Under the pieces are notes generated by a model. That model was not told the DNA's origin, made no database searches, and was given only the letters and a program-made list of their open reading frames with translations. A DNA stretch of 64,000 nt from Luteolibacter flavescens (GTDB lineage: Bacteria > Verrucomicrobiota > Verrucomicrobiia > Verrucomicrobiales > Akkermansiaceae): the NCBI RefSeq assembly GCF_025950085.1, contig NZ_JAPDDS010000003.1:434001-498000 (forward strand). The letters run 5' to 3'. The number at the start of each line of letters is the position of its first letter. Position 1 is the first letter of the stretch. This document shows positions 1 through 64,000 of the stretch, one piece after another. A program made the translations under genes and the position numbers.

Positions 1-37
1 GCAGGCTGAGGGTCAGGAGCAATGCGGCGACTTTCAT
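1..37 (-). CDS. N-terminus of a secreted protein, cut by the left edge
   Basis: On the minus strand an ATG at 37 opens a frame reading MKVAALLLTLSL before the window ends. A lysine followed by an uninterrupted run of Ala, Val, Leu and Thr is the beginning of a signal peptide. Only 12 codons are visible, so the product cannot be named. The gene would be transcribed away from, and divergently to, the CHAT gene, sharing its promoter region (38-178). An alternative ATG at 47 in another frame gives a hydrophilic peptide and is less convincing. Confidence 0.4.
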   Translation of the reverse strand, partial: MKVAALLLTLSL

Positions 38-178
38 GGCTATCCATCAGACTCCGCCCAAAGTGAACTCATTCAAGGAAAGACTGGGATGGTGCGTGTC
101 ACCCTCCCTCGGCGCAGGCTTGTCAGCCGGGGACGGTTCAGGGATGTTAGGCACGTCGCCAACCTCAGACTCGTCCGG

Positions 179-2806
179 ATGCCCCCTCCCCGCCGCACCG
201 TCGTCTGCCTGCTGATCCTCGGCATAGGAGCGGCGGCGGCGCTCGACACGGATGATCCGCCGCCAACGGAGCAGGAAATGGAGGGGGTGGTGGCCGAGTG
301 GGAAGAGGCGTGGCGGGAAAACCCGTCGCCCGAGAACGCGATCGAGTCCGGGCGTGCGCTCCATTACCTCGGCGCGATCGAGCGTCAGGCCGGGAAAACG
401 GAAGAGGCCCTGCCCCACCTGCAGCTCGCCCTCGAACGACTTGCCGCCGACACCCCGGAAGGCCGCGCCGATGCGCTGGAGGTGCTGGCGCTGGCAGAGC
501 AGGATCTGGGAAAAGACGCCGACGCGGAGAAACACCTGCGGGAAGTGATCGAGCTTCGCCCGGAAGGGCCCGACCGCATCCAGGGACAAGAGCACCTCGC
601 GCTCAATCTCCTGACACAAGGGAAATACCCGGAAGCGAACGCGCTCCTGATGCAAACGCTGGAGGCGACTCCCGCTGCGGATACCGAATCGCGTGCCCGG
701 CGGCTGGGAAACCTCGGCCGATACTTCCACGTGCTCGGCAGCCACGCGCGGGCCGCGGAGACATTCCGGGAAGCGCTCGGTCTCGATCCCGGGAATGCTG
801 AGCTGCGGCTCTCCCTCTCCAGCCAGCTCGCCTTGGCCCAGCTCCGTCTGGGGAAGACCGAGGAAGCTCGCCGTGGCATGGAGGAGACCGCCGCGAAGGC
901 CCGCAAGCTCTACCGCGACTCCCCTTTCCGCGCGGTGCCTTTCCTGAATAATCTCGGTGCGCTGGACCTGTCGCTGGGACATCCGGACGAGGCGAGGAAG
1001 TCCTTCCGGGAAGCGCTCGACCTGCTGGAAGGCCATTTCGGCCCGGAGCACCCGTCGCTGATCACGCCGCTCAATAACCTCGGCTCGGCGGAGCAGGCGG
1101 CGGGCGATTACCCGCGGGCGGAGACCTCGTTGCGACGCGCGGCAGCGCTGCAGGAGAAGCATCTGCCACGCGTGAGCGTGCAGGCGTCGGAGACCGCACG
1201 CAATCTGGCCCGCAATGCCCTGCTATCCGGAAACGAGGACGCCGCCACGCAGATCGACCGAGCCACTGCGCTCGGGATCGCCGTGCTGGACGAGCTCATC
1301 GTTCAAGGGAGCGAAAAGGAGCGGCTGAATTTCCTCCAGCGTCACGATCTGGTCTCTCTGGCCTGCGCGACTGGTGACGCAGAGCGGATCGCAAACGTGC
1401 TGCTTGCGACGAAGGCCCGGCTTTTCGACGCCATGCTCACCACGGGGAAGAGCCACGTCATTCCCGACTGGCGCACGGTGCAGCAGGCGCTGGCTCCGGG
1501 ATCGGCACTGGTGGACGCGTGCCGCTTCACGACCATCGAGGGCGAGGTGCGATACGGGGCGATCGTGCTGCTGCCGAATGGCCCTCCGAAGTGGGTGCCG
1601 CTGGGAAGCGGTGAGGATCTGGAGCGCTGGCTCGCCGCGTTCCGGGATCGTCTCGCGTGGAAGGCCGGCATGCTGGCGGGCGTGGACCAGCCGCCGCCCG
1701 CCCTGAAGCTGCGAGCCATCCTGAACTCGATGCACCGGGGCTTTTGGGAGCCGGTGGCCGCAGTGCTGCCGACGGGAATCCAGCACGTCGCCTTCTCGCC
1801 GGATGGGGCGCTGCACTTCCTCCCGCTGCCCGCCCTGCTCGACGGGGAGATGCAACCGCTTTGCACACGCTTCCTCCAGATTGCCACGGTGACCAGCGGG
1901 CGCGACCTGCTGGATGAGCCCCCAGCCATGCGCCTCTCCGCATCCCCGTGGGAATTACTAGGAGTCTCGGAGTTCCCGAAATCCGGGGAACCTCCCGCGG
2001 GAGATCACCTGCTGGAGCTGCTCGCCGGGCTCGATGACATGCCAGGCACGGCGGACGAGCTGGACCGGCTCCGGAAGCTCGCACCGGAGGGCTCGCACAT
2101 CCTGCTGGACGAGCAGGCAAGCGAACGCTCGCTGGCATCGATCGGGAATGCGCCCGCCGTCCTGCACCTCGGCTGCCACGCGTTCTTCCTGTCACAGGAC
2201 GTGCCGACCGCGGCGGCGCTCGACTTCGACGAGCACTCCGACCTGCTTCATGCCGGTGGTCTGCTGCTGCACCGGGCGGCCCTGAGAAAGCCGGGCTCCC
2301 CTGTCTACTCGCCGGACGATGACCTGCTCTTCCCTGCCGAGGTGGCGAGGCTGCCGCTGCAGGGCACGCGTCTGGTCACGCTGTCCTCCTGCGAATCCGG
2401 AGCGGGCACCGCGGTCTCCGGCGAGGGGCTGCTCGGCTTGCGGCGTGGCTTTGCGCTCGCGGGTGCGCGGGAAATCGTGGTGGCGCTGTGGCCGGTATCG
2501 GACCGCTCGACGCCGGCATTCATGGAGCGCTTTTACCAACTCGCGCTCACCTCGGATCGACCCGCGCAGGCGCTGTGGCAGTGCCAGCGGGAGTTCCTAA
2601 CAGAAGCCGGAAATGACAACGACTTCGAAACCGCGGTCTTGCGTTACGCGCCCTTCGTGCTGAGCCAAAATGCACCGCTCGCGACCGGCGAGGTGATCGT
2701 TGCAGAGCCGCTCAAGCCGGGCCTGCCGTGGATGCGGATGCTCCTCGCGCTCCCGCTCCTCCTCTTCCTCGCCGCGCGCCTGCTCAAGCGGCGGACGGCG
2801 GCATGA
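179..2806 (+). CDS. Secreted TPR protein with C-terminal CHAT (caspase-like) protease domain
   Basis: Protein of 875 residues from an ATG at 179. I preferred this start to an in-frame codon at 89 because it begins directly with a signal-peptide-like segment (MPPPRRTVVCLLILGIGAA). Roughly residues 70-370 are tetratricopeptide repeats (LGNLGRYFHVLGSHARAAE, LNNLGALDLSLGHPDEARK, LNNLGSAEQAAGDYPRAET). The C-terminal third is a CHAT domain with the expected His in HLGCHAFF (about residue 667) and Cys in LSSCESGAG (about 738). A hydrophobic helix near the end (MLLALPLLLFLAARLL) followed by Lys/Arg suggests a membrane anchor. CHAT domains are caspase-fold peptidases, often coupled to TPR sensors. Here the signal peptide and C-terminal anchor place the protease outside the cytoplasm, which is inference. 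The substrate is unknown and no obvious partner lies beside it. Confidence 0.82.
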   Translation: MPPPRRTVVCLLILGIGAAAALDTDDPPPTEQEMEGVVAEWEEAWRENPSPENAIESGRALHYLGAIERQAGKTEEALPHLQLALERLAADTPEGRADALEVLALAEQDLGKDADAEKHLREVIELRPEGPDRIQGQEHLALNLLTQGKYPEANALLMQTLEATPAADTESRARRLGNLGRYFHVLGSHARAAETFREALGLDPGNAELRLSLSSQLALAQLRLGKTEEARRGMEETAAKARKLYRDSPFRAVPFLNNLGALDLSLGHPDEARKSFREALDLLEGHFGPEHPSLITPLNNLGSAEQAAGDYPRAETSLRRAAALQEKHLPRVSVQASETARNLARNALLSGNEDAATQIDRATALGIAVLDELIVQGSEKERLNFLQRHDLVSLACATGDAERIANVLLATKARLFDAMLTTGKSHVIPDWRTVQQALAPGSALVDACRFTTIEGEVRYGAIVLLPNGPPKWVPLGSGEDLERWLAAFRDRLAWKAGMLAGVDQPPPALKLRAILNSMHRGFWEPVAAVLPTGIQHVAFSPDGALHFLPLPALLDGEMQPLCTRFLQIATVTSGRDLLDEPPAMRLSASPWELLGVSEFPKSGEPPAGDHLLELLAGLDDMPGTADELDRLRKLAPEGSHILLDEQASERSLASIGNAPAVLHLGCHAFFLSQDVPTAAALDFDEHSDLLHAGGLLLHRAALRKPGSPVYSPDDDLLFPAEVARLPLQGTRLVTLSSCESGAGTAVSGEGLLGLRRGFALAGAREIVVALWPVSDRSTPAFMERFYQLALTSDRPAQALWQCQREFLTEAGNDNDFETAVLRYAPFVLSQNAPLATGEVIVAEPLKPGLPWMRMLLALPLLLFLAARLLKRRTAA

Positions 2807-2875
2807 AATGGTGGTCATCGCCCGCAGGTAGAACCCGCTCCCACGGACGATGACCTTCTCGACCTCGAGATCTGC

Positions 2876-5329
2876 TCAATTCACCGTCGCGGCGGCACGC
2901 AGGAAGCCCTTCCCGGGCAACCCGCCGGACCCCGCGAGGCGGAAGGAAACATACTTGTAACCGGCGGGCGGCGACGCTGGCAGCGAGACCGGGACGACCG
3001 CAGCCGCGAGCGGGCCTTCCACCGCTGCGACGAAGTCTACCAGATCAAGGCTGCCCTGGATCGCATACGATACTCCGGCGGCCGTGCCGACCGGTGACGT
3101 GGTACCCGTGAATACGGCGTCTTCCCGCACCGCCACCGTCAGGATCAGCTCGCGCTGCGAGTCCCCGTTCGTATCGGTCGCGGACACGGCCTGGATCACG
3201 CCGGAACCACCAGCCAGCGGATGACCGCCGAAGGCATACTCGTCGAAGTTCGACACGCCATCGTGGTCAGGATCGTCGGCCGGTCCGCTTTCCTTGCCCG
3301 GCGTCCCATCGAGACCCATGGAGACGGCCCAGCTTGCGTAGCCAGCGGCCGGAGCCCAGGTGCCGTCCACGGACACGCTGACATTGTCGATGACGAGCGT
3401 GGCCTGGTTTGCATTCGCATTCACCACGAAGGGCGCGATGCGGGTGAAGCGCAGGGCGATCTCCTCGCTTCCGTAGGTCGAAGAATCGTAGGGAAGATCC
3501 AGCGACACGGGGGTGAGGATATTTCCTCCCGAGGCGACGCCGGGATTCTCGAAGACAATGTCGCGGCCCGTGATCTCGAGGTTGTTCGTCTTGTCCCAGA
3601 GCGAAACGCGGAGCAGCGCGTGGCCGTTGGTGAAGGCATCGTTCCGGTAGAAGCGATCCAGCGATACCGTGATGGAGTCCACTTCTCCCGCGGTCAGGCC
3701 CGCATTTCCGGTGGTTAGGTTTTGCTCGTAGTAGCCGGCGACGGACTGCGAATGGGCGGCGATGCTCGTCAGCCCGGGAGTCAGGTTGCCGGCCTGGCCG
3801 TAGAGGCCGTTTGCGGGTGGAGTGGCGAGCGAGTTCGTCCAGCCCTGCGGGGCCGTGCCGATATTCGAGTTCCACAGGCCCGCATCGAAGTTCCCGTTCA
3901 CCATGGTGACGGGCTTGGTAGCGGCGGAGAGGGCGACATTTGCGAGGACGGGCACGTGCAGGATTCCCGCATTCCCGGCATTGGTCTCGATCTTCAGGAG
4001 GTCTCCGAAGGCCCCGGTCGCAGTCCCGGGATCGAAGGAAATCACCACGTCACCGCTTTCGCCCGGATCAATCTGATCGGGAGAAGACACCACGGAAAAG
4101 CCGTTTCCGCCCTGACCCGCGAATGTCGCGCCGGAGAAATACAGCGGCGTCCCTCCGCCATCGTTGTTCAGCGTGAGCGTCATGGTCTGCGGCCCCGGAT
4201 TCGCCGCCAGATCGCCGAAGTCCACCCGCGGGGTCGCTGCCGAGATCACCGGATCCACGACGACGACGGTCACCGGCACCAGACGGACAGGCTGCTGTGG
4301 GTCATTCGATGCGATCTGAAGCGTGACCAGATACGTCCCGCTTCCCTCGGGCGGATCGAAGCCCAGCTCCACGGTACCGTTTTCGCCGGGGATCAATGTC
4401 TCCGAGAAATCGACCACGGAGAAGAGATCCGCATTCTGGCCGACCGGTGTGACAGACGTGACGGTCAGATCACCGCTGACTGCCGCATTGGAGACCAGCA
4501 CACTGAAAACTTGGCTTCGCCCGTCATTGGTGAAGCTGTTCACGGCCGCAGTGGTGATCTCCGGTCCGGGAATCGCCGCCGCCACGATCTGCGACTGGGT
4601 CATCGCGGTATTGAAGATCTTTAGGTCGTCGATCCTGCCATTGAAGGGATCGATGTTATTGCTATTCGCGCCGATACCGTACTGGGTGACCGTCTCGTCG
4701 TTGAAGTTCGCGGACGTGGCGGTGTAAACGGAGTTGCCGTTGATGAAGACCTCCACCGCTCCGGCATTCCACACGTAGGCCACGTGCTGCCAGACGTTGT
4801 TCGCCGAGACGGCGGTGGTGGAGCGCATGTCCACCACGCCGAAGGTGGTGAAGAGCGCCTTGTCCGCATTCGAAAGTCCGACGCCCCAGCCATTCGCAGG
4901 GCCCGTGGAAAAGATCCGCTGGTTCGAGTTCGCGGTGATGTTGGCATTCACCCAACACATCAGGGTGAAGGTACCGGTCTTCCCGGGGCCGGCAAGATTG
5001 CCGATCACCGCAGGGCTCCCGATCTGGAACATCCCGCTGCCCGCGCGGTTGAACTGGATCGAGGTACCGAATTTCGCCACGTCGGCAGCGGTCACCGTGA
5101 TCGCGCCATAGGTGCCCTCGGTCACGGAGGGCTGGCCGTAGGTCAGGCCGTTGTTTGCCAGGGAGACTGCAGTCGGCCTGCCCGTCAGTTGGTTTCCGGA
5201 GGTATCGGAAATATTGCCGGTCATCTCGTTCATGCCCCAGCGGGCCACGAGTTCCGCCTGGGAGGGGCCTTGCGCCGCGACGAGCAGGGCGACCGCGAGG
5301 CCATGGGTTTTCAGAGGTGTTTTTTTCAT
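2876..5329 (-). CDS. Secreted LamG-domain protein with two choice-of-anchor-D (ASH-like) domains
   Basis: Protein of 817 residues. Start chosen at the ATG at 5329 because it opens a clear signal peptide (MKKTPLKTHGLAVALLVAAQ, cleavage probably after SQA). Residues about 25-235 form a LamG/concanavalin-like domain (LVARWGMNEMTGNISDTSGN at the start, GRIDDLKIFNTAMTQSQI at the end). Two immunoglobulin-like ASH repeats follow, with phrases such as GTVELGFDPPEGSGTYLVTL and GDVVISFDPGTATGAFGDLL. After a beta-rich region comes a Ca-binding-type Asp loop (DPDHDGVSNFDEYAFGG, about 686-702) and a terminal beta module. It is last in a sigma-factor / FecR / LamG cluster on the same strand, 97 nt after the FecR gene, so it may be a target or partner of that signalling pair. 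Function is probably surface or matrix binding; the ligand is unknown. Confidence 0.75.
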   Translation of the reverse strand: MKKTPLKTHGLAVALLVAAQGPSQAELVARWGMNEMTGNISDTSGNQLTGRPTAVSLANNGLTYGQPSVTEGTYGAITVTAADVAKFGTSIQFNRAGSGMFQIGSPAVIGNLAGPGKTGTFTLMCWVNANITANSNQRIFSTGPANGWGVGLSNADKALFTTFGVVDMRSTTAVSANNVWQHVAYVWNAGAVEVFINGNSVYTATSANFNDETVTQYGIGANSNNIDPFNGRIDDLKIFNTAMTQSQIVAAAIPGPEITTAAVNSFTNDGRSQVFSVLVSNAAVSGDLTVTSVTPVGQNADLFSVVDFSETLIPGENGTVELGFDPPEGSGTYLVTLQIASNDPQQPVRLVPVTVVVVDPVISAATPRVDFGDLAANPGPQTMTLTLNNDGGGTPLYFSGATFAGQGGNGFSVVSSPDQIDPGESGDVVISFDPGTATGAFGDLLKIETNAGNAGILHVPVLANVALSAATKPVTMVNGNFDAGLWNSNIGTAPQGWTNSLATPPANGLYGQAGNLTPGLTSIAAHSQSVAGYYEQNLTTGNAGLTAGEVDSITVSLDRFYRNDAFTNGHALLRVSLWDKTNNLEITGRDIVFENPGVASGGNILTPVSLDLPYDSSTYGSEEIALRFTRIAPFVVNANANQATLVIDNVSVSVDGTWAPAAGYASWAVSMGLDGTPGKESGPADDPDHDGVSNFDEYAFGGHPLAGGSGVIQAVSATDTNGDSQRELILTVAVREDAVFTGTTSPVGTAAGVSYAIQGSLDLVDFVAAVEGPLAAAVVPVSLPASPPAGYKYVSFRLAGSGGLPGKGFLRAAATVN

Positions 5330-5426
5330 GGATTCTCGGCACGGGGGCGCCCGGATAACCCGGAATCCTCCGCTTCGATGTCCGTACCGCGAAATGTCCC
5401 TTCCTGACAAAAATCCGCCAAAAAAA

Positions 5427-6884
5427 TTACGGATCCACCACCCTCGTCGCGTTTCCGTATGGATTACTCATGAAAATCAAGGTGTTCCGGTCACGAAGCG
5501 CATGTCTCTCATGGACGCCCGGTGAACTCGGCACTCCGACCCTCAAGACACCATCGGAAACCTCCCAGTAGGAGCCCCGGAACGCGGCGGGCCGCTCCTC
5601 GCCATTCACGAAAAGCCGCACCTGACCGTCCGGCAGGAATTCTCGGACGTACTGGCTGCCGAGATTGTAGTAGCTCCAGCGTCCGATGAAGTCCGACGCG
5701 GTGGCAGTGGAGACGAGGCCTTCCTCGAATTGCAGGAGGCCGACGCTCGCCACGGGCACGGTGCGATCCGAGGCCCAGTCATCACGTGGATACGTCTCCA
5801 CGGTCACGTGCAAGGTCCACCGTCCGCGCTCGAAGTCTCCCGGCTTCACGTCCAGCCCGAAGACATTGGCGCTCACCAGCTTCAGGTTTCCGGTCACGCC
5901 CGTGTGGGTATCCGCGGAGACCGCCCTGCCATCGCGGCGCAGCTCGACATTCCGGATGATGATCGCGTCGCGACCCTCCATCCACTTGAAGATGGCCCGA
6001 TAGTCGGAGGGCTTCCAGATCAGGTGAGAGACGTCGAATTCCAGCTCGCGGGTGCCCGCCGAGGTAACTTCCCAGCGAAAATCCCGGGCGGGCATGCGCC
6101 GCACGAATTTCTCACGGTCCAGCGGCACCGCACGCAAGCGGTTCTCCAAGCCCTCGCGATGGATGACTGCCTGGTCCTGGAAAAGCGACCTCGGCTTGTC
6201 CCCGGGCAAGTGCAGTTCGATCTCGCCATCAAAAACGCCCACCTCGGCCTGACGCCCGCTCACGTCCATCGCGAACTCCGTGCCGAGGTCCACCACCTTT
6301 CCCTGCGCGTAGTCCACCGTGAATCCCTCCGCGCCGGGCGGGACGTAGGCGACCAGTTTCCCGCTCGCGAGATTCCCCGAGGTCGCGTCCGTCACCGAGA
6401 AATCCGCCGGTCCCTCGAGCGTCACGCGGACGCCGCTCGCATAGGTGAGCTCCACAAGACCGGTGTGAAAGGCCACGCGCTCCGCCGTCACCGAACCGGA
6501 GGTGAATTGCGGCGCTCCCGCATCGCCCCACTCCACTCCCATCAGGCCGGTCACTTGCACGCTCTGGTGCTTTTTCACCGGCATCAGCACGGACTCCGCA
6601 TTGTCGCGACCGCTGAAGAATCCCAAGGTGAAAACCACACAGGCTGCCGCTGCGAGCGTCGCCGCCTTCACGGGGAAACGCACGATCTTCGGAGTCTTCG
6701 CGGTCCCCTCGATTCCTTCCAGCGCCTCGGCCATCATGGCCTCCTGCGCCATCACTTCCGTGTAGTAGCGCATGGCTGCAGGGGCCTTCAACAGCTCCTC
6801 GAGGCGGCTGGTCTCCACCTTGCCCAGACCACCCTCCGCGAGGAGTTGGTCGATCAGTTTCCGGAGTTCGGGGCTCGGGGTCAT
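5427..6884 (-). CDS. FecR-like membrane anti-sigma / signalling protein
   Basis: Protein of 485 residues. The first 65 residues are a soluble helical segment (LRKLIDQLLAEGGLGKVETS). They are followed by one membrane helix (about 72-92, AATLAAAACVVFTLGFFSG) and a FecR domain with the typical phrases VELTYASGVRVTLEGPADF and GKVVDLGTEFAMDV. The long C-terminal part is beta-rich and unassigned. FecR-type proteins sit in the cytoplasmic membrane, hold an ECF sigma factor through the N-terminus and sense a signal outside. The ATG overlaps the stop of the sigma-factor gene in ATGA, so the two are translationally coupled, which strongly supports a sigma/anti-sigma pair. The LamG protein follows on the same strand. 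The inducing signal is not known. Confidence 0.8.
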   Translation of the reverse strand: MTPSPELRKLIDQLLAEGGLGKVETSRLEELLKAPAAMRYYTEVMAQEAMMAEALEGIEGTAKTPKIVRFPVKAATLAAAACVVFTLGFFSGRDNAESVLMPVKKHQSVQVTGLMGVEWGDAGAPQFTSGSVTAERVAFHTGLVELTYASGVRVTLEGPADFSVTDATSGNLASGKLVAYVPPGAEGFTVDYAQGKVVDLGTEFAMDVSGRQAEVGVFDGEIELHLPGDKPRSLFQDQAVIHREGLENRLRAVPLDREKFVRRMPARDFRWEVTSAGTRELEFDVSHLIWKPSDYRAIFKWMEGRDAIIIRNVELRRDGRAVSADTHTGVTGNLKLVSANVFGLDVKPGDFERGRWTLHVTVETYPRDDWASDRTVPVASVGLLQFEEGLVSTATASDFIGRWSYYNLGSQYVREFLPDGQVRLFVNGEERPAAFRGSYWEVSDGVLRVGVPSSPGVHERHALRDRNTLIFMSNPYGNATRVVDP

Positions 6885-7423
6885 GCGCGGGAGAGTTTCG
6901 TTTCGATGCAGTGACGCAGCGCCAGCCGGAGGCGGGAGATCGTCTTCTGCACGCGGGCTGGCTTCATCTGCTGTTCATGCGCATGGCTGGTGAGCGATCC
7001 GCCATCGACGTAGCGCAGGCGCAGCAGCTTCACCTCCTCCGGGGACAGCCGGGAGAGGCAGGAGCGCAGGGCATGCAGGCGCTCGGTGGCGTCCTCGGAG
7101 AGGCTTTCCGCCGCCGTGGAGATTTCGTGCAGCGTGTCCTCGGAGAAGCTCACCGTCTTCTCCCGCTGCTGGTCGCGCCGCCAGGCCATCGCCTTGAACC
7201 ACGCGACCTTGAAGGCCCACGCCTTGAGATTCGTATCGTCGTCACGCTCGTCCCGGCGCTCCCACAGGAAGACGCTGGTCTCCTGCACCACGTCATCGCA
7301 CGCCGCGTGATGAGGCAGGATGCTCATGACGTAGCCACGCAGCGGGACGCGCAAGGCATCGATCTCCGCCGCGAAGGCGGAGTCGTCCTGCGGATCATCC
7401 CGTGGCTCGGCGCGTGACAACAT
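6881..7423 (-). CDS. ECF-type RNA polymerase sigma factor (Rhodopirellula/Verrucomicrobium type)
   Basis: Protein of 180 residues, normal for an ECF sigma factor. Region 2 is visible around residues 35-90 (CDDVVQETSVFLWERRD, LKAWAFKVAWFKAMAWRRD). Region 4 is near the C-terminus (LRSCLSRLSPEEVKLLRLRY, then an HTH ending in KTISRLRLALRHCIETKL). Sigma-70 factors of this group direct polymerase to a small regulon and are usually held by a membrane anti-sigma. The downstream FecR gene overlaps by four bases. The ATG at 7423 lies about 55 nt from the end of argB. Autoregulation of the whole cluster is likely but no promoter motif is evident. Confidence 0.87.
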   Translation of the reverse strand: MLSRAEPRDDPQDDSAFAAEIDALRVPLRGYVMSILPHHAACDDVVQETSVFLWERRDERDDDTNLKAWAFKVAWFKAMAWRRDQQREKTVSFSEDTLHEISTAAESLSEDATERLHALRSCLSRLSPEEVKLLRLRYVDGGSLTSHAHEQQMKPARVQKTISRLRLALRHCIETKLSRA

Positions 7424-7478
7424 CCCGCGGAATGTTCCGCAAAACGGACGATCCTGACGAAAAAATTCCGCTTTTCCC

Positions 7479-8357
7479 TCAGCGCGTCACCTCGGTGCCG
7501 ATTCCGCCGTCGGTGAAGATCTCCAGCAGCAGGGCATGCGGCAGGCGGCCATCGATGAAGTGGACCTTCCGCACGCCCGCATTCAGGGCGTCCACGGCGC
7601 TCTTCACCTTCGGGATCATGCCGCCGGAGATCGTGCCGTCGGCCATGAGATCGTCAGCCTCGGCGCGGCTCACGGACTTGATGAGCGTCTCCGGCTTCGA
7701 GGGGTCCTTCATCAGGCCGGGGACATCGGAGAGATAGACCAGCTTTGCCACGCGCAGCTCCTTCGCGAGGGCGGCGGCGGCGAGGTCGGCATTGATATTG
7801 AGCGGACGGCCGGTGGCGAGCTCCGCCGCGAGCGGCGAGATGACCGGCACGATGCCTGCACGGTGCGCGGCATCCATCTGGCCGAGCTGGCAACCGACCA
7901 CCTCCCCCACCCGGCCGAGATCGACGCGCTCGCCGTCCTTGCCGGTGGCGTGCATCTTCTCACCGAGGAAGACATCCGTGCCAGCGATGCCCACGGCCTT
8001 GCCGCCGAGGTCGCGGATCATGCGGACGAGGCCGGGATTGATCTCGTTCGACAGCACCTTCTCGACGATGGAAATCGCCTGGTCTGACGTGACGCGGAAG
8101 CCGCCGACGAACTCGGCATCGAGCCCCGCGTCCTTCATCGCGGCGGAGATCGCCTTGCCGCCGCCGTGAACGACGATGGGATTGATGCCCGCGACCTCGA
8201 GGAAAACGACATCGCGCATCACTTTCGCGACGAGGTCCGGGTCCTCCATCGCCGAGCCGCCCATCTTGATGAGGAAGGTCTTGCCGCGGAAGGCCTGCAG
8301 GTAGGGCAGGGCTTCGATGAGTGCCTCGGCTTTTTCGATGGGATGCTGGAGGGACAT
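7479..8357 (-). CDS. argB: Acetylglutamate kinase
   Basis: Protein of 292 residues when started at the ATG at 8357 (MSLQHPIEKAEALIEALPYL); an upstream extension in frame is not conserved family sequence. It is an amino acid kinase that phosphorylates N-acetyl-L-glutamate, the second step of arginine synthesis, in the cytoplasm. The nucleotide-binding glycines (FLIKMGGSAM and NPIVVHGGGKAI) are present, as is the substrate-site region NINADLAAAALAKEL and the conserved LTDVPG-like element, here LSDVPGLM. The end (GGIGTEVTR) matches the usual ArgB C-terminus. No other arginine gene is in the window. Its upstream neighbour on the same strand is the CHASE2 gene, ending 46 nt away, so co-transcription is possible. 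Confidence 0.93.
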   Translation of the reverse strand: MSLQHPIEKAEALIEALPYLQAFRGKTFLIKMGGSAMEDPDLVAKVMRDVVFLEVAGINPIVVHGGGKAISAAMKDAGLDAEFVGGFRVTSDQAISIVEKVLSNEINPGLVRMIRDLGGKAVGIAGTDVFLGEKMHATGKDGERVDLGRVGEVVGCQLGQMDAAHRAGIVPVISPLAAELATGRPLNINADLAAAALAKELRVAKLVYLSDVPGLMKDPSKPETLIKSVSRAEADDLMADGTISGGMIPKVKSAVDALNAGVRKVHFIDGRLPHALLLEIFTDGGIGTEVTR

Positions 8358-8403
8358 GGGATCGGTCTTGGTTTTCTGAAATCTGGAATCCGGCAGCGTG
8401 CCG

Positions 8404-10026
8404 TCACGGCGCAGCCTCATCGTCGCCTGCCGCGGACTCTGGCCCGGCCTCATCGGTCGGCCCGGCCTTTCTAGGAGCTGCCTTTTTCGCGGCCTTCTTG
8501 GCAGGCGCTTTCTTCGCGGCCTTTTTCGCCGCGGTCTTGGTGGGAGCTTTTTTCGCGGCCTTCTTGCCCACCTTGCGAGCGGGCTTCAGGGGCTCTTCCA
8601 CGTCTTCTGCGACGGCGGGCACCTCCTCGGGCCATGGCTCATGCTCGACCGGCTGTGGCAGATAGACGGGCTGCGGCGCGGGCCTGACGACCTCCGAGGA
8701 GACCTCGATCACCCGGTCGATGGGAGCCGTGGTCACCGGGATCACAGCGGTCGTGGTCACTGCGGACTGGCGCTTTCTCACGAATGCCAGACCGAAGGCG
8801 GTCACGCCGGGCGAGAGGATGGCCAGCGGCGGAAGCCACAGATTTTGCCGCGAGGCGAAGAGGTAGAGCAATTGCGCCCCGATCCCCGCCAGCATCAGCG
8901 CGGTGATGGCGCGCCATGCCACATTCCGCTGGCAGGTGGCCCAGGTGCCGAAGAAGACCATGCCCAGCATCAGGGCCAGCTCCATGAGCGTGTCCGGACG
9001 TGGCAGCGGGACGGCAGGCTGGAAGCGCTGAGCCTGCCGGAGCGCCTGGACATTGCCAGCGAGCCCGTCCGACCACGCCTTCTCGGCGGCTGGCAGGCCG
9101 GTGCGGACATCGCGCGTGATGAGCGGCAGCGCCAGCGCGGGCAGCGAATTCTTCTCGTAGATGAGCCGCATCGCGGGAGCCTCGACCGTCTGTATGTCCT
9201 TCGCCACCGGACCGCGGCCGAAGCCGTCGATGGGGATGACCTGGCCGTCCCGACCGAGCCGGACCTCGTGGCCCACATCGACCAGCACGTCCTCGGGCTT
9301 CAGGCCCTGTCCGGCGATCTCCACCGCGAGCGGGAAGGAGAAGATCACGCGGTCCCCCCATTGCGCGAGCAGCGGCTGGGTGCCGTCACCGGGGTCCTTC
9401 TCGTTTTCGAGGAGGGAGAATCCTGCCAAGGTCTTTTGGCCGCCGAGCTCGGCATTCGGGATGGAAATGCGGTTCACCTGCGGCAGTGAGGCGACATCTC
9501 CCTTCGCGTCCTTCGCATTGATCGACCAGCGGAGGAAAGGCGCGGCGACCGGTTCCGGTGCGGCACCCCTAGCGAGCGGCAGGGCGATGACCGCGCCATC
9601 GAAGCGGTCGAGCTGCTGGCGCAGCGCGTCCATCGCCAGCGGCTGAGGCTCGTCCCACGCCATCAGGTGGCCGACTCCGAGTGTCTTGTGCCCCACGTCG
9701 GCGAGGCGGGCGAAAATGGTCGCGTGATCGACCGGCGCGAGCGGCGAGGCGCTGAACCAGCGCTCGGGATCCTCGTCGATCGTCAGCATGCGCACCGGCG
9801 GCGGGGTCGCCGGCGGCACGGCCAGACGCCGCGTCCACGGAACCTCTTGGCTGCCCTGACCGTCCACGATGGTGTCCACCGGATCGATCGCGACGGCCAC
9901 CCGCTTCACGATCCACCGCTCCAGCGTGCGCAGCGGTGCGATCAGCGACGCGCCGCCGAGCGCGAACAAGCCCACGCCGAGAAGGATCGCGGCGTGGGTG
10001 AAGGTCCGGCTGGACGGTGTGGTCAC
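8404..10026 (-). CDS. CHASE2-domain membrane protein with a Lys/Ala-rich histone-like tail
   Basis: Protein of 540 residues from a GTG at 10026 that overlaps the stop of the upstream kinase gene in GTGA, which decides the start. It opens with a membrane helix (AAILLGVGLFALGGASLI). Next is an extracytoplasmic domain with CHASE2 hallmarks: VRMLTIDEDPERW, HATIFARLADVGHKTLGV, and near its end VGHEVRLGRDGQVIPIDGFG. Three close membrane helices follow (LMELALMLGMVFFGTW, ITALMLAGIGAQLLYLF, LAILSPGVTAFGLAFV), the usual CHASE2 arrangement. Normally a kinase, cyclase or GGDEF domain comes next. Here only a short linker and about 60 residues rich in Lys, Ala and Pro remain (for example KKAAKKAPTKTAAKKAAKK). 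The protein therefore has a sensor but no enzymatic output. The tail may bind nucleic acid, anionic lipid or a partner; that is inference. Confidence 0.68.
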   Translation of the reverse strand: MTTPSSRTFTHAAILLGVGLFALGGASLIAPLRTLERWIVKRVAVAIDPVDTIVDGQGSQEVPWTRRLAVPPATPPPVRMLTIDEDPERWFSASPLAPVDHATIFARLADVGHKTLGVGHLMAWDEPQPLAMDALRQQLDRFDGAVIALPLARGAAPEPVAAPFLRWSINAKDAKGDVASLPQVNRISIPNAELGGQKTLAGFSLLENEKDPGDGTQPLLAQWGDRVIFSFPLAVEIAGQGLKPEDVLVDVGHEVRLGRDGQVIPIDGFGRGPVAKDIQTVEAPAMRLIYEKNSLPALALPLITRDVRTGLPAAEKAWSDGLAGNVQALRQAQRFQPAVPLPRPDTLMELALMLGMVFFGTWATCQRNVAWRAITALMLAGIGAQLLYLFASRQNLWLPPLAILSPGVTAFGLAFVRKRQSAVTTTAVIPVTTAPIDRVIEVSSEVVRPAPQPVYLPQPVEHEPWPEEVPAVAEDVEEPLKPARKVGKKAAKKAPTKTAAKKAAKKAPAKKAAKKAAPRKAGPTDEAGPESAAGDDEAAP

Positions 10027-10985
10027 GGCGCGAACTCTGTCGCCTTCGCCAGCACGGGCGCGAGGGGTTTTTCCAGCGGGGTTCCTGCTGTCACATGCGC
10101 GAGCATGCGGGCGGCAGGCGCGATGAATTGCAGGTACCAGTCGTCGCCGCGGTTCTTCGCGATATTCCCATATGCACCGAGCGCCTGCATGAGACGCTGG
10201 GCCGCGCACTGGTGGAAGATGGTCGTCTCCGGCCTGTCCTCGGAAATATCCTCCCAGATCGAGAGGATCGCCTCCCGATCCTCCTCCGAGTGGTCCATGT
10301 AGGGATCGAAGACGAGCGACGCGATGTCATACTCCTGGCGGCCACGGCGCATGCCCTGGAAATCGATCCACCAAGCCTTGCCGTCCTTTAGCAGGAGATT
10401 CTGCGACTGGAAATCGCGGTGCACCAGGTGCTTCGCCGAGCTACCGAGGCGTTTCGCCAGGTCCGTGAAGGCTTCGTCTTCCCGCAGCGAGGAAGCGTCC
10501 ATCTCCAGCAGGTCCTCCACGAGGTGGTCGAAGAAATACTCCTGCTCCCAGCGGTAGAGCGCTTCATCGAAGGAAGGCATCAGCTCGAAATCCTTCGGGC
10601 CCTTCGAGTAGAAAAGCTTGTCGATCTGCTGGAGGGCGGAGCGGTAGTAGGGCTCGCGCTCGGAGAAGGGGCGATCCTTCATCGACAGCAGGTCGATGTC
10701 GCCGAGATCCTCGACCAGCGCCACCCGGCGGTGCGGGATATCGAAGAAGATCTCCGGCACATTCAGCTTCGTCGCCTTCAGGAACTTCGCCACCGGCAGG
10801 AAATTGTCGCTGTCAGGCCGCTCGTCGGTCCAGTGGATGCCGATGAAGGGGTCGCGCTCCGGCGTTGCGACGCGCACGATGGTCCGGCCCGACGCGCCTT
10901 TCTTGATCGGCGTCAGGGTCACGGAAACGGTCGGCGCGATCCCGAGGAATTGGCGGGTCGCGTAGAGGATCGAATCGGTCGGCAT
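10023..10985 (-). CDS. APH-family phosphotransferase, AmgK-like (cell-wall sugar kinase candidate)
   Basis: Protein of 320 residues. ATG at 10985 is preferred; a TTG 57 nt upstream (11042) would add 19 residues. The fold is that of aminoglycoside/choline kinases, with the catalytic loop HRDFQSQNLLL and the metal-binding segment WWIDFQGMRRGRQEYDIASL. This combination resembles AmgK, which phosphorylates N-acetylmuramate and N-acetylglucosamine at C1 in peptidoglycan recycling, more than antibiotic kinases. In several bacteria AmgK is encoded beside a nucleotidyltransferase (MurU). Here a nucleotidyltransferase gene lies 11 kb away (21300-22223), and the immediate partner is the CHASE2 membrane protein, coupled by a 4-nt overlap. 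Substrate assignment is inference. Confidence 0.7.
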   Translation of the reverse strand: MPTDSILYATRQFLGIAPTVSVTLTPIKKGASGRTIVRVATPERDPFIGIHWTDERPDSDNFLPVAKFLKATKLNVPEIFFDIPHRRVALVEDLGDIDLLSMKDRPFSEREPYYRSALQQIDKLFYSKGPKDFELMPSFDEALYRWEQEYFFDHLVEDLLEMDASSLREDEAFTDLAKRLGSSAKHLVHRDFQSQNLLLKDGKAWWIDFQGMRRGRQEYDIASLVFDPYMDHSEEDREAILSIWEDISEDRPETTIFHQCAAQRLMQALGAYGNIAKNRGDDWYLQFIAPAARMLAHVTAGTPLEKPLAPVLAKATEFAP

Positions 10986-11114
10986 CGCGGCGCGGAGTTT
11001 TCGGAAGAACTCCCGCGGGACAAGGTGGAAATTTGCGATCAATCCGACCCGCCCGGGTGGTTTTCCATAACAAAGCGAAAAAATGATCCTCTTTGCTGCA
11101 GGTTCGCCGCTGGA

Positions 11115-11525
11115 TCAGAGCGAAGGAATTACGAAAGCTCCGGGAATTCCGAGATCAAGGGTTGCCAGCTCCGCTCCGTTCTTCATGGCCAAAGCCAGCA
11201 AGTGAGCATCCGTGGTTCGGGAGGCCCCGTCACACCAGGAAGGAAAACCTTCCACGGCTGATTGATCATCAGGAAGGAACCCGTGCGAGTCGCCAAGTGA
11301 CCCGATCATCGAACGCAGGGTCTGAACAGCATCCTCCATCGCGAGTCGACCGGCGGCGCGTTGAAGTGAAACCCGGATGAACCCGAGTTCAGGGATCGAG
11401 GAGGTCAGGATACATGCTTCCTCAACCTTCTTCATTGATGCGAGCCAAGCCACGACACGGCGATGCTCGGCATGATCAGCCCACCCCCACGCCACCAATA
11501 CATTGACGTCCAGCAGGTAAGTCAT
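11115..11525 (-). CDS. vapC: PIN-domain toxin of a VapBC module
   Basis: Protein of 136 residues, typical for VapC. The four acidic residues of the PIN nuclease site are visible: D6 in YLLDVNVL, E46 in SSIPELGF, D106 in RTTDAHLL and D124 in ATLDLGI. VapC toxins are Mg-dependent ribonucleases, often cutting tRNA or rRNA, and are neutralised by the partner VapB. The ATG overlaps the stop of the upstream antitoxin gene (ATGA), as expected for a toxin-antitoxin pair. The target RNA cannot be read from sequence. Confidence 0.85.
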   Translation of the reverse strand: MTYLLDVNVLVAWGWADHAEHRRVVAWLASMKKVEEACILTSSIPELGFIRVSLQRAAGRLAMEDAVQTLRSMIGSLGDSHGFLPDDQSAVEGFPSWCDGASRTTDAHLLALAMKNGAELATLDLGIPGAFVIPSL

Positions 11526-11761
11526 GGGAAATCCGAGAGCATCTCACGAACGGATGCAGTGGTGAGCGGCCCCGCGCCCTCCAACGGAGCGAAGATCTCC
11601 GCTCCGGTGAACTCGCAACGGACCTTGCCCACAGGCGTACCGGACACATGTCCCATCGCCCGGCGGCGAAGGAAATCGGACACCGTGATGCCTGCGAGCT
11701 TCGCTTGCTTGCGAATCTCGTGAGCCTCGTCGTCGCTCACTTTGAAACTGAGGGTGGTCAC
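11522..11761 (-). CDS. vapB: VapB-type ribbon-helix-helix antitoxin
   Basis: Protein of 79 residues from a GTG at 11761 (VTTLSFKVSDDEAHEIRKQA). A longer frame from an ATG at 11830 would add 23 residues of non-antitoxin character and would swallow the operator-like repeat, so the GTG is preferred. The N-terminus looks like a ribbon-helix-helix DNA-binding domain (a beta strand TLSFKV, then two helices ending AGITVSDFLRRRAMG). The rest should wrap the toxin. The gene is directly upstream of vapC with a 4-nt overlap. Autorepression through the repeat at 11763-11778 is probable by analogy with other TA modules. Confidence 0.7.
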   Translation of the reverse strand: MTTLSFKVSDDEAHEIRKQAKLAGITVSDFLRRRAMGHVSGTPVGKVRCEFTGAEIFAPLEGAGPLTTASVREMLSDFP

Positions 11762-11762
11762 A

Positions 11763-11778
11763 GGTATTACGGTATTAC
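11763..11778 (-). promoter_or_regulatory. Tandem 8-bp repeat just upstream of vapB, putative operator
   Basis: Two adjacent copies of GGTATTAC (plus-strand orientation) end one base before the GTG of vapB. Repeats immediately upstream of an RHH antitoxin are the usual binding sites for the VapBC complex. The element is AT-richer than its surroundings and could also include the -10 region. Assignment as an operator is by position only. Confidence 0.4.
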
Positions 11779-11905
11779 CGGAATCATGTAATTTCAAGGG
11801 CGACCAGTACGGATCTCCTAAAAGCGACACTTCGGCATCAAAGACTGAAAGATCTTCCTGGCGGTCAGCCTGCCCCTGAAAATCCAGCGAAGATCCACAT
11901 TCCCG

Positions 11906-12727
11906 TCACTGGAGCACCGAAGTCCGTCGCTTCGACACCCAACGGCGCGACTCTTCGGTGAGCGAGTCACGCGGGATGATCGCGTCTTGAATCGAAAGTA
12001 ACACTTCCTTGGGATCACATCCGTAGAGACCCGCGCCCCAGCAGGGATTTGCCTCGATGACCGCCCATGAGCCATCGGGAAGGCGGCCCACATCGAGAGT
12101 GCAGGCCGGAGGCAGAAGGACGCGATCATCGGCCAATACCGCCTCCGCAAATTTGCGGGCACCTTCTTCCTCGTCCGGTAAAAAGCCCCACATGCCGTCC
12201 TCACCGCGGGCCAGTTCGTCGTCTCTCCAGTAAGGACTGAGCGTCACGATCTGCCTGCCGCGAACGAAGCACCTAACCTCGAGCCGGAAGTCCACGATGC
12301 CGGAGCGTAGCACCGGGATATCCATGTCCACGTGCTCGTCGGTAGGAAGATCGGCGCCCGTGGCATACACCTTCGGCTCGAAAATCTTGCCGTCGGCGGG
12401 CTTCACGAAAGCGGCAGAAGTCCGATCGCGAGCGCTCCCTAGGGACATCAGCTCGATGTCCCTCTGCAGATACTCGCGCGGCACCACAGTCAGCCATTCC
12501 ACCGATGGCTCCAGCAGCACCAGACCGGTCTGATCCGCCACTGCCTCGGCAAAAAGCGGCTCGCCGTAGATCATCACCGGTCGCCCGGCGACAGCCAGAT
12601 GCTGCGGCACGCGCCACCCTTGGATACGCTCCGGCAGCCATCCGAGATCGAGGCAAGTCCGCCACACGGCGACGGAGTCTTCCGTCATCCGCGGACCTAA
12701 CAGGACGATGGGAGAGCCGGGGTTCAT
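11906..12727 (-). CDS. ATP-grasp domain protein (DUF4343-like)
   Basis: Protein of 273 residues from the ATG at 12727 (MNPGSPIVLLGPRMTEDS); an upstream ATG at 12772 would add 15 residues. The C-terminal half has the ATP-grasp fold pattern: AAFVKPADGKIFEPKVY (ATP-binding lysine), DFRLEVRCFVRGRQIVTLSP, and a metal-binding strand DVGRLPDGSWAVIEANPCWG with Asp, Glu and Asn. Such enzymes join a carboxylate to an amine or thiol via an acyl-phosphate. The sub-family resembles DUF4343/ATP-grasp proteins of unknown substrate. It is followed by vapBC about 145 nt further on and has no biosynthetic partner nearby. Confidence 0.7.
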   Translation of the reverse strand: MNPGSPIVLLGPRMTEDSVAVWRTCLDLGWLPERIQGWRVPQHLAVAGRPVMIYGEPLFAEAVADQTGLVLLEPSVEWLTVVPREYLQRDIELMSLGSARDRTSAAFVKPADGKIFEPKVYATGADLPTDEHVDMDIPVLRSGIVDFRLEVRCFVRGRQIVTLSPYWRDDELARGEDGMWGFLPDEEEGARKFAEAVLADDRVLLPPACTLDVGRLPDGSWAVIEANPCWGAGLYGCDPKEVLLSIQDAIIPRDSLTEESRRWVSKRRTSVLQ

Positions 12728-12829
12728 GGGGAAAGCGAGATGAAGGAATCTAGCCAATGGACGGGACATCACAAGCCCACGTCGTGCCGCAAAATCAATC
12801 GCCCCCCTCGATTCATTTCCACCATAGGC

Positions 12830-15706
12830 TTATCGATCCATCAGTAGCTCCAACGCCTGCTCCAGATCGAGGACGCGACGGGCGAGGTCCCGGACCGCGC
12901 TTTCTTGTTCGGCCAAGGCGGACAGCTCCATCTCCTCAGGTGCTGCGATCCGGTCGGGCCGCATCAGATTGGCCAATACCCACTCGGGGCTTCGCAACTG
13001 GCGGGCGCGGACATGGGGCAGCGGCCGCAGGGCACGGTGGAATTCATCGCGGGTCCAGCCCTTGTCGCGGAAGTCGCGGACGAGTTCCCGCAGGGTTTCC
13101 GAGATTTCCCCGGTGCGACCGGGAGCACAGTGAATGCTGATGGTCAGATATTCACTGCCACCCTCGACGGTCGGAATGATGGATACGTAGGGAGAATAGC
13201 TATCGCCGCGCTTCTCCCGGATGATTTCCCGGACGCGGAGTTGCAGTGTCCTCGCGAGCAAGTCCCGCCGCAGCATCTCCGCAGAATCGCCGGCGGGACC
13301 GAGTGGGAGCAGCAGCGCAACAGTCGCCGTGTCCACCCCCTCCGCCAACGGAATCCGGGTCTCTCCGGGAGAGGGCGACGGCGGCAGCGGGAACCGGCTT
13401 GAGTCCTCCCATGGAGGACGTGCAGGCAATGCCCCGAAGCTGGCGGCCACGGCTGCAAGCGCGGCCTCGGGCTCGAAATCACCGGCAATGCTCACGCACA
13501 GGCGGTCGCCGGATATCATCGGCAGAAGCCAGTCGGTGACCTGATCGCTGTCCGTTTCCATGATGCCTGCTGGAAGCATCTCGTGACGCGGATCCGCGCC
13601 CATCATCCGGCGGTAGGCTTCCCGGGACGGGACCGAGGCCCCTTCTCGGACGCGATCCTCCCATGCGCGCATCCCCGCGGGCGGCCTCCACGTCCGAGGC
13701 AGGGCGGCGAACCCGGGACGATCCACCATCGAGGCCAGGAGGTCGAGCTGACGGCGGAGCTGGGCACGATCTGTTAGACCGTGCCACTGGAAAGAATCGC
13801 CAGCCACGGTGAAGCTGCGGCTGAGGTCTTCGTCCGCCAGGGCCGCGTTCAGCTTGAGCTCCGGCCATCCTTCCAGCGGATACCACTTGTAGAGAAACCG
13901 TGCAGCGGAGCCGAGTGCGGGACTTTCCGGCGGCAGCGATTGGCTGCCATGACCAACGTCCACCTGCACCTGGACGAAGCCGCCGAGCGAAGGGATCGGC
14001 ACCAGCCTGAGCAGCACCTGATTGGAAAGCTCGGCCTCAAGGATGCCGCGCCCTTCATCGAGATTCCTGCGGATGACTCGGCCCGGCGGGCGGGGAGACT
14101 CCGGGTTCCATCTCTCGCTCTCCACGCCATGGACGAATCGCGGCGTGTCTGCGGTCAGGGCCTCCTCCACCACGTTCGCCAGCGCTTTCGAGAGACTGTC
14201 ATCGACCGCGCCAGTCACGAGGACCCGGGGAGCCGTGAGCTGCATCGCTTTCAAGAGAGCTTCGCACTCCTGGCGCGTGATCGTGGGCAATTGCGACTGA
14301 CACCAGTTGAGCTCGTCTTCCGGCAATTGGACGATGCGGCCGGTCCGCACCGAGTCCGCGAGACGCCTCGCCAGATCGGCGGCGTCATCTGTCATGCGCG
14401 AGAGGAATTCCCTCCTCATTTGCAAGCGGACCTTTCCCCGGGCCTCGGCAAACTCCGTCTCGTGGAACTCATGGGCCAACGCGGCACGCCACCTGAGAAC
14501 CAAATCCCTCGCCACGCGGGGAAGCTCGGGACGACTGAAAGAGGAGGACACTTTCAGCCAGCCGACGCCGGGAATGATCTCGGCGGCATTGATGTCCGGG
14601 GACGTCGCCTCGATTTTGAGCCGGTGGAACTCCCGGCTGATCCGGTTTTGCAGCATGGCTAGCCCGACCTGCGCCACGAGTTCCTGCCGCCGCTTGGCTA
14701 GGCTGTCCGGCTCGCGATCCACCGGCCGGGGAAAGGCCAAGGTCATGGTAACCTGCGAGGTCGCTGCCCTTGGCATGATGGTCACTGGTGAGGAAGCGGG
14801 AGCCATCGGATCGCCCGCCTCGGGTTCCGCGGGCGCGGGGCGTGCCGGGATGTCCGAGAAGTGCCGCCGGAGCCTCGCGGTCATTGCCTCCGCCTTCAGG
14901 TCACCGACTGCCACCACGACCATCCGAGATGGGACATAGTGACGGTGCCAGAAATCTAACAGAGCCTCCCTCGTCACCTCTGTGACGGACTCCACCGTCC
15001 CGGCAGGACGATGCCGCAAGGCCGGCACACCGGGAAGGATGGCCGCTGCTTCCTCATAGTAGCGAGAATTGGCTGATCGCTCATCGATCTCGCGCTGGAT
15101 CACCCGGCGCTCGGCATCCAGTGCCGCCTCGGAAAAGGTCAGCCCGCCCGCCGTGCGGCTGAGGAATGCGCAGGCGGTCTCCAGCGCTGCGTCATCCGCC
15201 ACGGGCAGGTCCAGACGGTAGAGCGTGTGATCCAGCGCGGTGTGGGCATTCGTATGGGAACCGGCTTCCAGGCCCATCCGCTCGAAGGCTTCCATGGCAT
15301 TCCCCTCACCTGTCTCCTGAAATGCGAGGTGCTCGATGAAGTGGGCAAAGCCTGCTTCACCCTCATCCTCGTGCATCGACCCGGCGAGCACCATGAGACG
15401 CAGGCTGACCTCTTCCGCGGAATCGGGGCGCTCCACGACGATGTAGCGCATGCCATTCTCCAGGACTCCCGCCTGCTGCCCGGGATCCGGCAGCAACTCC
15501 TCCGGCGGCGGACGCTGCACCGCGAAGCGCTGCGACCACGTGGCAATGCGGTCATCGGAACGGGCCGTCTTCGAAGAACGCCCGGATGCGACATGTGGAG
15601 ACGATTCGCCGGGCTGATCGCGATGACACGTCCCGATGGCCAACACCACCAGCGCGACTGCAACAACGCAGGTCATCCACCGGAAATGGCGGGAGGAAAA
15701 AGTCAT
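12830..15706 (-). CDS. M16-family (insulinase/pitrilysin-like) zinc peptidase, exported
   Basis: Protein of 958 residues with an N-terminal membrane/signal segment (MTCVVAVALVVLAIGTCHRD; the Cys is not in a good lipobox). Two M16 halves are present. The first carries the inverted zinc motif HFIEH (H122, E125, H126) with a distal Glu in the AERRVIQREI region. The second, from about residue 480, lacks the motif, as usual for the non-catalytic half. M16 peptidases degrade short peptides in a clam-shell chamber. The gene is 50 nt downstream of two W-x3-DP repeat genes on the same strand and probably forms an operon with them. It likely acts in the periplasm. Confidence 0.88.
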   Translation of the reverse strand: MTFSSRHFRWMTCVVAVALVVLAIGTCHRDQPGESSPHVASGRSSKTARSDDRIATWSQRFAVQRPPPEELLPDPGQQAGVLENGMRYIVVERPDSAEEVSLRLMVLAGSMHEDEGEAGFAHFIEHLAFQETGEGNAMEAFERMGLEAGSHTNAHTALDHTLYRLDLPVADDAALETACAFLSRTAGGLTFSEAALDAERRVIQREIDERSANSRYYEEAAAILPGVPALRHRPAGTVESVTEVTREALLDFWHRHYVPSRMVVVAVGDLKAEAMTARLRRHFSDIPARPAPAEPEAGDPMAPASSPVTIMPRAATSQVTMTLAFPRPVDREPDSLAKRRQELVAQVGLAMLQNRISREFHRLKIEATSPDINAAEIIPGVGWLKVSSSFSRPELPRVARDLVLRWRAALAHEFHETEFAEARGKVRLQMRREFLSRMTDDAADLARRLADSVRTGRIVQLPEDELNWCQSQLPTITRQECEALLKAMQLTAPRVLVTGAVDDSLSKALANVVEEALTADTPRFVHGVESERWNPESPRPPGRVIRRNLDEGRGILEAELSNQVLLRLVPIPSLGGFVQVQVDVGHGSQSLPPESPALGSAARFLYKWYPLEGWPELKLNAALADEDLSRSFTVAGDSFQWHGLTDRAQLRRQLDLLASMVDRPGFAALPRTWRPPAGMRAWEDRVREGASVPSREAYRRMMGADPRHEMLPAGIMETDSDQVTDWLLPMISGDRLCVSIAGDFEPEAALAAVAASFGALPARPPWEDSSRFPLPPSPSPGETRIPLAEGVDTATVALLLPLGPAGDSAEMLRRDLLARTLQLRVREIIREKRGDSYSPYVSIIPTVEGGSEYLTISIHCAPGRTGEISETLRELVRDFRDKGWTRDEFHRALRPLPHVRARQLRSPEWVLANLMRPDRIAAPEEMELSALAEQESAVRDLARRVLDLEQALELLMDR

Positions 15707-15756
15707 CGCGAGCAGATCACCCTAAGCACGACGGCCCGTGAAGACCATCCCATGCC

Positions 15757-17052
15757 TCATTGCCCGTCTGTATTTTCCGAGAGCCCCGCCCGCCACTCTT
15801 CGGCGGCGGTAGCGTCGTATCTGGACCACATGTAATCCAGTCGCTCGATGGCGGATTGGCGGAGGCCGGGATCGGCGATGTCCTGGATGATTTGCGCGGC
15901 TTCTTCCATCTTGCCCGAAGTGGCGAGGGACGGAATGAAGGATGCCTGCATGGCATCGCGTTGCAGCGATGGCGGTTGCTCGGCCATCCATTGCGCGACC
16001 TTGTCCGGATACTTGGCGCGCCATTGGATCATGGCGTCCTGAAGGGCGCCGGGCACCTCGGGCTGGTCCGCGTGGCGCTCCATCCACCACTCGAGCGCGG
16101 GGCGGTCGTATTCGCGGTAGATCGCGGCACCCACGGCCATCGCATCGAAGCCGGGCCGCTGGTCCGCGGGGACATCCGCGGTCTCCATGTAGTCCCGCAG
16201 TTCATTCAGATACGTCAACATGCCGAGCGCGTCCTCCTGCGGCCAGGCGCGCAGCAGGGAGTCATTCATGCGCGAGTGATCGCCCGGGTGACCGGTGGTT
16301 TTCGCGAAGGCGACCAATTGCTCGCGGAGCGCAGGATCGTGAACGACATCGGCCGCCCAGCCGCGCATCAGGCCGGCGCGCCCCTGCCACTCCGTGCCCC
16401 CCGGCGGGAGCTTCAGGAACTCGGCGCTGGCGAGCGCGAAATCCCGGCCTAGCAGCGGGCGCAGTGCCGCCTCGCGAAGCTCGTCCTTCTTCTTCGCCAG
16501 CTCGGCAGGAAAGCTCTCGCTCTCCAGCCATGCGAGGGCTGAAGCAGCGTCAGCCATGCTCCACGAGGTGAATGCCTCCGCCGGTCCCAGACGCGGATGG
16601 CGGAATGCCGCGACCAGGGCCGCGGCGGGATCCTTCCTCACCCACTCCTCCATCAGCAATCGCCCGAGGAGGAAGGACTTGCCCAGTGGCGAGTGCGTGA
16701 AATCCTCCTCCATCATCCTGAAAATTTCCGCCAGTTCCTCGGCCGACAGCCCCTCCAGGATGGACTTCACCTCTGCCTGCGTTTCCCAGTCGGAGGCGAG
16801 GTAGATGGACCCTTCACAAAGATGGGTCAGGCGGAGCAGGGCATTCGCCGCGGCATCGGGGCGCCGATCTACTACGTTCACAGTAGAAGCGCCGCGGACA
16901 GGCACGGGCGGCGAGGCATCCCGTGCCCCCGCACCCCCGTGGAACCACCCGGCGCGTGCCATGCGCTTCCCTGCTTCCCGGCATGACCAGGAGAGCCCGC
17001 CGATGACGGCGACGAGCAAGCAGGCGGACAGGATCGTTTTAGCGCGCGGCAT
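15757..17052 (-). CDS. Exported helical repeat protein (W-x3-DP family), paralogue of the next gene
   Basis: Protein of 431 residues with an N-terminal hydrophobic export segment (TILSACLLVAVIGGLSW followed by Cys). The body is alpha-helical with a loose repeat of the type W-x-x-x-DP-x-x-A (LMEEWVRKDPAAALVAAF; also MADAASALAWLESE and VAQWMAEQPPSLQRDAM). I do not know a function for this family; similar proteins are common in Verrucomicrobiota genomes. It overlaps the upstream paralogue by 14 nt (17039-17052) and is followed by the M16 peptidase, so the three genes are probably co-transcribed. A protein-protein scaffold role in the periplasm is a guess. Confidence 0.65.
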   Translation of the reverse strand: MPRAKTILSACLLVAVIGGLSWSCREAGKRMARAGWFHGGAGARDASPPVPVRGASTVNVVDRRPDAAANALLRLTHLCEGSIYLASDWETQAEVKSILEGLSAEELAEIFRMMEEDFTHSPLGKSFLLGRLLMEEWVRKDPAAALVAAFRHPRLGPAEAFTSWSMADAASALAWLESESFPAELAKKKDELREAALRPLLGRDFALASAEFLKLPPGGTEWQGRAGLMRGWAADVVHDPALREQLVAFAKTTGHPGDHSRMNDSLLRAWPQEDALGMLTYLNELRDYMETADVPADQRPGFDAMAVGAAIYREYDRPALEWWMERHADQPEVPGALQDAMIQWRAKYPDKVAQWMAEQPPSLQRDAMQASFIPSLATSGKMEEAAQIIQDIADPGLRQSAIERLDYMWSRYDATAAEEWRAGLSENTDGQ

Positions 17053-18265
17053 CGTCTTGAGGGGCGTTGATGATTTTCTTCATGTCCGCAGGCATGTCCT
17101 CCAGCCAGGTCCGCGCCGCCTCGCCGTCCATGCGCTCCCAGACGGTGTATTGCTTGCGGATCGACGTGACCCATTGCCTCTGCTGATCCTGACCCGGGGA
17201 CCAACTGGACTGCAAGAGACGACCTGACAAGCTCTCCACGGTGCTGGAGACGATCTCCGCATCGCCCCGGCTCTCCGCCCATTCCAGTGCCTGCTGCGGA
17301 TGATCCAGCACCCAGGATGGATACTTCAGGCGGCGCGCCCCGTCGGTCTTACCACTGCCCGTGTTCGCGATGTCCGTCTCGGGTTCCTCGTAAGAATAGC
17401 CGTATCGCTGGGAGCCCTCGCGGACTTTCTGGATGCGCTCTTCCGTCCATCCCGCCTGGGACAATTCGGCGACCAATTCCTCCATCCTCCCCGGCTCGAT
17501 CCTCCCCAGCTCGAGTGCAAGCCGGGACAGGACCTCGGGCTCCAGATCGCCAAGATCCTCCGGGGTCAAAATGGTGAAGAGCTGCTGCCGGGACTCCGGG
17601 GTGGTCGAGAGCTTGTCGATCAGGCTACGCGTCACACCGCGCGCCGCCTCCGGGTATCCGGATCTCGCACGGGACAGCGCGGTGGCGGGGTCCGCTGCCA
17701 CCCACTGCATCGCGGCCAGATTCATGGCGGCATTCTTCGCGTAAGGATCGCCGCTTTCACGCGCCCATCGGATCGCTGCGTCCGGGTCACTCTGGGCCCA
17801 GGCCGCCAGCACCGCGTAGGGAAGGAACCGCCTCTCCGAATGAGCCGATGCCGCATTCACCGCCGCGACCGCCGCCGCCTGAGGGTCGAGCTGCGCCCAC
17901 CGGTAGTGGAGCATGTCCGCGATCACCTCATTCACAAGCTGCCCCGGACTGCCCGGCTCGGGCAGGGAGTCCAGTGCGCTCTTCACTTCCTCGAGCGAAA
18001 AGCCCCGCACCACCGACCACAGCCCGGAGATCTCGGCAGAGGTGGGATACTGCCGCCCGACGGACTGCCGCAATTCCTCCAGGCGATCCACACCTGCAAG
18101 CTTCGCCGCCGGGGTGACGAGGCGCTTCACCATCATCCCCACGCTCCTCTGCGGCGCACCGGCAGCGCTCATCGCCCACCGCTCCGCACGATAGCCGGAC
18201 CACCCCGCGACAGCGACGCAGGCGATGCCCGAAAGGATAACCAGCGACCTGCGGGAGAGCTTCAT
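17039..18265 (-). CDS. Exported helical repeat protein (W-x3-DP family), first gene of the operon
   Basis: Protein of 408 residues with a signal/anchor segment (SLVILSGIACVAVAGWSGY). The repeat is clearer here than in its neighbour: YRWAQLDPQAAAVAAV, AAWAQSDPDAAIRWA and QWVAADPATALSRA lie 35-45 residues apart and suggest a helical solenoid. The N-terminal LWSVVRGFSLEEVKSALDSL is the counterpart of FRMMEEDF / LEGLSAEELAEI in the downstream paralogue. Divergent promoter region 18266-18418 is shared with the FG-GAP gene. No enzymatic motif is visible and the function is unknown. Confidence 0.65.
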   Translation of the reverse strand: MKLSRRSLVILSGIACVAVAGWSGYRAERWAMSAAGAPQRSVGMMVKRLVTPAAKLAGVDRLEELRQSVGRQYPTSAEISGLWSVVRGFSLEEVKSALDSLPEPGSPGQLVNEVIADMLHYRWAQLDPQAAAVAAVNAASAHSERRFLPYAVLAAWAQSDPDAAIRWARESGDPYAKNAAMNLAAMQWVAADPATALSRARSGYPEAARGVTRSLIDKLSTTPESRQQLFTILTPEDLGDLEPEVLSRLALELGRIEPGRMEELVAELSQAGWTEERIQKVREGSQRYGYSYEEPETDIANTGSGKTDGARRLKYPSWVLDHPQQALEWAESRGDAEIVSSTVESLSGRLLQSSWSPGQDQQRQWVTSIRKQYTVWERMDGEAARTWLEDMPADMKKIINAPQDDAAR

Positions 18266-18418
18266 GGGGATGATAATTCGACCGGACGATGCAATCTATC
18301 CGATGCCTATCATCCCGCCGATCTGAGTCAATCCGACAAGAGAAGGAACGTCACGCCCCGGGACTTGTCCTGACCCCATCATTCGCCTACCGCTTCGCCC
18401 GACATTTTCCCGTTCTAC

Positions 18419-21310
18419 ATGCCGTCCCTCTTTTCTTCCCCCCTCCGGCTTGCGGCCTTTTGCCTAGCGCTGCCTATCACCCCCGCGCTGGCCCAGGTAT
18501 CCTTCGGCCCCTCCATCCCGCTGATCGAAACCATCGGCACCGGCCTCATGTTCACGGCCGGCACGGACATGGACGGCGACGGCGACATCGACGTGCTGGC
18601 GGCGGAACGCTACGGCGTCCGCGTCCTCTGGTGGGAGAATGATGGTACGGGATCATTCTCAAAAGCACGCGAGTGGATCGCGGGCGAATATGACTGGGAA
18701 GTGGTCGGACTGGCCGACCATGACCTAGATGGCAGGCCGGATGTGTGGCTGCAAGATACAGATGAACCGCAGGGACTGCAAAATCCCGTCCGGAAATTTT
18801 ACGTCGCACGAAATGATGGTGAGGGATCATTCGAAAGTCCGAAACTGGTTCTTGAGGATTCGAGAAACTGGCATTGGGCAGAGACGATAATCATCGATAT
18901 GGATGGCAACGGCCGCCCCGACATTCTCACGCCGAACGGGCTGTTTCTCGCGGATGGCAGCGGGGCATTCACTAGTCCGAGCATCGATGTCCCAGCGAGC
19001 GAGTGGGAAGAGCCTGGTGACATGCTATGGGACCAGCGGGAGGGAATCATGCCGGTCGATATCGACGGGGATGGTTTGAAGGACCTGCTGGCGCATAGTT
19101 TCTTCACCTATCAACAGTTCCAATTCTCAAGGAACCTCGGGCCATCGGGCTTCTCCGAATTCATCAACTTGATCCCGGACGACCCCGATGACTCGTTCAC
19201 CGTTTACCACTCCTGCTTTCAGCCAAAGATCGGGGCGAATGCATCCGCACGGATTTTCTTGATCGAGCAAAACGAGGAGACCGGAGCCCAGACCCTCCGC
19301 GTCCGGGACATTTCAGTCGATTTGACGACAACGGAGATCGCCAGCTTGCCACTGCCCGCCGTAGACCCTCACTCATCCATCGACTGGATCGGGCTGACGT
19401 GTGATGCCCGGTCGGGCCGGGTTTTTGTGAGTGCCTATGAATACAGCCCGTCGAGCATACTCACGATGGATCAATCCACCGTCATCCAAGAAGTGACGGT
19501 TGAAGGAAACTCGGTGAATCTGACTCCGATTGGCAGGTATTCCGGGATGGTCACGCCGCTTCCACCGTCGATGCATGACTTGAACGGAGATCTTGTCCCG
19601 GACCTGCTTTTGTCCATGCCCAGCCGGCCCGGGCTGAGTGGAGCTCCTCCAGAGCAGATCACGTGGCATCGGGGCGATGCTGCTGGAGGTGAGGATTGGG
19701 CCCCCCGGGAGATCACGCGAAGCACCATCGATCCGCGGATCATTTCAGTCTTGGATCTGGATGCAGATGGCACCAATGAAGTATTGTTCGGCAGCTCCAG
19801 CGTTCATAGGTCAGGCTTGATCAACCAACTTGAAATCCTGAAGCGGAAAGGGGGTGGCACCGATTTTGAACGGACCATCATCCCCCTGAAAGATGGGAAC
19901 CAGATTCCCCAGCATTACCTCCAAATCGAGGTGATAGCAACAGTGGACCTGGCGGGATCCTATTTGATTCCCATGCCCCTGCCGCACGGGCACACAGTGG
20001 TTTACAGCCTCGGCCGGCCCGACTTTCTCGTACAGACCTATCAAGTCGGTGCTACGGTGTCCTATAACGGCACGCATCGCTTCCAGTGGCTGATTCAAGC
20101 CGACGACGGCAGCTTTCATCTCAAACCACTGACGTCGGAGTCATCAAGTGGCCTGGCGACAGTGGCACATGTCGATTGGGACGGAGACGGCATCAAGGAC
20201 GTCGTCTACCAGATTCCACGTAGCTATGAGAACTCGGGGCTCTTGTGGAGACGCGGAACCGCCTCGGGCTTTGGCGATCCGATCCAGTTGCTCAACGGTT
20301 CTGTCATGGCAACCGTTTGGGGCGTTCATCCGAATAGTGTTATTCGGCCCTCTCCGCTGATCGACTTGGACCGGGATGGAGATTTCGACCTGCTTTTCAA
20401 CGGCAACCTCTTTGGTGGCCTTTCCTCTTACTGGTTTGAGAACGATGGTAACGGTTCGTTTTCATCCATCCGGAAACTCTCGGCTGAGACGCTGTCTATC
20501 ATCCCTGATCTCGACGGAGACGGTCACGCGGATCTCTGCAGCAGCGAGGAAATCCTGCTCACGCGTCCCGGCGTCACATTCGAACGCAGGGCATTTCCTC
20601 TATCGACATTTGTGAAACCTGACGAACCGTTCATGGATCTCGACGGCGACGGCGACCTCGATTTCCTGCACGCCCGCAATCCGGGGTATATCAGTGCATT
20701 CACGGTTCTGGCCTGGCGAGAGAACCAAGGAAACGCCCGGTTTTATCCGAACGGAGGTTACTTCGATGACTTGCCGTTGGCATCCGGGCGCATGGAGTCC
20801 CGCGACCGCGCAGTCACCGGCGACCTGAATGGGGACGGAATCGCAGATCTGATCGTATCCTCCGGAGGCTCACCCCGGCTTGAATGGTTTCCCGCCTCGC
20901 GGATCGCGGAGCCTCCGGCCTTCACCGCGTGGATGGAGGCGAGCGGGCTGACGGGGCACTCCGCCGGACCGCTGGCCGACCGGGATGGAGATGGCATCCC
21001 CAATTGGGACGAGTTTGCCTTTGGCTCGGATGCCGCGGTTTCCGACCCGGGACACGTCGGGCGTCCCCGGATCGAATCGACCGGGGAAGGCCTGTTCTTC
21101 ACCTTCCAGCGCCGCAGCGATGCGAGCGCGACAGGGCTCACCTACGAGCGCCAGCGCAGCACCGATCTGGACGAGTGGCTGCCGTGGACGGGAGACGAGG
21201 CCAGCACTCCTGCCACGGATGGCTACGAGCGGGTCCGCATGCCGGTCCCGGCATCGGAGCCAGGCCGGGAATTCTTCCGGGTGAAGGTGACCGACCCGGT
21301 CAACCCGTGA
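18419..21310 (+). CDS. Secreted FG-GAP/VCBS beta-propeller protein
   Basis: Protein of 963 residues with a good signal peptide (LAAFCLALPITPALAQ). Repeated integrin-alpha-like calcium loops are spread along it: DMDGDGDIDVLAAE, DHDLDGRPDVWLQD, DMDGNGRPDILTPN, DIDGDGLKDLLAHS, DLNGDLVPDLLLS, DWDGDGIKDVVYQ, DRDGDFDLLFN and DLNGDGIADLIVS. These are FG-GAP/VCBS repeats that fold as a propeller and bind Ca. The last 110 residues carry another Asp loop (DRDGDGIPNWDEFAFGSD) and a beta module ending REFFRVKVTDP, resembling the ends of the LamG and subtilase proteins of this window. The stop overlaps the convergent nucleotidyltransferase gene by 11 nt. Likely cell-surface or secreted; ligand unknown. 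Confidence 0.8.
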   Translation: MPSLFSSPLRLAAFCLALPITPALAQVSFGPSIPLIETIGTGLMFTAGTDMDGDGDIDVLAAERYGVRVLWWENDGTGSFSKAREWIAGEYDWEVVGLADHDLDGRPDVWLQDTDEPQGLQNPVRKFYVARNDGEGSFESPKLVLEDSRNWHWAETIIIDMDGNGRPDILTPNGLFLADGSGAFTSPSIDVPASEWEEPGDMLWDQREGIMPVDIDGDGLKDLLAHSFFTYQQFQFSRNLGPSGFSEFINLIPDDPDDSFTVYHSCFQPKIGANASARIFLIEQNEETGAQTLRVRDISVDLTTTEIASLPLPAVDPHSSIDWIGLTCDARSGRVFVSAYEYSPSSILTMDQSTVIQEVTVEGNSVNLTPIGRYSGMVTPLPPSMHDLNGDLVPDLLLSMPSRPGLSGAPPEQITWHRGDAAGGEDWAPREITRSTIDPRIISVLDLDADGTNEVLFGSSSVHRSGLINQLEILKRKGGGTDFERTIIPLKDGNQIPQHYLQIEVIATVDLAGSYLIPMPLPHGHTVVYSLGRPDFLVQTYQVGATVSYNGTHRFQWLIQADDGSFHLKPLTSESSSGLATVAHVDWDGDGIKDVVYQIPRSYENSGLLWRRGTASGFGDPIQLLNGSVMATVWGVHPNSVIRPSPLIDLDRDGDFDLLFNGNLFGGLSSYWFENDGNGSFSSIRKLSAETLSIIPDLDGDGHADLCSSEEILLTRPGVTFERRAFPLSTFVKPDEPFMDLDGDGDLDFLHARNPGYISAFTVLAWRENQGNARFYPNGGYFDDLPLASGRMESRDRAVTGDLNGDGIADLIVSSGGSPRLEWFPASRIAEPPAFTAWMEASGLTGHSAGPLADRDGDGIPNWDEFAFGSDAAVSDPGHVGRPRIESTGEGLFFTFQRRSDASATGLTYERQRSTDLDEWLPWTGDEASTPATDGYERVRMPVPASEPGREFFRVKVTDPVNP

Positions 21311-22223
21311 CGATCCGCGAGTCCACCACTTCCCCTGCCCCGACCTTCGCGCCGGGCCAGATGACCGAGTCGCGGACCACGGCTCCGGCGGCGATTTCCG
21401 CGCGCGGGCCGATGACGCTGCGCGCGATGGTGGCGGCGGGGTCGATGATGGCGTCGGGATGCACCGCGGGTGCGAGGGCCAGATCGCGGTGCGCATCGAG
21501 ATAGGCGGCGGGGTCGCCGAGGTCGGCCCAGTGGCCCTCATCGAGCACGGCAGCGCCGAGGCGGTTTTGCCGGGCGAGCTCGAGGAAGGCGGGGATGACC
21601 GAGATCATCTCGCCCGCCGGGATCATGCCGAGCAGCTCCGGGGTGAAGCAGTAGATGCCGGCGAAAATGTGGGAGCTCTCCGAGCGGCCGAGCCGATGCC
21701 GGATATCGACGACCCGGTCACCCTGGACGGCGATGGCGACGTGCTTCGGATCGCCATGGGAGCGCACGGCGAGCGTGACGGGATTTCCCGAGGCCTCGTG
21801 CGCGGCGATGAGCCGGTCGAGCGCGAGGGATGAAAAGATGTCGCCATTGTGGACGAGGACGCTTTCCCCGGCGGTCCATGCCTCGATGTTCTTCACGCCG
21901 CCGCCCGTCTCGAGCAGCTCAGGCTCGTGGAAGAGGTGGAGCGGGTGGCCCTGCCAGCTTCCCGTCTTCGAAGGCAGGCCATTGCCACCGGGCATCCCCT
22001 CGCCTTTCACGCGGAATTCCCCGCTCGCATCCGTTTCCCACTTCTCCGGCAGGTGGTGGGTATTGATCGCGAAGTCCGTGATCCCGGCGGCGTGGCACGA
22101 GTCCATGGCCCAGGCGATGAGCGGGCGGTGGAAAAGCGGCACCAGCGGCTTTGGCAGCAGGTCGGTCAGCGGGCGCAGACGCGTGCCGAGACCGGCACCG
22201 GGAAGGAAGGCCTTGCGAATCAC
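21300..22223 (-). CDS. Sugar-phosphate nucleotidyltransferase with left-handed beta-helix tail
   Basis: Protein of 307 residues from a GTG at 22223 (VIRKAFLPGAGLGTRLRPLT). A longer open frame upstream is not family-like and overlaps the divergent gene. The NTP-transferase signature G-x-G-x-R-x-x-P-x-T-x(3)-PKP is intact at the N-terminus. Other conserved points are the metal-site HNGDIFSS and GHWADLGDPAAYLDAH near residue 225. The C-terminus has hexapeptide repeats (IIDPAATIARSVIGPRAEIA). The enzyme transfers a nucleotide to a sugar-1-phosphate; mannose-1-phosphate guanylyltransferase or a MurU-like activity are both possible. The AmgK-like kinase at 10-11 kb could supply its substrate. Substrate assignment is inference. 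Confidence 0.75.
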   Translation of the reverse strand: MIRKAFLPGAGLGTRLRPLTDLLPKPLVPLFHRPLIAWAMDSCHAAGITDFAINTHHLPEKWETDASGEFRVKGEGMPGGNGLPSKTGSWQGHPLHLFHEPELLETGGGVKNIEAWTAGESVLVHNGDIFSSLALDRLIAAHEASGNPVTLAVRSHGDPKHVAIAVQGDRVVDIRHRLGRSESSHIFAGIYCFTPELLGMIPAGEMISVIPAFLELARQNRLGAAVLDEGHWADLGDPAAYLDAHRDLALAPAVHPDAIIDPAATIARSVIGPRAEIAAGAVVRDSVIWPGAKVGAGEVVDSRIVTG

Positions 22224-22441
22224 GCGGCGGATTTGCGGGGGCGCTTCCCTGCGGGCAAGGGATTTCGTGAGCGAGGGAAACACATTTCCGCCCGGCGGGT
22301 TAATGGCGACACCGAAATCCACACCCCAGCCCAATCCCGTTCTCCTCGTCAAACCCGCGTCCGCACAACCCTCCCCATGTGGGGGGTAACACATTTGGGA
22401 ACTTGAGAAATTTCCGGATTCAGTCCGTATTGCCCCAGTCC

Positions 22442-25400
22442 ATGCACCATCTCCGTCCTTTTTTTGCATTTTCCGTAGCCATAAGTGGCGTATCCGCACT
22501 TCCCGATGGCTTCGTGATGACCGAGTTCGCCGGTCCGCCGAATGCCGACTACCCGGCAGCCATCACCGCTGCCGCAAATGGCGATGTTTACGTGTCATCC
22601 GACCAGAATGGCTCGCTGGGCCACAAGGAGCACATGGGCCGGATCATCCGCTGCCGCGATACGGATGGCGACGGCAAGGCGGACGAGTTCGTGAAATTCG
22701 TCCCGGACGTGAATAGCCCGCGCGGCGGCCACTTCGTCGGCGACACGCTCTACCTCATCCACCCGCCCTACCTGAGCAGCTTCCGCGATACGGATGGCGA
22801 CGGCGTGGCGGACGAGAAGAAGGTGCTGGTGACCGGTCTCGGCGGCGGCATCGAGCACCCGCGCGGCGCTGACCATACGACGAATGGCGTGCGCATGGGC
22901 ATCGATGGCTGGCTCTACATCTCGGTGGGTGACTTCGGCACCTTCCCGGCGAAGGGCACGGATGGCTCCAGCTACACGCTGCACGGCGGCGGCGTCCTCC
23001 GCGTGCGGCCGGATGGCTCGCAGATCGAGCCCTACGCGCTGATGGTGCGGAATATCTGCGACACCGCGATTTCCCCCGAGCTGGATCTTTTCAGCCGCGA
23101 CAATACGAACGACGGCAAGGGCTGGAACACGCGCTTCCACCACTACACCGCCCTCGGCGACCACGGCTACCCGCGCCTCTACCAGAACTTCGCCGACGAG
23201 GCGATCAAGCCGCTGGCGGACTACGGCGGCGGCTCCGGCACGGGTGCCCTGTGGCTGAGCGAGCCGGGCTTCCCCGCGGAATTCACCGACGCGCTTTTCT
23301 CCACCGACTGGACGACGGGCAATGTCCACTACCACCCGTGGAAGAAGGAAGGCGCGAGCTTCACCATCGAGCAAAAGACCTTCGAGAAATTGCCGCGCGC
23401 GACCGACATCGACGTGGATGGGAACTCGAAGCTCTACATGGCCGACTGGCGGAACGGTGGCTTCGATTTCACGCCGGACCAGAAGGTGGGCCTCGTCTTC
23501 CAGGTCACCTACCCGGGCATCCCCGCGGCGAAGTATCAGGACGTGACGAAGGCGAGCGACGGCGACCTGCTGAAGCTCGTGGGCAGCCCGAGCGCGGTGC
23601 AGCGCCTGGAGGCACAGCGCGAGATTATCAAGCGCGGCAAGAAGCCGGAATTCGCCGAAGGCATCTTCGCCGTGGCGAAGGACGCGAAGCTCCCGGTGAG
23701 CGCACGCACCGCGGCGGTGTGGACCTTCAAGCAACTCTACGGAAAAGATAGTACCAAGTATCTGGCGGAGCTGGCCGCGGACGAAACGATGCGCGAGCAG
23801 GCGCTGCGAGCGATGGCCGACCGCAGCAGCGAACTCGCCGACGTGCCGGTGAAGCTCTACGTGGACGCGCTGAAGGACAAGAACCCGCGCGTGGCGCTCC
23901 AGGCCCTGATCGGACTGGAGAAGCTGAAGGCGAAGGATGCCGCTCCGGCGATCTTTGCCGCCTCCGCCGACTGGCGTGACGAGGGTGTCTCGCCGCGCCT
24001 CCAGCACACCGCCGTGCAGGTTCTCGCCTCTCTCAACAATGTCCCCGCCGGCCTGAAGGCCGTGGAAGACACCGCCACCCGCAAGCTGGCGCTGCAGGCA
24101 CTCCAGAAGGTCCACTCGATGGACGTGGTGAACGGCTTGCTCGGGCTCTTCGGCAAGTCCGCCGATCTGGAACTGCGCTACGATGTGCTGTCCTCGCTTT
24201 CCCGCCTCTACTTCAAGGAGAAGGAATGGGACCTCAAGAGCTGGTGGAACACCCGCCCGGATGACCGCGGCCCCTACTACGAGACCGCCGAGTGGGAAGG
24301 CACCGCGAAGATCAAGCCAGCCATTGAAAAGGGCTTCGGCATGATCGCACCGGATCGCCAGAACGCGCTGCTCGACATCCTCGGCAAGAACCGCCTGCCC
24401 GTCGCCGAGCTGAAGCTCGCAGGCGTGGACCCGGTGATCGCCGCACTGAATGCGAAGGAGCTGAATGCCACCCAGCTCATGCTGCTGGTGGCCGCGGCGA
24501 AGGAGCCGAAGCGCCCCTTTGCCCAGCGCGTGGAGGCCTACAAGGCACTCGGGAAAGGCGGCGAGGATTCCTCCATGCCGCATCGCCTCGCGGTGCTCGC
24601 GACGTGGAGCCAGGAGAAGGACGCACCTGCCGAGGCCGCCCAGCACATTAGCGACTTCGTGAATGCACCGGACCGCGGCAACCAGATCGGCTCGCTCCGC
24701 GAGATCGCCGCGAAGCAAGGGAATGCAGCCAGCCGCATCGCGTGGAAGTCCATGCTGACCGTGCTGAACAGCCCGCTGGCGAAGGCCGACGCGAAGAAGC
24801 GGATCCAGGACGAGGTGGACAAGATCCCGCGCGAGGTGGGCTTCTTCCAAGCGATCGCGGATCTCAAGCTGGCCGGCTTTGACAAGCAGATCGAGCAGGG
24901 CATGAAGTGGGACAACTCCGAGCTGATCAATGCCGCGAAGGCGGCGAAGGAAGCCGTAGCCGCGGCTGGATCCGGCGGCAAGAAGGTGGCCGAGCTGCCC
25001 ATCCCCGAAGTGGCGAAGGCTGCGATGACCGGCAAGGGCGACGTCGCCACGGGCGCGCGCCTCTACACCTCGCAGGGCTGCATCGCCTGCCACGCCATCG
25101 ATCCGAAGGCCGAGCAAAAGGGCCCCTACCTCGGTGCTGCCGGGGCAAAATTCACCCGTGACTACCTCATCGACTCGATCCTCGAGCCGAACAAGGTGGT
25201 GGCGCAGGGCTTCCAGACCTCGATGATCAAGATGAAGGACGGCACAGCCAAGATGGGCTTCATCACCGCGGAAGCGGACGGCATCGTGGAAGTCCGCGAC
25301 ATCGCCGGCCAGGTCAGCAAGATCAAGCGCGCCGACGTGACCGAGGAAACCCACATGCCCACCTCGATGATGCCACCCGGCCTCGCCGCGGGACTCACCG

Positions 25401-25459
25401 TGGAAGACTTCACCTCGCTGATCGAATACCTCGTCTCGCTCAAGGCGACGGGGGGCTGA
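22442..25459 (+). CDS. PVC-type beta-propeller / HEAT / cytochrome c protein
   Basis: Protein of 1005 residues from the ATG at 22442, which opens a signal peptide (MHHLRPFFAFSVAISGVSA). Residues about 22-370 form a sorbosone-dehydrogenase-like propeller (GFVMTEFAGPPNADYPAAI, GADHTTNGVRMGIDGWLYIS). The middle has HEAT-like helical repeats (about 370-840). The C-terminus is a cytochrome c domain with the haem motif CIACH (C880, C883, H884) and the putative axial ligand region MPTSMMPPGLAAGL. This architecture is characteristic of Planctomycetes and Verrucomicrobia and is thought to act in periplasmic oxidation of carbohydrates with electron transfer to the haem. A strong terminator follows at 25482-25513. 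The gene appears monocistronic. Confidence 0.88.
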   Translation: MHHLRPFFAFSVAISGVSALPDGFVMTEFAGPPNADYPAAITAAANGDVYVSSDQNGSLGHKEHMGRIIRCRDTDGDGKADEFVKFVPDVNSPRGGHFVGDTLYLIHPPYLSSFRDTDGDGVADEKKVLVTGLGGGIEHPRGADHTTNGVRMGIDGWLYISVGDFGTFPAKGTDGSSYTLHGGGVLRVRPDGSQIEPYALMVRNICDTAISPELDLFSRDNTNDGKGWNTRFHHYTALGDHGYPRLYQNFADEAIKPLADYGGGSGTGALWLSEPGFPAEFTDALFSTDWTTGNVHYHPWKKEGASFTIEQKTFEKLPRATDIDVDGNSKLYMADWRNGGFDFTPDQKVGLVFQVTYPGIPAAKYQDVTKASDGDLLKLVGSPSAVQRLEAQREIIKRGKKPEFAEGIFAVAKDAKLPVSARTAAVWTFKQLYGKDSTKYLAELAADETMREQALRAMADRSSELADVPVKLYVDALKDKNPRVALQALIGLEKLKAKDAAPAIFAASADWRDEGVSPRLQHTAVQVLASLNNVPAGLKAVEDTATRKLALQALQKVHSMDVVNGLLGLFGKSADLELRYDVLSSLSRLYFKEKEWDLKSWWNTRPDDRGPYYETAEWEGTAKIKPAIEKGFGMIAPDRQNALLDILGKNRLPVAELKLAGVDPVIAALNAKELNATQLMLLVAAAKEPKRPFAQRVEAYKALGKGGEDSSMPHRLAVLATWSQEKDAPAEAAQHISDFVNAPDRGNQIGSLREIAAKQGNAASRIAWKSMLTVLNSPLAKADAKKRIQDEVDKIPREVGFFQAIADLKLAGFDKQIEQGMKWDNSELINAAKAAKEAVAAAGSGGKKVAELPIPEVAKAAMTGKGDVATGARLYTSQGCIACHAIDPKAEQKGPYLGAAGAKFTRDYLIDSILEPNKVVAQGFQTSMIKMKDGTAKMGFITAEADGIVEVRDIAGQVSKIKRADVTEETHMPTSMMPPGLAAGLTVEDFTSLIEYLVSLKATGG

Positions 25460-25481
25460 GAAGCGCTGCGACAATCACTCG

Positions 25482-25513
25482 AAAAGGCCGCCTGGAAACA
25501 GGCGGCCTTTTTT
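25482..25513 (+). terminator. Rho-independent terminator after the PVC cytochrome gene
   Basis: A perfect 9-bp stem (GGCCGCCTG / CAGGCGGCC) with a GAAA tetraloop is followed by six T. Four A precede the stem, so it could also work in the opposite direction. It lies 22 nt after the stop at 25459. Confidence 0.9.
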
Positions 25514-25524
25514 CGTAATGAGGG

Positions 25525-25545
25525 GTGTCGACATTCCATCGATAC
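25525..25545. repeat. Degenerate copy of the GTCGAC palindromic element
   Basis: The sequence GTGTCGACATTCCATCGATA, plus a final C, matches the intergenic palindrome found intact at 43249, 55544 and 55668, with the same TTC loop. Within the 17-nt core it differs from the 55544 copy only by three transitions at CpG positions. It lies between the terminator and the BlaI operator. Confidence 0.4.
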
Positions 25546-25613
25546 GGTGCGGACGGAAGATCCACATGCCTCATGCGGCAGTTCCACCACGCTCGCGTCA
25601 CATCTCTCTCCAA

Positions 25614-25659
25614 ATTCACCACAAATGTAGTGGACAGATCCACTACATTTGTGGTGAAT
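25614..25659. promoter_or_regulatory. 46-bp perfect palindrome: double BlaI/MecI-type operator
   Basis: Two perfect 21-nt inverted arms flank a 4-nt CAGA centre. Each arm holds CACCACAAATGTAGTG, which matches the BlaI/MecI consensus TACTACA-N2-TGTAGTA at 11 of 14 fixed positions. The site therefore offers two operator dyads about two helical turns apart. It ends 10 bases before the ATG of the BlaI-type repressor gene, so binding would block that promoter and control both blaI and the M56 gene. The comparison with the consensus is from memory of the family. Confidence 0.75.
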
Positions 25660-25669
25660 AGACACAAAC

Positions 25670-26044
25670 ATGGACGCACCGAAGATTTCCGAATCCGAAT
25701 GGGCAGTGATGGAAGTGCTGTGGGACGCCTCGCCGCGCACTGCCTCCGAGATCGCAAAGACCCTGCGCAAGAAGACCTCTTGGGCTGAGAACACGGTGCG
25801 GACGCTGTTGACCCGACTGGTCGAAAAAGGCGCGCTCGATGAGGCGGGATCGCCGAAGCTCTACACCCCCGCCGTGCAGCGCGAGGACTGCGTGCGGGCG
25901 GAGAGCGAGTCCTTCCTCGAACGAATTTTCCAAGGAGCGGCGAAACCGCTGCTCGTCCACTTCGCGAAGAATGCCCGGCTCACGCCGGACGAGGTCCGGG
26001 AGCTCAAACGGATCCTCGATCAATCGACAGAAACCAAAACCTGA
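25670..26044 (+). CDS. BlaI/MecI/CopY-family transcriptional repressor
   Basis: Protein of 124 residues, the normal size. The N-terminal winged helix is typical (ISESEWAVMEVLWDASPRTA, then KKTSWAENTVRTLLTRLVEK and GALDEAGSPKLYTPAV), with a dimerisation helix region behind it. Such repressors bind a palindrome as dimers and are cleaved or released when the membrane M56 peptidase partner is activated. The gene is directly downstream of the 46-bp palindrome and 12 nt upstream of the M56 gene, forming the classic repressor/sensor operon. The signal need not be a beta-lactam, since the partner lacks a penicillin-binding domain. Confidence 0.92.
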   Translation: MDAPKISESEWAVMEVLWDASPRTASEIAKTLRKKTSWAENTVRTLLTRLVEKGALDEAGSPKLYTPAVQREDCVRAESESFLERIFQGAAKPLLVHFAKNARLTPDEVRELKRILDQSTETKT

Positions 26045-26056
26045 CCCCGAATTATC

Positions 26057-28444
26057 ATGAACCTGTTAGAGACTGTGTTTGAATGGGTGGTCTCGACGAC
26101 CGTCCGCGGATCGCTGGTTGCCCTCGTGATCCTCACGATTCAGATGATGCTCCGCCCCTGGTTGCCTGCCAACTGGCGGCATGCGCTGTGGCTGCCGTTG
26201 CTGCTGGTGATGGTGTTGCCCTTCGTTCCGGAGCTCCCGGTCCACCTGCTACCGGCACGTGAAGCAACGGTGGAATTCACCCCAACTACCGCCATCGAAA
26301 CCGCCGCTACTATGAATGCCGTAGCCGAAGGAAGCCTCGCCGGATTACCCGCGCCCGCCCCGATGAAAGCAGCCATTCTCCCTAGCCTCTGGCTCGCCGG
26401 AGTGGTGATCGCGATGGCAGCAGGCATCACCGGCTATCGCAGGAAACTGCGGGAGATCCGTGCCGATGCGACCTCACCCGATGCCGAGCTGCTGGTGGAG
26501 ATCGAGCAGGCGCGGAAGGACGCCGGTCTCACGAAGACGCCGCTCGTGTGGCTATCGCACAAGGTCGAGAGCCCTGCGGTATCCGGGCTGTTGCGTCCGG
26601 TGCTGCTGCTGCCGGCGGAGTATCCGAAGACATTCACTGCCACGGAATCGCGGCTGATCCTCCTGCATGAATTCAGCCACATCAAGCGGCACGACCTCGC
26701 GCAGAACTGGCTGCTCTTCACCCTGCAGGCGCTGCATTGGTTCAATCCGGTGATCTGGTTCGCCTTTGCCCGGGTGCGCCAGGACCGCGAGGCGGCGTGC
26801 GATGCCCGGGTGCTCGCCCTGGAGACCCAGGACCGCCGCGCGGACTACGGCCATGCCTTGCTGAAGATGCAGGATCTGCCCGCCACCACCGGTCTTCGCC
26901 TCGGCTTCCTCGGTGTTTTCGGGAATGCCTCCGGCCTGCGTTCGCGGATCGCCGACATCTCGCGCTACCGCCGCAGTCACCCGGCATGGCAGGCGACCGG
27001 CTGTCTGCTCGTGGCGACCATTGCCCTCTTTGGCACCACCCGGGCAAAGGACGCGAATGCGGAGGCGATCGCAGCAGCGGAGGCTGCGGTGGCCTCGCCG
27101 AAGCCACGGGAAGGACAGCGCTATACACCCACCCTGGCCGCGGTGGTGAAGAAGCTTGATACGATGCGCGTGCCCGCCTTTTCACTCAAGGACACCTCGC
27201 TCGAGGAAGCGCTCGACGTGCTGCGAGTGCGAAGCATCGAACTCGACACGACCGAAAAGGACGCCGCGAAGAAAGGCGTGACGCTGACCATCCGGGCGAG
27301 CAGCCAGAGCAAGTGGAAGCCGGGCAAGCTCACGCTCGACATGAAGGACGAACTGCTGGGCCAGATCCTCGTCGAGATCTCGAAGCAGACCGGCACCGCG
27401 ATCCTCGTCGAGAACTCCGGCGTCGCTTTCACACCAAAGGACGAAGTGAATCATGCGGCGGGCGAACCCGCAGCTCCGACCGGCAAGGCGCTCTCGGCGG
27501 CATCGTCCATCATCATCCCGGTGGTGAACTTCGAAAACGCAAAGCTCAGCGAGGTGGTCGATTTCCTGAATCTCCGGTCAAAGGAGCTGGGCGGTGAAAA
27601 AGCACCCGCCGTCAGGATCGGCCCGGCGACCGATGGCAATGCCGTGGTGAGCGAACTCCGGCTGCGGAATGTTCCCCTCGCGGATGCAGTCCACTATGCC
27701 GCCGACCTCACAAAGAACCGGCTGACCGCGGACGACACGGGCCTGCAGATCGGCCAGCAGGCGAATTCGAGTGCCCGACAAAAGGAGGGCGGCATGAAAG
27801 GAGGCCGGATCGTGGGAGCGATCCGGCCTTCGACATTTCGCCCGCCGGATCAATCCATCCAGCGGCCGAGCGCGCGGTCGAGGACGTCGGTGCGCTTCAC
27901 GCGGAAGTCCTCGCCCAGCTCGACGGTGGCGCGGCGGCCGGCGCTGTTCTGGAAGTGGAGGAAAACCGGGATCTTCCCGGGAGAGGCGGCGAGCGCGGTG
28001 CGGATCTCCTTCAGGTCCTGCTCCGAGTGGCGGGCGGTCCAGAGGGTGAGTTCCACCGCACCCTTGCTGGCGGAGCTACCGCGGGGCTTCAGCTCGTTGA
28101 TCTCCGAGCCGGTGAGGCGGCGGGAGTCGGTGCGGTCATCAACCTGGATCTGCGCCTTGAAGCGGATCACCTTCCCCGGCGCGAGCACGCCGGCATCGCG
28201 CGCGGGGACGAAGGACTCGCCCCACATGACCACCTCGGCGGAGCCGGTGAAGTCCTCCACGACCATGACGCCGAAGGGCTTGCCGCTCTTCGTGACCTTG
28301 CTCTCCAGCGTGCGGATCATCCCTGCGAAAGGGAAACGGTCGCGGGGATTGCTCACCTCGATCTCATCCAGCAGGCCGAGCTTCATGTACTTGTCCGAGT
28401 CGAGCACGCCGCGGAATTTGTCGAGCGGGTGGCCGGTGACGTAG
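26057..28444 (+). CDS. BlaR1-like M56 membrane peptidase with STN-like C-terminal domains; 3' end abnormal
   Basis: Residues 1-330 are an M56 peptidase: several membrane helices and the zinc motif HEFSH (H204, E205, H208; ILLHEFSHIKRHD), with a downstream RQDREAACDARVL. Residues about 355-575 hold two related STN/secretin-like segments (FSLKDTSLEEALDVLRVRS and FENAKLSEVVDFLNLRSKE), not the penicillin-binding domain of true BlaR1. The frame does not stop where expected: it passes through a terminator hairpin at 27802-27830 and continues for 213 Ser/Arg-rich residues antisense to dnaE. I trust only about the first 580 residues. A TGA exists at 27795-27797 in the +1 frame, just before the hairpin, so a small indel or lost stop is likely. 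It is the partner of the upstream repressor. Confidence 0.75.
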   Translation: MNLLETVFEWVVSTTVRGSLVALVILTIQMMLRPWLPANWRHALWLPLLLVMVLPFVPELPVHLLPAREATVEFTPTTAIETAATMNAVAEGSLAGLPAPAPMKAAILPSLWLAGVVIAMAAGITGYRRKLREIRADATSPDAELLVEIEQARKDAGLTKTPLVWLSHKVESPAVSGLLRPVLLLPAEYPKTFTATESRLILLHEFSHIKRHDLAQNWLLFTLQALHWFNPVIWFAFARVRQDREAACDARVLALETQDRRADYGHALLKMQDLPATTGLRLGFLGVFGNASGLRSRIADISRYRRSHPAWQATGCLLVATIALFGTTRAKDANAEAIAAAEAAVASPKPREGQRYTPTLAAVVKKLDTMRVPAFSLKDTSLEEALDVLRVRSIELDTTEKDAAKKGVTLTIRASSQSKWKPGKLTLDMKDELLGQILVEISKQTGTAILVENSGVAFTPKDEVNHAAGEPAAPTGKALSAASSIIIPVVNFENAKLSEVVDFLNLRSKELGGEKAPAVRIGPATDGNAVVSELRLRNVPLADAVHYAADLTKNRLTADDTGLQIGQQANSSARQKEGGMKGGRIVGAIRPSTFRPPDQSIQRPSARSRTSVRFTRKSSPSSTVARRPALFWKWRKTGIFPGEAASAVRISFRSCSEWRAVQRVSSTAPLLAELPRGFSSLISEPVRRRESVRSSTWICALKRITFPGASTPASRAGTKDSPHMTTSAEPVKSSTTMTPKGLPLFVTLLSSVRIIPAKGKRSRGLLTSISSSRPSFMYLSESSTPRNLSSGWPVT
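27802..27830. terminator. Convergent hairpin between the M56 gene and dnaE
   Basis: An 11-bp perfect stem (AGGCCGGATCG / CGATCCGGCCT) with loop TGGGAG sits between the expected end of the M56 gene and the dnaE stop at 27850. The T tract is weak on both sides (CTTCG forward, TCCTTTC reverse). Its position fits a shared bidirectional terminator. Confidence 0.6.
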
Positions 28445-31314
28445 AAGCCGAGCAATTCCTTCTCGTGGGCGAGGCGGTCGTCCTTGCTCCACTCCTCCAC
28501 GGCTACGGCATTCATCGTACTTGGCGCGGGAGCGCTGCCGAAGTCCATGGCGTCGAAGAGCGACACCTGCCCGGAGGCACGGTCCTTTTGAGCGGACGAG
28601 GCACTGGCCACGATCTGCTCCAGGCGCGAGGTCATCCCGGCACGCGTCTCATTCGTCCAGTCGAAGGCCCCCGCCTTGATGAGGTTTTCCAGGATGCGCT
28701 TGTTCACCGCCTTCGAGTCGAGGCGGTTGGCGAAGTCCTCGATGGTCGAGAAGGCACCGTTCTTCTCGCGGTCCGCGATCGCCGTGGCCATCGCGCCCTC
28801 GCCCACGTTCTTGATCGCCGCGAGGCCGTAGCGGATGGCGAAGGCCCCGGAAGCGAGCTGCTCGGGGGCAAAGCGCAGCTTCGACTTGTTCAGGTCCGGC
28901 GGCAGGATCTCGATGCCCATGCGGTGACACTCCGCGACGAAAACACCGATCTTGTCGGTGTTGTTGATTTCGTTCGAGAGCAGGCCGGACATGAATTCGA
29001 CCGGGAAATTCGCCTTCAGGTAGGCGGTCCAGTAGGAGATGTGGCCGTAGCAGGCGGAGTGGGACTTGTTGAAGCCGTAGCCCGCGAACATCTCGATCTT
29101 CTCGAAGATCGCGTTCGCCAGCTTCTCATTGATGCCGTTCACGCGGCCCGCGCCCTCGACGAATTTCGAGCGCTCCTCGGCCATCTTCTTCGGGTCCTTC
29201 TTGCCCATCGCGCGACGGAGAAGGTCGGCACCGCCGAGCGTGTAGCCGGCCAGCACCTTCGCGGCATTCTGCACCTGCTCCTGGTAGATCATCACCCCGT
29301 AGGTGTTTCCGCAGACCTGCTCCAGCAGCGGGTGCTCGTAGAAGGCTTTCTTCCGCCCCTTCTTCACCTCGATCATCACGTCGATGAACTGCATCGCGCC
29401 CGGCCGGTAGAGCGCGAGAAGGTCAATGATGTCGTCGATCTTCTCGATCTGGTACTTCCGGCAGGTCTCGACCATGCCGCCGGACTCGAGCTGGAACACG
29501 CCCATCGTCTCGCCGCGATTCAGGATGTCGAAGGTCGGCTGGTTATCGAGCGGCACCCTGTCGATCTCGAAGTGCGGCGTGTGCCGCCGGATGTGCTCCA
29601 CGGCGTCCTGGATGACGGTGAGGTTCTTCAGGCCGAGGAAGTCCATCTTCAGCAGGCCCACCTCGGTGATGGCACCCATGTCGTACTGGGTCACCACTTC
29701 CCCTTCGTTTCCGCGGGTCAGCGGGACGTGCTCGTCCAGCTCGCGGTCACCGATCACCACGCCTGCCGCGTGGATGCCCACGTTCCGCGTCAGACCCTCC
29801 AGCTTCAGCGCATACTGCCAGAGTTCCTGGTAGGTGGAGGAATTCTCCACCATCTCCTTCAGCTCCGGCTTGCTGTCGAACTCGCCCTTCAGCGTGACGC
29901 CGGGCTTTGCCTCGATCATCTTCGCAAGGCGGTCCGCATCGCCGTAGCTCACGCCCATCACGCGCGCCACGTCGCGCAGCACGCTCTTCGCACCCAGGGT
30001 GCCGTAGGTGATGATGTGGGAAACACTACGTTCGCCGTACTTCTGGCGGACATACTCGATGACCTCCGGGCGGCGGCTCTGGCAGAAGTCGATATCGACG
30101 TCGGGCGGGCTGACACGCTCGGGATTCAGGAAGCGCTCGAAGAGCAGGCCGAAGTCGAGCGGGCAGATATTCGTGATGCCCATCGCATAGGCGACCAGCG
30201 AACCGGCCGCCGAGCCACGGCCCGGTCCCACGGGGATATCCTGGTCGCGCGCCCACTGGATGAAGTCGGCGGTGATGAGGAAGTAGGATGCGAAGCCGAG
30301 CTGGTTGATGATGTTCACCTCGTACTTCAGGCGTTCCTGCACCTCCGGGCTCGCGGCGCGCTCCGGCGTGTAGCGCTTCAGCAGGCCCTCCTGGCACCAG
30401 CGCATCAGGTATTCCTCGCGCGGAGAGCCATCGGGAGAATCGAACTGCGGGTATTTTTCCGAACTCGTGGAGTCCAGCTTGATCTCCACGTTGCACCGCT
30501 CGGCGATCTCCAGCGTGGCATCGCACGCGCCGGGAATCTCTGCGAAAAGCGTGCGCATCTCCTCCGCGGACTTGAAATACACCTCCGGAGTGTAGCGCAT
30601 GCGGTTCTCGTCGATGATCAGGCGGCCGGTGCCGATACAGATCATCACGTCGTGCGCCTCGTGGTCGCTGCGGTTCACGAAGTGGACGTCATTCGCGGCC
30701 ACCGGCTTGAGACCGAATTCCGCGGCCAGCTTCAGCAGGCCCGGCGTGATCTTCCGCTGCGGCTCCAGGCCGTGGTCGTGGATCTCGACGTAGACATTCT
30801 CCTTCCCGTAGATGTCCACCAGCTCGGCCATCGTTTCACGGGCCTTCGCCTCGTCGCCGAGCAGCAGCCACTCATTGACCGGGCCGGAGATACAGCCGGT
30901 GAGGCAGATGATGCCCTTGGCGAATTCCCGCAGCGCCTTCCTGTCCACGCGCGGCTTCCCATGGTAGAGGCCTTCCAGGTGTCCGCGGGAAACGAGCTTC
31001 TGGAGATTCGTCCAGCCCTCGTTCGTCTCCGCCAGCAGCGTCATGTGGCAGGCGCGCTTGCGGCCCGGGATATCCTTCTTGTCCTCCAGGTTTTGCGGGG
31101 CGAGGTAGATCTCGCAGCCGAAGATCGGCTTCACGCCCGCCTTCTTGCAGGATTGGAAGAACTCGATGGCGCCGAAGAGGTTGCCATGGTCGGTCATGGC
31201 CACCGCCGGCATCCCGTATTCCTTGGCCTTCGCGGCGACTTCCTTGGTGCGGGCCAGGCCGTCGAGGAGGGAGAATTCAGTGTGCAGGTGGAGGTGGACG
31301 AAGGAATCGGACAT
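27850..31314 (-). CDS. dnaE: DNA polymerase III alpha subunit
   Basis: Protein of 1154 residues from the ATG at 31314 (MSDSFVHLHLHTEFSLLDG). In-frame sequence further upstream is not conserved. It is the replicative DNA polymerase catalytic subunit. An N-terminal PHP domain begins with HLHLHTEFSLLDG. The palm carries PPDVDIDF with the catalytic Asp pair at about residues 405 and 407, like E. coli D401/D403. Fingers and tandem HhH follow (GYGFNKSHSACYGHISY). An OB-fold near the end (FAGMIRTLESKVTKSGKPFG) is of the DnaE type, and no 3'-5' exonuclease domain is inserted. The divergent gene starts 96 bp away. No replication partner is adjacent. Confidence 0.96.
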   Translation of the reverse strand: MSDSFVHLHLHTEFSLLDGLARTKEVAAKAKEYGMPAVAMTDHGNLFGAIEFFQSCKKAGVKPIFGCEIYLAPQNLEDKKDIPGRKRACHMTLLAETNEGWTNLQKLVSRGHLEGLYHGKPRVDRKALREFAKGIICLTGCISGPVNEWLLLGDEAKARETMAELVDIYGKENVYVEIHDHGLEPQRKITPGLLKLAAEFGLKPVAANDVHFVNRSDHEAHDVMICIGTGRLIIDENRMRYTPEVYFKSAEEMRTLFAEIPGACDATLEIAERCNVEIKLDSTSSEKYPQFDSPDGSPREEYLMRWCQEGLLKRYTPERAASPEVQERLKYEVNIINQLGFASYFLITADFIQWARDQDIPVGPGRGSAAGSLVAYAMGITNICPLDFGLLFERFLNPERVSPPDVDIDFCQSRRPEVIEYVRQKYGERSVSHIITYGTLGAKSVLRDVARVMGVSYGDADRLAKMIEAKPGVTLKGEFDSKPELKEMVENSSTYQELWQYALKLEGLTRNVGIHAAGVVIGDRELDEHVPLTRGNEGEVVTQYDMGAITEVGLLKMDFLGLKNLTVIQDAVEHIRRHTPHFEIDRVPLDNQPTFDILNRGETMGVFQLESGGMVETCRKYQIEKIDDIIDLLALYRPGAMQFIDVMIEVKKGRKKAFYEHPLLEQVCGNTYGVMIYQEQVQNAAKVLAGYTLGGADLLRRAMGKKDPKKMAEERSKFVEGAGRVNGINEKLANAIFEKIEMFAGYGFNKSHSACYGHISYWTAYLKANFPVEFMSGLLSNEINNTDKIGVFVAECHRMGIEILPPDLNKSKLRFAPEQLASGAFAIRYGLAAIKNVGEGAMATAIADREKNGAFSTIEDFANRLDSKAVNKRILENLIKAGAFDWTNETRAGMTSRLEQIVASASSAQKDRASGQVSLFDAMDFGSAPAPSTMNAVAVEEWSKDDRLAHEKELLGFYVTGHPLDKFRGVLDSDKYMKLGLLDEIEVSNPRDRFPFAGMIRTLESKVTKSGKPFGVMVVEDFTGSAEVVMWGESFVPARDAGVLAPGKVIRFKAQIQVDDRTDSRRLTGSEINELKPRGSSASKGAVELTLWTARHSEQDLKEIRTALAASPGKIPVFLHFQNSAGRRATVELGEDFRVKRTDVLDRALGRWMD

Positions 31315-31410
31315 CGGGCGCGGAGGAATCTGGACGGCCCGGCCGGGGGTGGCAAGGCGGCGACTCGCTAGCCTTTGCAGGAGCGTGGAAAAACTGCTAA
31401 CAGCCAGCGC

Positions 31411-33429
31411 GTGACCACCCTCGAAGACCGCTTCATCGCCGCCGCCACGTCCCCGCTGGGGGACAATGCGGAGCTCCAGATGATGGCGGAGCAGGAACTG
31501 CGGGCGGTCCTGGAAAATGTTCCTGAAGCGGCGACCCGAGCCCACCTCGATAAAGCGACAGCGAATCTGGAGAAAGCCCGGCCAAAACAACGGTGGAAGG
31601 CGGTCCTTTATATCGCCGCGCTGGTAGCGGTGGTGATCGCCGCCATTCCCCTTACGAGGGACTACGTGCGGCTGCGCATCGCTTCCTATGACCTCCTTTC
31701 AATGAGCGACCCGATGGCGCTGGCCCTTCCCGGCCCCGCCTTCAGACCGGATGTTGACCAGCAGGTCGCCGATTTATTTGGCCCCCTGTCACGGGACGAG
31801 CGCCTTCTGCTTTTCGGCGATCTCTCGCAACCGACACGCACCGAGGCGATGGAGCGACTGTGGAAAAGCTCTCCCGACGACCCCGTCCTATTCGCTGCAT
31901 TTGTGCGCTCCACATACCCGTATTCCAGCGCTCCCGACGACTTTCTTGATACCGCCGACCGCTTGGACCCCGAAAATTCGTGGTATCGCTATCTCGCCGC
32001 CAGTTTCGCGGCGGACGGATCCGTCGAATCCTTTCGACTGCCTTACAGAACGCTAAAGGCGCATCCGAACAGCCCGCGATTCGGAGTTCGCGACGTCACG
32101 GCCCATGCCGAGGTTATCCGATTGCTTGAAGAAGCGTCCCGCATCCCTGGTATGGACTCTCATGCGGAAGAACTCCTGCTCCGCCGCCTGAAAGTCCTCC
32201 CAGCGGGTGACGATGTCCTCGGGCGGAAGCTAACCCATGCCTATCTCCAGATGAGGACTCCAAGCTGGAGTGTCCTTGGCATATACCTTTCACGATCCAT
32301 TTCCGCCCGGGCGGAGGAATTGGCTGCGAAAGGCGACCAGGATGGTTTCCGGACGCTCGCTGAGGTGTGGGAAATTTTCGCCCGGAGATCGATCAATGAT
32401 CGAGGCTTTGACGTTTCCCTCAGCTCCGCCCAGCATCTCGCAAGAGCCGCCCGAAACTTGGGCATCGAATCACTGGCTGACCGCTATACCCGCATTGACA
32501 GGGCCATCGTGGAGCGGGAACGAGCCCGAGGCTATCGAGAAGCCGAAATGGAGAACGAGTGGGGTAAGCTCCAACAGGCTGCCGGGGGAATCCTTTATGA
32601 AAAGGTGCGGGTGGAAAATGCGCCCATTCTTGAGCGGAGCGACATCCTGCCCTCTATCATGGCTGAGCAGTCCGCCTTGCAAAGAATCGCGTCCGCCCTC
32701 GGGGCAATCGCCATGCTGGTGGTCTTGATACTCTCGGCTTCCACCAGATTCTCACGCGGCCAGCAAGTCCGCAGACTGTCCGCGTCACTGGTGAAAGTAC
32801 TAGATTCATCGGACTACCTCCGCATCCTGATGGCAGGCGTGGCACTGCCTGTCCTCGTGCACCTCATCGCCGAGTGGATGATTCCTCCGGTCCTCCCCCT
32901 TGCGACGGAGGACGCAGTCCTTCCCATCCTGCTCCGCCACGCCGCGCTGGCCGCCGCGATCATCACGCTCCCAGCGCTGCTGGTAGCAAAACGGATGGGT
33001 TTCCTTCTCGGCCGCATGGCATGGGGCAAGCCGCCTGCCATAATGCTGGCGACGACTTCGATCATGGCATTGGCCGCCATGGTGGCAGGATTCACCAACA
33101 TCGAACCGCTCACGGTGGCCGGATGGGCATTCGTGAGCGTCTTTCCCGGAGTGGTCCTGATCTATCTCACCTTTGGGTTGGCAGCATGCCCCCGCACGGC
33201 AGCCGTGCACTATCACACCTGGGCACGCGGGATTTCCCCCGCCTACGCCACGGGACTGCTAGCCTTTGCACTCCTTGTTCCAATCAATCACGCGAGGGAG
33301 CGACACTGGACGAAGCGGAACGTTCTCACGAAGATCGAGCCGGGCATTCCCGCGATGAACCGCTATCTCCACGAGATCGAGCAAATCGAGAAGAAGGAGC
33401 TTCTGGAGATATTGGAAGCGAAACCCTGA
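31411..33429 (+). CDS. Large multi-TM protein of unknown family, first of a tandem pair
   Basis: Protein of 672 residues from a GTG at 31411 (VTTLEDRFIAAATSPLGDNA), chosen because it aligns with the ATG start of the downstream paralogue. A GGAG lies about 28 nt upstream, so the Shine-Dalgarno is weak. One membrane helix occurs near residue 65 (VLYIAALVAVVIAAIPL). Then a long soluble helical region contains phrases such as RDERLLLFGDLSQPTRTEAM and RLDPENSWYRYLAASFA, which are TPR-like in spacing. Five or six membrane helices lie in the last 230 residues. I recognise no enzyme motif. It is followed after 43 nt by a paralogue sharing 46 identical bases at the 5' end, then a VOC gene. Function unknown. 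Confidence 0.72.
   Translation: MTTLEDRFIAAATSPLGDNAELQMMAEQELRAVLENVPEAATRAHLDKATANLEKARPKQRWKAVLYIAALVAVVIAAIPLTRDYVRLRIASYDLLSMSDPMALALPGPAFRPDVDQQVADLFGPLSRDERLLLFGDLSQPTRTEAMERLWKSSPDDPVLFAAFVRSTYPYSSAPDDFLDTADRLDPENSWYRYLAASFAADGSVESFRLPYRTLKAHPNSPRFGVRDVTAHAEVIRLLEEASRIPGMDSHAEELLLRRLKVLPAGDDVLGRKLTHAYLQMRTPSWSVLGIYLSRSISARAEELAAKGDQDGFRTLAEVWEIFARRSINDRGFDVSLSSAQHLARAARNLGIESLADRYTRIDRAIVERERARGYREAEMENEWGKLQQAAGGILYEKVRVENAPILERSDILPSIMAEQSALQRIASALGAIAMLVVLILSASTRFSRGQQVRRLSASLVKVLDSSDYLRILMAGVALPVLVHLIAEWMIPPVLPLATEDAVLPILLRHAALAAAIITLPALLVAKRMGFLLGRMAWGKPPAIMLATTSIMALAAMVAGFTNIEPLTVAGWAFVSVFPGVVLIYLTFGLAACPRTAAVHYHTWARGISPAYATGLLAFALLVPINHARERHWTKRNVLTKIEPGIPAMNRYLHEIEQIEKKELLEILEAKP
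31429..31474 (+). repeat. 46-nt segment repeated exactly at 33491-33536
   Basis: The first copy of a 46-base identity near the 5' ends of the tandem membrane-protein genes, encoding RFIAAATSPLGDNAE. It begins with CGCTTCATCGCCGCCGCCAC. Flanking sequence differs in both directions. Confidence 0.85.
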
Positions 33430-33472
33430 GAGGCGTCTTGCCCGGAGCCGGTGATCCACTAAAAGGCTGCCG

Positions 33473-35515
33473 ATGACCGATCCCGCCCAGCGCTTCATCG
33501 CCGCCGCCACGTCCCCGCTGGGGGACAATGCGGAGCACGAGATCATTGCCCGGAATGAATTGCAGGAGCTAATTGGCCGGAATGCGGGAACAAAGGAGGC
33601 AGCGCTGGATGAGGCGGCAGCTCGCATGGAAAAGGCCGGGAAGCCCAAGCGATGGTCGGCGTGGAGGATCGCGCTTTATTCCGCCACCGCCGTGATTTCG
33701 GTCCTGGCTTTCAATTTCGCCGGGCGGGCCTATGACTCGATCCAGCAGGTCTCCGACTACTTCGGCGGCCCGCTCAGCTCGGCGAGCGGGCCCAGCGGAG
33801 GAACCAACTGGGAAGAGCGACTGCTCCGCGATCTCACCCCGGAGCAGCGCTTGCTGCTGATGGGCGACACTTCCCGGCCCCGGAAGTCCGAACGGATAAA
33901 GGCCCTGTGGAACTCCGACCCTTTCAACCCGGCCTATTATGCGGAATATACGATTCTCTTCCAAAGCGATCACAAGAAGTTGCCGCCGGACTTCCTGGAA
34001 ACAGCTCGCAAGCTCGATCCTGACAATGCGTGGTTCATCCTGATGGAAGCGGCACAGCAGGCCAAGGAGTCGGTCCGCATGAACCCGCGGACCGCCAAGG
34101 AGAAAAAAGATGACATCCCGCCGACCTACACCGTCCTCGATGAGGCAAAGCTGGATGAGGTGATCGCACTGATCAAGGAAGCGGGGACCAAGCCGCGATT
34201 CGACTCCTATCAGGCCAGCTTGCTCCGGCAGCGGATCCCCCTGTTGCCAAAGCGGACCGACTTCGTGAGCCAGACGCTGCCTCTAGCCTATCTGGCCGGG
34301 CTAGAAACCGACACCCTCCGCCTGCGGAGCCTGGCGGATGCAGTGAATGCCCAGTGCGCGATTTGGGCCACCGCGGGCGATGCTGAGAGCTTCCGGGAAC
34401 TCGCGGCGAAATGGGAAAGCTGCCTCTCCGCCTGGTCGCAGACCGATGGGGCTTTCATCATCGATCCCTTGATCCTGAAGGCGATCATTGGATCTACCGC
34501 CCGGGGACTTGAAGACTGCGCAAAACGTCTCGACATGAATGCCGAGGCCGAACGCTGGGGAGCGGTCACCAAGTGGATGAAAGACGAAAAAGACAGAAGG
34601 GATAGCGTAGAGATCGATTCTGAAATCAGGCGTCGCGGAGGGATCTTCGCAGGCTTGACCATTCCCGCGGCGAACAAGCACACGGCACGCGCCCCCGTGA
34701 TCACGGATGAAGATCTGAAGCCCGCACGAGAGGCGGAGCACGAGTTTCTCTCCCGCGTTTTCACGCCGGCGCCGTGGTCGATCATCGGCCTCATGGCCTT
34801 CGCTGCCGCCGTCTATCGACTGCGGGGTAGTGCGATGGTGCGTGCTATGGCACTGAGCCTCGGCAGACTGCCAGGCCCGCGGGATTGGGCATGGATCATC
34901 GGCGGCGGCGTCATCCTGCCGTTCTTTTATTACCAATTCATCTATCGCCTGAGTCCGTGGGGAGGCCGGGATTGGAGCATCATGGCCAGCGATTTCATCG
35001 TGCCATCCGGCCAATTCGCCGCGGCAGGTTGGCTCATGATCATGATGCCCGTCATCATTGCCCGCTGGCGTGTGGGAAAACGGGCAGAGATGCTGGGATT
35101 CCGCACGCGACCTCGATGGATCGAGTGCATCGGCGTGATCCTCGGGGCGCTGTCCATTCCGGTCTTCGGCGTCGCATTTCAAGGCGGAGCGGAAGAAAAG
35201 ACCATCATGATCGCCGCCGGGGTGATGCTTGGCACGCTCCTGCTTGCCTGGGTGATCGCCGGGGCGCGCGCCTTGTTTGGAAAGCAGCAGCACTCGCTTC
35301 GCCGGATCATAATGACCCGCATGCTCGTCCCGGCCTACATGAGCGGCATGCTTCTGCTCGCCGTGGCAACGTGGTTCTACCATGCCGCCGAGCGGCGCTG
35401 GACCCAGCAGGACAGGCTGATGGATATCTCGGCCGAAGCGCCCTCCATCAGCGGGTATGAATACGAGGTCGCCAAGGCCATGAGGGAAGAACTGCAAGAA
35501 CTCCTGAAGCCATGA
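33473..35515 (+). CDS. Large multi-TM protein of unknown family, second of a tandem pair
   Basis: Protein of 680 residues with the same plan as its upstream neighbour. It has an N-terminal RFIAAATSPLGDNAE, an early membrane helix (WRIALYSATAVISVLAFNFA), a soluble helical region with TPEQRLLLMGDTSRPRKSER and RKLDPDNAWFILMEAAQQA, and several C-terminal membrane helices (WSIIGLMAFAAAVYRL, WAWIIGGGVILPFFYYQF, GVMLGTLLLAWVIAGA). Overall identity to the paralogue is modest, which contrasts with the 46 identical bases at the 5' end. The stop overlaps the next ATG (ATGA), so the VOC gene is translationally coupled. Function unknown. Confidence 0.72.
   Translation: MTDPAQRFIAAATSPLGDNAEHEIIARNELQELIGRNAGTKEAALDEAAARMEKAGKPKRWSAWRIALYSATAVISVLAFNFAGRAYDSIQQVSDYFGGPLSSASGPSGGTNWEERLLRDLTPEQRLLLMGDTSRPRKSERIKALWNSDPFNPAYYAEYTILFQSDHKKLPPDFLETARKLDPDNAWFILMEAAQQAKESVRMNPRTAKEKKDDIPPTYTVLDEAKLDEVIALIKEAGTKPRFDSYQASLLRQRIPLLPKRTDFVSQTLPLAYLAGLETDTLRLRSLADAVNAQCAIWATAGDAESFRELAAKWESCLSAWSQTDGAFIIDPLILKAIIGSTARGLEDCAKRLDMNAEAERWGAVTKWMKDEKDRRDSVEIDSEIRRRGGIFAGLTIPAANKHTARAPVITDEDLKPAREAEHEFLSRVFTPAPWSIIGLMAFAAAVYRLRGSAMVRAMALSLGRLPGPRDWAWIIGGGVILPFFYYQFIYRLSPWGGRDWSIMASDFIVPSGQFAAAGWLMIMMPVIIARWRVGKRAEMLGFRTRPRWIECIGVILGALSIPVFGVAFQGGAEEKTIMIAAGVMLGTLLLAWVIAGARALFGKQQHSLRRIIMTRMLVPAYMSGMLLLAVATWFYHAAERRWTQQDRLMDISAEAPSISGYEYEVAKAMREELQELLKP
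33491..33536 (+). repeat. 46-nt segment repeated exactly at 31429-31474
   Basis: The second copy of the 46-base identity, in the downstream paralogue. The two genes soon become dissimilar at the nucleotide level after this segment. Confidence 0.85.
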
Positions 35516-35898
35516 ATCTCCTCCGCCTCCATCACGCCGCGATCATCGCTTCGGACTATCCGCGGTCGAAGGCATTCTACACCGGAGTGCTCGGGCTGAA
35601 GATCATCGCGGAGAGGTATCGCGAGGCGCGGGACTCGTGGAAGCTGGACCTGGAGCTGCCGGACGGCACGCAGATCGAGCTCTTTTCCTTTTCCGATCCA
35701 CCGGCTCGCCCGAGCTACCCGGAGGCGTGCGGCCTGCGGCATCTGGCATTCACGGTCGCGGATGTGGCGGAAGCGGTGAGGCTGTTAGAGGAGAAAGGAG
35801 TGACCGTGGAGGCGGTTCGCGTGGATGAGCTGACCGGCAAGCGCTTCACTTTCTTCGCCGATCCGGACGGGCTGCCACTGGAGCTGTATGAGGCCTAG
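35512..35898 (+). CDS. VOC-family (glyoxalase/dioxygenase fold) protein
   Basis: Protein of 128 residues with the two beta-alpha-beta-beta-beta halves of the vicinal oxygen chelate fold. Probable metal ligands are H8 (LHHAAIIASD), E56 (TQIELFSF), H77 (LRHLAFTV) and E124 (LPLELYEA), the pattern of glyoxalase-I-like proteins. It most resembles the short YaeR/GloA2-type group, whose substrates are uncertain. The start overlaps the stop of the preceding membrane-protein gene, so it is expressed with that operon. It is convergent with the WYL regulator, whose gene ends 6 nt away. Confidence 0.82.
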   Translation: MNLLRLHHAAIIASDYPRSKAFYTGVLGLKIIAERYREARDSWKLDLELPDGTQIELFSFSDPPARPSYPEACGLRHLAFTVADVAEAVRLLEEKGVTVEAVRVDELTGKRFTFFADPDGLPLELYEA

Positions 35899-35903
35899 CC
35901 GCT

Positions 35904-36866
35904 TCACACGCCTACCGTCTCTTCCGCATACATCCCAGCGAGTTCCCTGGCCACCGCCCCCATCCTCTCGCGGAGTTCGGGCGGATGCACGGCCTCGACA
36001 CGCCTGCCAAAGCCCAGCAGCCACTCGGCCATCCACGGGACCGAGAAGCTCAGCACCTCCAGCTTCACTCGGCCATCCGCCTGCAGGTCGCTGGAGACCG
36101 GCGTGCATGGCATCTCGAGGCGGAAGCGCTCCAGCACCTCCTGATCCACGAGCACGGTGGCGGGCGTGAGTTCATGGCACTCGATGGAATCGCGCAGGAA
36201 ATCCTTCACCGAGAATCCCGCGTGGCCCTCGAAGCACTCGCCGAGCACTTCCCAGCGGGCGACGCGGTCGAGCCGGAAGTCACGGAAATCCCGCCGCACA
36301 CGGCACCATGCGATGAGGTGCCACTGGCGGGAGTAGAAGATCAGCCCCACCGGCTCCACGATCCGGTCGGTGAGCGTGCCGCGGTTCGCCGTATTGTAGA
36401 GGATGGCGAGGCACAGGCGGCGCACGATCGCATCCTGGATCGGCATCAGCGACTCGCGCTTCGCGCTGTCATCCGGCCTGCGGAACCACACGCCCACGGC
36501 ATCCTTCAGGCGGTGGAGATAGTCCCGCTTTTCCTGCGGGAGCACGGAGCGGACCTTCAGCAAGGCGGAGCGCAGCGCGTGCTTCAGCGAGTCATCCGCG
36601 ATCTGCTCCGTCACCTCCCCGCTCATGAAAAGCGCGGCGGCCTCGTCCTCCGTGAACATCACCGGCGGCATGTGATACCCACGCACCAGGCTGTAGCCGA
36701 CACCCGCCTCCGCGATGATCGGCACGCCCGCTTCGCCCAACGCCGAGAGATCCCGGTAAACGGTCCGCACGCTGATCTCGAAGTGCCCCGCGATCTGCTC
36801 CGCCGTGATCACCCGCTGCCCTTGGAGCAGCAGGATCATTCCCGTCAGGCGGTCGATGCGGTTCAT
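35904..36866 (-). CDS. HTH/WYL-domain transcriptional regulator
   Basis: Protein of 320 residues from the ATG at 36866 (MNRIDRLTGMILLLQGQRV). An upstream in-frame extension is antisense to the next gene and is not family-like. The N-terminus is a DeoR/HTH_11 winged helix (ITAEQIAGHFEISVRTVYRD, LSALGEAGVPIIAEAGVGY). A WYL domain follows from about residue 135 (LIFYSRQWHLIAWCRVRRDF) and a C-terminal WCX-like extension ends the protein. Such proteins are ligand-responsive transcription factors, often of DNA-damage or metabolic genes. The divergent secreted-protein gene (37026) is the nearest possible target; this is inference. Confidence 0.9.
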   Translation of the reverse strand: MNRIDRLTGMILLLQGQRVITAEQIAGHFEISVRTVYRDLSALGEAGVPIIAEAGVGYSLVRGYHMPPVMFTEDEAAALFMSGEVTEQIADDSLKHALRSALLKVRSVLPQEKRDYLHRLKDAVGVWFRRPDDSAKRESLMPIQDAIVRRLCLAILYNTANRGTLTDRIVEPVGLIFYSRQWHLIAWCRVRRDFRDFRLDRVARWEVLGECFEGHAGFSVKDFLRDSIECHELTPATVLVDQEVLERFRLEMPCTPVSSDLQADGRVKLEVLSFSVPWMAEWLLGFGRRVEAVHPPELRERMGAVARELAGMYAEETVGV

Positions 36867-37025
36867 CGGTGGCGATCCTCCACCATGCCCTGAGCCTCCC
36901 TCAAGGCGAAAGCTCACCGGCCTGCTCGGACGGAAACGCCTCCATTCCCGGACGAAGATGAGTCGATGGCTCACCCGAGCGGAATTGACGCGGATGACAT
37001 TCTGACATTCTATTCTCATCAACCC

Positions 37026-38468
37026 ATGCACCTCCCTACCCATTGGCGCCTCGCGTCCTGGCTGGCACTTCTCTGCGGCCTCTCCACGCCTGCGATTGCC
37101 CAGACGCGCCACCCCGTGATCTCGCGGGTGGAGATCATGTTTTCCGTGGTGAGCCACTACAGCCACATCTCCGACAGGGTGAATTTCTACAACTCTCACG
37201 GCGTTCCTCGGGGTAACACCAACTACGCGGTGCCCCATCTGGTTTACGATCCCATCGTCACCCTCTACAATCCCTACAACACGCCGCTCACCATGACGCG
37301 GTCGCGGATCAAGATCTGGGATCCGCCGATCGGCTTCGCTTTCAAGAAGAACGACGCCCACCTACGGGACGATTTCGCGGAGGACAAATTCCACGGGCTC
37401 GCCCGCTTCCAGATCCAAGGCGAGTCCGACCCTACCGCCCGCAAGACCTTCACCCTGAGCCTGAGCGAGCAGAGGTCGACCGGGCAACCGGGTGGAAACA
37501 TCACCCTCCAGCCCGGCGAGAGCCGGACTTTCTACCCATGGGTGGAGACGAACTGGACCTGGGGGCAAGAGACGGCCGGAGGCTTGACGTATCGCTCCTT
37601 CTTCGACTGGAGCCGGGACAGTGATTTCACCAACCGCGACCCTCGCACCGGCAACCTTTTCGGAACCGAGACGATCTCCCGTGGATACTTCAACTACCCT
37701 GATTTCCGCGCTGGCTTTCAGACCGATGGCTTGTCACTTGCATCGGGCCGTCCGCAGGCGTCCCGATACGACTTCGAGATTGCTCGCAATTGGACCGGCA
37801 ACTGGGTGGGGATGAAATTCACGGACATCTTCAGTGTCCGCGTGAAACCGATGCGGACCAATCCCACCAACGGGGCGGACTTCCAGGTGGACCTGCTGAA
37901 GGGGCAGGTCCAAGACACCACCCGGGATGGTGTGAAAGCATTCCCGATGGATTTGGCAAATATCATCGACCACACGGATCAGTCAGCCATCTCCAGGAGA
38001 TTCCGGGTCGGTCAAATCTTGCAGACTCCGACCGACAGTACCATCGGCGGCAAGAGCCCGTTTGCCAGCCTGATCATGATCGCGAAGGCGTCGGCCCTGC
38101 GTGGAAACCACTTCTACACCACGCCGGCGACGCCCGCGTCGGATCTCTACGAACTGCACTTCGCGGAGACGATGGATTTCAGCCAAGATGTGGTGGTCAG
38201 TCCGGGAGACATTCCGGTCGGCGGTCCCGTGATCACCGGCTACAGCCGCATCGGGGACAAACTCTACATCGACTTCTCCGGCCAAGCGAATCGCTTCGGC
38301 ATCAGCAATTGGAAAGTCCGCGGCACCGATTCGCTGGAAGACGGCTTTCGCGACGACCTCGGAAGCGTGACGACCGTCATGGCTGGCATGTCCGCCAGCG
38401 GGATTTACAAGGCGATCATCGACATCAGCGGCCGCGGTGATCGCTACTTCGTGCGGATCGAGGAGTAG
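37026..38468 (+). CDS. Secreted protein of unknown family
   Basis: Protein of 480 residues starting at the ATG at 37026, which gives a signal peptide (LASWLALLCGLSTPAIAQ). The mature part is rich in aromatic residues and Asn and is predicted by eye to be mostly beta strands (LVYDPIVTLYNPYNTPLTM, SRTFYPWVETNWTWG). The last 90 residues (PGDIPVGGPVITGYSRIGD ... DRYFVRIEE) look like the short beta module that ends other secreted proteins of this window (FFRVKV, FLKIEV). I do not recognise the main domain. It is divergent from the WYL regulator and 54 nt upstream of the DUF2314 gene. Confidence 0.65.
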   Translation: MHLPTHWRLASWLALLCGLSTPAIAQTRHPVISRVEIMFSVVSHYSHISDRVNFYNSHGVPRGNTNYAVPHLVYDPIVTLYNPYNTPLTMTRSRIKIWDPPIGFAFKKNDAHLRDDFAEDKFHGLARFQIQGESDPTARKTFTLSLSEQRSTGQPGGNITLQPGESRTFYPWVETNWTWGQETAGGLTYRSFFDWSRDSDFTNRDPRTGNLFGTETISRGYFNYPDFRAGFQTDGLSLASGRPQASRYDFEIARNWTGNWVGMKFTDIFSVRVKPMRTNPTNGADFQVDLLKGQVQDTTRDGVKAFPMDLANIIDHTDQSAISRRFRVGQILQTPTDSTIGGKSPFASLIMIAKASALRGNHFYTTPATPASDLYELHFAETMDFSQDVVVSPGDIPVGGPVITGYSRIGDKLYIDFSGQANRFGISNWKVRGTDSLEDGFRDDLGSVTTVMAGMSASGIYKAIIDISGRGDRYFVRIEE

Positions 38469-38522
38469 TTCCCGCCCCTTCCCGCTCGCCAAGCCCACGG
38501 CGATCCGCTCTTCTCCCGACAT

Positions 38523-39854
38523 ATGCGAACCTTGGCGGATGAAGCGAAGCAGGACTCGAATTTCGCATTCCTGGGAGTTGCGTTGGGCATCTGGATATCC
38601 TTCCAGATGTCTCCCACCTTCGGTCCTGTGGTGACCGTGCTGTTTCTTGCGCAGGCCGTCCTGCTGAGGATGCGGATGAAGGCAGGCATCATCGTGGCCA
38701 TGCTCACCTATGCCTGCGGTGCCGCGTGGTTCGGTTGGGCACTCTGGGCGCTCGGTTTCAACTGGGGACGCGCCATCGGCATTGCAGTCATGGTGTTCTC
38801 CATCATCGGACGGTGGAACAAATTCGGGGATCTGCTGCGCGGCGAGGCATCATGGGACGACTCCGATGACAAAGACGAGCGCCGCGCCATGGCGCTGAAC
38901 CAGGCCCGGGAGCAGGAGAGCAACGATGACGACGCGGATGAGGAAAACAAGCCGCTGACTTCCATCGTGCTGCTCCGCCGCTCCCCGAAGCCGCTGGATG
39001 ACAAGATCCTGCTGGAGTATCTGCGCGATGCTTGGGACGAGCAGCGGAAGTTGGGCGAGGACGATCTTTTCGCCGTCGGCGACAATCCAATCTTCATCAT
39101 CAAGAGCCCGCAGGGCATGTGGATGGTGCACAATCACCCCCGCCCCTACTTTGACGAAAGCCCGGCCCCGAAAATGGGCGAGCTTCGCCTGCGGAAGGCA
39201 CTCGAGGATCACACCGCCTGGATCTCCGTGGATCTGATGAATGGCTTCCTCGGCGACCTGCCGACGGACGTTTACTACCCCTACATCTTCCGCCTCATCC
39301 GGGAATTGGCCGATGAAGACACGCTCGCGATCCTCCGCCCGGAGACCGGCCAGATCAATGTCTGGAATGACGAGGTGGCGAAGAGCCTCGGCTCGACGGA
39401 CCCGCTGGAGGACTTCGCAACGCCGGTGCATTCCCCGGTCATCACCGTGCCGGACGATGATCCGCGGATGAAGGCTGCCGTGGAGGAAGCCCGCCGCAGC
39501 TTTGGGACCTTCCGCGAGGAATGGGCCAAGCGCGATCCCGAGGACACCTACATCGTGAAATCCGGCCTGCGCGGCGAGGAAAGCTCCGAGATGATCTGGA
39601 TCGAAGTCACGGGCCTGGAGCCAGACTTCATCCACGGCACCCTGGCCAATGAGCCCGTCGATCTCGATGGAAAGCGCAAGGGCGACCGCGTGGAGGCCCC
39701 GGTCTCGGATCTCTACGACTGGGCCATCCTGAAAACAGGCGCGGATGCGCCCATGGGACTCTTCACCGAAAAGATCGTCCATCAGGTCCAGCGCGAGGCA
39801 CGCGGGAAAGCCACGGGGACCTCCGGTCCGGATGCAGCCACCGCTCCGTCGTGA
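38523..39854 (+). CDS. Membrane protein with C-terminal DUF2314 domain
   Basis: Protein of 443 residues. The first 100 residues contain about three membrane helices (FAFLGVALGIWISFQM, VVTVLFLAQAVLL, AGIIVAMLTYACGAAWFGWA). An acidic linker (ESNDDDADEENK) follows. The middle is an uncharacterised alpha/beta domain (SIVLLRRSPKPLDDKILLEY). Residues from about 325 match the DUF2314/YegJ pattern (FREEWAKRDPEDTYIVKSGL, EMIWIEVTGLEPDFIHGTLA, VSDLYDWAILK). DUF2314 proteins have no established activity. The gene lies on the same strand as the preceding secreted protein and is convergent with the cupin gene, 7 nt away. Confidence 0.7.
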   Translation: MRTLADEAKQDSNFAFLGVALGIWISFQMSPTFGPVVTVLFLAQAVLLRMRMKAGIIVAMLTYACGAAWFGWALWALGFNWGRAIGIAVMVFSIIGRWNKFGDLLRGEASWDDSDDKDERRAMALNQAREQESNDDDADEENKPLTSIVLLRRSPKPLDDKILLEYLRDAWDEQRKLGEDDLFAVGDNPIFIIKSPQGMWMVHNHPRPYFDESPAPKMGELRLRKALEDHTAWISVDLMNGFLGDLPTDVYYPYIFRLIRELADEDTLAILRPETGQINVWNDEVAKSLGSTDPLEDFATPVHSPVITVPDDDPRMKAAVEEARRSFGTFREEWAKRDPEDTYIVKSGLRGEESSEMIWIEVTGLEPDFIHGTLANEPVDLDGKRKGDRVEAPVSDLYDWAILKTGADAPMGLFTEKIVHQVQREARGKATGTSGPDAATAPS

Positions 39855-39861
39855 GGCCGGC

Positions 39862-40323
39862 TCACACGTAGTGGATGCCGTGCTCGGTGCTGATCGCGAT
39901 GACGCGGTCCATGTCCGGGCCATCCTCACGATTGAACTCATCCGCGACGCGCGCGAAGAAGGTCTCGAAGCCCGATGGCGCGGTGTGGATGATCTGCTTC
40001 AGCGGAGTCTCCCCGGCATTCCGAAAGGTGTGGACGGATCCGCGCGGCATGAAAACCGCCGTGCCCGGTGGGACCTCCGTCCACTCTCCATCCTTGAAAA
40101 ACTCGGCCCGGCCCTCGACGACGTAGAACCACTCGTCCTCGTGATCGTGCCGGTGAGGCGGCGGGCCACCGCCCGGTGCGGTGACATTCACGAACATGGT
40201 GTAGCGGCCCCCGGTTTCCTCTCCAGTGAGCTGGAAGGACGCGGTATCGCCGAAGGCATGGAGGACCTTTGCCTCGGCGATGGGGACGATGGAGGGGGGA
40301 AAAGGCATGGTGGTCGTGCTCAT
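39862..40323 (-). CDS. Cupin-domain protein
   Basis: Protein of 153 residues from the ATG at 40323 (MSTTTMPFPPSIVPIAEAKV). A longer frame from 40374 adds a basic stretch that is not family-like. Both cupin motifs are present: GGGPPPHRHDHEDEWFYVVE, with His-x-His and Glu metal ligands, and PRGSVHTFRN with the last His. Small single-domain cupins act as metal-dependent oxygenases, isomerases or sensors; the substrate cannot be inferred. The GH63-like gene is divergent, with its start 116 nt away. Confidence 0.85.
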   Translation of the reverse strand: MSTTTMPFPPSIVPIAEAKVLHAFGDTASFQLTGEETGGRYTMFVNVTAPGGGPPPHRHDHEDEWFYVVEGRAEFFKDGEWTEVPPGTAVFMPRGSVHTFRNAGETPLKQIIHTAPSGFETFFARVADEFNREDGPDMDRVIAISTEHGIHYV

Positions 40324-40439
40324 CAACCACCGGCCTAACGAATTTTTCAGCCGCCGCAATCCGTTGTTTCTCATTTGGATCTAAAGACCCGGCACACTCT
40401 TCCTAGCGCGATGCACGGTTCGTGCTCTAGCCTCCCCCC

Positions 40440-43115
<2,676 letters not shown>

Positions 43116-43122
43116 CAAGAAG

Positions 43123-43152
43123 CCCCCTGGGAGCGCGGGCCACTGGCCCGCC
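43123..43152. repeat. Dispersed palindromic element, type B (CTGGGAGCGCG...)
   Basis: The core CTGGGAGCGCGGGCCACTGG followed by CCCGC contains a perfect 7-bp hairpin (GCGGGCC / GGCCCGC, loop ACT, 43135-43151). Related copies lie at 61620-61644 and, inverted, at 61733-61760. It starts 8 nt after the glucosidase stop. Confidence 0.6.
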
Positions 43153-43248
43153 GAAGCACCTGGCAAATCCGCTACTTCTGCAACCCCGCAGAATGCTTCG
43201 CTCCATCAAAAGCGGAGCACCATGAGGAGTACGGACCTACGGTCCACA

Positions 43249-43271
43249 CGTGTCGACGGAACGTCGACACG
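43249..43271. repeat. Dispersed palindromic element, type A (GTCGAC core)
   Basis: Perfect 10-bp inverted arms (CGTGTCGACG / CGTCGACACG) around a GAA loop. Copies with the same core occur at 55544 (reverse orientation), 55668 and, degenerate, at 25525. All are intergenic. Confidence 0.65.
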
Positions 43272-43279
43272 CCTCAGGA

Positions 43280-43309
43280 CTGGAACTACGACATACATCG
43301 TAATTCCAG
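43280..43309. repeat. Imperfect hairpin in the gap after the glucosidase gene
   Basis: CTGGAACTACGA pairs with TCGTAATTCCAG at 11 of 12 positions around a CATACA loop. It is the last of several palindromes between 43116 and 43333, which include GGACC-TAC-GGTCC at about 43233. There is no T tract, so it is not a classical terminator. The rest of this 218-bp gap holds no gene that I can see. Confidence 0.5.
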
Positions 43310-43333
43310 CCCCGCTTCAAAGCCTGCCTCCAG

Positions 43334-45988
43334 TCACTCCCCGCTCGCCTTCCGGATCTCCCGCGTGGTCGTCTCACCACTCGGAGACTTGGTTTGGATC
43401 ACGATCTTCTCCGGAGTGACGCCTTGGAGGAAGTATTCCTTTCCCGAGGTATCACCTGGCAGAGTGAATTTCGTGTCTTCCTCCACCAGGATTTCCTGCC
43501 CTCCGGATTTCAGGACTGCACTACGGTCATAGTAGGCCTTCGCCTCCAGCTCGACATCGGGAAGCCCTGCCTGGGACTCATACCTCGCGCCCTTTTTGTT
43601 CGGCTTCAGGTCTTCGTATCGGGCGAACATCACTCGCTGGGTCAGCCCGGTCCGCTCGCTCGTCACCTCGCGCTCCTCGACACCGAGGAACTTGAAGCGC
43701 CCGGCAAACGCTCCGTCCTTGAAGAACTCGTCACCCGGGGAAAGCATGGCATCCGCGCCCACACGATTCTGCAGCTTCGTGCTCTTGTCAGAAGCGACTC
43801 CCACGAATCGCGGCGCCCACTTGCCACCCGACTGCAGGCCGAACTGCACGTACCACATCGTGGACTCATCCCTGAGGTAGCTGACGCCTTCCAAGGCATC
43901 CGCCTGCTCCTCCACCACCGGCAGCGGCGGCAACGGAAAGCGGCCGTGACGCGCCACCATCGAGATGAATTCCGACCGCTGCTCCTTCGCATCATCGGCC
44001 AGCGCCGGCCGCGCGATCTCCACCACCTTTTGCCACGGCATATCGGCCAGCTCCGGCATCTGCCGCAGCTTCATCCCGAACAAGGCGACCGCGGAGGCGA
44101 AGCGGAAATCATGGCCCGCCTGCTCCCATGCCTGCGGCTCGCCCGTCAGCGGCGACTCGATCAATTGGCTCACATCACCTTCGGGGTGCTTGTAGCGCAG
44201 CTTCAGCGTGAGCCAGTCATCGCTCGCCACCGTTTCCTTTTCGACGGGCTTCTGATAACGCAGGCCGTCCACATTCCCGGTATTCGGCATGTCCACTCCC
44301 GGAGGCACGATTTCATAGAATGCGGTGACGGTGTGACCCGCACCGATGTCCCCGGCATCCACCTTGTCGTTATTGAAGTCCTCGTGGCGCAGGATGCGAT
44401 TCGCATAGCCGATGAGCCGGTAGGCCTTCACCTTCGCGGGATTGAATTCCACCTGGATCTTCACGTCCTTCGCGATGGTCACCAGCGTGCCGGTCAGCTT
44501 TTGCAAGAAGACGCGCTCAGCCTCGCCGTCGCCGTCGATGTAGAAGTAGTTGCCATTCCCCTCGTTGGTGATCGCCTCCAGCATCGCGTCGTTGAAGTTG
44601 CCCGTGCCGAAGCCCACGACGCTCAGGCTCACGCCCTTCGCCGCGCCTTCTTTCACGAGCGTCACCAGATCCCCCTGCCCCGTGGTGCCAACATTGAAGT
44701 CGCCATCGGTCGCGAGGATCACGCGGTTCACTCCGCCGGGCACGAGATTCCGCGCGGCCATCTCATAGGCCCGCTTGATACCCGCGCCGCCATTCGTCGA
44801 ACCACCGGCTTCGAGCTTCTCGATCGACCGGATCGCGGTGGAGAGGCCCTGTTCATCCAGCCGAGTCGGATCAAGGACCACGCCCTCGCTGCCGGCATAG
44901 ACGACGATCCCGAGGCGGTCCCGCTCATCGAGTTGGTCGAGCAAAACACGCATCGAGCGCTTCAGCAGCGGCAGCTTCGCCGGATCCTGCATCGAGCCGG
45001 ACACATCGATGAGGAAGACGAGGTTCGATGCCGGGCGCGCCTTTGCCTCGATCTCGCGGCCCTTGATCGCCACGCGGGCGAGCAGGTGCTGAGGCTTCCA
45101 CGGGCAAGTCGCCAGCATGCCATGCACCGCGAAGGGACTGTCGTTCTTCGGGCCTTCGTAGCGGTAGTCGAAGTAGTTCACCAGTTCCTCGATCCGCACC
45201 GAGTCCGCCGGGACCGAGCCACCGGCCTGAATCATCCGCCGCACATTCATGTATGACGCCGTATCGACATCGATGGAGAAGGTGGAAAGCGCTTCCTGCC
45301 ATGGCGACTTCCACGGCTGGTCCACGAGGCGCCCGTAGTTTTCCTCCGAGAGCCCGGCATCCGGCACCTGCTGCGGCCTCCGCTCTAACAGACGCTCCTC
45401 TTGTGGCTGGAGTCGACCAAATGACGTCGGACTCCCGTTCATCGACCGCGCCTTGCCCGGACCCATTGCCAAGCCAGAGCCGTGGCCAATCCCCGTGCCC
45501 CGACCTCCGCCTACTCCGCCGCCTTGGCCGAGCCATTCGCCATCCACACTGGCGATGTCTGCTGGCGGAAGCCCATGATCCATGGGACTTGCGGCTGGAG
45601 CCGCGGGCAACTGGAGCTGCGCGGGACTCTCTCTCAGAATGTGATCGTCTTGCGCACCCGCGTCCCGGGAGAGCCTGACCTGAGCATCCACGGCCGGATC
45701 ACGCATGTTCACACGCGGAGCAGCGGACTTTTCCAGGGCTGCAAGCGGAGCCTCCTTCGTGCGACCATGTTGCCAGGTCATCACGCCTGCAGAGACCATC
45801 ACCGCGGCGGCCGCCGCCGTGGACCACAGCACGGCCCGCGGGCCGCGCTTCCGCCGGTGGGCGAGCGCTTTCCCGGCATCCAGCCGGGCATCGATGGCTT
45901 GCAGGAGTTCGTCGTCCGCCTTGCCTCGCGCTTGCTCCCGCAGCAGCGAGTCGAGAAGACGGTCATTCGGATCTTCAGAAGGATTCAT
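43334..45988 (-). CDS. VWA-domain membrane protein (YfbK/DUF3520 type) with anti-sigma-like N-terminus
   Basis: Protein of 884 residues from the ATG at 45988 (MNPSEDPNDRLLDSLLREQA). The N-terminus is a charged helical segment followed by one membrane helix (AVLWSTAAAAAVMVSAGVM), as in membrane anti-sigma factors. A Gly-rich linker leads to a von Willebrand factor A domain with an intact MIDAS (FLIDVSGSMQD; later GGSTNGGAG and LATDGDFNVG). The C-terminal region (about 620-884) begins as a DUF3520-like domain (EFNPAKVKAYRLIGYANRIL) and ends with a unique beta-rich part. VWA domains bind protein ligands through a metal ion. The gene is 23 nt downstream of an ECF sigma factor on the same strand, so a sigma-regulating role is plausible but unproven. 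Confidence 0.8.
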   Translation of the reverse strand: MNPSEDPNDRLLDSLLREQARGKADDELLQAIDARLDAGKALAHRRKRGPRAVLWSTAAAAAVMVSAGVMTWQHGRTKEAPLAALEKSAAPRVNMRDPAVDAQVRLSRDAGAQDDHILRESPAQLQLPAAPAASPMDHGLPPADIASVDGEWLGQGGGVGGGRGTGIGHGSGLAMGPGKARSMNGSPTSFGRLQPQEERLLERRPQQVPDAGLSEENYGRLVDQPWKSPWQEALSTFSIDVDTASYMNVRRMIQAGGSVPADSVRIEELVNYFDYRYEGPKNDSPFAVHGMLATCPWKPQHLLARVAIKGREIEAKARPASNLVFLIDVSGSMQDPAKLPLLKRSMRVLLDQLDERDRLGIVVYAGSEGVVLDPTRLDEQGLSTAIRSIEKLEAGGSTNGGAGIKRAYEMAARNLVPGGVNRVILATDGDFNVGTTGQGDLVTLVKEGAAKGVSLSVVGFGTGNFNDAMLEAITNEGNGNYFYIDGDGEAERVFLQKLTGTLVTIAKDVKIQVEFNPAKVKAYRLIGYANRILRHEDFNNDKVDAGDIGAGHTVTAFYEIVPPGVDMPNTGNVDGLRYQKPVEKETVASDDWLTLKLRYKHPEGDVSQLIESPLTGEPQAWEQAGHDFRFASAVALFGMKLRQMPELADMPWQKVVEIARPALADDAKEQRSEFISMVARHGRFPLPPLPVVEEQADALEGVSYLRDESTMWYVQFGLQSGGKWAPRFVGVASDKSTKLQNRVGADAMLSPGDEFFKDGAFAGRFKFLGVEEREVTSERTGLTQRVMFARYEDLKPNKKGARYESQAGLPDVELEAKAYYDRSAVLKSGGQEILVEEDTKFTLPGDTSGKEYFLQGVTPEKIVIQTKSPSGETTTREIRKASGE

Positions 45989-46011
45989 TGGAAAAGGGAA
46001 AGGGAAAAGGT

Positions 46012-46548
46012 TCAGAGATTTTTCGACAGACACAGCCGCAGAGCATCCCGGGCGCGCTCCAGGCGCTTGCGCAGGGCGGCGGCATTCAGGGAAAGGAGCG
46101 AGGCGGCTTCGTCGCTGGTACGACCTTCATCGTAGGTCACGCGCAGCGCCTCGGCCATCGGCTCCGGCAGCTTGTCCCGGCACTCGGCGAGCCGGGCGAA
46201 GAGAGCGGCATCCCCGGAGGAGTGGGGGGCCAGGGTTTCCTCCAGATGCGACATTGCCTCTTCGTCGAAGGGCACCTCGCGCGAATGGAGGCGGCAGTGT
46301 TCGCGCCACTTGTTCCGGACGATGCCGCGCATCCACGCGGCGAAGTCCCGGGTGACTTCGAATTTGCCGACATTCTGCCACGCCGCGACGAAGGCGTCCT
46401 GCACCAGCTCCCGCGCCGTGCCTTCCGCACCGGCCAAGGCGCGGGCATAGGACAGGAGCGTGAGGTGATGCTGTCGGACGAGATCGGTGAAGCGTTGCCG
46501 GTCCATCGGTTCGGGTGGGGATAGGGCGAGGGCTTGCATGGCTTTCAT
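46012..46548 (-). CDS. ECF-type RNA polymerase sigma factor
   Basis: Protein of 178 residues from the ATG at 46548; ATGs at 46539 and 46506 are also possible. Region 2 is seen in RQHHLTLLSYARALAGAEG and ELVQDAFVAAWQNVGKFEVT, with FAAWMRGIVRNKWREHCR after it. Region 4 is near the end (LPEPMAEALRVTYDEGRTSD, AALRKRLERARDALRLCL). It should direct polymerase to a specific regulon. The VWA protein gene follows after 23 nt and may encode its membrane regulator. It is divergent from the polysaccharide-export gene at 46664, a possible target. Confidence 0.87.
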   Translation of the reverse strand: MKAMQALALSPPEPMDRQRFTDLVRQHHLTLLSYARALAGAEGTARELVQDAFVAAWQNVGKFEVTRDFAAWMRGIVRNKWREHCRLHSREVPFDEEAMSHLEETLAPHSSGDAALFARLAECRDKLPEPMAEALRVTYDEGRTSDEAASLLSLNAAALRKRLERARDALRLCLSKNL

Positions 46549-46663
46549 GAGGCATTGCCAGCAGGACTCCGGATTGTGACATGAATCTTTCCATCATCCG
46601 GCGGATGACGAGGCGGAAAGATTGGCTTGCACGCTCTCACTTTGTTTCACAAAGCTAATTCCG

Positions 46664-47263
46664 ATGAAAGCAATCCTCTTCCTGACGGCACTCATGTCCA
46701 TTTCCCCACTCATCGCCGGACTGGAGCCCGGAGATACCCTGAAGATCAGCTTGCTTGGCCTGAGTGCCGAGGAGCAGCAGAAGGTGAACGGCGAGTATCG
46801 AGTCGGAGAATCCGGCACCATCTCGATGCCCCTGCTGGACGCCCCCGTCACCGCCCGCGGATTGAATGCCGAGCAACTCGCCCGCGCGATCGAGGCGGCC
46901 TATCGCGCCGAACAGATCTACACCAAGCCGCGCATCCAAGCTGAGGTGCTCGCTGGTCCCGACAAGTCGGCCGAAATATCCCAGGTCAGCATCGGCGGCC
47001 AGGTTCGCAAGGCCGGAGCCGCGCCCTACCGCAAGGGCATGACCGTCATCCAGGCCATCGACGCCGCCGGTGGGCGCAATGACTTCGGCAGCCTCAATGT
47101 CATGCTCATCCGCGGAGAGAAGCAGTACTGCCTCGATTTCCAGAAACTGGCCCACAAGAACATCGTCCTTCTCCCGGACGACTCCCTCCAGATCGAGCAA
47201 AAGGGCGTCGTCGACCGCTGGAAGGGCAGCGACGAAACGGTGAAGCCGCTGCTGGCGAAGTAG
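46664..47263 (+). CDS. Small polysaccharide-export (Wza-like) protein with SLBB domain
   Basis: Protein of 199 residues from the ATG at 46664, which gives a signal peptide (MKAILFLTALMSISPLIAG). The first domain is the periplasmic poly-export fold (LEPGDTLKISLLGLSAEEQQ, YRVGESGTISMPLLDAPVTA). The second is SLBB-like (VSIGGQVRKAGAAPYRKGMT, VIQAIDAAGGRNDFGSLNVM). It lacks the Cys lipobox and the membrane-spanning helix of full Wza, so it is probably an accessory. No exopolysaccharide gene cluster lies next to it. It is followed by a terminator shared with rpoD. Confidence 0.8.
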   Translation: MKAILFLTALMSISPLIAGLEPGDTLKISLLGLSAEEQQKVNGEYRVGESGTISMPLLDAPVTARGLNAEQLARAIEAAYRAEQIYTKPRIQAEVLAGPDKSAEISQVSIGGQVRKAGAAPYRKGMTVIQAIDAAGGRNDFGSLNVMLIRGEKQYCLDFQKLAHKNIVLLPDDSLQIEQKGVVDRWKGSDETVKPLLAK

Positions 47264-47337
47264 CCGGGGCCACGCCACATCGCGCGGATAGTTGCTCCGC
47301 CAGTCGCGGGATACACCCCATCCGCGTGTCGCAAAGA

Positions 47338-47370
47338 AAAAGGCCGGCTTCGTGAGGAAGCCGGCCTTTT
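47338..47370. terminator. Bidirectional terminator between the export gene and rpoD
   Basis: An 11-bp perfect stem (AGGCCGGCTTC / GAAGCCGGCCT) with loop GTGAG, four A before it and four T after it. It separates the convergent export gene (stop at 47263) and rpoD (stop at 47385). Confidence 0.88.
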
Positions 47371-47384
47371 CTTGGAAGACGTCG

Positions 47385-49406
<2,022 letters not shown>

Positions 49407-49447
49407 GGAAAGATGGAATGGAGGGAGGTTCAGGACAAAAGTCTCCC

Positions 49448-49476
49448 ATTATAGCGCAAACAGACCTGGGTCCGAA
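49448..49476 (-). promoter_or_regulatory. Putative rpoD promoter in the dnaG-rpoD gap
   Basis: On the minus strand a perfect TATAAT (49453-49448) lies 17 bases after TTCGGA (49476-49471), a weak -35. The distance to the rpoD ATG is about 40 nt. It would allow rpoD to be expressed independently of dnaG. Confidence 0.5.
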
Positions 49477-49537
49477 GCGGGCGGGAATATTCGGGGCCTT
49501 CCCGGGACCGTCAAGGATTGTTTTCGACCACTGAGGA

Positions 49538-51418
49538 TCAGTGACTTTTGCGCGGAAATTGCTTGGGAGGAGGTTTGCGATTCGGAGCAAAGCGTTCGGT
49601 GAAAACGAACCGCTGTTTGACACCCTTGAGCAGTTCCGCGACCAATTTCGTCTCGTTGAGCAGACGGCTCAGCTCGCCCATCGAAATGCCGGGGCGGCTC
49701 ATCCGGGCCTGGAGCGAGGCGTCGCGTCGCAGCAGCGCATTCGAGCAAACTTCCGACAGGGCAGTCTCGGTGGCAGGCAGGACGTCTTCGGGCGGATCGT
49801 TGTGAAATTCGGGATTGCTGGTCAGGGCGAGCCGCTGTGGCTCTGTCAGGCCGGAGATGAAGCCATTCACCGCGACATGGGAAGTGGGGTCGGGGCGCGC
49901 AGAGAGAATTTCCTCCAGCAAGGAGATCCCCTCGATGAATTCGGCGGCCTCGTGCAGGGTCTCGTATTGCTCCGCCAGCCACTCCTGGCCGACGGCCGAG
50001 TGCAGGGCGATGCCGCAGAGGTAGGCGACCGTGGGATCGATGGGCATGCCTTGGACCACCGGCACTTCCGGCTCGGCGGGCGCATCCCGATCGGCATTCC
50101 GCGGCTTGGCCTTCGAAGCCCGGGCGGCGCGGTTGACGGCGTTCTGGAGCTCGATGGTGCCGGCCCGCAGGCGCGTCCCCACATGCTGGATGATGCCCTC
50201 GCGAACCACCGCGTCCGGCATCATCGAGAGCAAGGATATGCATTCCTTCTCGAATGCCAGCCGGTCTTGCAGGTCGTGGAGTTGGCCGGCGGCGGTGGCT
50301 TGGTCGATCTTGAAGTCGAAGAAATCCGCGGCCTCCGCCAACAGCTCCCGGAAGGCATCCGCGCCATGCTTCTGCATGAAGGAATCCGGATCCTCCCCCG
50401 CAGGCATGCGGACCACGCGGACAGATATATTTTCCGCCGCCAGCTCCCGGTAGGCCCGGTCCGCCGCGGTGAAGCCCGCCTTGTCCGCATCAAAGCACAG
50501 CAGAGCGCGCTTTGCATAGCGGCGCAGCAGCTTCGCGTGATGCGGGGTGAAGGCGGTGCCAAGCGGCGCGATGGCCTGGGTGATGCCTTGCTCGTGGCAG
50601 GCGATCGCATCGATCTGCCCTTCGCACAGGAGAACCGACCCCTCCTTCAGGATCGCCTTCCGCGCGCGCTCCAGGGCGAAGAGGACATTCGATTTCTTGA
50701 AGACGGGAGTCTCGGGAGAGTTGATGTATTTCCCGCTATTCGGGTCATGCCGGAGTTGTCTGCCGGAGAAGGCGATCACGTCCGCGTGTTCATTGCGGAT
50801 CGGAAACATCAGCCGGTCGCGGAAGCGCACGAAGACACCGCCCCGCTCGCTCTGGCCGAAGATACCGGCCTCGATCCACTCGCCGCGCTTGTAGTTCTTC
50901 GTGCGAGCCCACTTGAGGAAGACCTCCGGGTTCTCCGGCATCCAGCCGATCTGCCAGCGCACCGCCATCTCCTTCCCGAAGCCGCGCGACTTCAGATACT
51001 CCCGCGCGTGGGTGGCCTCCTCGGTGAAAAGCATCTGGTGGAGGAATTCACACGTCTCCCGATGCAGGTCGAGCAGACGGCCGCGCTGGCGCCGTGCCCG
51101 GTCCTCCTCCGGACTGCTGACCTCCTCCTGCACCGTGATGCCCACGCGTGCCGCGAGCTTCTTGATCGCGTCCGGGTAAGTGAGGTTTTCGATTTCCCGG
51201 ACGAAGGTGATGGCGTCGCCGCCCTTCTTGCAGCCGAAGCAATGGAACGACTGGCGGACGGGATTGATGTTGAAGGAAGGCGTCTTCTCGTTGTGGAAAG
51301 GACAGAGCGCTTTGTAAGTCGCTCCGGCGCGCTTCACGGGAATGTAGGACTCGATCAGCGCCACGATGTCCGTGGCTGCTAGGATCTGCTCCTTGGTTTC
51401 CTGCGAAATCTGCGACAC
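49538..51418 (-). CDS. dnaG: DNA primase
   Basis: Protein of 626 residues from a GTG at 51418 (VSQISQETKEQILAATDIVA); in-frame sequence upstream is not conserved. It synthesises RNA primers at the replication fork. The N-terminal zinc-binding domain has C39, H42, C60 and C63 (CPFHNEK and FHCFGC), and the catalytic core carries GWMPENPEVFLKWARTKNY. The TOPRIM domain is intact (VLLCEGQIDAIACHEQGI, with Glu, and LLCFDADKAG with the Asp pair). A C-terminal helicase-binding region completes it. Upstream is a divergent small gene rather than rpsU; rpoD follows. Confidence 0.95.
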   Translation of the reverse strand: MSQISQETKEQILAATDIVALIESYIPVKRAGATYKALCPFHNEKTPSFNINPVRQSFHCFGCKKGGDAITFVREIENLTYPDAIKKLAARVGITVQEEVSSPEEDRARRQRGRLLDLHRETCEFLHQMLFTEEATHAREYLKSRGFGKEMAVRWQIGWMPENPEVFLKWARTKNYKRGEWIEAGIFGQSERGGVFVRFRDRLMFPIRNEHADVIAFSGRQLRHDPNSGKYINSPETPVFKKSNVLFALERARKAILKEGSVLLCEGQIDAIACHEQGITQAIAPLGTAFTPHHAKLLRRYAKRALLCFDADKAGFTAADRAYRELAAENISVRVVRMPAGEDPDSFMQKHGADAFRELLAEAADFFDFKIDQATAAGQLHDLQDRLAFEKECISLLSMMPDAVVREGIIQHVGTRLRAGTIELQNAVNRAARASKAKPRNADRDAPAEPEVPVVQGMPIDPTVAYLCGIALHSAVGQEWLAEQYETLHEAAEFIEGISLLEEILSARPDPTSHVAVNGFISGLTEPQRLALTSNPEFHNDPPEDVLPATETALSEVCSNALLRRDASLQARMSRPGISMGELSRLLNETKLVAELLKGVKQRFVFTERFAPNRKPPPKQFPRKSH

Positions 51419-51552
51419 GCCGGAGAGTAAAGCGTGGCCCGGCGGAAAGCGAAAGCGCGCGGATGCCGAACTTTTCAGATGCGGGGACAAATCCCCGGTG
51501 CAGCTTCGCTCTGATCGATGGAATCCTCCGTGGATCAAACGCAAAAAAGATC

Positions 51553-51726
51553 ATGAAAGTCGTCCGCAAGAACGCCAAGGGTGAAACCCGCGAGCTGCTG
51601 CTGAAGGAATACTTCCTCAATGCCTACCTCATCGCCCTGCTGAAGCGGGTGGGTGAAGGTGCAGCGAAATTTTCGCAAGCCCCCGCCCCCGAGCTGCAGC
51701 CGGTCCGGGTCCGTTCCGGACGCTAA
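51553..51726 (+). CDS. Small basic protein, unknown
   Basis: A 57-residue frame from an ATG at 51553 (MKVVRKNAKGETRELLLKEY, then FLNAYLIALLKRV). It is basic, with an amphipathic helix in the middle and a Pro/Arg-rich end. The start lies 134 bp from the divergent dnaG start, and 67 nt separate its stop from the TPR gene on the same strand. It is not ribosomal protein S21. The coherent amino-acid composition and clear intergenic position make a real gene plausible, but this needs homologues. Confidence 0.45.
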   Translation: MKVVRKNAKGETRELLLKEYFLNAYLIALLKRVGEGAAKFSQAPAPELQPVRVRSGR

Positions 51727-51793
51727 GATTCTGGATTGTGACGTTTGAAATGCGAGGTTGCCTTGCCGGAAGCCGGAAGTTAGGTTTCCGGCA

Positions 51794-52258
51794 ATGGATG
51801 ACCTCCAAATCATGAGGTCCGCACTGGGCTGGCTGGAACTGGGTCTACCCGAGGAAGCCTTGTCGGAACTCGCCTCGCTCTCCGCGAGGGACCGGATGCG
51901 TCGGCACGCGCTGGAACTGCGCCTCATCGCCGAAATGGAAGCGCACCGCTGGAATGCTGCGGCGGATACCGGCCGGTTGCTATGCCTGAAGGAGCCGAAG
52001 GAAGCGCGCTTCTTCATCCATGCCGCGTATTGCCTGCACGAGACCGGCGACACGCTCGCCGCGCGAGACTGGCTCCTGCGCGGGCCAGCGACGCTGATCG
52101 AGGACCCGCTCTTCCACTACAATATCGCCTGCTACCTCGCCGTGCTTGGCGATTGCAAGCAGGCGGAGTCGCACCTTGAGCGCGCCTTCGCCATGGACGA
52201 GTCACTCCGCCAGACGGCGCAGGAAGACACGGATCTAGCGGCGCTGCACAAGAAATGA
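51794..52258 (+). CDS. TPR-like protein
   Basis: Protein of 154 residues from the ATG at 51794 (MDDLQIMRSALGWLELGLPE). It consists of about four helix pairs of TPR character (WLELGLPEEALSELASLS, AAYCLHETGDTLAARDWLL, NIACYLAVLGDCKQAESHLE). The size and repeats recall SycD/LcrH-like TPR chaperones, but no secretion genes are nearby. It has no signal peptide, so it is cytoplasmic. It is convergent with trpB. Confidence 0.78.
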   Translation: MDDLQIMRSALGWLELGLPEEALSELASLSARDRMRRHALELRLIAEMEAHRWNAAADTGRLLCLKEPKEARFFIHAAYCLHETGDTLAARDWLLRGPATLIEDPLFHYNIACYLAVLGDCKQAESHLERAFAMDESLRQTAQEDTDLAALHKK

Positions 52259-52326
52259 CGTGACCGGGCGAGAGGAGCAAGGAGCCGGACGCTGGTCATC
52301 CGACTCCACTCCCCTGCTTCGTCTGG

Positions 52327-53526
52327 TCAAACGCCGCCTAGCAGATACTTCGCGGCTTGCTCCACGTCCTTGTCGCCGCGGCCCGAGAGGTTCGCGACGA
52401 GGATGGCGGTCTTCGGCAGGCTGCCTGCGATCTTCGAGACGTAGGCCATGGCGTGGGAACTCTCCAGCGCGGGCAGGATACCCTCGGTGTGGGCCAGTTC
52501 CTTGAAGGCGGCGAGCGCTTCGTCGTCCGTGGCGTAGGTGTACTCCACCCGACCGATATCCTGCAGGAAGGCGTGCTCCGGCCCCACGGCCGCGTAGTCG
52601 AGACCGGCAGAGACGGAATGCGTGAGCTCGATCTGGCCGTCGTCATTCGCGAGCAGCCAAGTCTTCGTGCCCTGCAAAACACCGAGCTTTCCACCTTGGA
52701 AGCGGGCCGCGTGCTTCTCTGGGAGGATGCCCAGGCCACCGGCTTCCACGCCAACCATGCGGACATCATCGTCCTGCAGGAAGGGATGGAAGAGGCCGAT
52801 GGCATTTGACCCGCCGCCGACGCAGGCGACGAGCAGGTCCGGCAGGCGACCTTCCTTCTCCAAGATCTGTTGGCGGGCCTCCAGGCCGATGACGCGGTGG
52901 AAATCGCGGACCATCATGGGGAAGGGATGCGAGCCGAGAGCGGAGCCGAGGATGTAGTGGGTGTGATCCACGGTGGCGACCCAGTCGCGCATCGCTTCAT
53001 TCACCGCTTCCTTCAGCGTGGCCTGACCGGCCGTGACGGCACGAACCTCGGCACCCATGAGCTTCATGCGGGCGACATTCAGCGCCTGCCGCTCCATGTC
53101 CACGGCGCCCATGTAAACGACGCACTCCATGCCAAAGCGGGCGCACACCGTGGCGGTGGCCACGCCGTGCTGGCCGGCGCCGGTCTCCGCGATGATGCGC
53201 TTCTTGCCGAGGCGCTTTGCGAGAAGGATCTGGCCGATGGCGTTGTTGATCTTGTGCGCGCCGGTGTGCAGCAGGTCCTCGCGCTTCAGGTAGATCTTCG
53301 CGCCGCCCAGCTTCTCCGTCCATCGCTCGGCAAAGTATAGCGGCGTCGGGCGGCCGACGTAGTTCGTCAGCAGGTCATCGAGCTCGCGCTGGAATTCCGG
53401 GTCCTGGCGGGCGGCGTCGTAGGCCACGGACAACTCCTGGAGCGGAGCCATCAGGGTCTCGGGCACGAACATGCCGCCAAATTTGCCAAAGTGGCCGGTG
53501 GCATCGGGAAGCGTGGGAACGGGCAT
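52327..53526 (-). CDS. trpB: Tryptophan synthase beta subunit
   Basis: Protein of 399 residues from the ATG at 53526 ([20 protein letters not shown]). It condenses indole with serine to tryptophan using pyridoxal phosphate. The PLP lysine is K92 in HTGAHKIN, the phosphate cup is GGGSNAIG, and [34 protein letters not shown] and [14 protein letters not shown] are all typical of TrpB1. No trpA, trpC or trpF lies beside it, so it stands alone. A 416-bp gap upstream contains an AT-rich patch that may hold its promoter. Confidence 0.95.
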
Positions 53527-53942
53527 CGCGGCGGGAAGAAACCATAGCCAGCCCCCGATGACAGCGGAAAAAATCCTCCCGCGGGTCATGCCCGGAAGCC
53601 CGGCCCGGAAATCACCTCCGCCATGCCCGAAAAGGCGTCTGTTAGATCCGAAAGAGGGCATCCGACGGAGGCTTCGCGAAAAAAACCTACGCGATAAATT
53701 TATTTACACCCCCCTCTCCCTTGGCAATTTGGTAAGCCGAAAGGCCCCTTTTGCCGAAATTCCAACCCATATGTGGGCCATTTTCGAGCGCCCTGATGCC
53801 TGCGGGCATGCGGGCCCGCGGTGATCTTTCTAATCTCCGCTTAGTATCAGCACACCCGGTTGGTCGGATGGCCTTATCCATCCGGCAGTGTTTGAAGTCT
53901 GGCATGCCTATTTAATACCCTCTTGCCCAATGACTTACGCTC
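53527..53942. other. Intergenic region upstream of trpB and the next membrane-protein genes
   Basis: No gene is convincing here. A 72-codon frame on the minus strand (53687-53905) lacks recognisable features. An AT-rich patch at about 53690-53710 (GATAAATTTATTTACA) could hold the trpB promoter, with TTGCCA on the minus strand as a possible -35, leaving a leader of about 170 nt. Short inverted pieces such as GGATG / CATCC occur near 53868. Confidence 0.4.
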
Positions 53943-53960
53943 ATGCTTTGTTTTCACCGC

Positions 53961-54380
53961 ATGATCGTCGCTCCCCCTATCCCGCTGCTTGCCAGCACCC
54001 CTGCCCTGCGGCCGGTCTTCCTCATCGTGATGGGGGCCTTCCTGCTGCTTACGGCATGGCGGATGACGCGCGGGACCCACGGGTGGACGCCGCGGCTGAT
54101 TCTTGGCGGGGCCCTGATGCTGGCCTTCGGCTACTCCGTCGTCACGCCGCTCTATCAGGCGGGCATCATCCTGCCGATGGGTGCGATGGGCATGATGGGC
54201 GCCGACCCGGACGCGATCGTCCTGTGGCACGCGGTGCGACTGTTTTCGATGAATGTGGGCTGGCTGGTCTTTGGCACCGGCATGGCGATGCATGCGGGGC
54301 TTTTCGAAACCGCGAAGTCCCCCGCCCCCGTCCAAGCACCGAGCCCGCGCACCACCCCGATCCATGGACCTGTTGCTTGA
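53961..54380 (+). CDS. Small membrane protein, four predicted helices
   Basis: Protein of 139 residues from the ATG at 53961 (MIVAPPIPLLASTPALRPVF); an ATG 18 nt earlier (53943) is possible. About four hydrophobic segments are visible: FLIVMGAFLLLTAW, LILGGALMLAFGYSVVTPLY, IILPMGAMGMMG and VGWLVFGTGMAMHAGLF. No family is recognised. It overlaps the next membrane-protein gene by 17 nt and is probably co-transcribed with it. Confidence 0.6.
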   Translation: MIVAPPIPLLASTPALRPVFLIVMGAFLLLTAWRMTRGTHGWTPRLILGGALMLAFGYSVVTPLYQAGIILPMGAMGMMGADPDAIVLWHAVRLFSMNVGWLVFGTGMAMHAGLFETAKSPAPVQAPSPRTTPIHGPVA

Positions 54381-54702
54381 ATTCCTGATCAAAGGCGGAT
54401 TCCTCTTGGATGCCCTTGGCGTGATCGGCCTCGGCTTCGTCGGAGTGGCAGCCGTGCGCCTGGCGAACCGCTACCGCTCCTGGGGTGGCTCGCTGATTGC
54501 CAGCGGCGCGCTGATGTTGCTGCTGGGCCGTCTCTGGGTCATCGCGGAGAAGCAGTTGATGACGTCCGACATGCGGATGTCGCTCGGCGAGGCGTGGACC
54601 ACCATTTTTTCCATCGTGCCCATGGGCCTGCTGACCATGGGGCTGGCCTGCGTCGTATGGGGACTCTGGGGCCACGAGCAGTGGCTCCGGGAAGAGCGCT
54701 GA
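54364..54702 (+). CDS. Small membrane protein, three predicted helices
   Basis: Protein of 112 residues from the ATG at 54364 (MDLLLEFLIKGGFLLDALGV). Hydrophobic segments: LLDALGVIGLGFVGVAAV, GSLIASGALMLLLGRLWV and GLLTMGLACVVWGLWG. It overlaps the upstream gene in another frame and is followed by a strong terminator, so the pair forms a short operon. Function unknown. Confidence 0.6.
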   Translation: MDLLLEFLIKGGFLLDALGVIGLGFVGVAAVRLANRYRSWGGSLIASGALMLLLGRLWVIAEKQLMTSDMRMSLGEAWTTIFSIVPMGLLTMGLACVVWGLWGHEQWLREER

Positions 54703-54734
54703 GCCAAGAAACGAAACGGATTTTCCCCCGGATA

Positions 54735-54776
54735 AGGCGGCACACGGTCTTCCAAGGCCGGTGCCGCCTGCTTTTT
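54735..54776 (+). terminator. Rho-independent terminator after the membrane-protein pair
   Basis: A 9-bp stem AGGCGGCAC / GTGCCGCCT with a 17-nt loop, followed by GC and five T. It starts 33 nt after the stop at 54702. The remaining gap to 54964 holds a second hairpin (GCGTTC-GTGA-GAACGC at about 54840) and no gene. Confidence 0.75.
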
Positions 54777-54964
54777 GGGGGCGATGAAGGGTCAGCGGTC
54801 ACGCCACAAAGACACGGCCCGAACCCGCCTTCCGTAGCTGCGTTCGTGAGAACGCGGGAAGTGAGGCCGGAGACGACCACACCCTCGGCCCAAGGTGAAG
54901 CGCACTTCTCAGGTCGCTTCCGTAGTGTCACCACCACGACTACGTTGGTGTGCTGTCGCCCTGC

Positions 54965-55468
54965 TCAAGCAGGCCAGTGGACGTCCCATTCGATGTCCTG
55001 CCACACGATGTCCTCCTCACCATCGAAGATGAAGCGCCCGTGGAATTTCCGCCCGTCGAGCATCTGCGGTAGCCAGTGGATGTCGTCCTTCCACATGCGC
55101 TCGTAGGGGATGTCAGCCAACCGGCACCACAGCGGCTTTGCCTCCACCGTCTCCACCGGCCGGCCCTCGAAACCATAGGCGAGGAAGACGTGGCACAGGA
55201 TGTCCGGGATGGTGCCCATGGCGAAGTGGAGCTCGCCCATTTTCACCGGACGCAGCGCGGTGATGCCCAGCTCCTCCTGCGTCTCGCGGATGGCGCACTC
55301 CAGCGGGGTCTCGCCGGGATCGATCTTGCCGCCGGGGCCATTGATCTTCCCCGCGCCGATGCCGCGCTTCTTTTCGATGAGCAGGATCTCCCCGTCCCGC
55401 ACGATGAACATCAGCGTCGCGTGGATTTCCGCGCGCCAGCTTGCCCAGTCGATCGGGGATGGAGACAT
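54965..55468 (-). CDS. Nudix hydrolase (MutT/8-oxo-dGTP diphosphatase-like)
   Basis: Protein of 167 residues from the ATG at 55468 (MSPSPIDWASWRAEIHATLM). The Nudix box G-x5-E-x7-REUxEExGU is complete at residues 47-69 (G47, E53, R61, E62, E65, E66, G68). It is preceded by KKRGIGAGKINGPGGK, a sequence typical of MTH1-like 8-oxo-dGTP hydrolases. The C-terminal MWKDDIHWLPQMLDGRKFHG also fits MTH1-like enzymes. It probably cleans oxidised nucleotides in the cytoplasm. The gap upstream carries two copies of the type A palindrome. Confidence 0.88.
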   Translation of the reverse strand: MSPSPIDWASWRAEIHATLMFIVRDGEILLIEKKRGIGAGKINGPGGKIDPGETPLECAIRETQEELGITALRPVKMGELHFAMGTIPDILCHVFLAYGFEGRPVETVEAKPLWCRLADIPYERMWKDDIHWLPQMLDGRKFHGRFIFDGEEDIVWQDIEWDVHWPA

Positions 55469-55543
55469 GCGCGCAAGTAGCGGCCCGAGCACAGCCCGTA
55501 GCGAGGGAAAAAATCCCACCACGCCGCGACAGCGATGGGGAGG

Positions 55544-55560
55544 GTCGACGTTCCGTCGAC
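55544..55560. repeat. Dispersed palindromic element, type A
   Basis: GTCGACG-TTC-CGTCGAC, a perfect 7-bp inverted repeat, the reverse-complement orientation of the copy at 43249. It lies upstream of the Nudix gene in a 232-bp gap without genes. Confidence 0.6.
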
Positions 55561-55667
55561 ACAAGCCGTCTCACCGGCCGCCCCCAATCGCTGCCAACCC
55601 CGAAATCATCGTCTCCAATCCAGAATCCGGAGCTGCGAGACAACCGCGGAACGCCATGGACACTCGC

Positions 55668-55684
55668 GTCGACGACACGTCGAC
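55668..55684. repeat. Dispersed palindromic element, type A
   Basis: GTCGACG-ACA-CGTCGAC, a perfect 7-bp inverted repeat 107 nt from the preceding copy and 16 nt from the end of the small secreted-protein gene. The following ACACCCCT matches, in reverse, the AGGGGTGT that begins the copy at 25525. Confidence 0.6.
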
Positions 55685-55700
55685 ACCCCTTATCCCGAAT

Positions 55701-56036
55701 TCAGCGCGACACCCGCATCGAGAGCACCTTGTCCCGCGGTATCCAGTTCTCATAATTCCCCTCCTTCAGAACGATCCATTCGCTGGAGATAGAAGAGAGG
55801 TCACCCTGCACCTTGTTGTCCGTCACCTCGAAGTTATCGCTGCTCGCCCCGCCGGAACGCCGACTTGAGGGGTAATTCGGATCCAGCGTCACCACGCAAC
55901 GGGAACCCACCGGATTCGTCACCGCCTTCCCCGCGGGCGTTCCCGCAGGCTGCTGGGCCTGCGACGACTCGCTGAAAAATGGGACACCTGCAGCAACGAT
56001 CGCAACACCGGCAACGATAGGTAGGATTGGTTTCAT
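55701..56036 (-). CDS. Small secreted protein, unknown
   Basis: Protein of 111 residues from the ATG at 56036, which opens a signal peptide (MKPILPIVAGVAIVAAGVPF). The mature part has one Cys (GSRCVVTLDPNYP) and a terminal beta-rich region (SISSEWIVLKEGNYENWIPR, KVLSMRV). The ending WIVLKEGNYENWIPRDKV is a conserved-looking piece that might form a small beta domain. No family is recognised. It is on the same strand as the Nudix gene. Confidence 0.6.
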   Translation of the reverse strand: MKPILPIVAGVAIVAAGVPFFSESSQAQQPAGTPAGKAVTNPVGSRCVVTLDPNYPSSRRSGGASSDNFEVTDNKVQGDLSSISSEWIVLKEGNYENWIPRDKVLSMRVSR

Positions 56037-56141
56037 CGTCCGCAGCGTAGCACTCTTGGCAAGCCCGCCAGACCGGCGATCCGGCCGTCCGCGCAACGTC
56101 CAAAAGATATGACGTGATGATCGAGCCCGGTGCTCTAGAGT

Positions 56142-57443
56142 TCAGAATTCACGCACCACATCGAGATACTTCACCGCCACCTTGCGCGTTTCCTCGTAGG
56201 CGTCGGATAGGCATTCCACGGCAATCCACCGGGGCAGGGTCGAGCGCTTGATCATGACCTTCACGGCATCGAGGCGGCACATGCGGCAGGGGCCGTGCTC
56301 GTAAATCCAGAGGGGGATTCGTGGGTCGGCCATGCGGTCGTTTTCCCTCGCCAGATCCAGCAAGGCAGTCCCGACACCATGGATCTCATCGTCGTCCGCC
56401 AGGAGCGCCGGGGAATTGATCGCCCGCAGCAGCGGTTCCACGTCTTCCTCCAGTCCGCTGCGGCGAAGAAGTTCCGCGAAAAATCCAACCTCACCCCGCG
56501 ACAATGCCTCGTAGGCCGCCGTCCTCACCTGGGGCTCCGCATGGAGGGAAAGCACCCGGTGGGCTCGCCATTTCACGCGGTCCTCCGGATGCAGCAACAG
56601 TGGCAAATGATCCTCCCGGAATTCCGGAAGACCGTTGCGCTGGAAGAACCAGAGATAATTCTCCAACTGAACCGGCCCCATCTCCGAGAAATCGAGCGCA
56701 GCCACCTTCCGACGGTCTTCGGAAGACGCTGTTCGCCCATATCGAAACAACCGGTGCTCTCGCTTGGAGGAGCACAGAATGAGCCGGATCAAATCATCCA
56801 CCGGCGGCGGCGTAGAGTCCGGCACAGACTTAGGGCGCTCCAAATCTTCCAGCACGGCTTCCCTGTAGGCGGCGATGTTCGGATTCGCAGGACTTTCCCG
56901 GTCGAGAATGGCCATCGCACTTCCCTCCCCGTCTCTATCGTCGAGTTCACTCATCAGCCAGGAGCACACCCAGAATTCCTTGTCCTCCAGAAGTCGCTGC
57001 CCCAACCGGTCAGCCGCAAAGATGAACCCATCCGCCCCTTCGATCTCCACGATTTCAGCGCAGCCTAACAGATCGTTCCTCTGCTCGTCGAAGCGGCACA
57101 TCTCGCGCAGCGCAGGCAAGGCCGCCTCATATCCCCGAAGGAAGAACTCCTTCAGCAGGGCGCAGCGCAACCCGCCGTCCTCGTCCCCGGCTCCATCACC
57201 GCGGGAGATGATGGTTTCCACCAGTCCCGCCGATTCACACAGCCTGGCCAGCCACGCCTCTCCTTTGCCTTCGCACTGGGAGTCATAGACCTTTGAGAAA
57301 AGCGCCGCGTCCAGGATATCCTCACGCAGTCCCTCGGTGCCATGCTTCTCCGCCTGGATGAGCGCCCGCCCGTGCCCTGTCTTCAAGGCCCGGATGAACG
57401 TTTCCTTGGCAAGCGGATAGGAAGGTTCGGTGATTTCAAGCAT
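56142..57443 (-). CDS. HEAT-like repeat protein of unknown family, full-length member of a tandem pair
   Basis: Protein of 433 residues from the ATG at 57443 (MLEITEPSYPLAKETFIRAL), chosen because it aligns with the paralogue's start (MPDSAAPAYPLEKAAVARAL). An ATG 78 nt upstream is an alternative. The protein is helical with HEAT-like pairs (LLLHPEDRVKWRAHRVLSLH, EPQVRTAAYEALSRGEVGF). Near the end is a conserved IYEHGPCRMCRLDAVKVMI with a Cys-x2-Cys pair, then LPRWIAVECLSDAY. It has no signal peptide, so it is cytoplasmic. The downstream small secreted gene is on the same strand after 105 nt. Function unknown; the Cys pair could bind a metal. Confidence 0.65.
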   Translation of the reverse strand: MLEITEPSYPLAKETFIRALKTGHGRALIQAEKHGTEGLREDILDAALFSKVYDSQCEGKGEAWLARLCESAGLVETIISRGDGAGDEDGGLRCALLKEFFLRGYEAALPALREMCRFDEQRNDLLGCAEIVEIEGADGFIFAADRLGQRLLEDKEFWVCSWLMSELDDRDGEGSAMAILDRESPANPNIAAYREAVLEDLERPKSVPDSTPPPVDDLIRLILCSSKREHRLFRYGRTASSEDRRKVAALDFSEMGPVQLENYLWFFQRNGLPEFREDHLPLLLHPEDRVKWRAHRVLSLHAEPQVRTAAYEALSRGEVGFFAELLRRSGLEEDVEPLLRAINSPALLADDDEIHGVGTALLDLARENDRMADPRIPLWIYEHGPCRMCRLDAVKVMIKRSTLPRWIAVECLSDAYEETRKVAVKYLDVVREF

Positions 57444-57568
57444 GGGCAAGAGAAGCGACGGGTTGTCGCTCAGGAAGTCGGGATCAACCCAGTGAACCGA
57501 CAACGATATGCGTGAATCCATTCATCACGCACACCCTGATTGCGCACGCGATCTTACACCACCTCCCC

Positions 57569-58408
57569 CTACTGGAGAGCGAGGCATTCCTCAGCAATCC
57601 ACCGGGGAAGGACCGAGCGATCCGCCATCAGATCCACGGCCTCGCGGCGACACATGCGGCAGGGGCTGTGCTTGTAGATCCAAATGAGGATTCGTGGGTC
57701 GATCGTCTCTTGCTCCCCTGCCAGATCGAGCAGGCGCAAGACGGCGGAGCGCAACTCGTCATCGTCCGCGAAAGCTCCCGGGGCGCTGACCGCCTCCAGC
57801 ATCGGGCCGATGTCCACGGGGCGGGCGTGACGATGGAGCAGCGTGACGAAATTCAGGACCTCGCCACGAGCCAGCGTCTCGTAGGCGGCCATCCTCAACT
57901 CCGGGTCCGCGTGATGGGACATCGTGGAGTGGGCCTGCCGCCTCACTTCCTCGTCCAGATGAGAGAGCAGGGGCAGATGCTCTTCCCAGATCTCCGGGAA
58001 GCCCGTCCTGTCGAAAAAGCTCAGGTAATTCACCAGGCCGGCAGGCCCCAGCTTGTCGAAGTCGAGAAATGCGATGGTCCGGCGTTCGTCCGGCGTCGCG
58101 AGTTCTCCCGCATCGGATAGGCCCTGCACGGGAGTCGCCGAGGTGAGGATCTGCTCGAGGCATTGCTCCAGAGGAAATGCCTCCCGTGACCGCATCGGAA
58201 CAACGTCCTGCTCCTGCCACCTGACGGTAGCGTGCGAACGCGTGGAGCAAGCCCGCGGGAAGAAGGCGACGTCGGCGAATCCATCGCCGTGCCTCTCCGG
58301 CCTGCGCTGCTGCCCGGCACGAGCCGTCGCACGCCCGTGCCCGGGGACCAGCGCCCGGGCGACAGCCGCTTTCTCAAGCGGGTAGGCGGGCGCGGCGGAG
58401 TCAGGCAT
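57569..58408 (-). CDS. HEAT-like repeat protein, shorter paralogue with an internal deletion
   Basis: Protein of 279 residues from the ATG at 58408. Its first 40 residues (PAYPLEKAAVARALVPGHGR) and its last 200 align with the neighbouring 433-residue protein. Examples are LGPAGLVNYLSFFDRTGFPE versus MGPVQLENYLWFFQRNGLPE, and IYKHSPCRMCRREAVDLM versus IYEHGPCRMCRLDAVKVM. About 150 residues in between are missing, and the junction region (HGDGFADVAFFPRACSTRSH) is unlike the paralogue. It may be an active short form or a decaying copy. It starts just downstream of the gcvP terminator. Confidence 0.6.
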   Translation of the reverse strand: MPDSAAPAYPLEKAAVARALVPGHGRATARAGQQRRPERHGDGFADVAFFPRACSTRSHATVRWQEQDVVPMRSREAFPLEQCLEQILTSATPVQGLSDAGELATPDERRTIAFLDFDKLGPAGLVNYLSFFDRTGFPEIWEEHLPLLSHLDEEVRRQAHSTMSHHADPELRMAAYETLARGEVLNFVTLLHRHARPVDIGPMLEAVSAPGAFADDDELRSAVLRLLDLAGEQETIDPRILIWIYKHSPCRMCRREAVDLMADRSVLPRWIAEECLALQ

Positions 58409-58412
58409 AGGG

Positions 58413-58453
58413 AAAAAGGCGCGGGAGCCCTGCGTTGCTATGCAGGACTCCCG
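58413..58453 (-). terminator. Rho-independent terminator after gcvP
   Basis: Read on the minus strand, a 12-bp stem with one mismatch (CGGGAGTCCTGC / GCAGGGCTCCCG) and an 8-nt loop is followed by CGCC and five T. It lies 21 nt after the gcvP stop and directly before the ATG of the following gene. Confidence 0.8.
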
Positions 58454-58474
58454 GGCAGAGGATATATTCCGGAT

Positions 58475-61303
<2,829 letters not shown>

Positions 61304-61619
61304 GGCGGCCCGCCCTCCATAAAGGAAATCCCCCGGCAAGCAATCCCGCGGGCCGAATCCGGCACCTTGAGCGGATTTTTGACCGGAAGAGTCACCGGCC
61401 TCAATGAGCGCGGCAAATGGAAAGCGACGCGGCGAACGGGGTGCCTTCATCCCTCGGAGGTCGTGGGGGCTCGCTTCTTTCCTAGCTCGGCCCCGGGCCA
61501 AGGGCGGCTCTTATAATAGAAGCGGCACGATGCAGGACGCGAAGCGGGAGCGCTGGCTTTATCCGGGTTGGGCGGTCGGGCGAAGTCCGGGCAAAAGCCG
61601 CTTTCCACGGAGCGGCCCG

Positions 61620-61644
61620 CTGGGAGCGCGTGCCACCGGCTCGC
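61620..61644. repeat. Dispersed palindromic element, type B
   Basis: CTGGGAGCGCGTGCCACCGG followed by CTCGC. It matches the copy at 43127-43151 at most positions and forms an inverted pair with the element at 61733-61760. Confidence 0.55.
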
Positions 61645-61732
61645 TTGGATGGCTCGGCGAAGCAACCAAGCAAGCCTGCTCTCTGATAATCTCGCGCGGG
61701 CAGCTTTTACCCGAGGTTCCACTTCTATCCAA

Positions 61733-61760
61733 GCGGGCCAGTGGCCGCGCGCTCCCAGGG
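61733..61760. repeat. Dispersed palindromic element, type B, inverted copy
   Basis: The reverse complement reads CCCTGGGAGCGCGCGGCCAC then TGGCCCGC, close to the copy at 43126. Together with 61620-61644 (extended by TTGGA / TCCAA) it makes arms of about 30 nt around roughly 85 nt, so the interval could fold as one large structure. Confidence 0.55.
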
Positions 61761-61800
61761 GCACAAGCATTGGCGGAGCCGGCAGCCTCGCGCCCATCCA

Positions 61801-63189
61801 CTACTGGACCGGCGGTGGAGTGACCTCGATCTTCAGGAAGACCCTGGGGCCCGCTTCCGGGACGGAGAAGGTCACCGGGATCTGGTCGCCATTCGTTTGC
61901 CCGGGAGCCAGAATGCCGACCGCATCGCTCCACTCCTTCAGGTCATCGGAAATCCGCACCTTCCAAGTCGAGCCATCGGCGAGGACATGGGGATCGGCGG
62001 GATTGAAGAGATCGGCGGCGACATTGAAGGAAAGCCGCGCCTGACCGGAGACTCGGGAGAGCAAGACTGGCGCAGGCTTCACAGCCGGATTCGCCGGATC
62101 GCTGCCAAAGAATTTCTCAAGGACATCGCTGCTGCCATCCTGATCCGAGTCAGCCTCCGGGCCCGGCTGGACTTGCACCAGGGCGGTCGCGGAGGCACCG
62201 CGGGCTGCCACCGGCGCGTAGGCAGTGGCGGTGAGCGCTTCCTCCACCTGAGCAGGCGTGAAGGATGGATTGAGCGAAAGCTGGATGAGCGCCGCCGCCG
62301 CCGTGAGCGCGGAGGCCGGGCTGGTGCCATTCGACGAGGAGAAATTCCCGGGCCGAGGATCGGCGGGATTCAGGGTGCGGACGTTTTGCCCCGGCGCGTA
62401 GAGATCGACAGCCGCGCCGGTATTTGAGCCACTGCCGCCCGCGCCCACCCACGGGAGATTGTCCGTGCCGGAGGCTCCGACGCAGATCACGCCGTCCTTC
62501 GACCCATACGCGGCGGGGATGTAGCTGGCGGCGCTCGCCTTTTCATTCCCCGCGGAGACGACGACGGTGATTCCCGCCTCGACAGCATCGTCGATGAGGG
62601 ATTCGAGGAAAGCGCTGCTCGCCTGGTAGGATGAGCTGTTCGCGATGCACAGCACGCTCGGGAGGCCGGGATTTGCCTCGTGGTCCTCCAGCACCTCGAA
62701 GATCGCGTCCTGCAAGCGACCGAGGGTGGTGCTGGCAGTCGTGCCCGGGTAGATATTGTAATTCACCACATGGACCGGCGTGCCGACCGCGGCCCCGGTC
62801 TCCGGCCCGACGATGAGGGAAAGCATCTGCGTGCCGTGCGCCACCACCGACGAAGTCGCGGGATCTCCCGTCGCGCGGACCAGATGGGAACGGAAGGACT
62901 TCAGGTTCGGATTTGCCTCGGACCACGACGCGATGGGCGCGACGCCGGTGTCGATGAGATAGAGCCGCACCGGCGTGGTGGTCTCCGGATAGACGAAGGA
63001 GGCATTCGTCATCGAGTCACCCTTGTTCAGTCGGCCCAGCGCCCATCCGGCATCCGCCACCGCGCCATCCGGATCGACCGGGATGCTGCGATCCACCATC
63101 GACAACTCCGCAGAGGCCTGCCCGACCGCCAGGAGCGGTAGCAGGAGGCGGAAGATGCCGCGGGATATCCGGTGTGCGAATTCGGTCAC
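61801..63189 (-). CDS. Secreted subtilisin-like serine protease (S8)
   Basis: Protein of 462 residues from a GTG at 63189 (VTEFAHRISRGIFRLLLPLL), with a signal peptide ending near AVGQASA. The catalytic triad is D80 (LYLIDTGVAP), H118 (VVAHGTQML) and S290 (SSSNGTSPASA), with the oxyanion Asn in SAGNEKAS (N215). No long pro-domain is visible. After about residue 345 there is an Asp loop (DSDQDGSSDVLEKFFGSD) and a beta module ending VFLKIEVTPPPVQ, similar to the ends of the FG-GAP and LamG proteins. It should degrade proteins outside the cell. It is divergent from the TpsB-type gene, with 280 bp between them. Confidence 0.87.
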   Translation of the reverse strand: MTEFAHRISRGIFRLLLPLLAVGQASAELSMVDRSIPVDPDGAVADAGWALGRLNKGDSMTNASFVYPETTTPVRLYLIDTGVAPIASWSEANPNLKSFRSHLVRATGDPATSSVVAHGTQMLSLIVGPETGAAVGTPVHVVNYNIYPGTTASTTLGRLQDAIFEVLEDHEANPGLPSVLCIANSSSYQASSAFLESLIDDAVEAGITVVVSAGNEKASAASYIPAAYGSKDGVICVGASGTDNLPWVGAGGSGSNTGAAVDLYAPGQNVRTLNPADPRPGNFSSSNGTSPASALTAAAALIQLSLNPSFTPAQVEEALTATAYAPVAARGASATALVQVQPGPEADSDQDGSSDVLEKFFGSDPANPAVKPAPVLLSRVSGQARLSFNVAADLFNPADPHVLADGSTWKVRISDDLKEWSDAVGILAPGQTNGDQIPVTFSVPEAGPRVFLKIEVTPPPVQ

Positions 63190-63469
63190 GGAAAGGTGTC
63201 CTCAGACGCCAAATATCTATCTAACTTTTTCTACTGATGTCGAGAAATGACATGATCCACCTATCATCCTTGGAAGTCTCAAATTCCTTATAATTCCGAG
63301 GATCTGGATGCTGGTTATTTTAAAAATAAAGAGACCCGGATGATCTTATTCAAAAAGAATCGCATATCTCTTTCGCTTTGCGTTGATAGCTCGGACTTGC
63401 TAATGATCGGAGGTAGTTGGAAGTCGGCATCCCTCCCCGCCCCTTCACTCCGCTCCCCGGACTGTCGTC
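63190..63469. promoter_or_regulatory. AT-rich divergent promoter region
   Basis: The 280 bp between the subtilase and the TpsB-type gene are clearly AT-richer than the rest of the window (for example GGTTATTTTAAAAATAAAGA at about 63313). It must contain both promoters, but I cannot fix the -35/-10 pairs. No gene is seen; a frame from 63340 is in the wrong register for the downstream protein. Confidence 0.5.
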
Positions 63470-64000
63470 ATGCGTGTCCTTCTCGTCGTCTGCCTTGTCG
63501 CCAGCGCCCGCGGTCAATCGCTCCCGGGAGTGGCACCGCGCCTGCCGGATGCTCCCGCGACGGAGTCGCTGCCACCGGTCCGTGCCGCCGCAGAAAACAC
63601 TCCGGGCGGTGAGGTGCTGGTGCAGCGTCTGGAGAAAGTGGTGCTCGTATCCCCGCAGGGTGGCGAGGAGGAGGATCTCGCTACCCGACTAGCCGCCACG
63701 AGCGGCCTGCTGGTCCCCTCCCCTACAAAATTGGCGCGTGTGCTGGACCGCTGGTCCGGCAAATCACTGGACGGTAGAGAACTCGCCTCGCTGGCCGATG
63801 AAGTCCTCATTCACTACGATCGCGAGGGCTATCCGGTGGTCTCGCTGGAAGTACCGGAGCAGGATCTTTCCGCGGGCGTGCTGCGCCTCACGGTGGAAAT
63901 CGGGCGCTTCGGTGAGGTCGGAGTTTCCCGTCCGAAGCGTGGCAATCCGGAGCTTGTTGCCAAGGGGCTGCGCCTTCAAAGCGGCGAGCTTGTGCGCCGT
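63470..64000 (+). CDS. ShlB/FhaC-type outer-membrane transporter (TpsB), N-terminal part
   Basis: A frame open from an ATG at 63470 to the window edge, 177 codons. It starts with a signal peptide (MRVLLVVCLVASARGQ) and a Pro/Ala linker. A POTRA_2-type domain follows (SLADEVLIHYDREGYPVVSL, VPEQDLSAGVLRLTVEIGRF), then the beginning of a second (SRPKRGNPELVAKGLRLQSG). This is the layout of two-partner secretion transporters, which export a large exoprotein through a 16-strand barrel. The barrel is beyond the edge. The exoprotein partner would be expected just outside the window. Confidence 0.75.
   Translation, partial: MRVLLVVCLVASARGQSLPGVAPRLPDAPATESLPPVRAAAENTPGGEVLVQRLEKVVLVSPQGGEEEDLATRLAATSGLLVPSPTKLARVLDRWSGKSLDGRELASLADEVLIHYDREGYPVVSLEVPEQDLSAGVLRLTVEIGRFGEVGVSRPKRGNPELVAKGLRLQSGELVRR

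Follow-up and report, generated by a model that had tools for sequence, protein, structure and literature searches.

The window analysed here is a stretch of 64,000 nucleotides from Luteolibacter flavescens (contig NZ_JAPDDS010000003.1, positions 434,001 to 498,000), and all positions below are counted from its first letter. The gene of interest encodes a predicted membrane protein, hereafter the window protein, and lies directly downstream of a kinase gene on the minus strand. The features of the locus are as follows.

8404 to 10026, minus strand: divergent member of the CHASE2 family, a membrane protein with no output domain (540 aa from a GTG start; coordinates include the stop)
9943 to 10011, minus strand: transmembrane helix 1, residues 6-28 (hydropathy and AF2/DSSP)
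8992 to 9885, minus strand: alpha/beta domain resembling CHASE2, residues 48-345 (extracytoplasmic side predicted)
8788 to 8991, minus strand: transmembrane helices 2-4, residues 346-413 (predicted model)
8461 to 8586, minus strand: Lys/Ala-rich, histone-H1-like, lineage-specific tract, residues 481-522 (sequence and homologue survey)
10023 to 10985, minus strand: APH-family small-molecule kinase, AmgK-like, 320 aa (profile searches, motifs)
7479 to 8357, minus strand: argB, acetylglutamate kinase, the next gene downstream of the CHASE2 gene (TIGR00761, 206 bits, cut-off 151)
21300 to 22223, minus strand: sugar-1-phosphate nucleotidyltransferase, about 10 kb upstream of the CHASE2/kinase pair on the same strand

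The gene, its GTG start and its overlap with the kinase stop were confirmed as described in the first-pass annotation: the two genes share 4 nt in the sequence GTGA, and a GTG occupies the identical -4 position in loci L001-L011, for which the start codons compared were those nearest the kinase stop. Neither a sigma-70-like site nor a minus-strand terminator-like site was found between positions 7300 and 11200, the argB junction gave no RNA structure (z +0.98), and a search for a plasmid relative returned none. Hydropathy and an AF2/DSSP model (pLDDT 89.1, cut at residue 429) place four membrane helices in the window protein, one N-terminal and three C-terminal, where three in all had been counted earlier.

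Searches with single sequences did not detect CHASE2. The window protein matched no Pfam family by hmmscan, CHASE2 included, PF05226 (gathering cut-off 26.3 bits) had no match in genome G000, and searches of the window protein alone against Pfam, NCBIfam and PDB sequences likewise returned no CHASE2. The domain is thus not seen by the PF05226 search that the first-pass annotation had suggested, but its homology was recovered by other means. When the window protein's own family was used as a profile (A2), hhalign aligned it to 20 CHASE2 cyclases with Prob 97 and E 1.2e-10, to 26 further canonical CHASE2 units with Prob 93 and E 2.5e-7, and to seven output-less relatives from other families with E 9.1e-31; profile A5 against the same 26 units gave Prob 98 and E 3e-13, and unrelated profiles used as negative controls gave Prob 0.05 and 0.08. 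Each of the seven output-less relatives had a PF05226 match at E 1 or lower (best 5e-8), relative L074 reached 27.4 bits, just above the cut-off, and three of the 38 members of profile A1 matched weakly (best 2.9e-4). At E 1e-3 the A2 HMM alone detected just two canonical CHASE2 proteins in a set of 20 and none in a set of 79, and reversed and shuffled canonical sequences gave no matches up to E 0.1. In a neighbour-ORF control 37-38 of 246 ORFs matched, these being counted as family members from their number and the last six names, and A1 matched one more ORF (L102, E 0.013).

Predicted structures were compared with a model of a canonical CHASE2 unit (pLDDT 91.7). Over 242 aligned positions of the soluble domain the two predicted models agreed in secondary structure at 71%, whereas a shifted-register control averaged 35% and never exceeded 45%. 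Nothing usable was obtained for the window-protein model against the PDB with Foldseek or VIA-align (best E 0.22, best Z 3.9), and the window family had no match among PDB sequences at E 0.001; among the best 60 of 65 matches of canonical CHASE2 cyclases to PDB sequences, the top stretches fell on the cyclase and the membrane part. Profile-profile comparison, homologues that bridge the gap and the agreement between predicted folds together indicate that the window protein is a very divergent CHASE2 relative. Mean column identity was 42% in the CHASE2 core (20 sequences) and 66% in the kinase (17 sequences), a difference as compatible with a surface role under loose constraint as with sensing.

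In its known form CHASE2 serves as the sensing part of one-piece receptors. The window protein resembles CHASE2 receptor cyclases (PF05226) in the predicted sequence of one helix, an extracytoplasmic domain and three helices, in the way most strands and helices are ordered in the predicted models, and in an IPID-xx-G stretch common to it and cyclases P0003 and P0004. It differs in falling under the PF05226 detection limit, in its gene neighbours, in carrying neither a cyclase nor another output, and in a last helix that is not extended into the cytoplasm, predicted at residues 400-413 versus 375-412 in the canonical unit and followed by pLDDT below 50 at 419-429. No Pfam domain was found past the last membrane helix, which bears out the earlier description of a CHASE2 protein lacking an output domain, and NCBIfam gave only sub-cut-off compositional matches in the tail and no output domain. 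The protein thus lacks a cyclase, kinase or GGDEF output and, in the predicted model, also the long helix that connects to the cyclase in canonical proteins. Sinorhizobium meliloti CyaD1, CyaD2 and CyaK are named as CHASE2-domain receptor cyclases in the available text of PMC13001267. No stand-alone CHASE2 protein and no CHASE2 in Verrucomicrobia were found in the literature searched, most subscription journals lying outside that search; the accessible portions of PMC1592074 and PMC4439547 contain nothing on output-less CHASE2, and a text search within the available part of the V. spinosum essential-genome paper (PMC12283558), whose abstract reports targeted mutagenesis in that species, gave no match.

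After the last membrane helix 124-127 residues follow, 42 of which form the Lys/Ala tract, so that the tract itself proved real and the length of about 60 Lys/Ala/Pro-rich residues given earlier did not. Residues 481-522 contain 16 Lys, 2 Arg and no acidic residue; the last 18 residues of the protein include acidic residues and no basic ones, and the last 15 carry a net charge of -5 to -7 in the window protein and in the two relatives closest to it. The tail survey comprised 77 output-less homologues (79 rows less the two cyclases L055 and L058, with one fragment, L029, retained) and excluded sequences cut at contig ends, HMM matches ending before 395, sequences identical in their last 200 residues and proteins with more than 330 residues past the HMM match. 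A net charge of at least +5 in the last 15 residues was found in 24 of the 77, among them separate lineages (L106, with a Lys/Ala tract), and in 3 of 19 rows of genus g3; Arg tracts occur in the tails of L095 and L096, with net charges of +4 and +3. A tail search in G000, G007 and G009 at E 0.01 matched nothing beyond the gene itself and its orthologue in G007, and a full-length query gave one weak match, confined to the tail, at another place in G000. The Lys/Ala tail is a local, lineage-specific feature, and the survey counts do not support the proposal that it forms part of a conserved module.

The upstream gene product matches PF01636 (APH) with 45.4 bits against a Pfam cut-off of 23.2, and H189, R190, D191, N196 and D208 are invariant in 24 sequences. 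"AmgK-like" holds for it in the sense of an APH-family kinase with weak AmgK similarity, but its score against AmgK (NF045759) is 58.2 bits, against an equivalog cut-off of 550, and five other members of the kinase family score 57-74 bits. The role in peptidoglycan recycling first assigned to it was not upheld, since the AmgK cut-offs are missed by far and none of 57 genomes gave an AnmK match in a search whose control was positive in 5 of 14; the label of cell-wall-sugar kinase is unproven. The locus shares with the AmgK/MurU pathway of MurNAc recycling an APH-family kinase with HRDxxxxN and IDFQ motifs and, as a frequent neighbour, an NTP-transferase gene (11 of 41 loci), relatives of the sugar-1-phosphate nucleotidyltransferase adjoining the kinase in other genomes. 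It differs from that pathway in the low kinase score, in the lack of AnmK and in its nucleotidyltransferase, which is nearer to mannose-1-phosphate guanylyltransferase (124 bits) than to MurU (93.8 bits for NF045761, equivalog cut-off 250), both cut-offs being missed. In 9 of 41 mapped loci a GlgE-type gene (cluster c4, with one full-length member identified) separates kinase from CHASE2 or immediately precedes CHASE2, a likeness to loci of the alpha-maltose-1-phosphate maltosyltransferase GlgE; the difference is that GlgE was found in 0 of 35 genomes searched in the window's family, which retains both kinase and CHASE2. A maltokinase identity is not favoured for the window, as Mak_N_cap occurred in 5 of 57 genomes, none of them in the window's family, and GlgE is absent there.

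Of the order's 189 surveyed genomes, 185 gave an HMM match to the CHASE2 family and 186 to the kinase, and co-occurrence does not discriminate because both families are near-universal. Frames of CHASE2 matches measured 360-744 aa among the 149 best matches listed; G040, G092, G106, G157 and G162 had short frames only, and in genus g17, where the best A5 match was often a cyclase-sized frame (about 640-790 aa), a separate frame of about 450-525 aa was used instead. In the window's family (f1) 55 of 57 genomes have the kinase directly upstream of the CHASE2 gene, and adjacent or one-gene spacing was found in four families, f1-f4. The conservation claimed for the pair holds in the window's family but not order-wide: the genes are adjacent in 68 genomes and one gene apart in 23, that is 91 of the 183 genomes having both, and in the other 92 they are not within one gene of each other, 87 of these having them on different contigs, a separation that in part of the cases may reflect breaks in the assembly. 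The paired share had been 77 of 132 among the genomes listed with both (150 kinase and 149 CHASE2 places), and it fell once the remaining genomes were added because g17 is split throughout, so the readings of the kinase as partner and of a receptor with the kinase as its output were rated slightly lower and that of an autonomous protein slightly higher. The pair is within one gene in 6 of 55 genomes of f4 and in 0 of 27 of g17 (family f2), so that CHASE2 is kept there with no kinase gene beside it, a point against the kinase as partner. In G027 (L025/L085), no kinase match was present in an 8.5-kb stretch and the homologue has a tail of 21 residues with a net charge of -3 in its last 15, which is the case named beforehand as one that would refute a dedicated module.

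We tentatively prefer to see the window protein as an envelope-side, ligand-binding CHASE2 membrane protein that would act in trans, with the co-encoded kinase as leading candidate partner; gene order suggests the regulatory link between the two. The ligand of the CHASE2 domain would be an envelope glycan, a lipid-linked sugar or another protein, and through the three-helix bundle this binding would be signalled to a cytosolic partner, or the bundle would hold such a partner, foremost the kinase, which may thereby affect the supply of sugar-1-phosphate or nucleotide sugar. The tail would be a disordered, fast-changing appendage and not a signalling output, and in some lineages it may provide a positively charged end for contact with membrane or polyanions. 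That the receptor controls a cytosolic sugar kinase from the overlapping gene as a split CHASE2 system, with envelope status setting sugar-1-phosphate supply, seems unlikely.

It is also quite possible that the CHASE2 fold was recruited as an assembly, anchoring or maturation factor in an autonomous core envelope protein, the kinase having only an inherited operon position and no functional contact. This would fit near-universal retention even where the pair is apart (with the proviso on contig breaks given above), retention in the 2.2-3.5 Mb genomes of g3, and six f4 loci in which the gene downstream of CHASE2 belongs to one cluster, c5, of which one member is a beta-CASP metallo-beta-lactamase; against it stand the near-strict adjacency in f1, the close spacing in f1-f4 and the 4-nt overlap in L001-L011. 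A chromatin- or RNA-binding anchor, with the H1-like tail tethering nucleic acid or ribosomes to the membrane, is considerably less probable. Rv3852 is a membrane-anchored DNA-binding protein, and the 42-residue tract matches Rv3852_fam of NCBIfam weakly and below cut-off (E 0.085, 13.4 of 100 bits), beside comparable compositional matches to the K/A-rich ends of valyl-tRNA ligase and topoisomerase III models; basic ends do recur in separate lineages, but 53 of the 77 homologues fall below +5, few g3 rows reach it, and the window protein and its nearest relatives end acidic. Least probable by far is a decaying remnant of a CHASE2 cyclase or kinase that has lost its output. The absence of both output and long helix, the fast sequence evolution and the matches confined to short or interrupted frames in G092, G106, G157 and G162, some at contig ends, could be read in this way, but frames are open and of similar core length order-wide, W124, D267 and G270 are invariant across 38 family sequences, and near-universal retention argues against neutral decay.

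If the split arrangement were true, the output of a CHASE2 receptor would be a metabolic enzyme held non-covalently, across a whole order that would include the gut genus Akkermansia. That a CHASE2 unit lacking both an output and the long coupling helix is near-universal suggests that its extracytoplasmic domain and three-helix bundle can be kept for their own sake, and such a unit would offer a clean system for studying CHASE2 ligand binding and transmission through the bundle. The analysis also draws attention to an envelope gene, as yet uncharacterised, that nearly all surveyed genomes of the order carry.

The 540-aa CHASE2-like product is encoded in a three-gene order on the minus strand, with a nucleotidyltransferase gene farther upstream, as follows.

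10023-10985, minus strand: kinase gene, 320 aa, first of the three-gene order
8404-10026, minus strand: 540-aa CHASE2-like gene, directly after the kinase gene
7479-8357, minus strand: argB, downstream of the 540-aa gene
21300-22223, minus strand, as the kinase: nucleotidyltransferase gene, about 10 kb upstream within the window

The GTG start of the 540-aa gene shares bases with the kinase TGA stop (GTGA), and this start is supported because GTG is kept at the identical -4 position relative to the kinase stop in loci L001-L011. In the window's family (f1), argB follows the CHASE2 gene at many loci and was not found downstream in L014, L020, and L041-L044. Immediately upstream of the kinase, at 11115-11830 (minus strand), lie a VapC-like toxin gene (PIN-type, by eye) and a probable antitoxin gene; a toxin-gene homologue occupies the corresponding place in L003.

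Hydropathy, together with an AlphaFold2 model covering residues 1-429 (mean pLDDT 89.1), placed one N-terminal helix, a mixed alpha/beta domain some 300 residues long, and, toward the C-terminus, three helices; a tail of 124-127 residues extends beyond the last of them. The last membrane helix stops at residue 413 and confidence collapses over residues 419-429, where the model was cut, whereas in the model of a canonical, cyclase-bearing CHASE2 unit (pLDDT 91.7), with largely the same order of elements, this helix continues unbroken (375-412) toward the cyclase. The window protein has neither an output domain nor the long helix of the canonical unit.

The first-pass annotation had described a CHASE2 sensor and proposed a search with the Pfam CHASE2 profile, PF05226. 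By that test the claim failed, with no Pfam family assigned to the protein by hmmscan and no PF05226 match in the window's genome, but it stood by more sensitive profile-profile, bridging-homologue, and fold tests. The window-family profile matched 20 CHASE2 cyclases of related genomes (Prob 97, E 1.2e-10); against 26 other canonical units from metagenomic contigs, the window's family alone (profile A2) gave Prob 93 and E 2.5e-7, and a wider profile that takes in members of further families (A5) gave Prob 98 and E 3e-13. Unrelated profiles, used as negative controls, gave Prob 0.05 and 0.08. The distance between the window's family and PF05226 is spanned by seven relatives without an output, drawn from other families in the order: all seven matched PF05226 at E values up to 1 (best 5e-8; that at L074 scores just above the cut-off), and they matched the window's family at E 9.1e-31. 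At E 1e-3, four versions of the family HMM matched 2-5 of 20 and 0-12 of 79 canonical proteins and none of the reversed or shuffled ones, and the relationship is therefore real but remote. In the soluble part, secondary structure of the predicted models agreed at 71% of 242 aligned positions, compared with a mean of 35% and a maximum of 45% in a shifted-register control. Profiles and predicted models together show the domain to be a remote relative of CHASE2.

Of 189 genomes surveyed in the order Verrucomicrobiales, 185 had a match to the family profile and 186 to the kinase. Frames with the best CHASE2-family matches, among the 149 listed, span 360-744 aa; of the remaining 36 genomes, 31 had a matching frame of about 420-525 aa (many also with a second, cyclase-sized frame) and five had only short frames. 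In a phylum sample of 240 genomes, order members included, 47 matched at E 1e-10. Beyond the order, family f10 (genomes G354 and G216) gave near-complete matches in frames of about 420-435 aa, f8 and f12 (G211, G266, G340, G272) gave partial ones in 449-548-aa frames, and the others lay in larger, cyclase-sized frames.

Pairing was counted over all 183 genomes with both matches, adjacency being a CHASE2 gene at most 500 bases downstream on the same strand. The two genes were adjacent in 68 genomes and one gene's length apart in 23; the others were on different contigs (87), on opposite strands (3), or far apart (2). In f1, 55 of 57 were adjacent (exceptions G027 and G121). Among named relatives, those in which the pair occurs include Luteolibacter marinus (L035), Haloferula luteola (L052), and Haloferula sp. 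BvORR071 (L034). Adjacent or one-gene-apart pairs were found in 22 of 28 genomes of f2 minus genus g17, 0 of 27 in g17, 8 of 12 in f3, 6 of 55 in f4, and 0 of 4 in f5 and f6; a neighbour may hide at a contig end in the different-contig rows, and of ten such f4 rows checked, seven were clearly apart and three undecided. The gene order and the retention of the CHASE2 protein are plain from these genomes. Where examined, the intervening gene belonged to a GlgE cluster, c4. In L092 it encodes full-length GlgE; the L093 product is shorter, matches the GlgE end domains weakly and alpha-amylase not at all, and is perhaps GlgE without its catalytic domain. Such shortened proteins (about 440 aa) lie between the two genes in some f2 genomes (L093:4971-6311, L078:4196-5536, L097:6080-7396). 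At f4 loci L074, L075, L077, L092, L099, and L102, a gene of one cluster immediately follows the CHASE2 gene; its L092 member is an RNase-like beta-CASP metallo-beta-lactamase.

The kinase belongs to the APH family, and both its HRDFQSQN and its IDFQ motif are intact. Among named NCBIfam models AmgK came closest (58 bits; cut-off 550), and the nucleotidyltransferase, present in 54 of 57 genomes and, in 11 of 41 mapped loci, beside the kinase or close to it, scored higher as mannose-1-phosphate guanylyltransferase (124 bits) than as MurU (94 bits), missing both cut-offs. AnmK was sought in 57 genomes, the window's own included, and found in none. It is therefore fair to infer that the kinase acts at the anomeric carbon of a sugar, and the earlier label of cell-wall-sugar kinase is not supported.

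The histone-H1-like tail, previously suggested as part of the module, was not borne out in that role. That of the window protein has a 42-residue Lys/Ala tract, and its final 18 residues include acidic residues and no basic ones. Because a net charge of at least +5 over the last 15 residues was reached in only 24 of 77 output-less homologues, the Lys/Ala tract is patchy (clearest in L001-L006 and, independently, L106; shorter in L038/L039), and genus g3 mostly lacks such an end (+5 in 3 of 19 rows, most others having a common acidic stretch and a near-neutral end), the tail is a fast-changing appendage and no conserved component. The charged end recurs often enough to merit a test. Arg-rich (RRRRRRRR) ends in L095/L096 and a Lys/Ala-rich end in L106 occur in separate lineages on the same membrane protein.

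CHASE2-cyclase relatives were also common on putatively viral contigs, so classed by collection membership (at least 593 stretches confirmed; some contigs >300 kb). At viral-collection loci L140-L219, 79 frames from 80 loci matched the CHASE2-cyclase profile, and the consensus of 26 of these holds NIDExxLxKYGQWPWPR.

The CHASE2 domain may bind on the envelope side and pass a signal through the three-helix bundle to a partner in trans, for which the kinase would be the first candidate. The separation of the two genes in f4 and g17 speaks for a CHASE2 protein that also works without an adjoining kinase gene, and an autonomous envelope role is therefore a close rival to signalling through the kinase. 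What we call new here is the conservation of a CHASE2 unit without an output, of which no description was found in the literature searched, itself of partial coverage. Sinorhizobium meliloti CHASE2 cyclases reportedly increase cAMP when they detect a plant protein via the outer-membrane protein NsrA (PMC13001267), which sets a precedent for envelope-side protein partners of CHASE2 domains.
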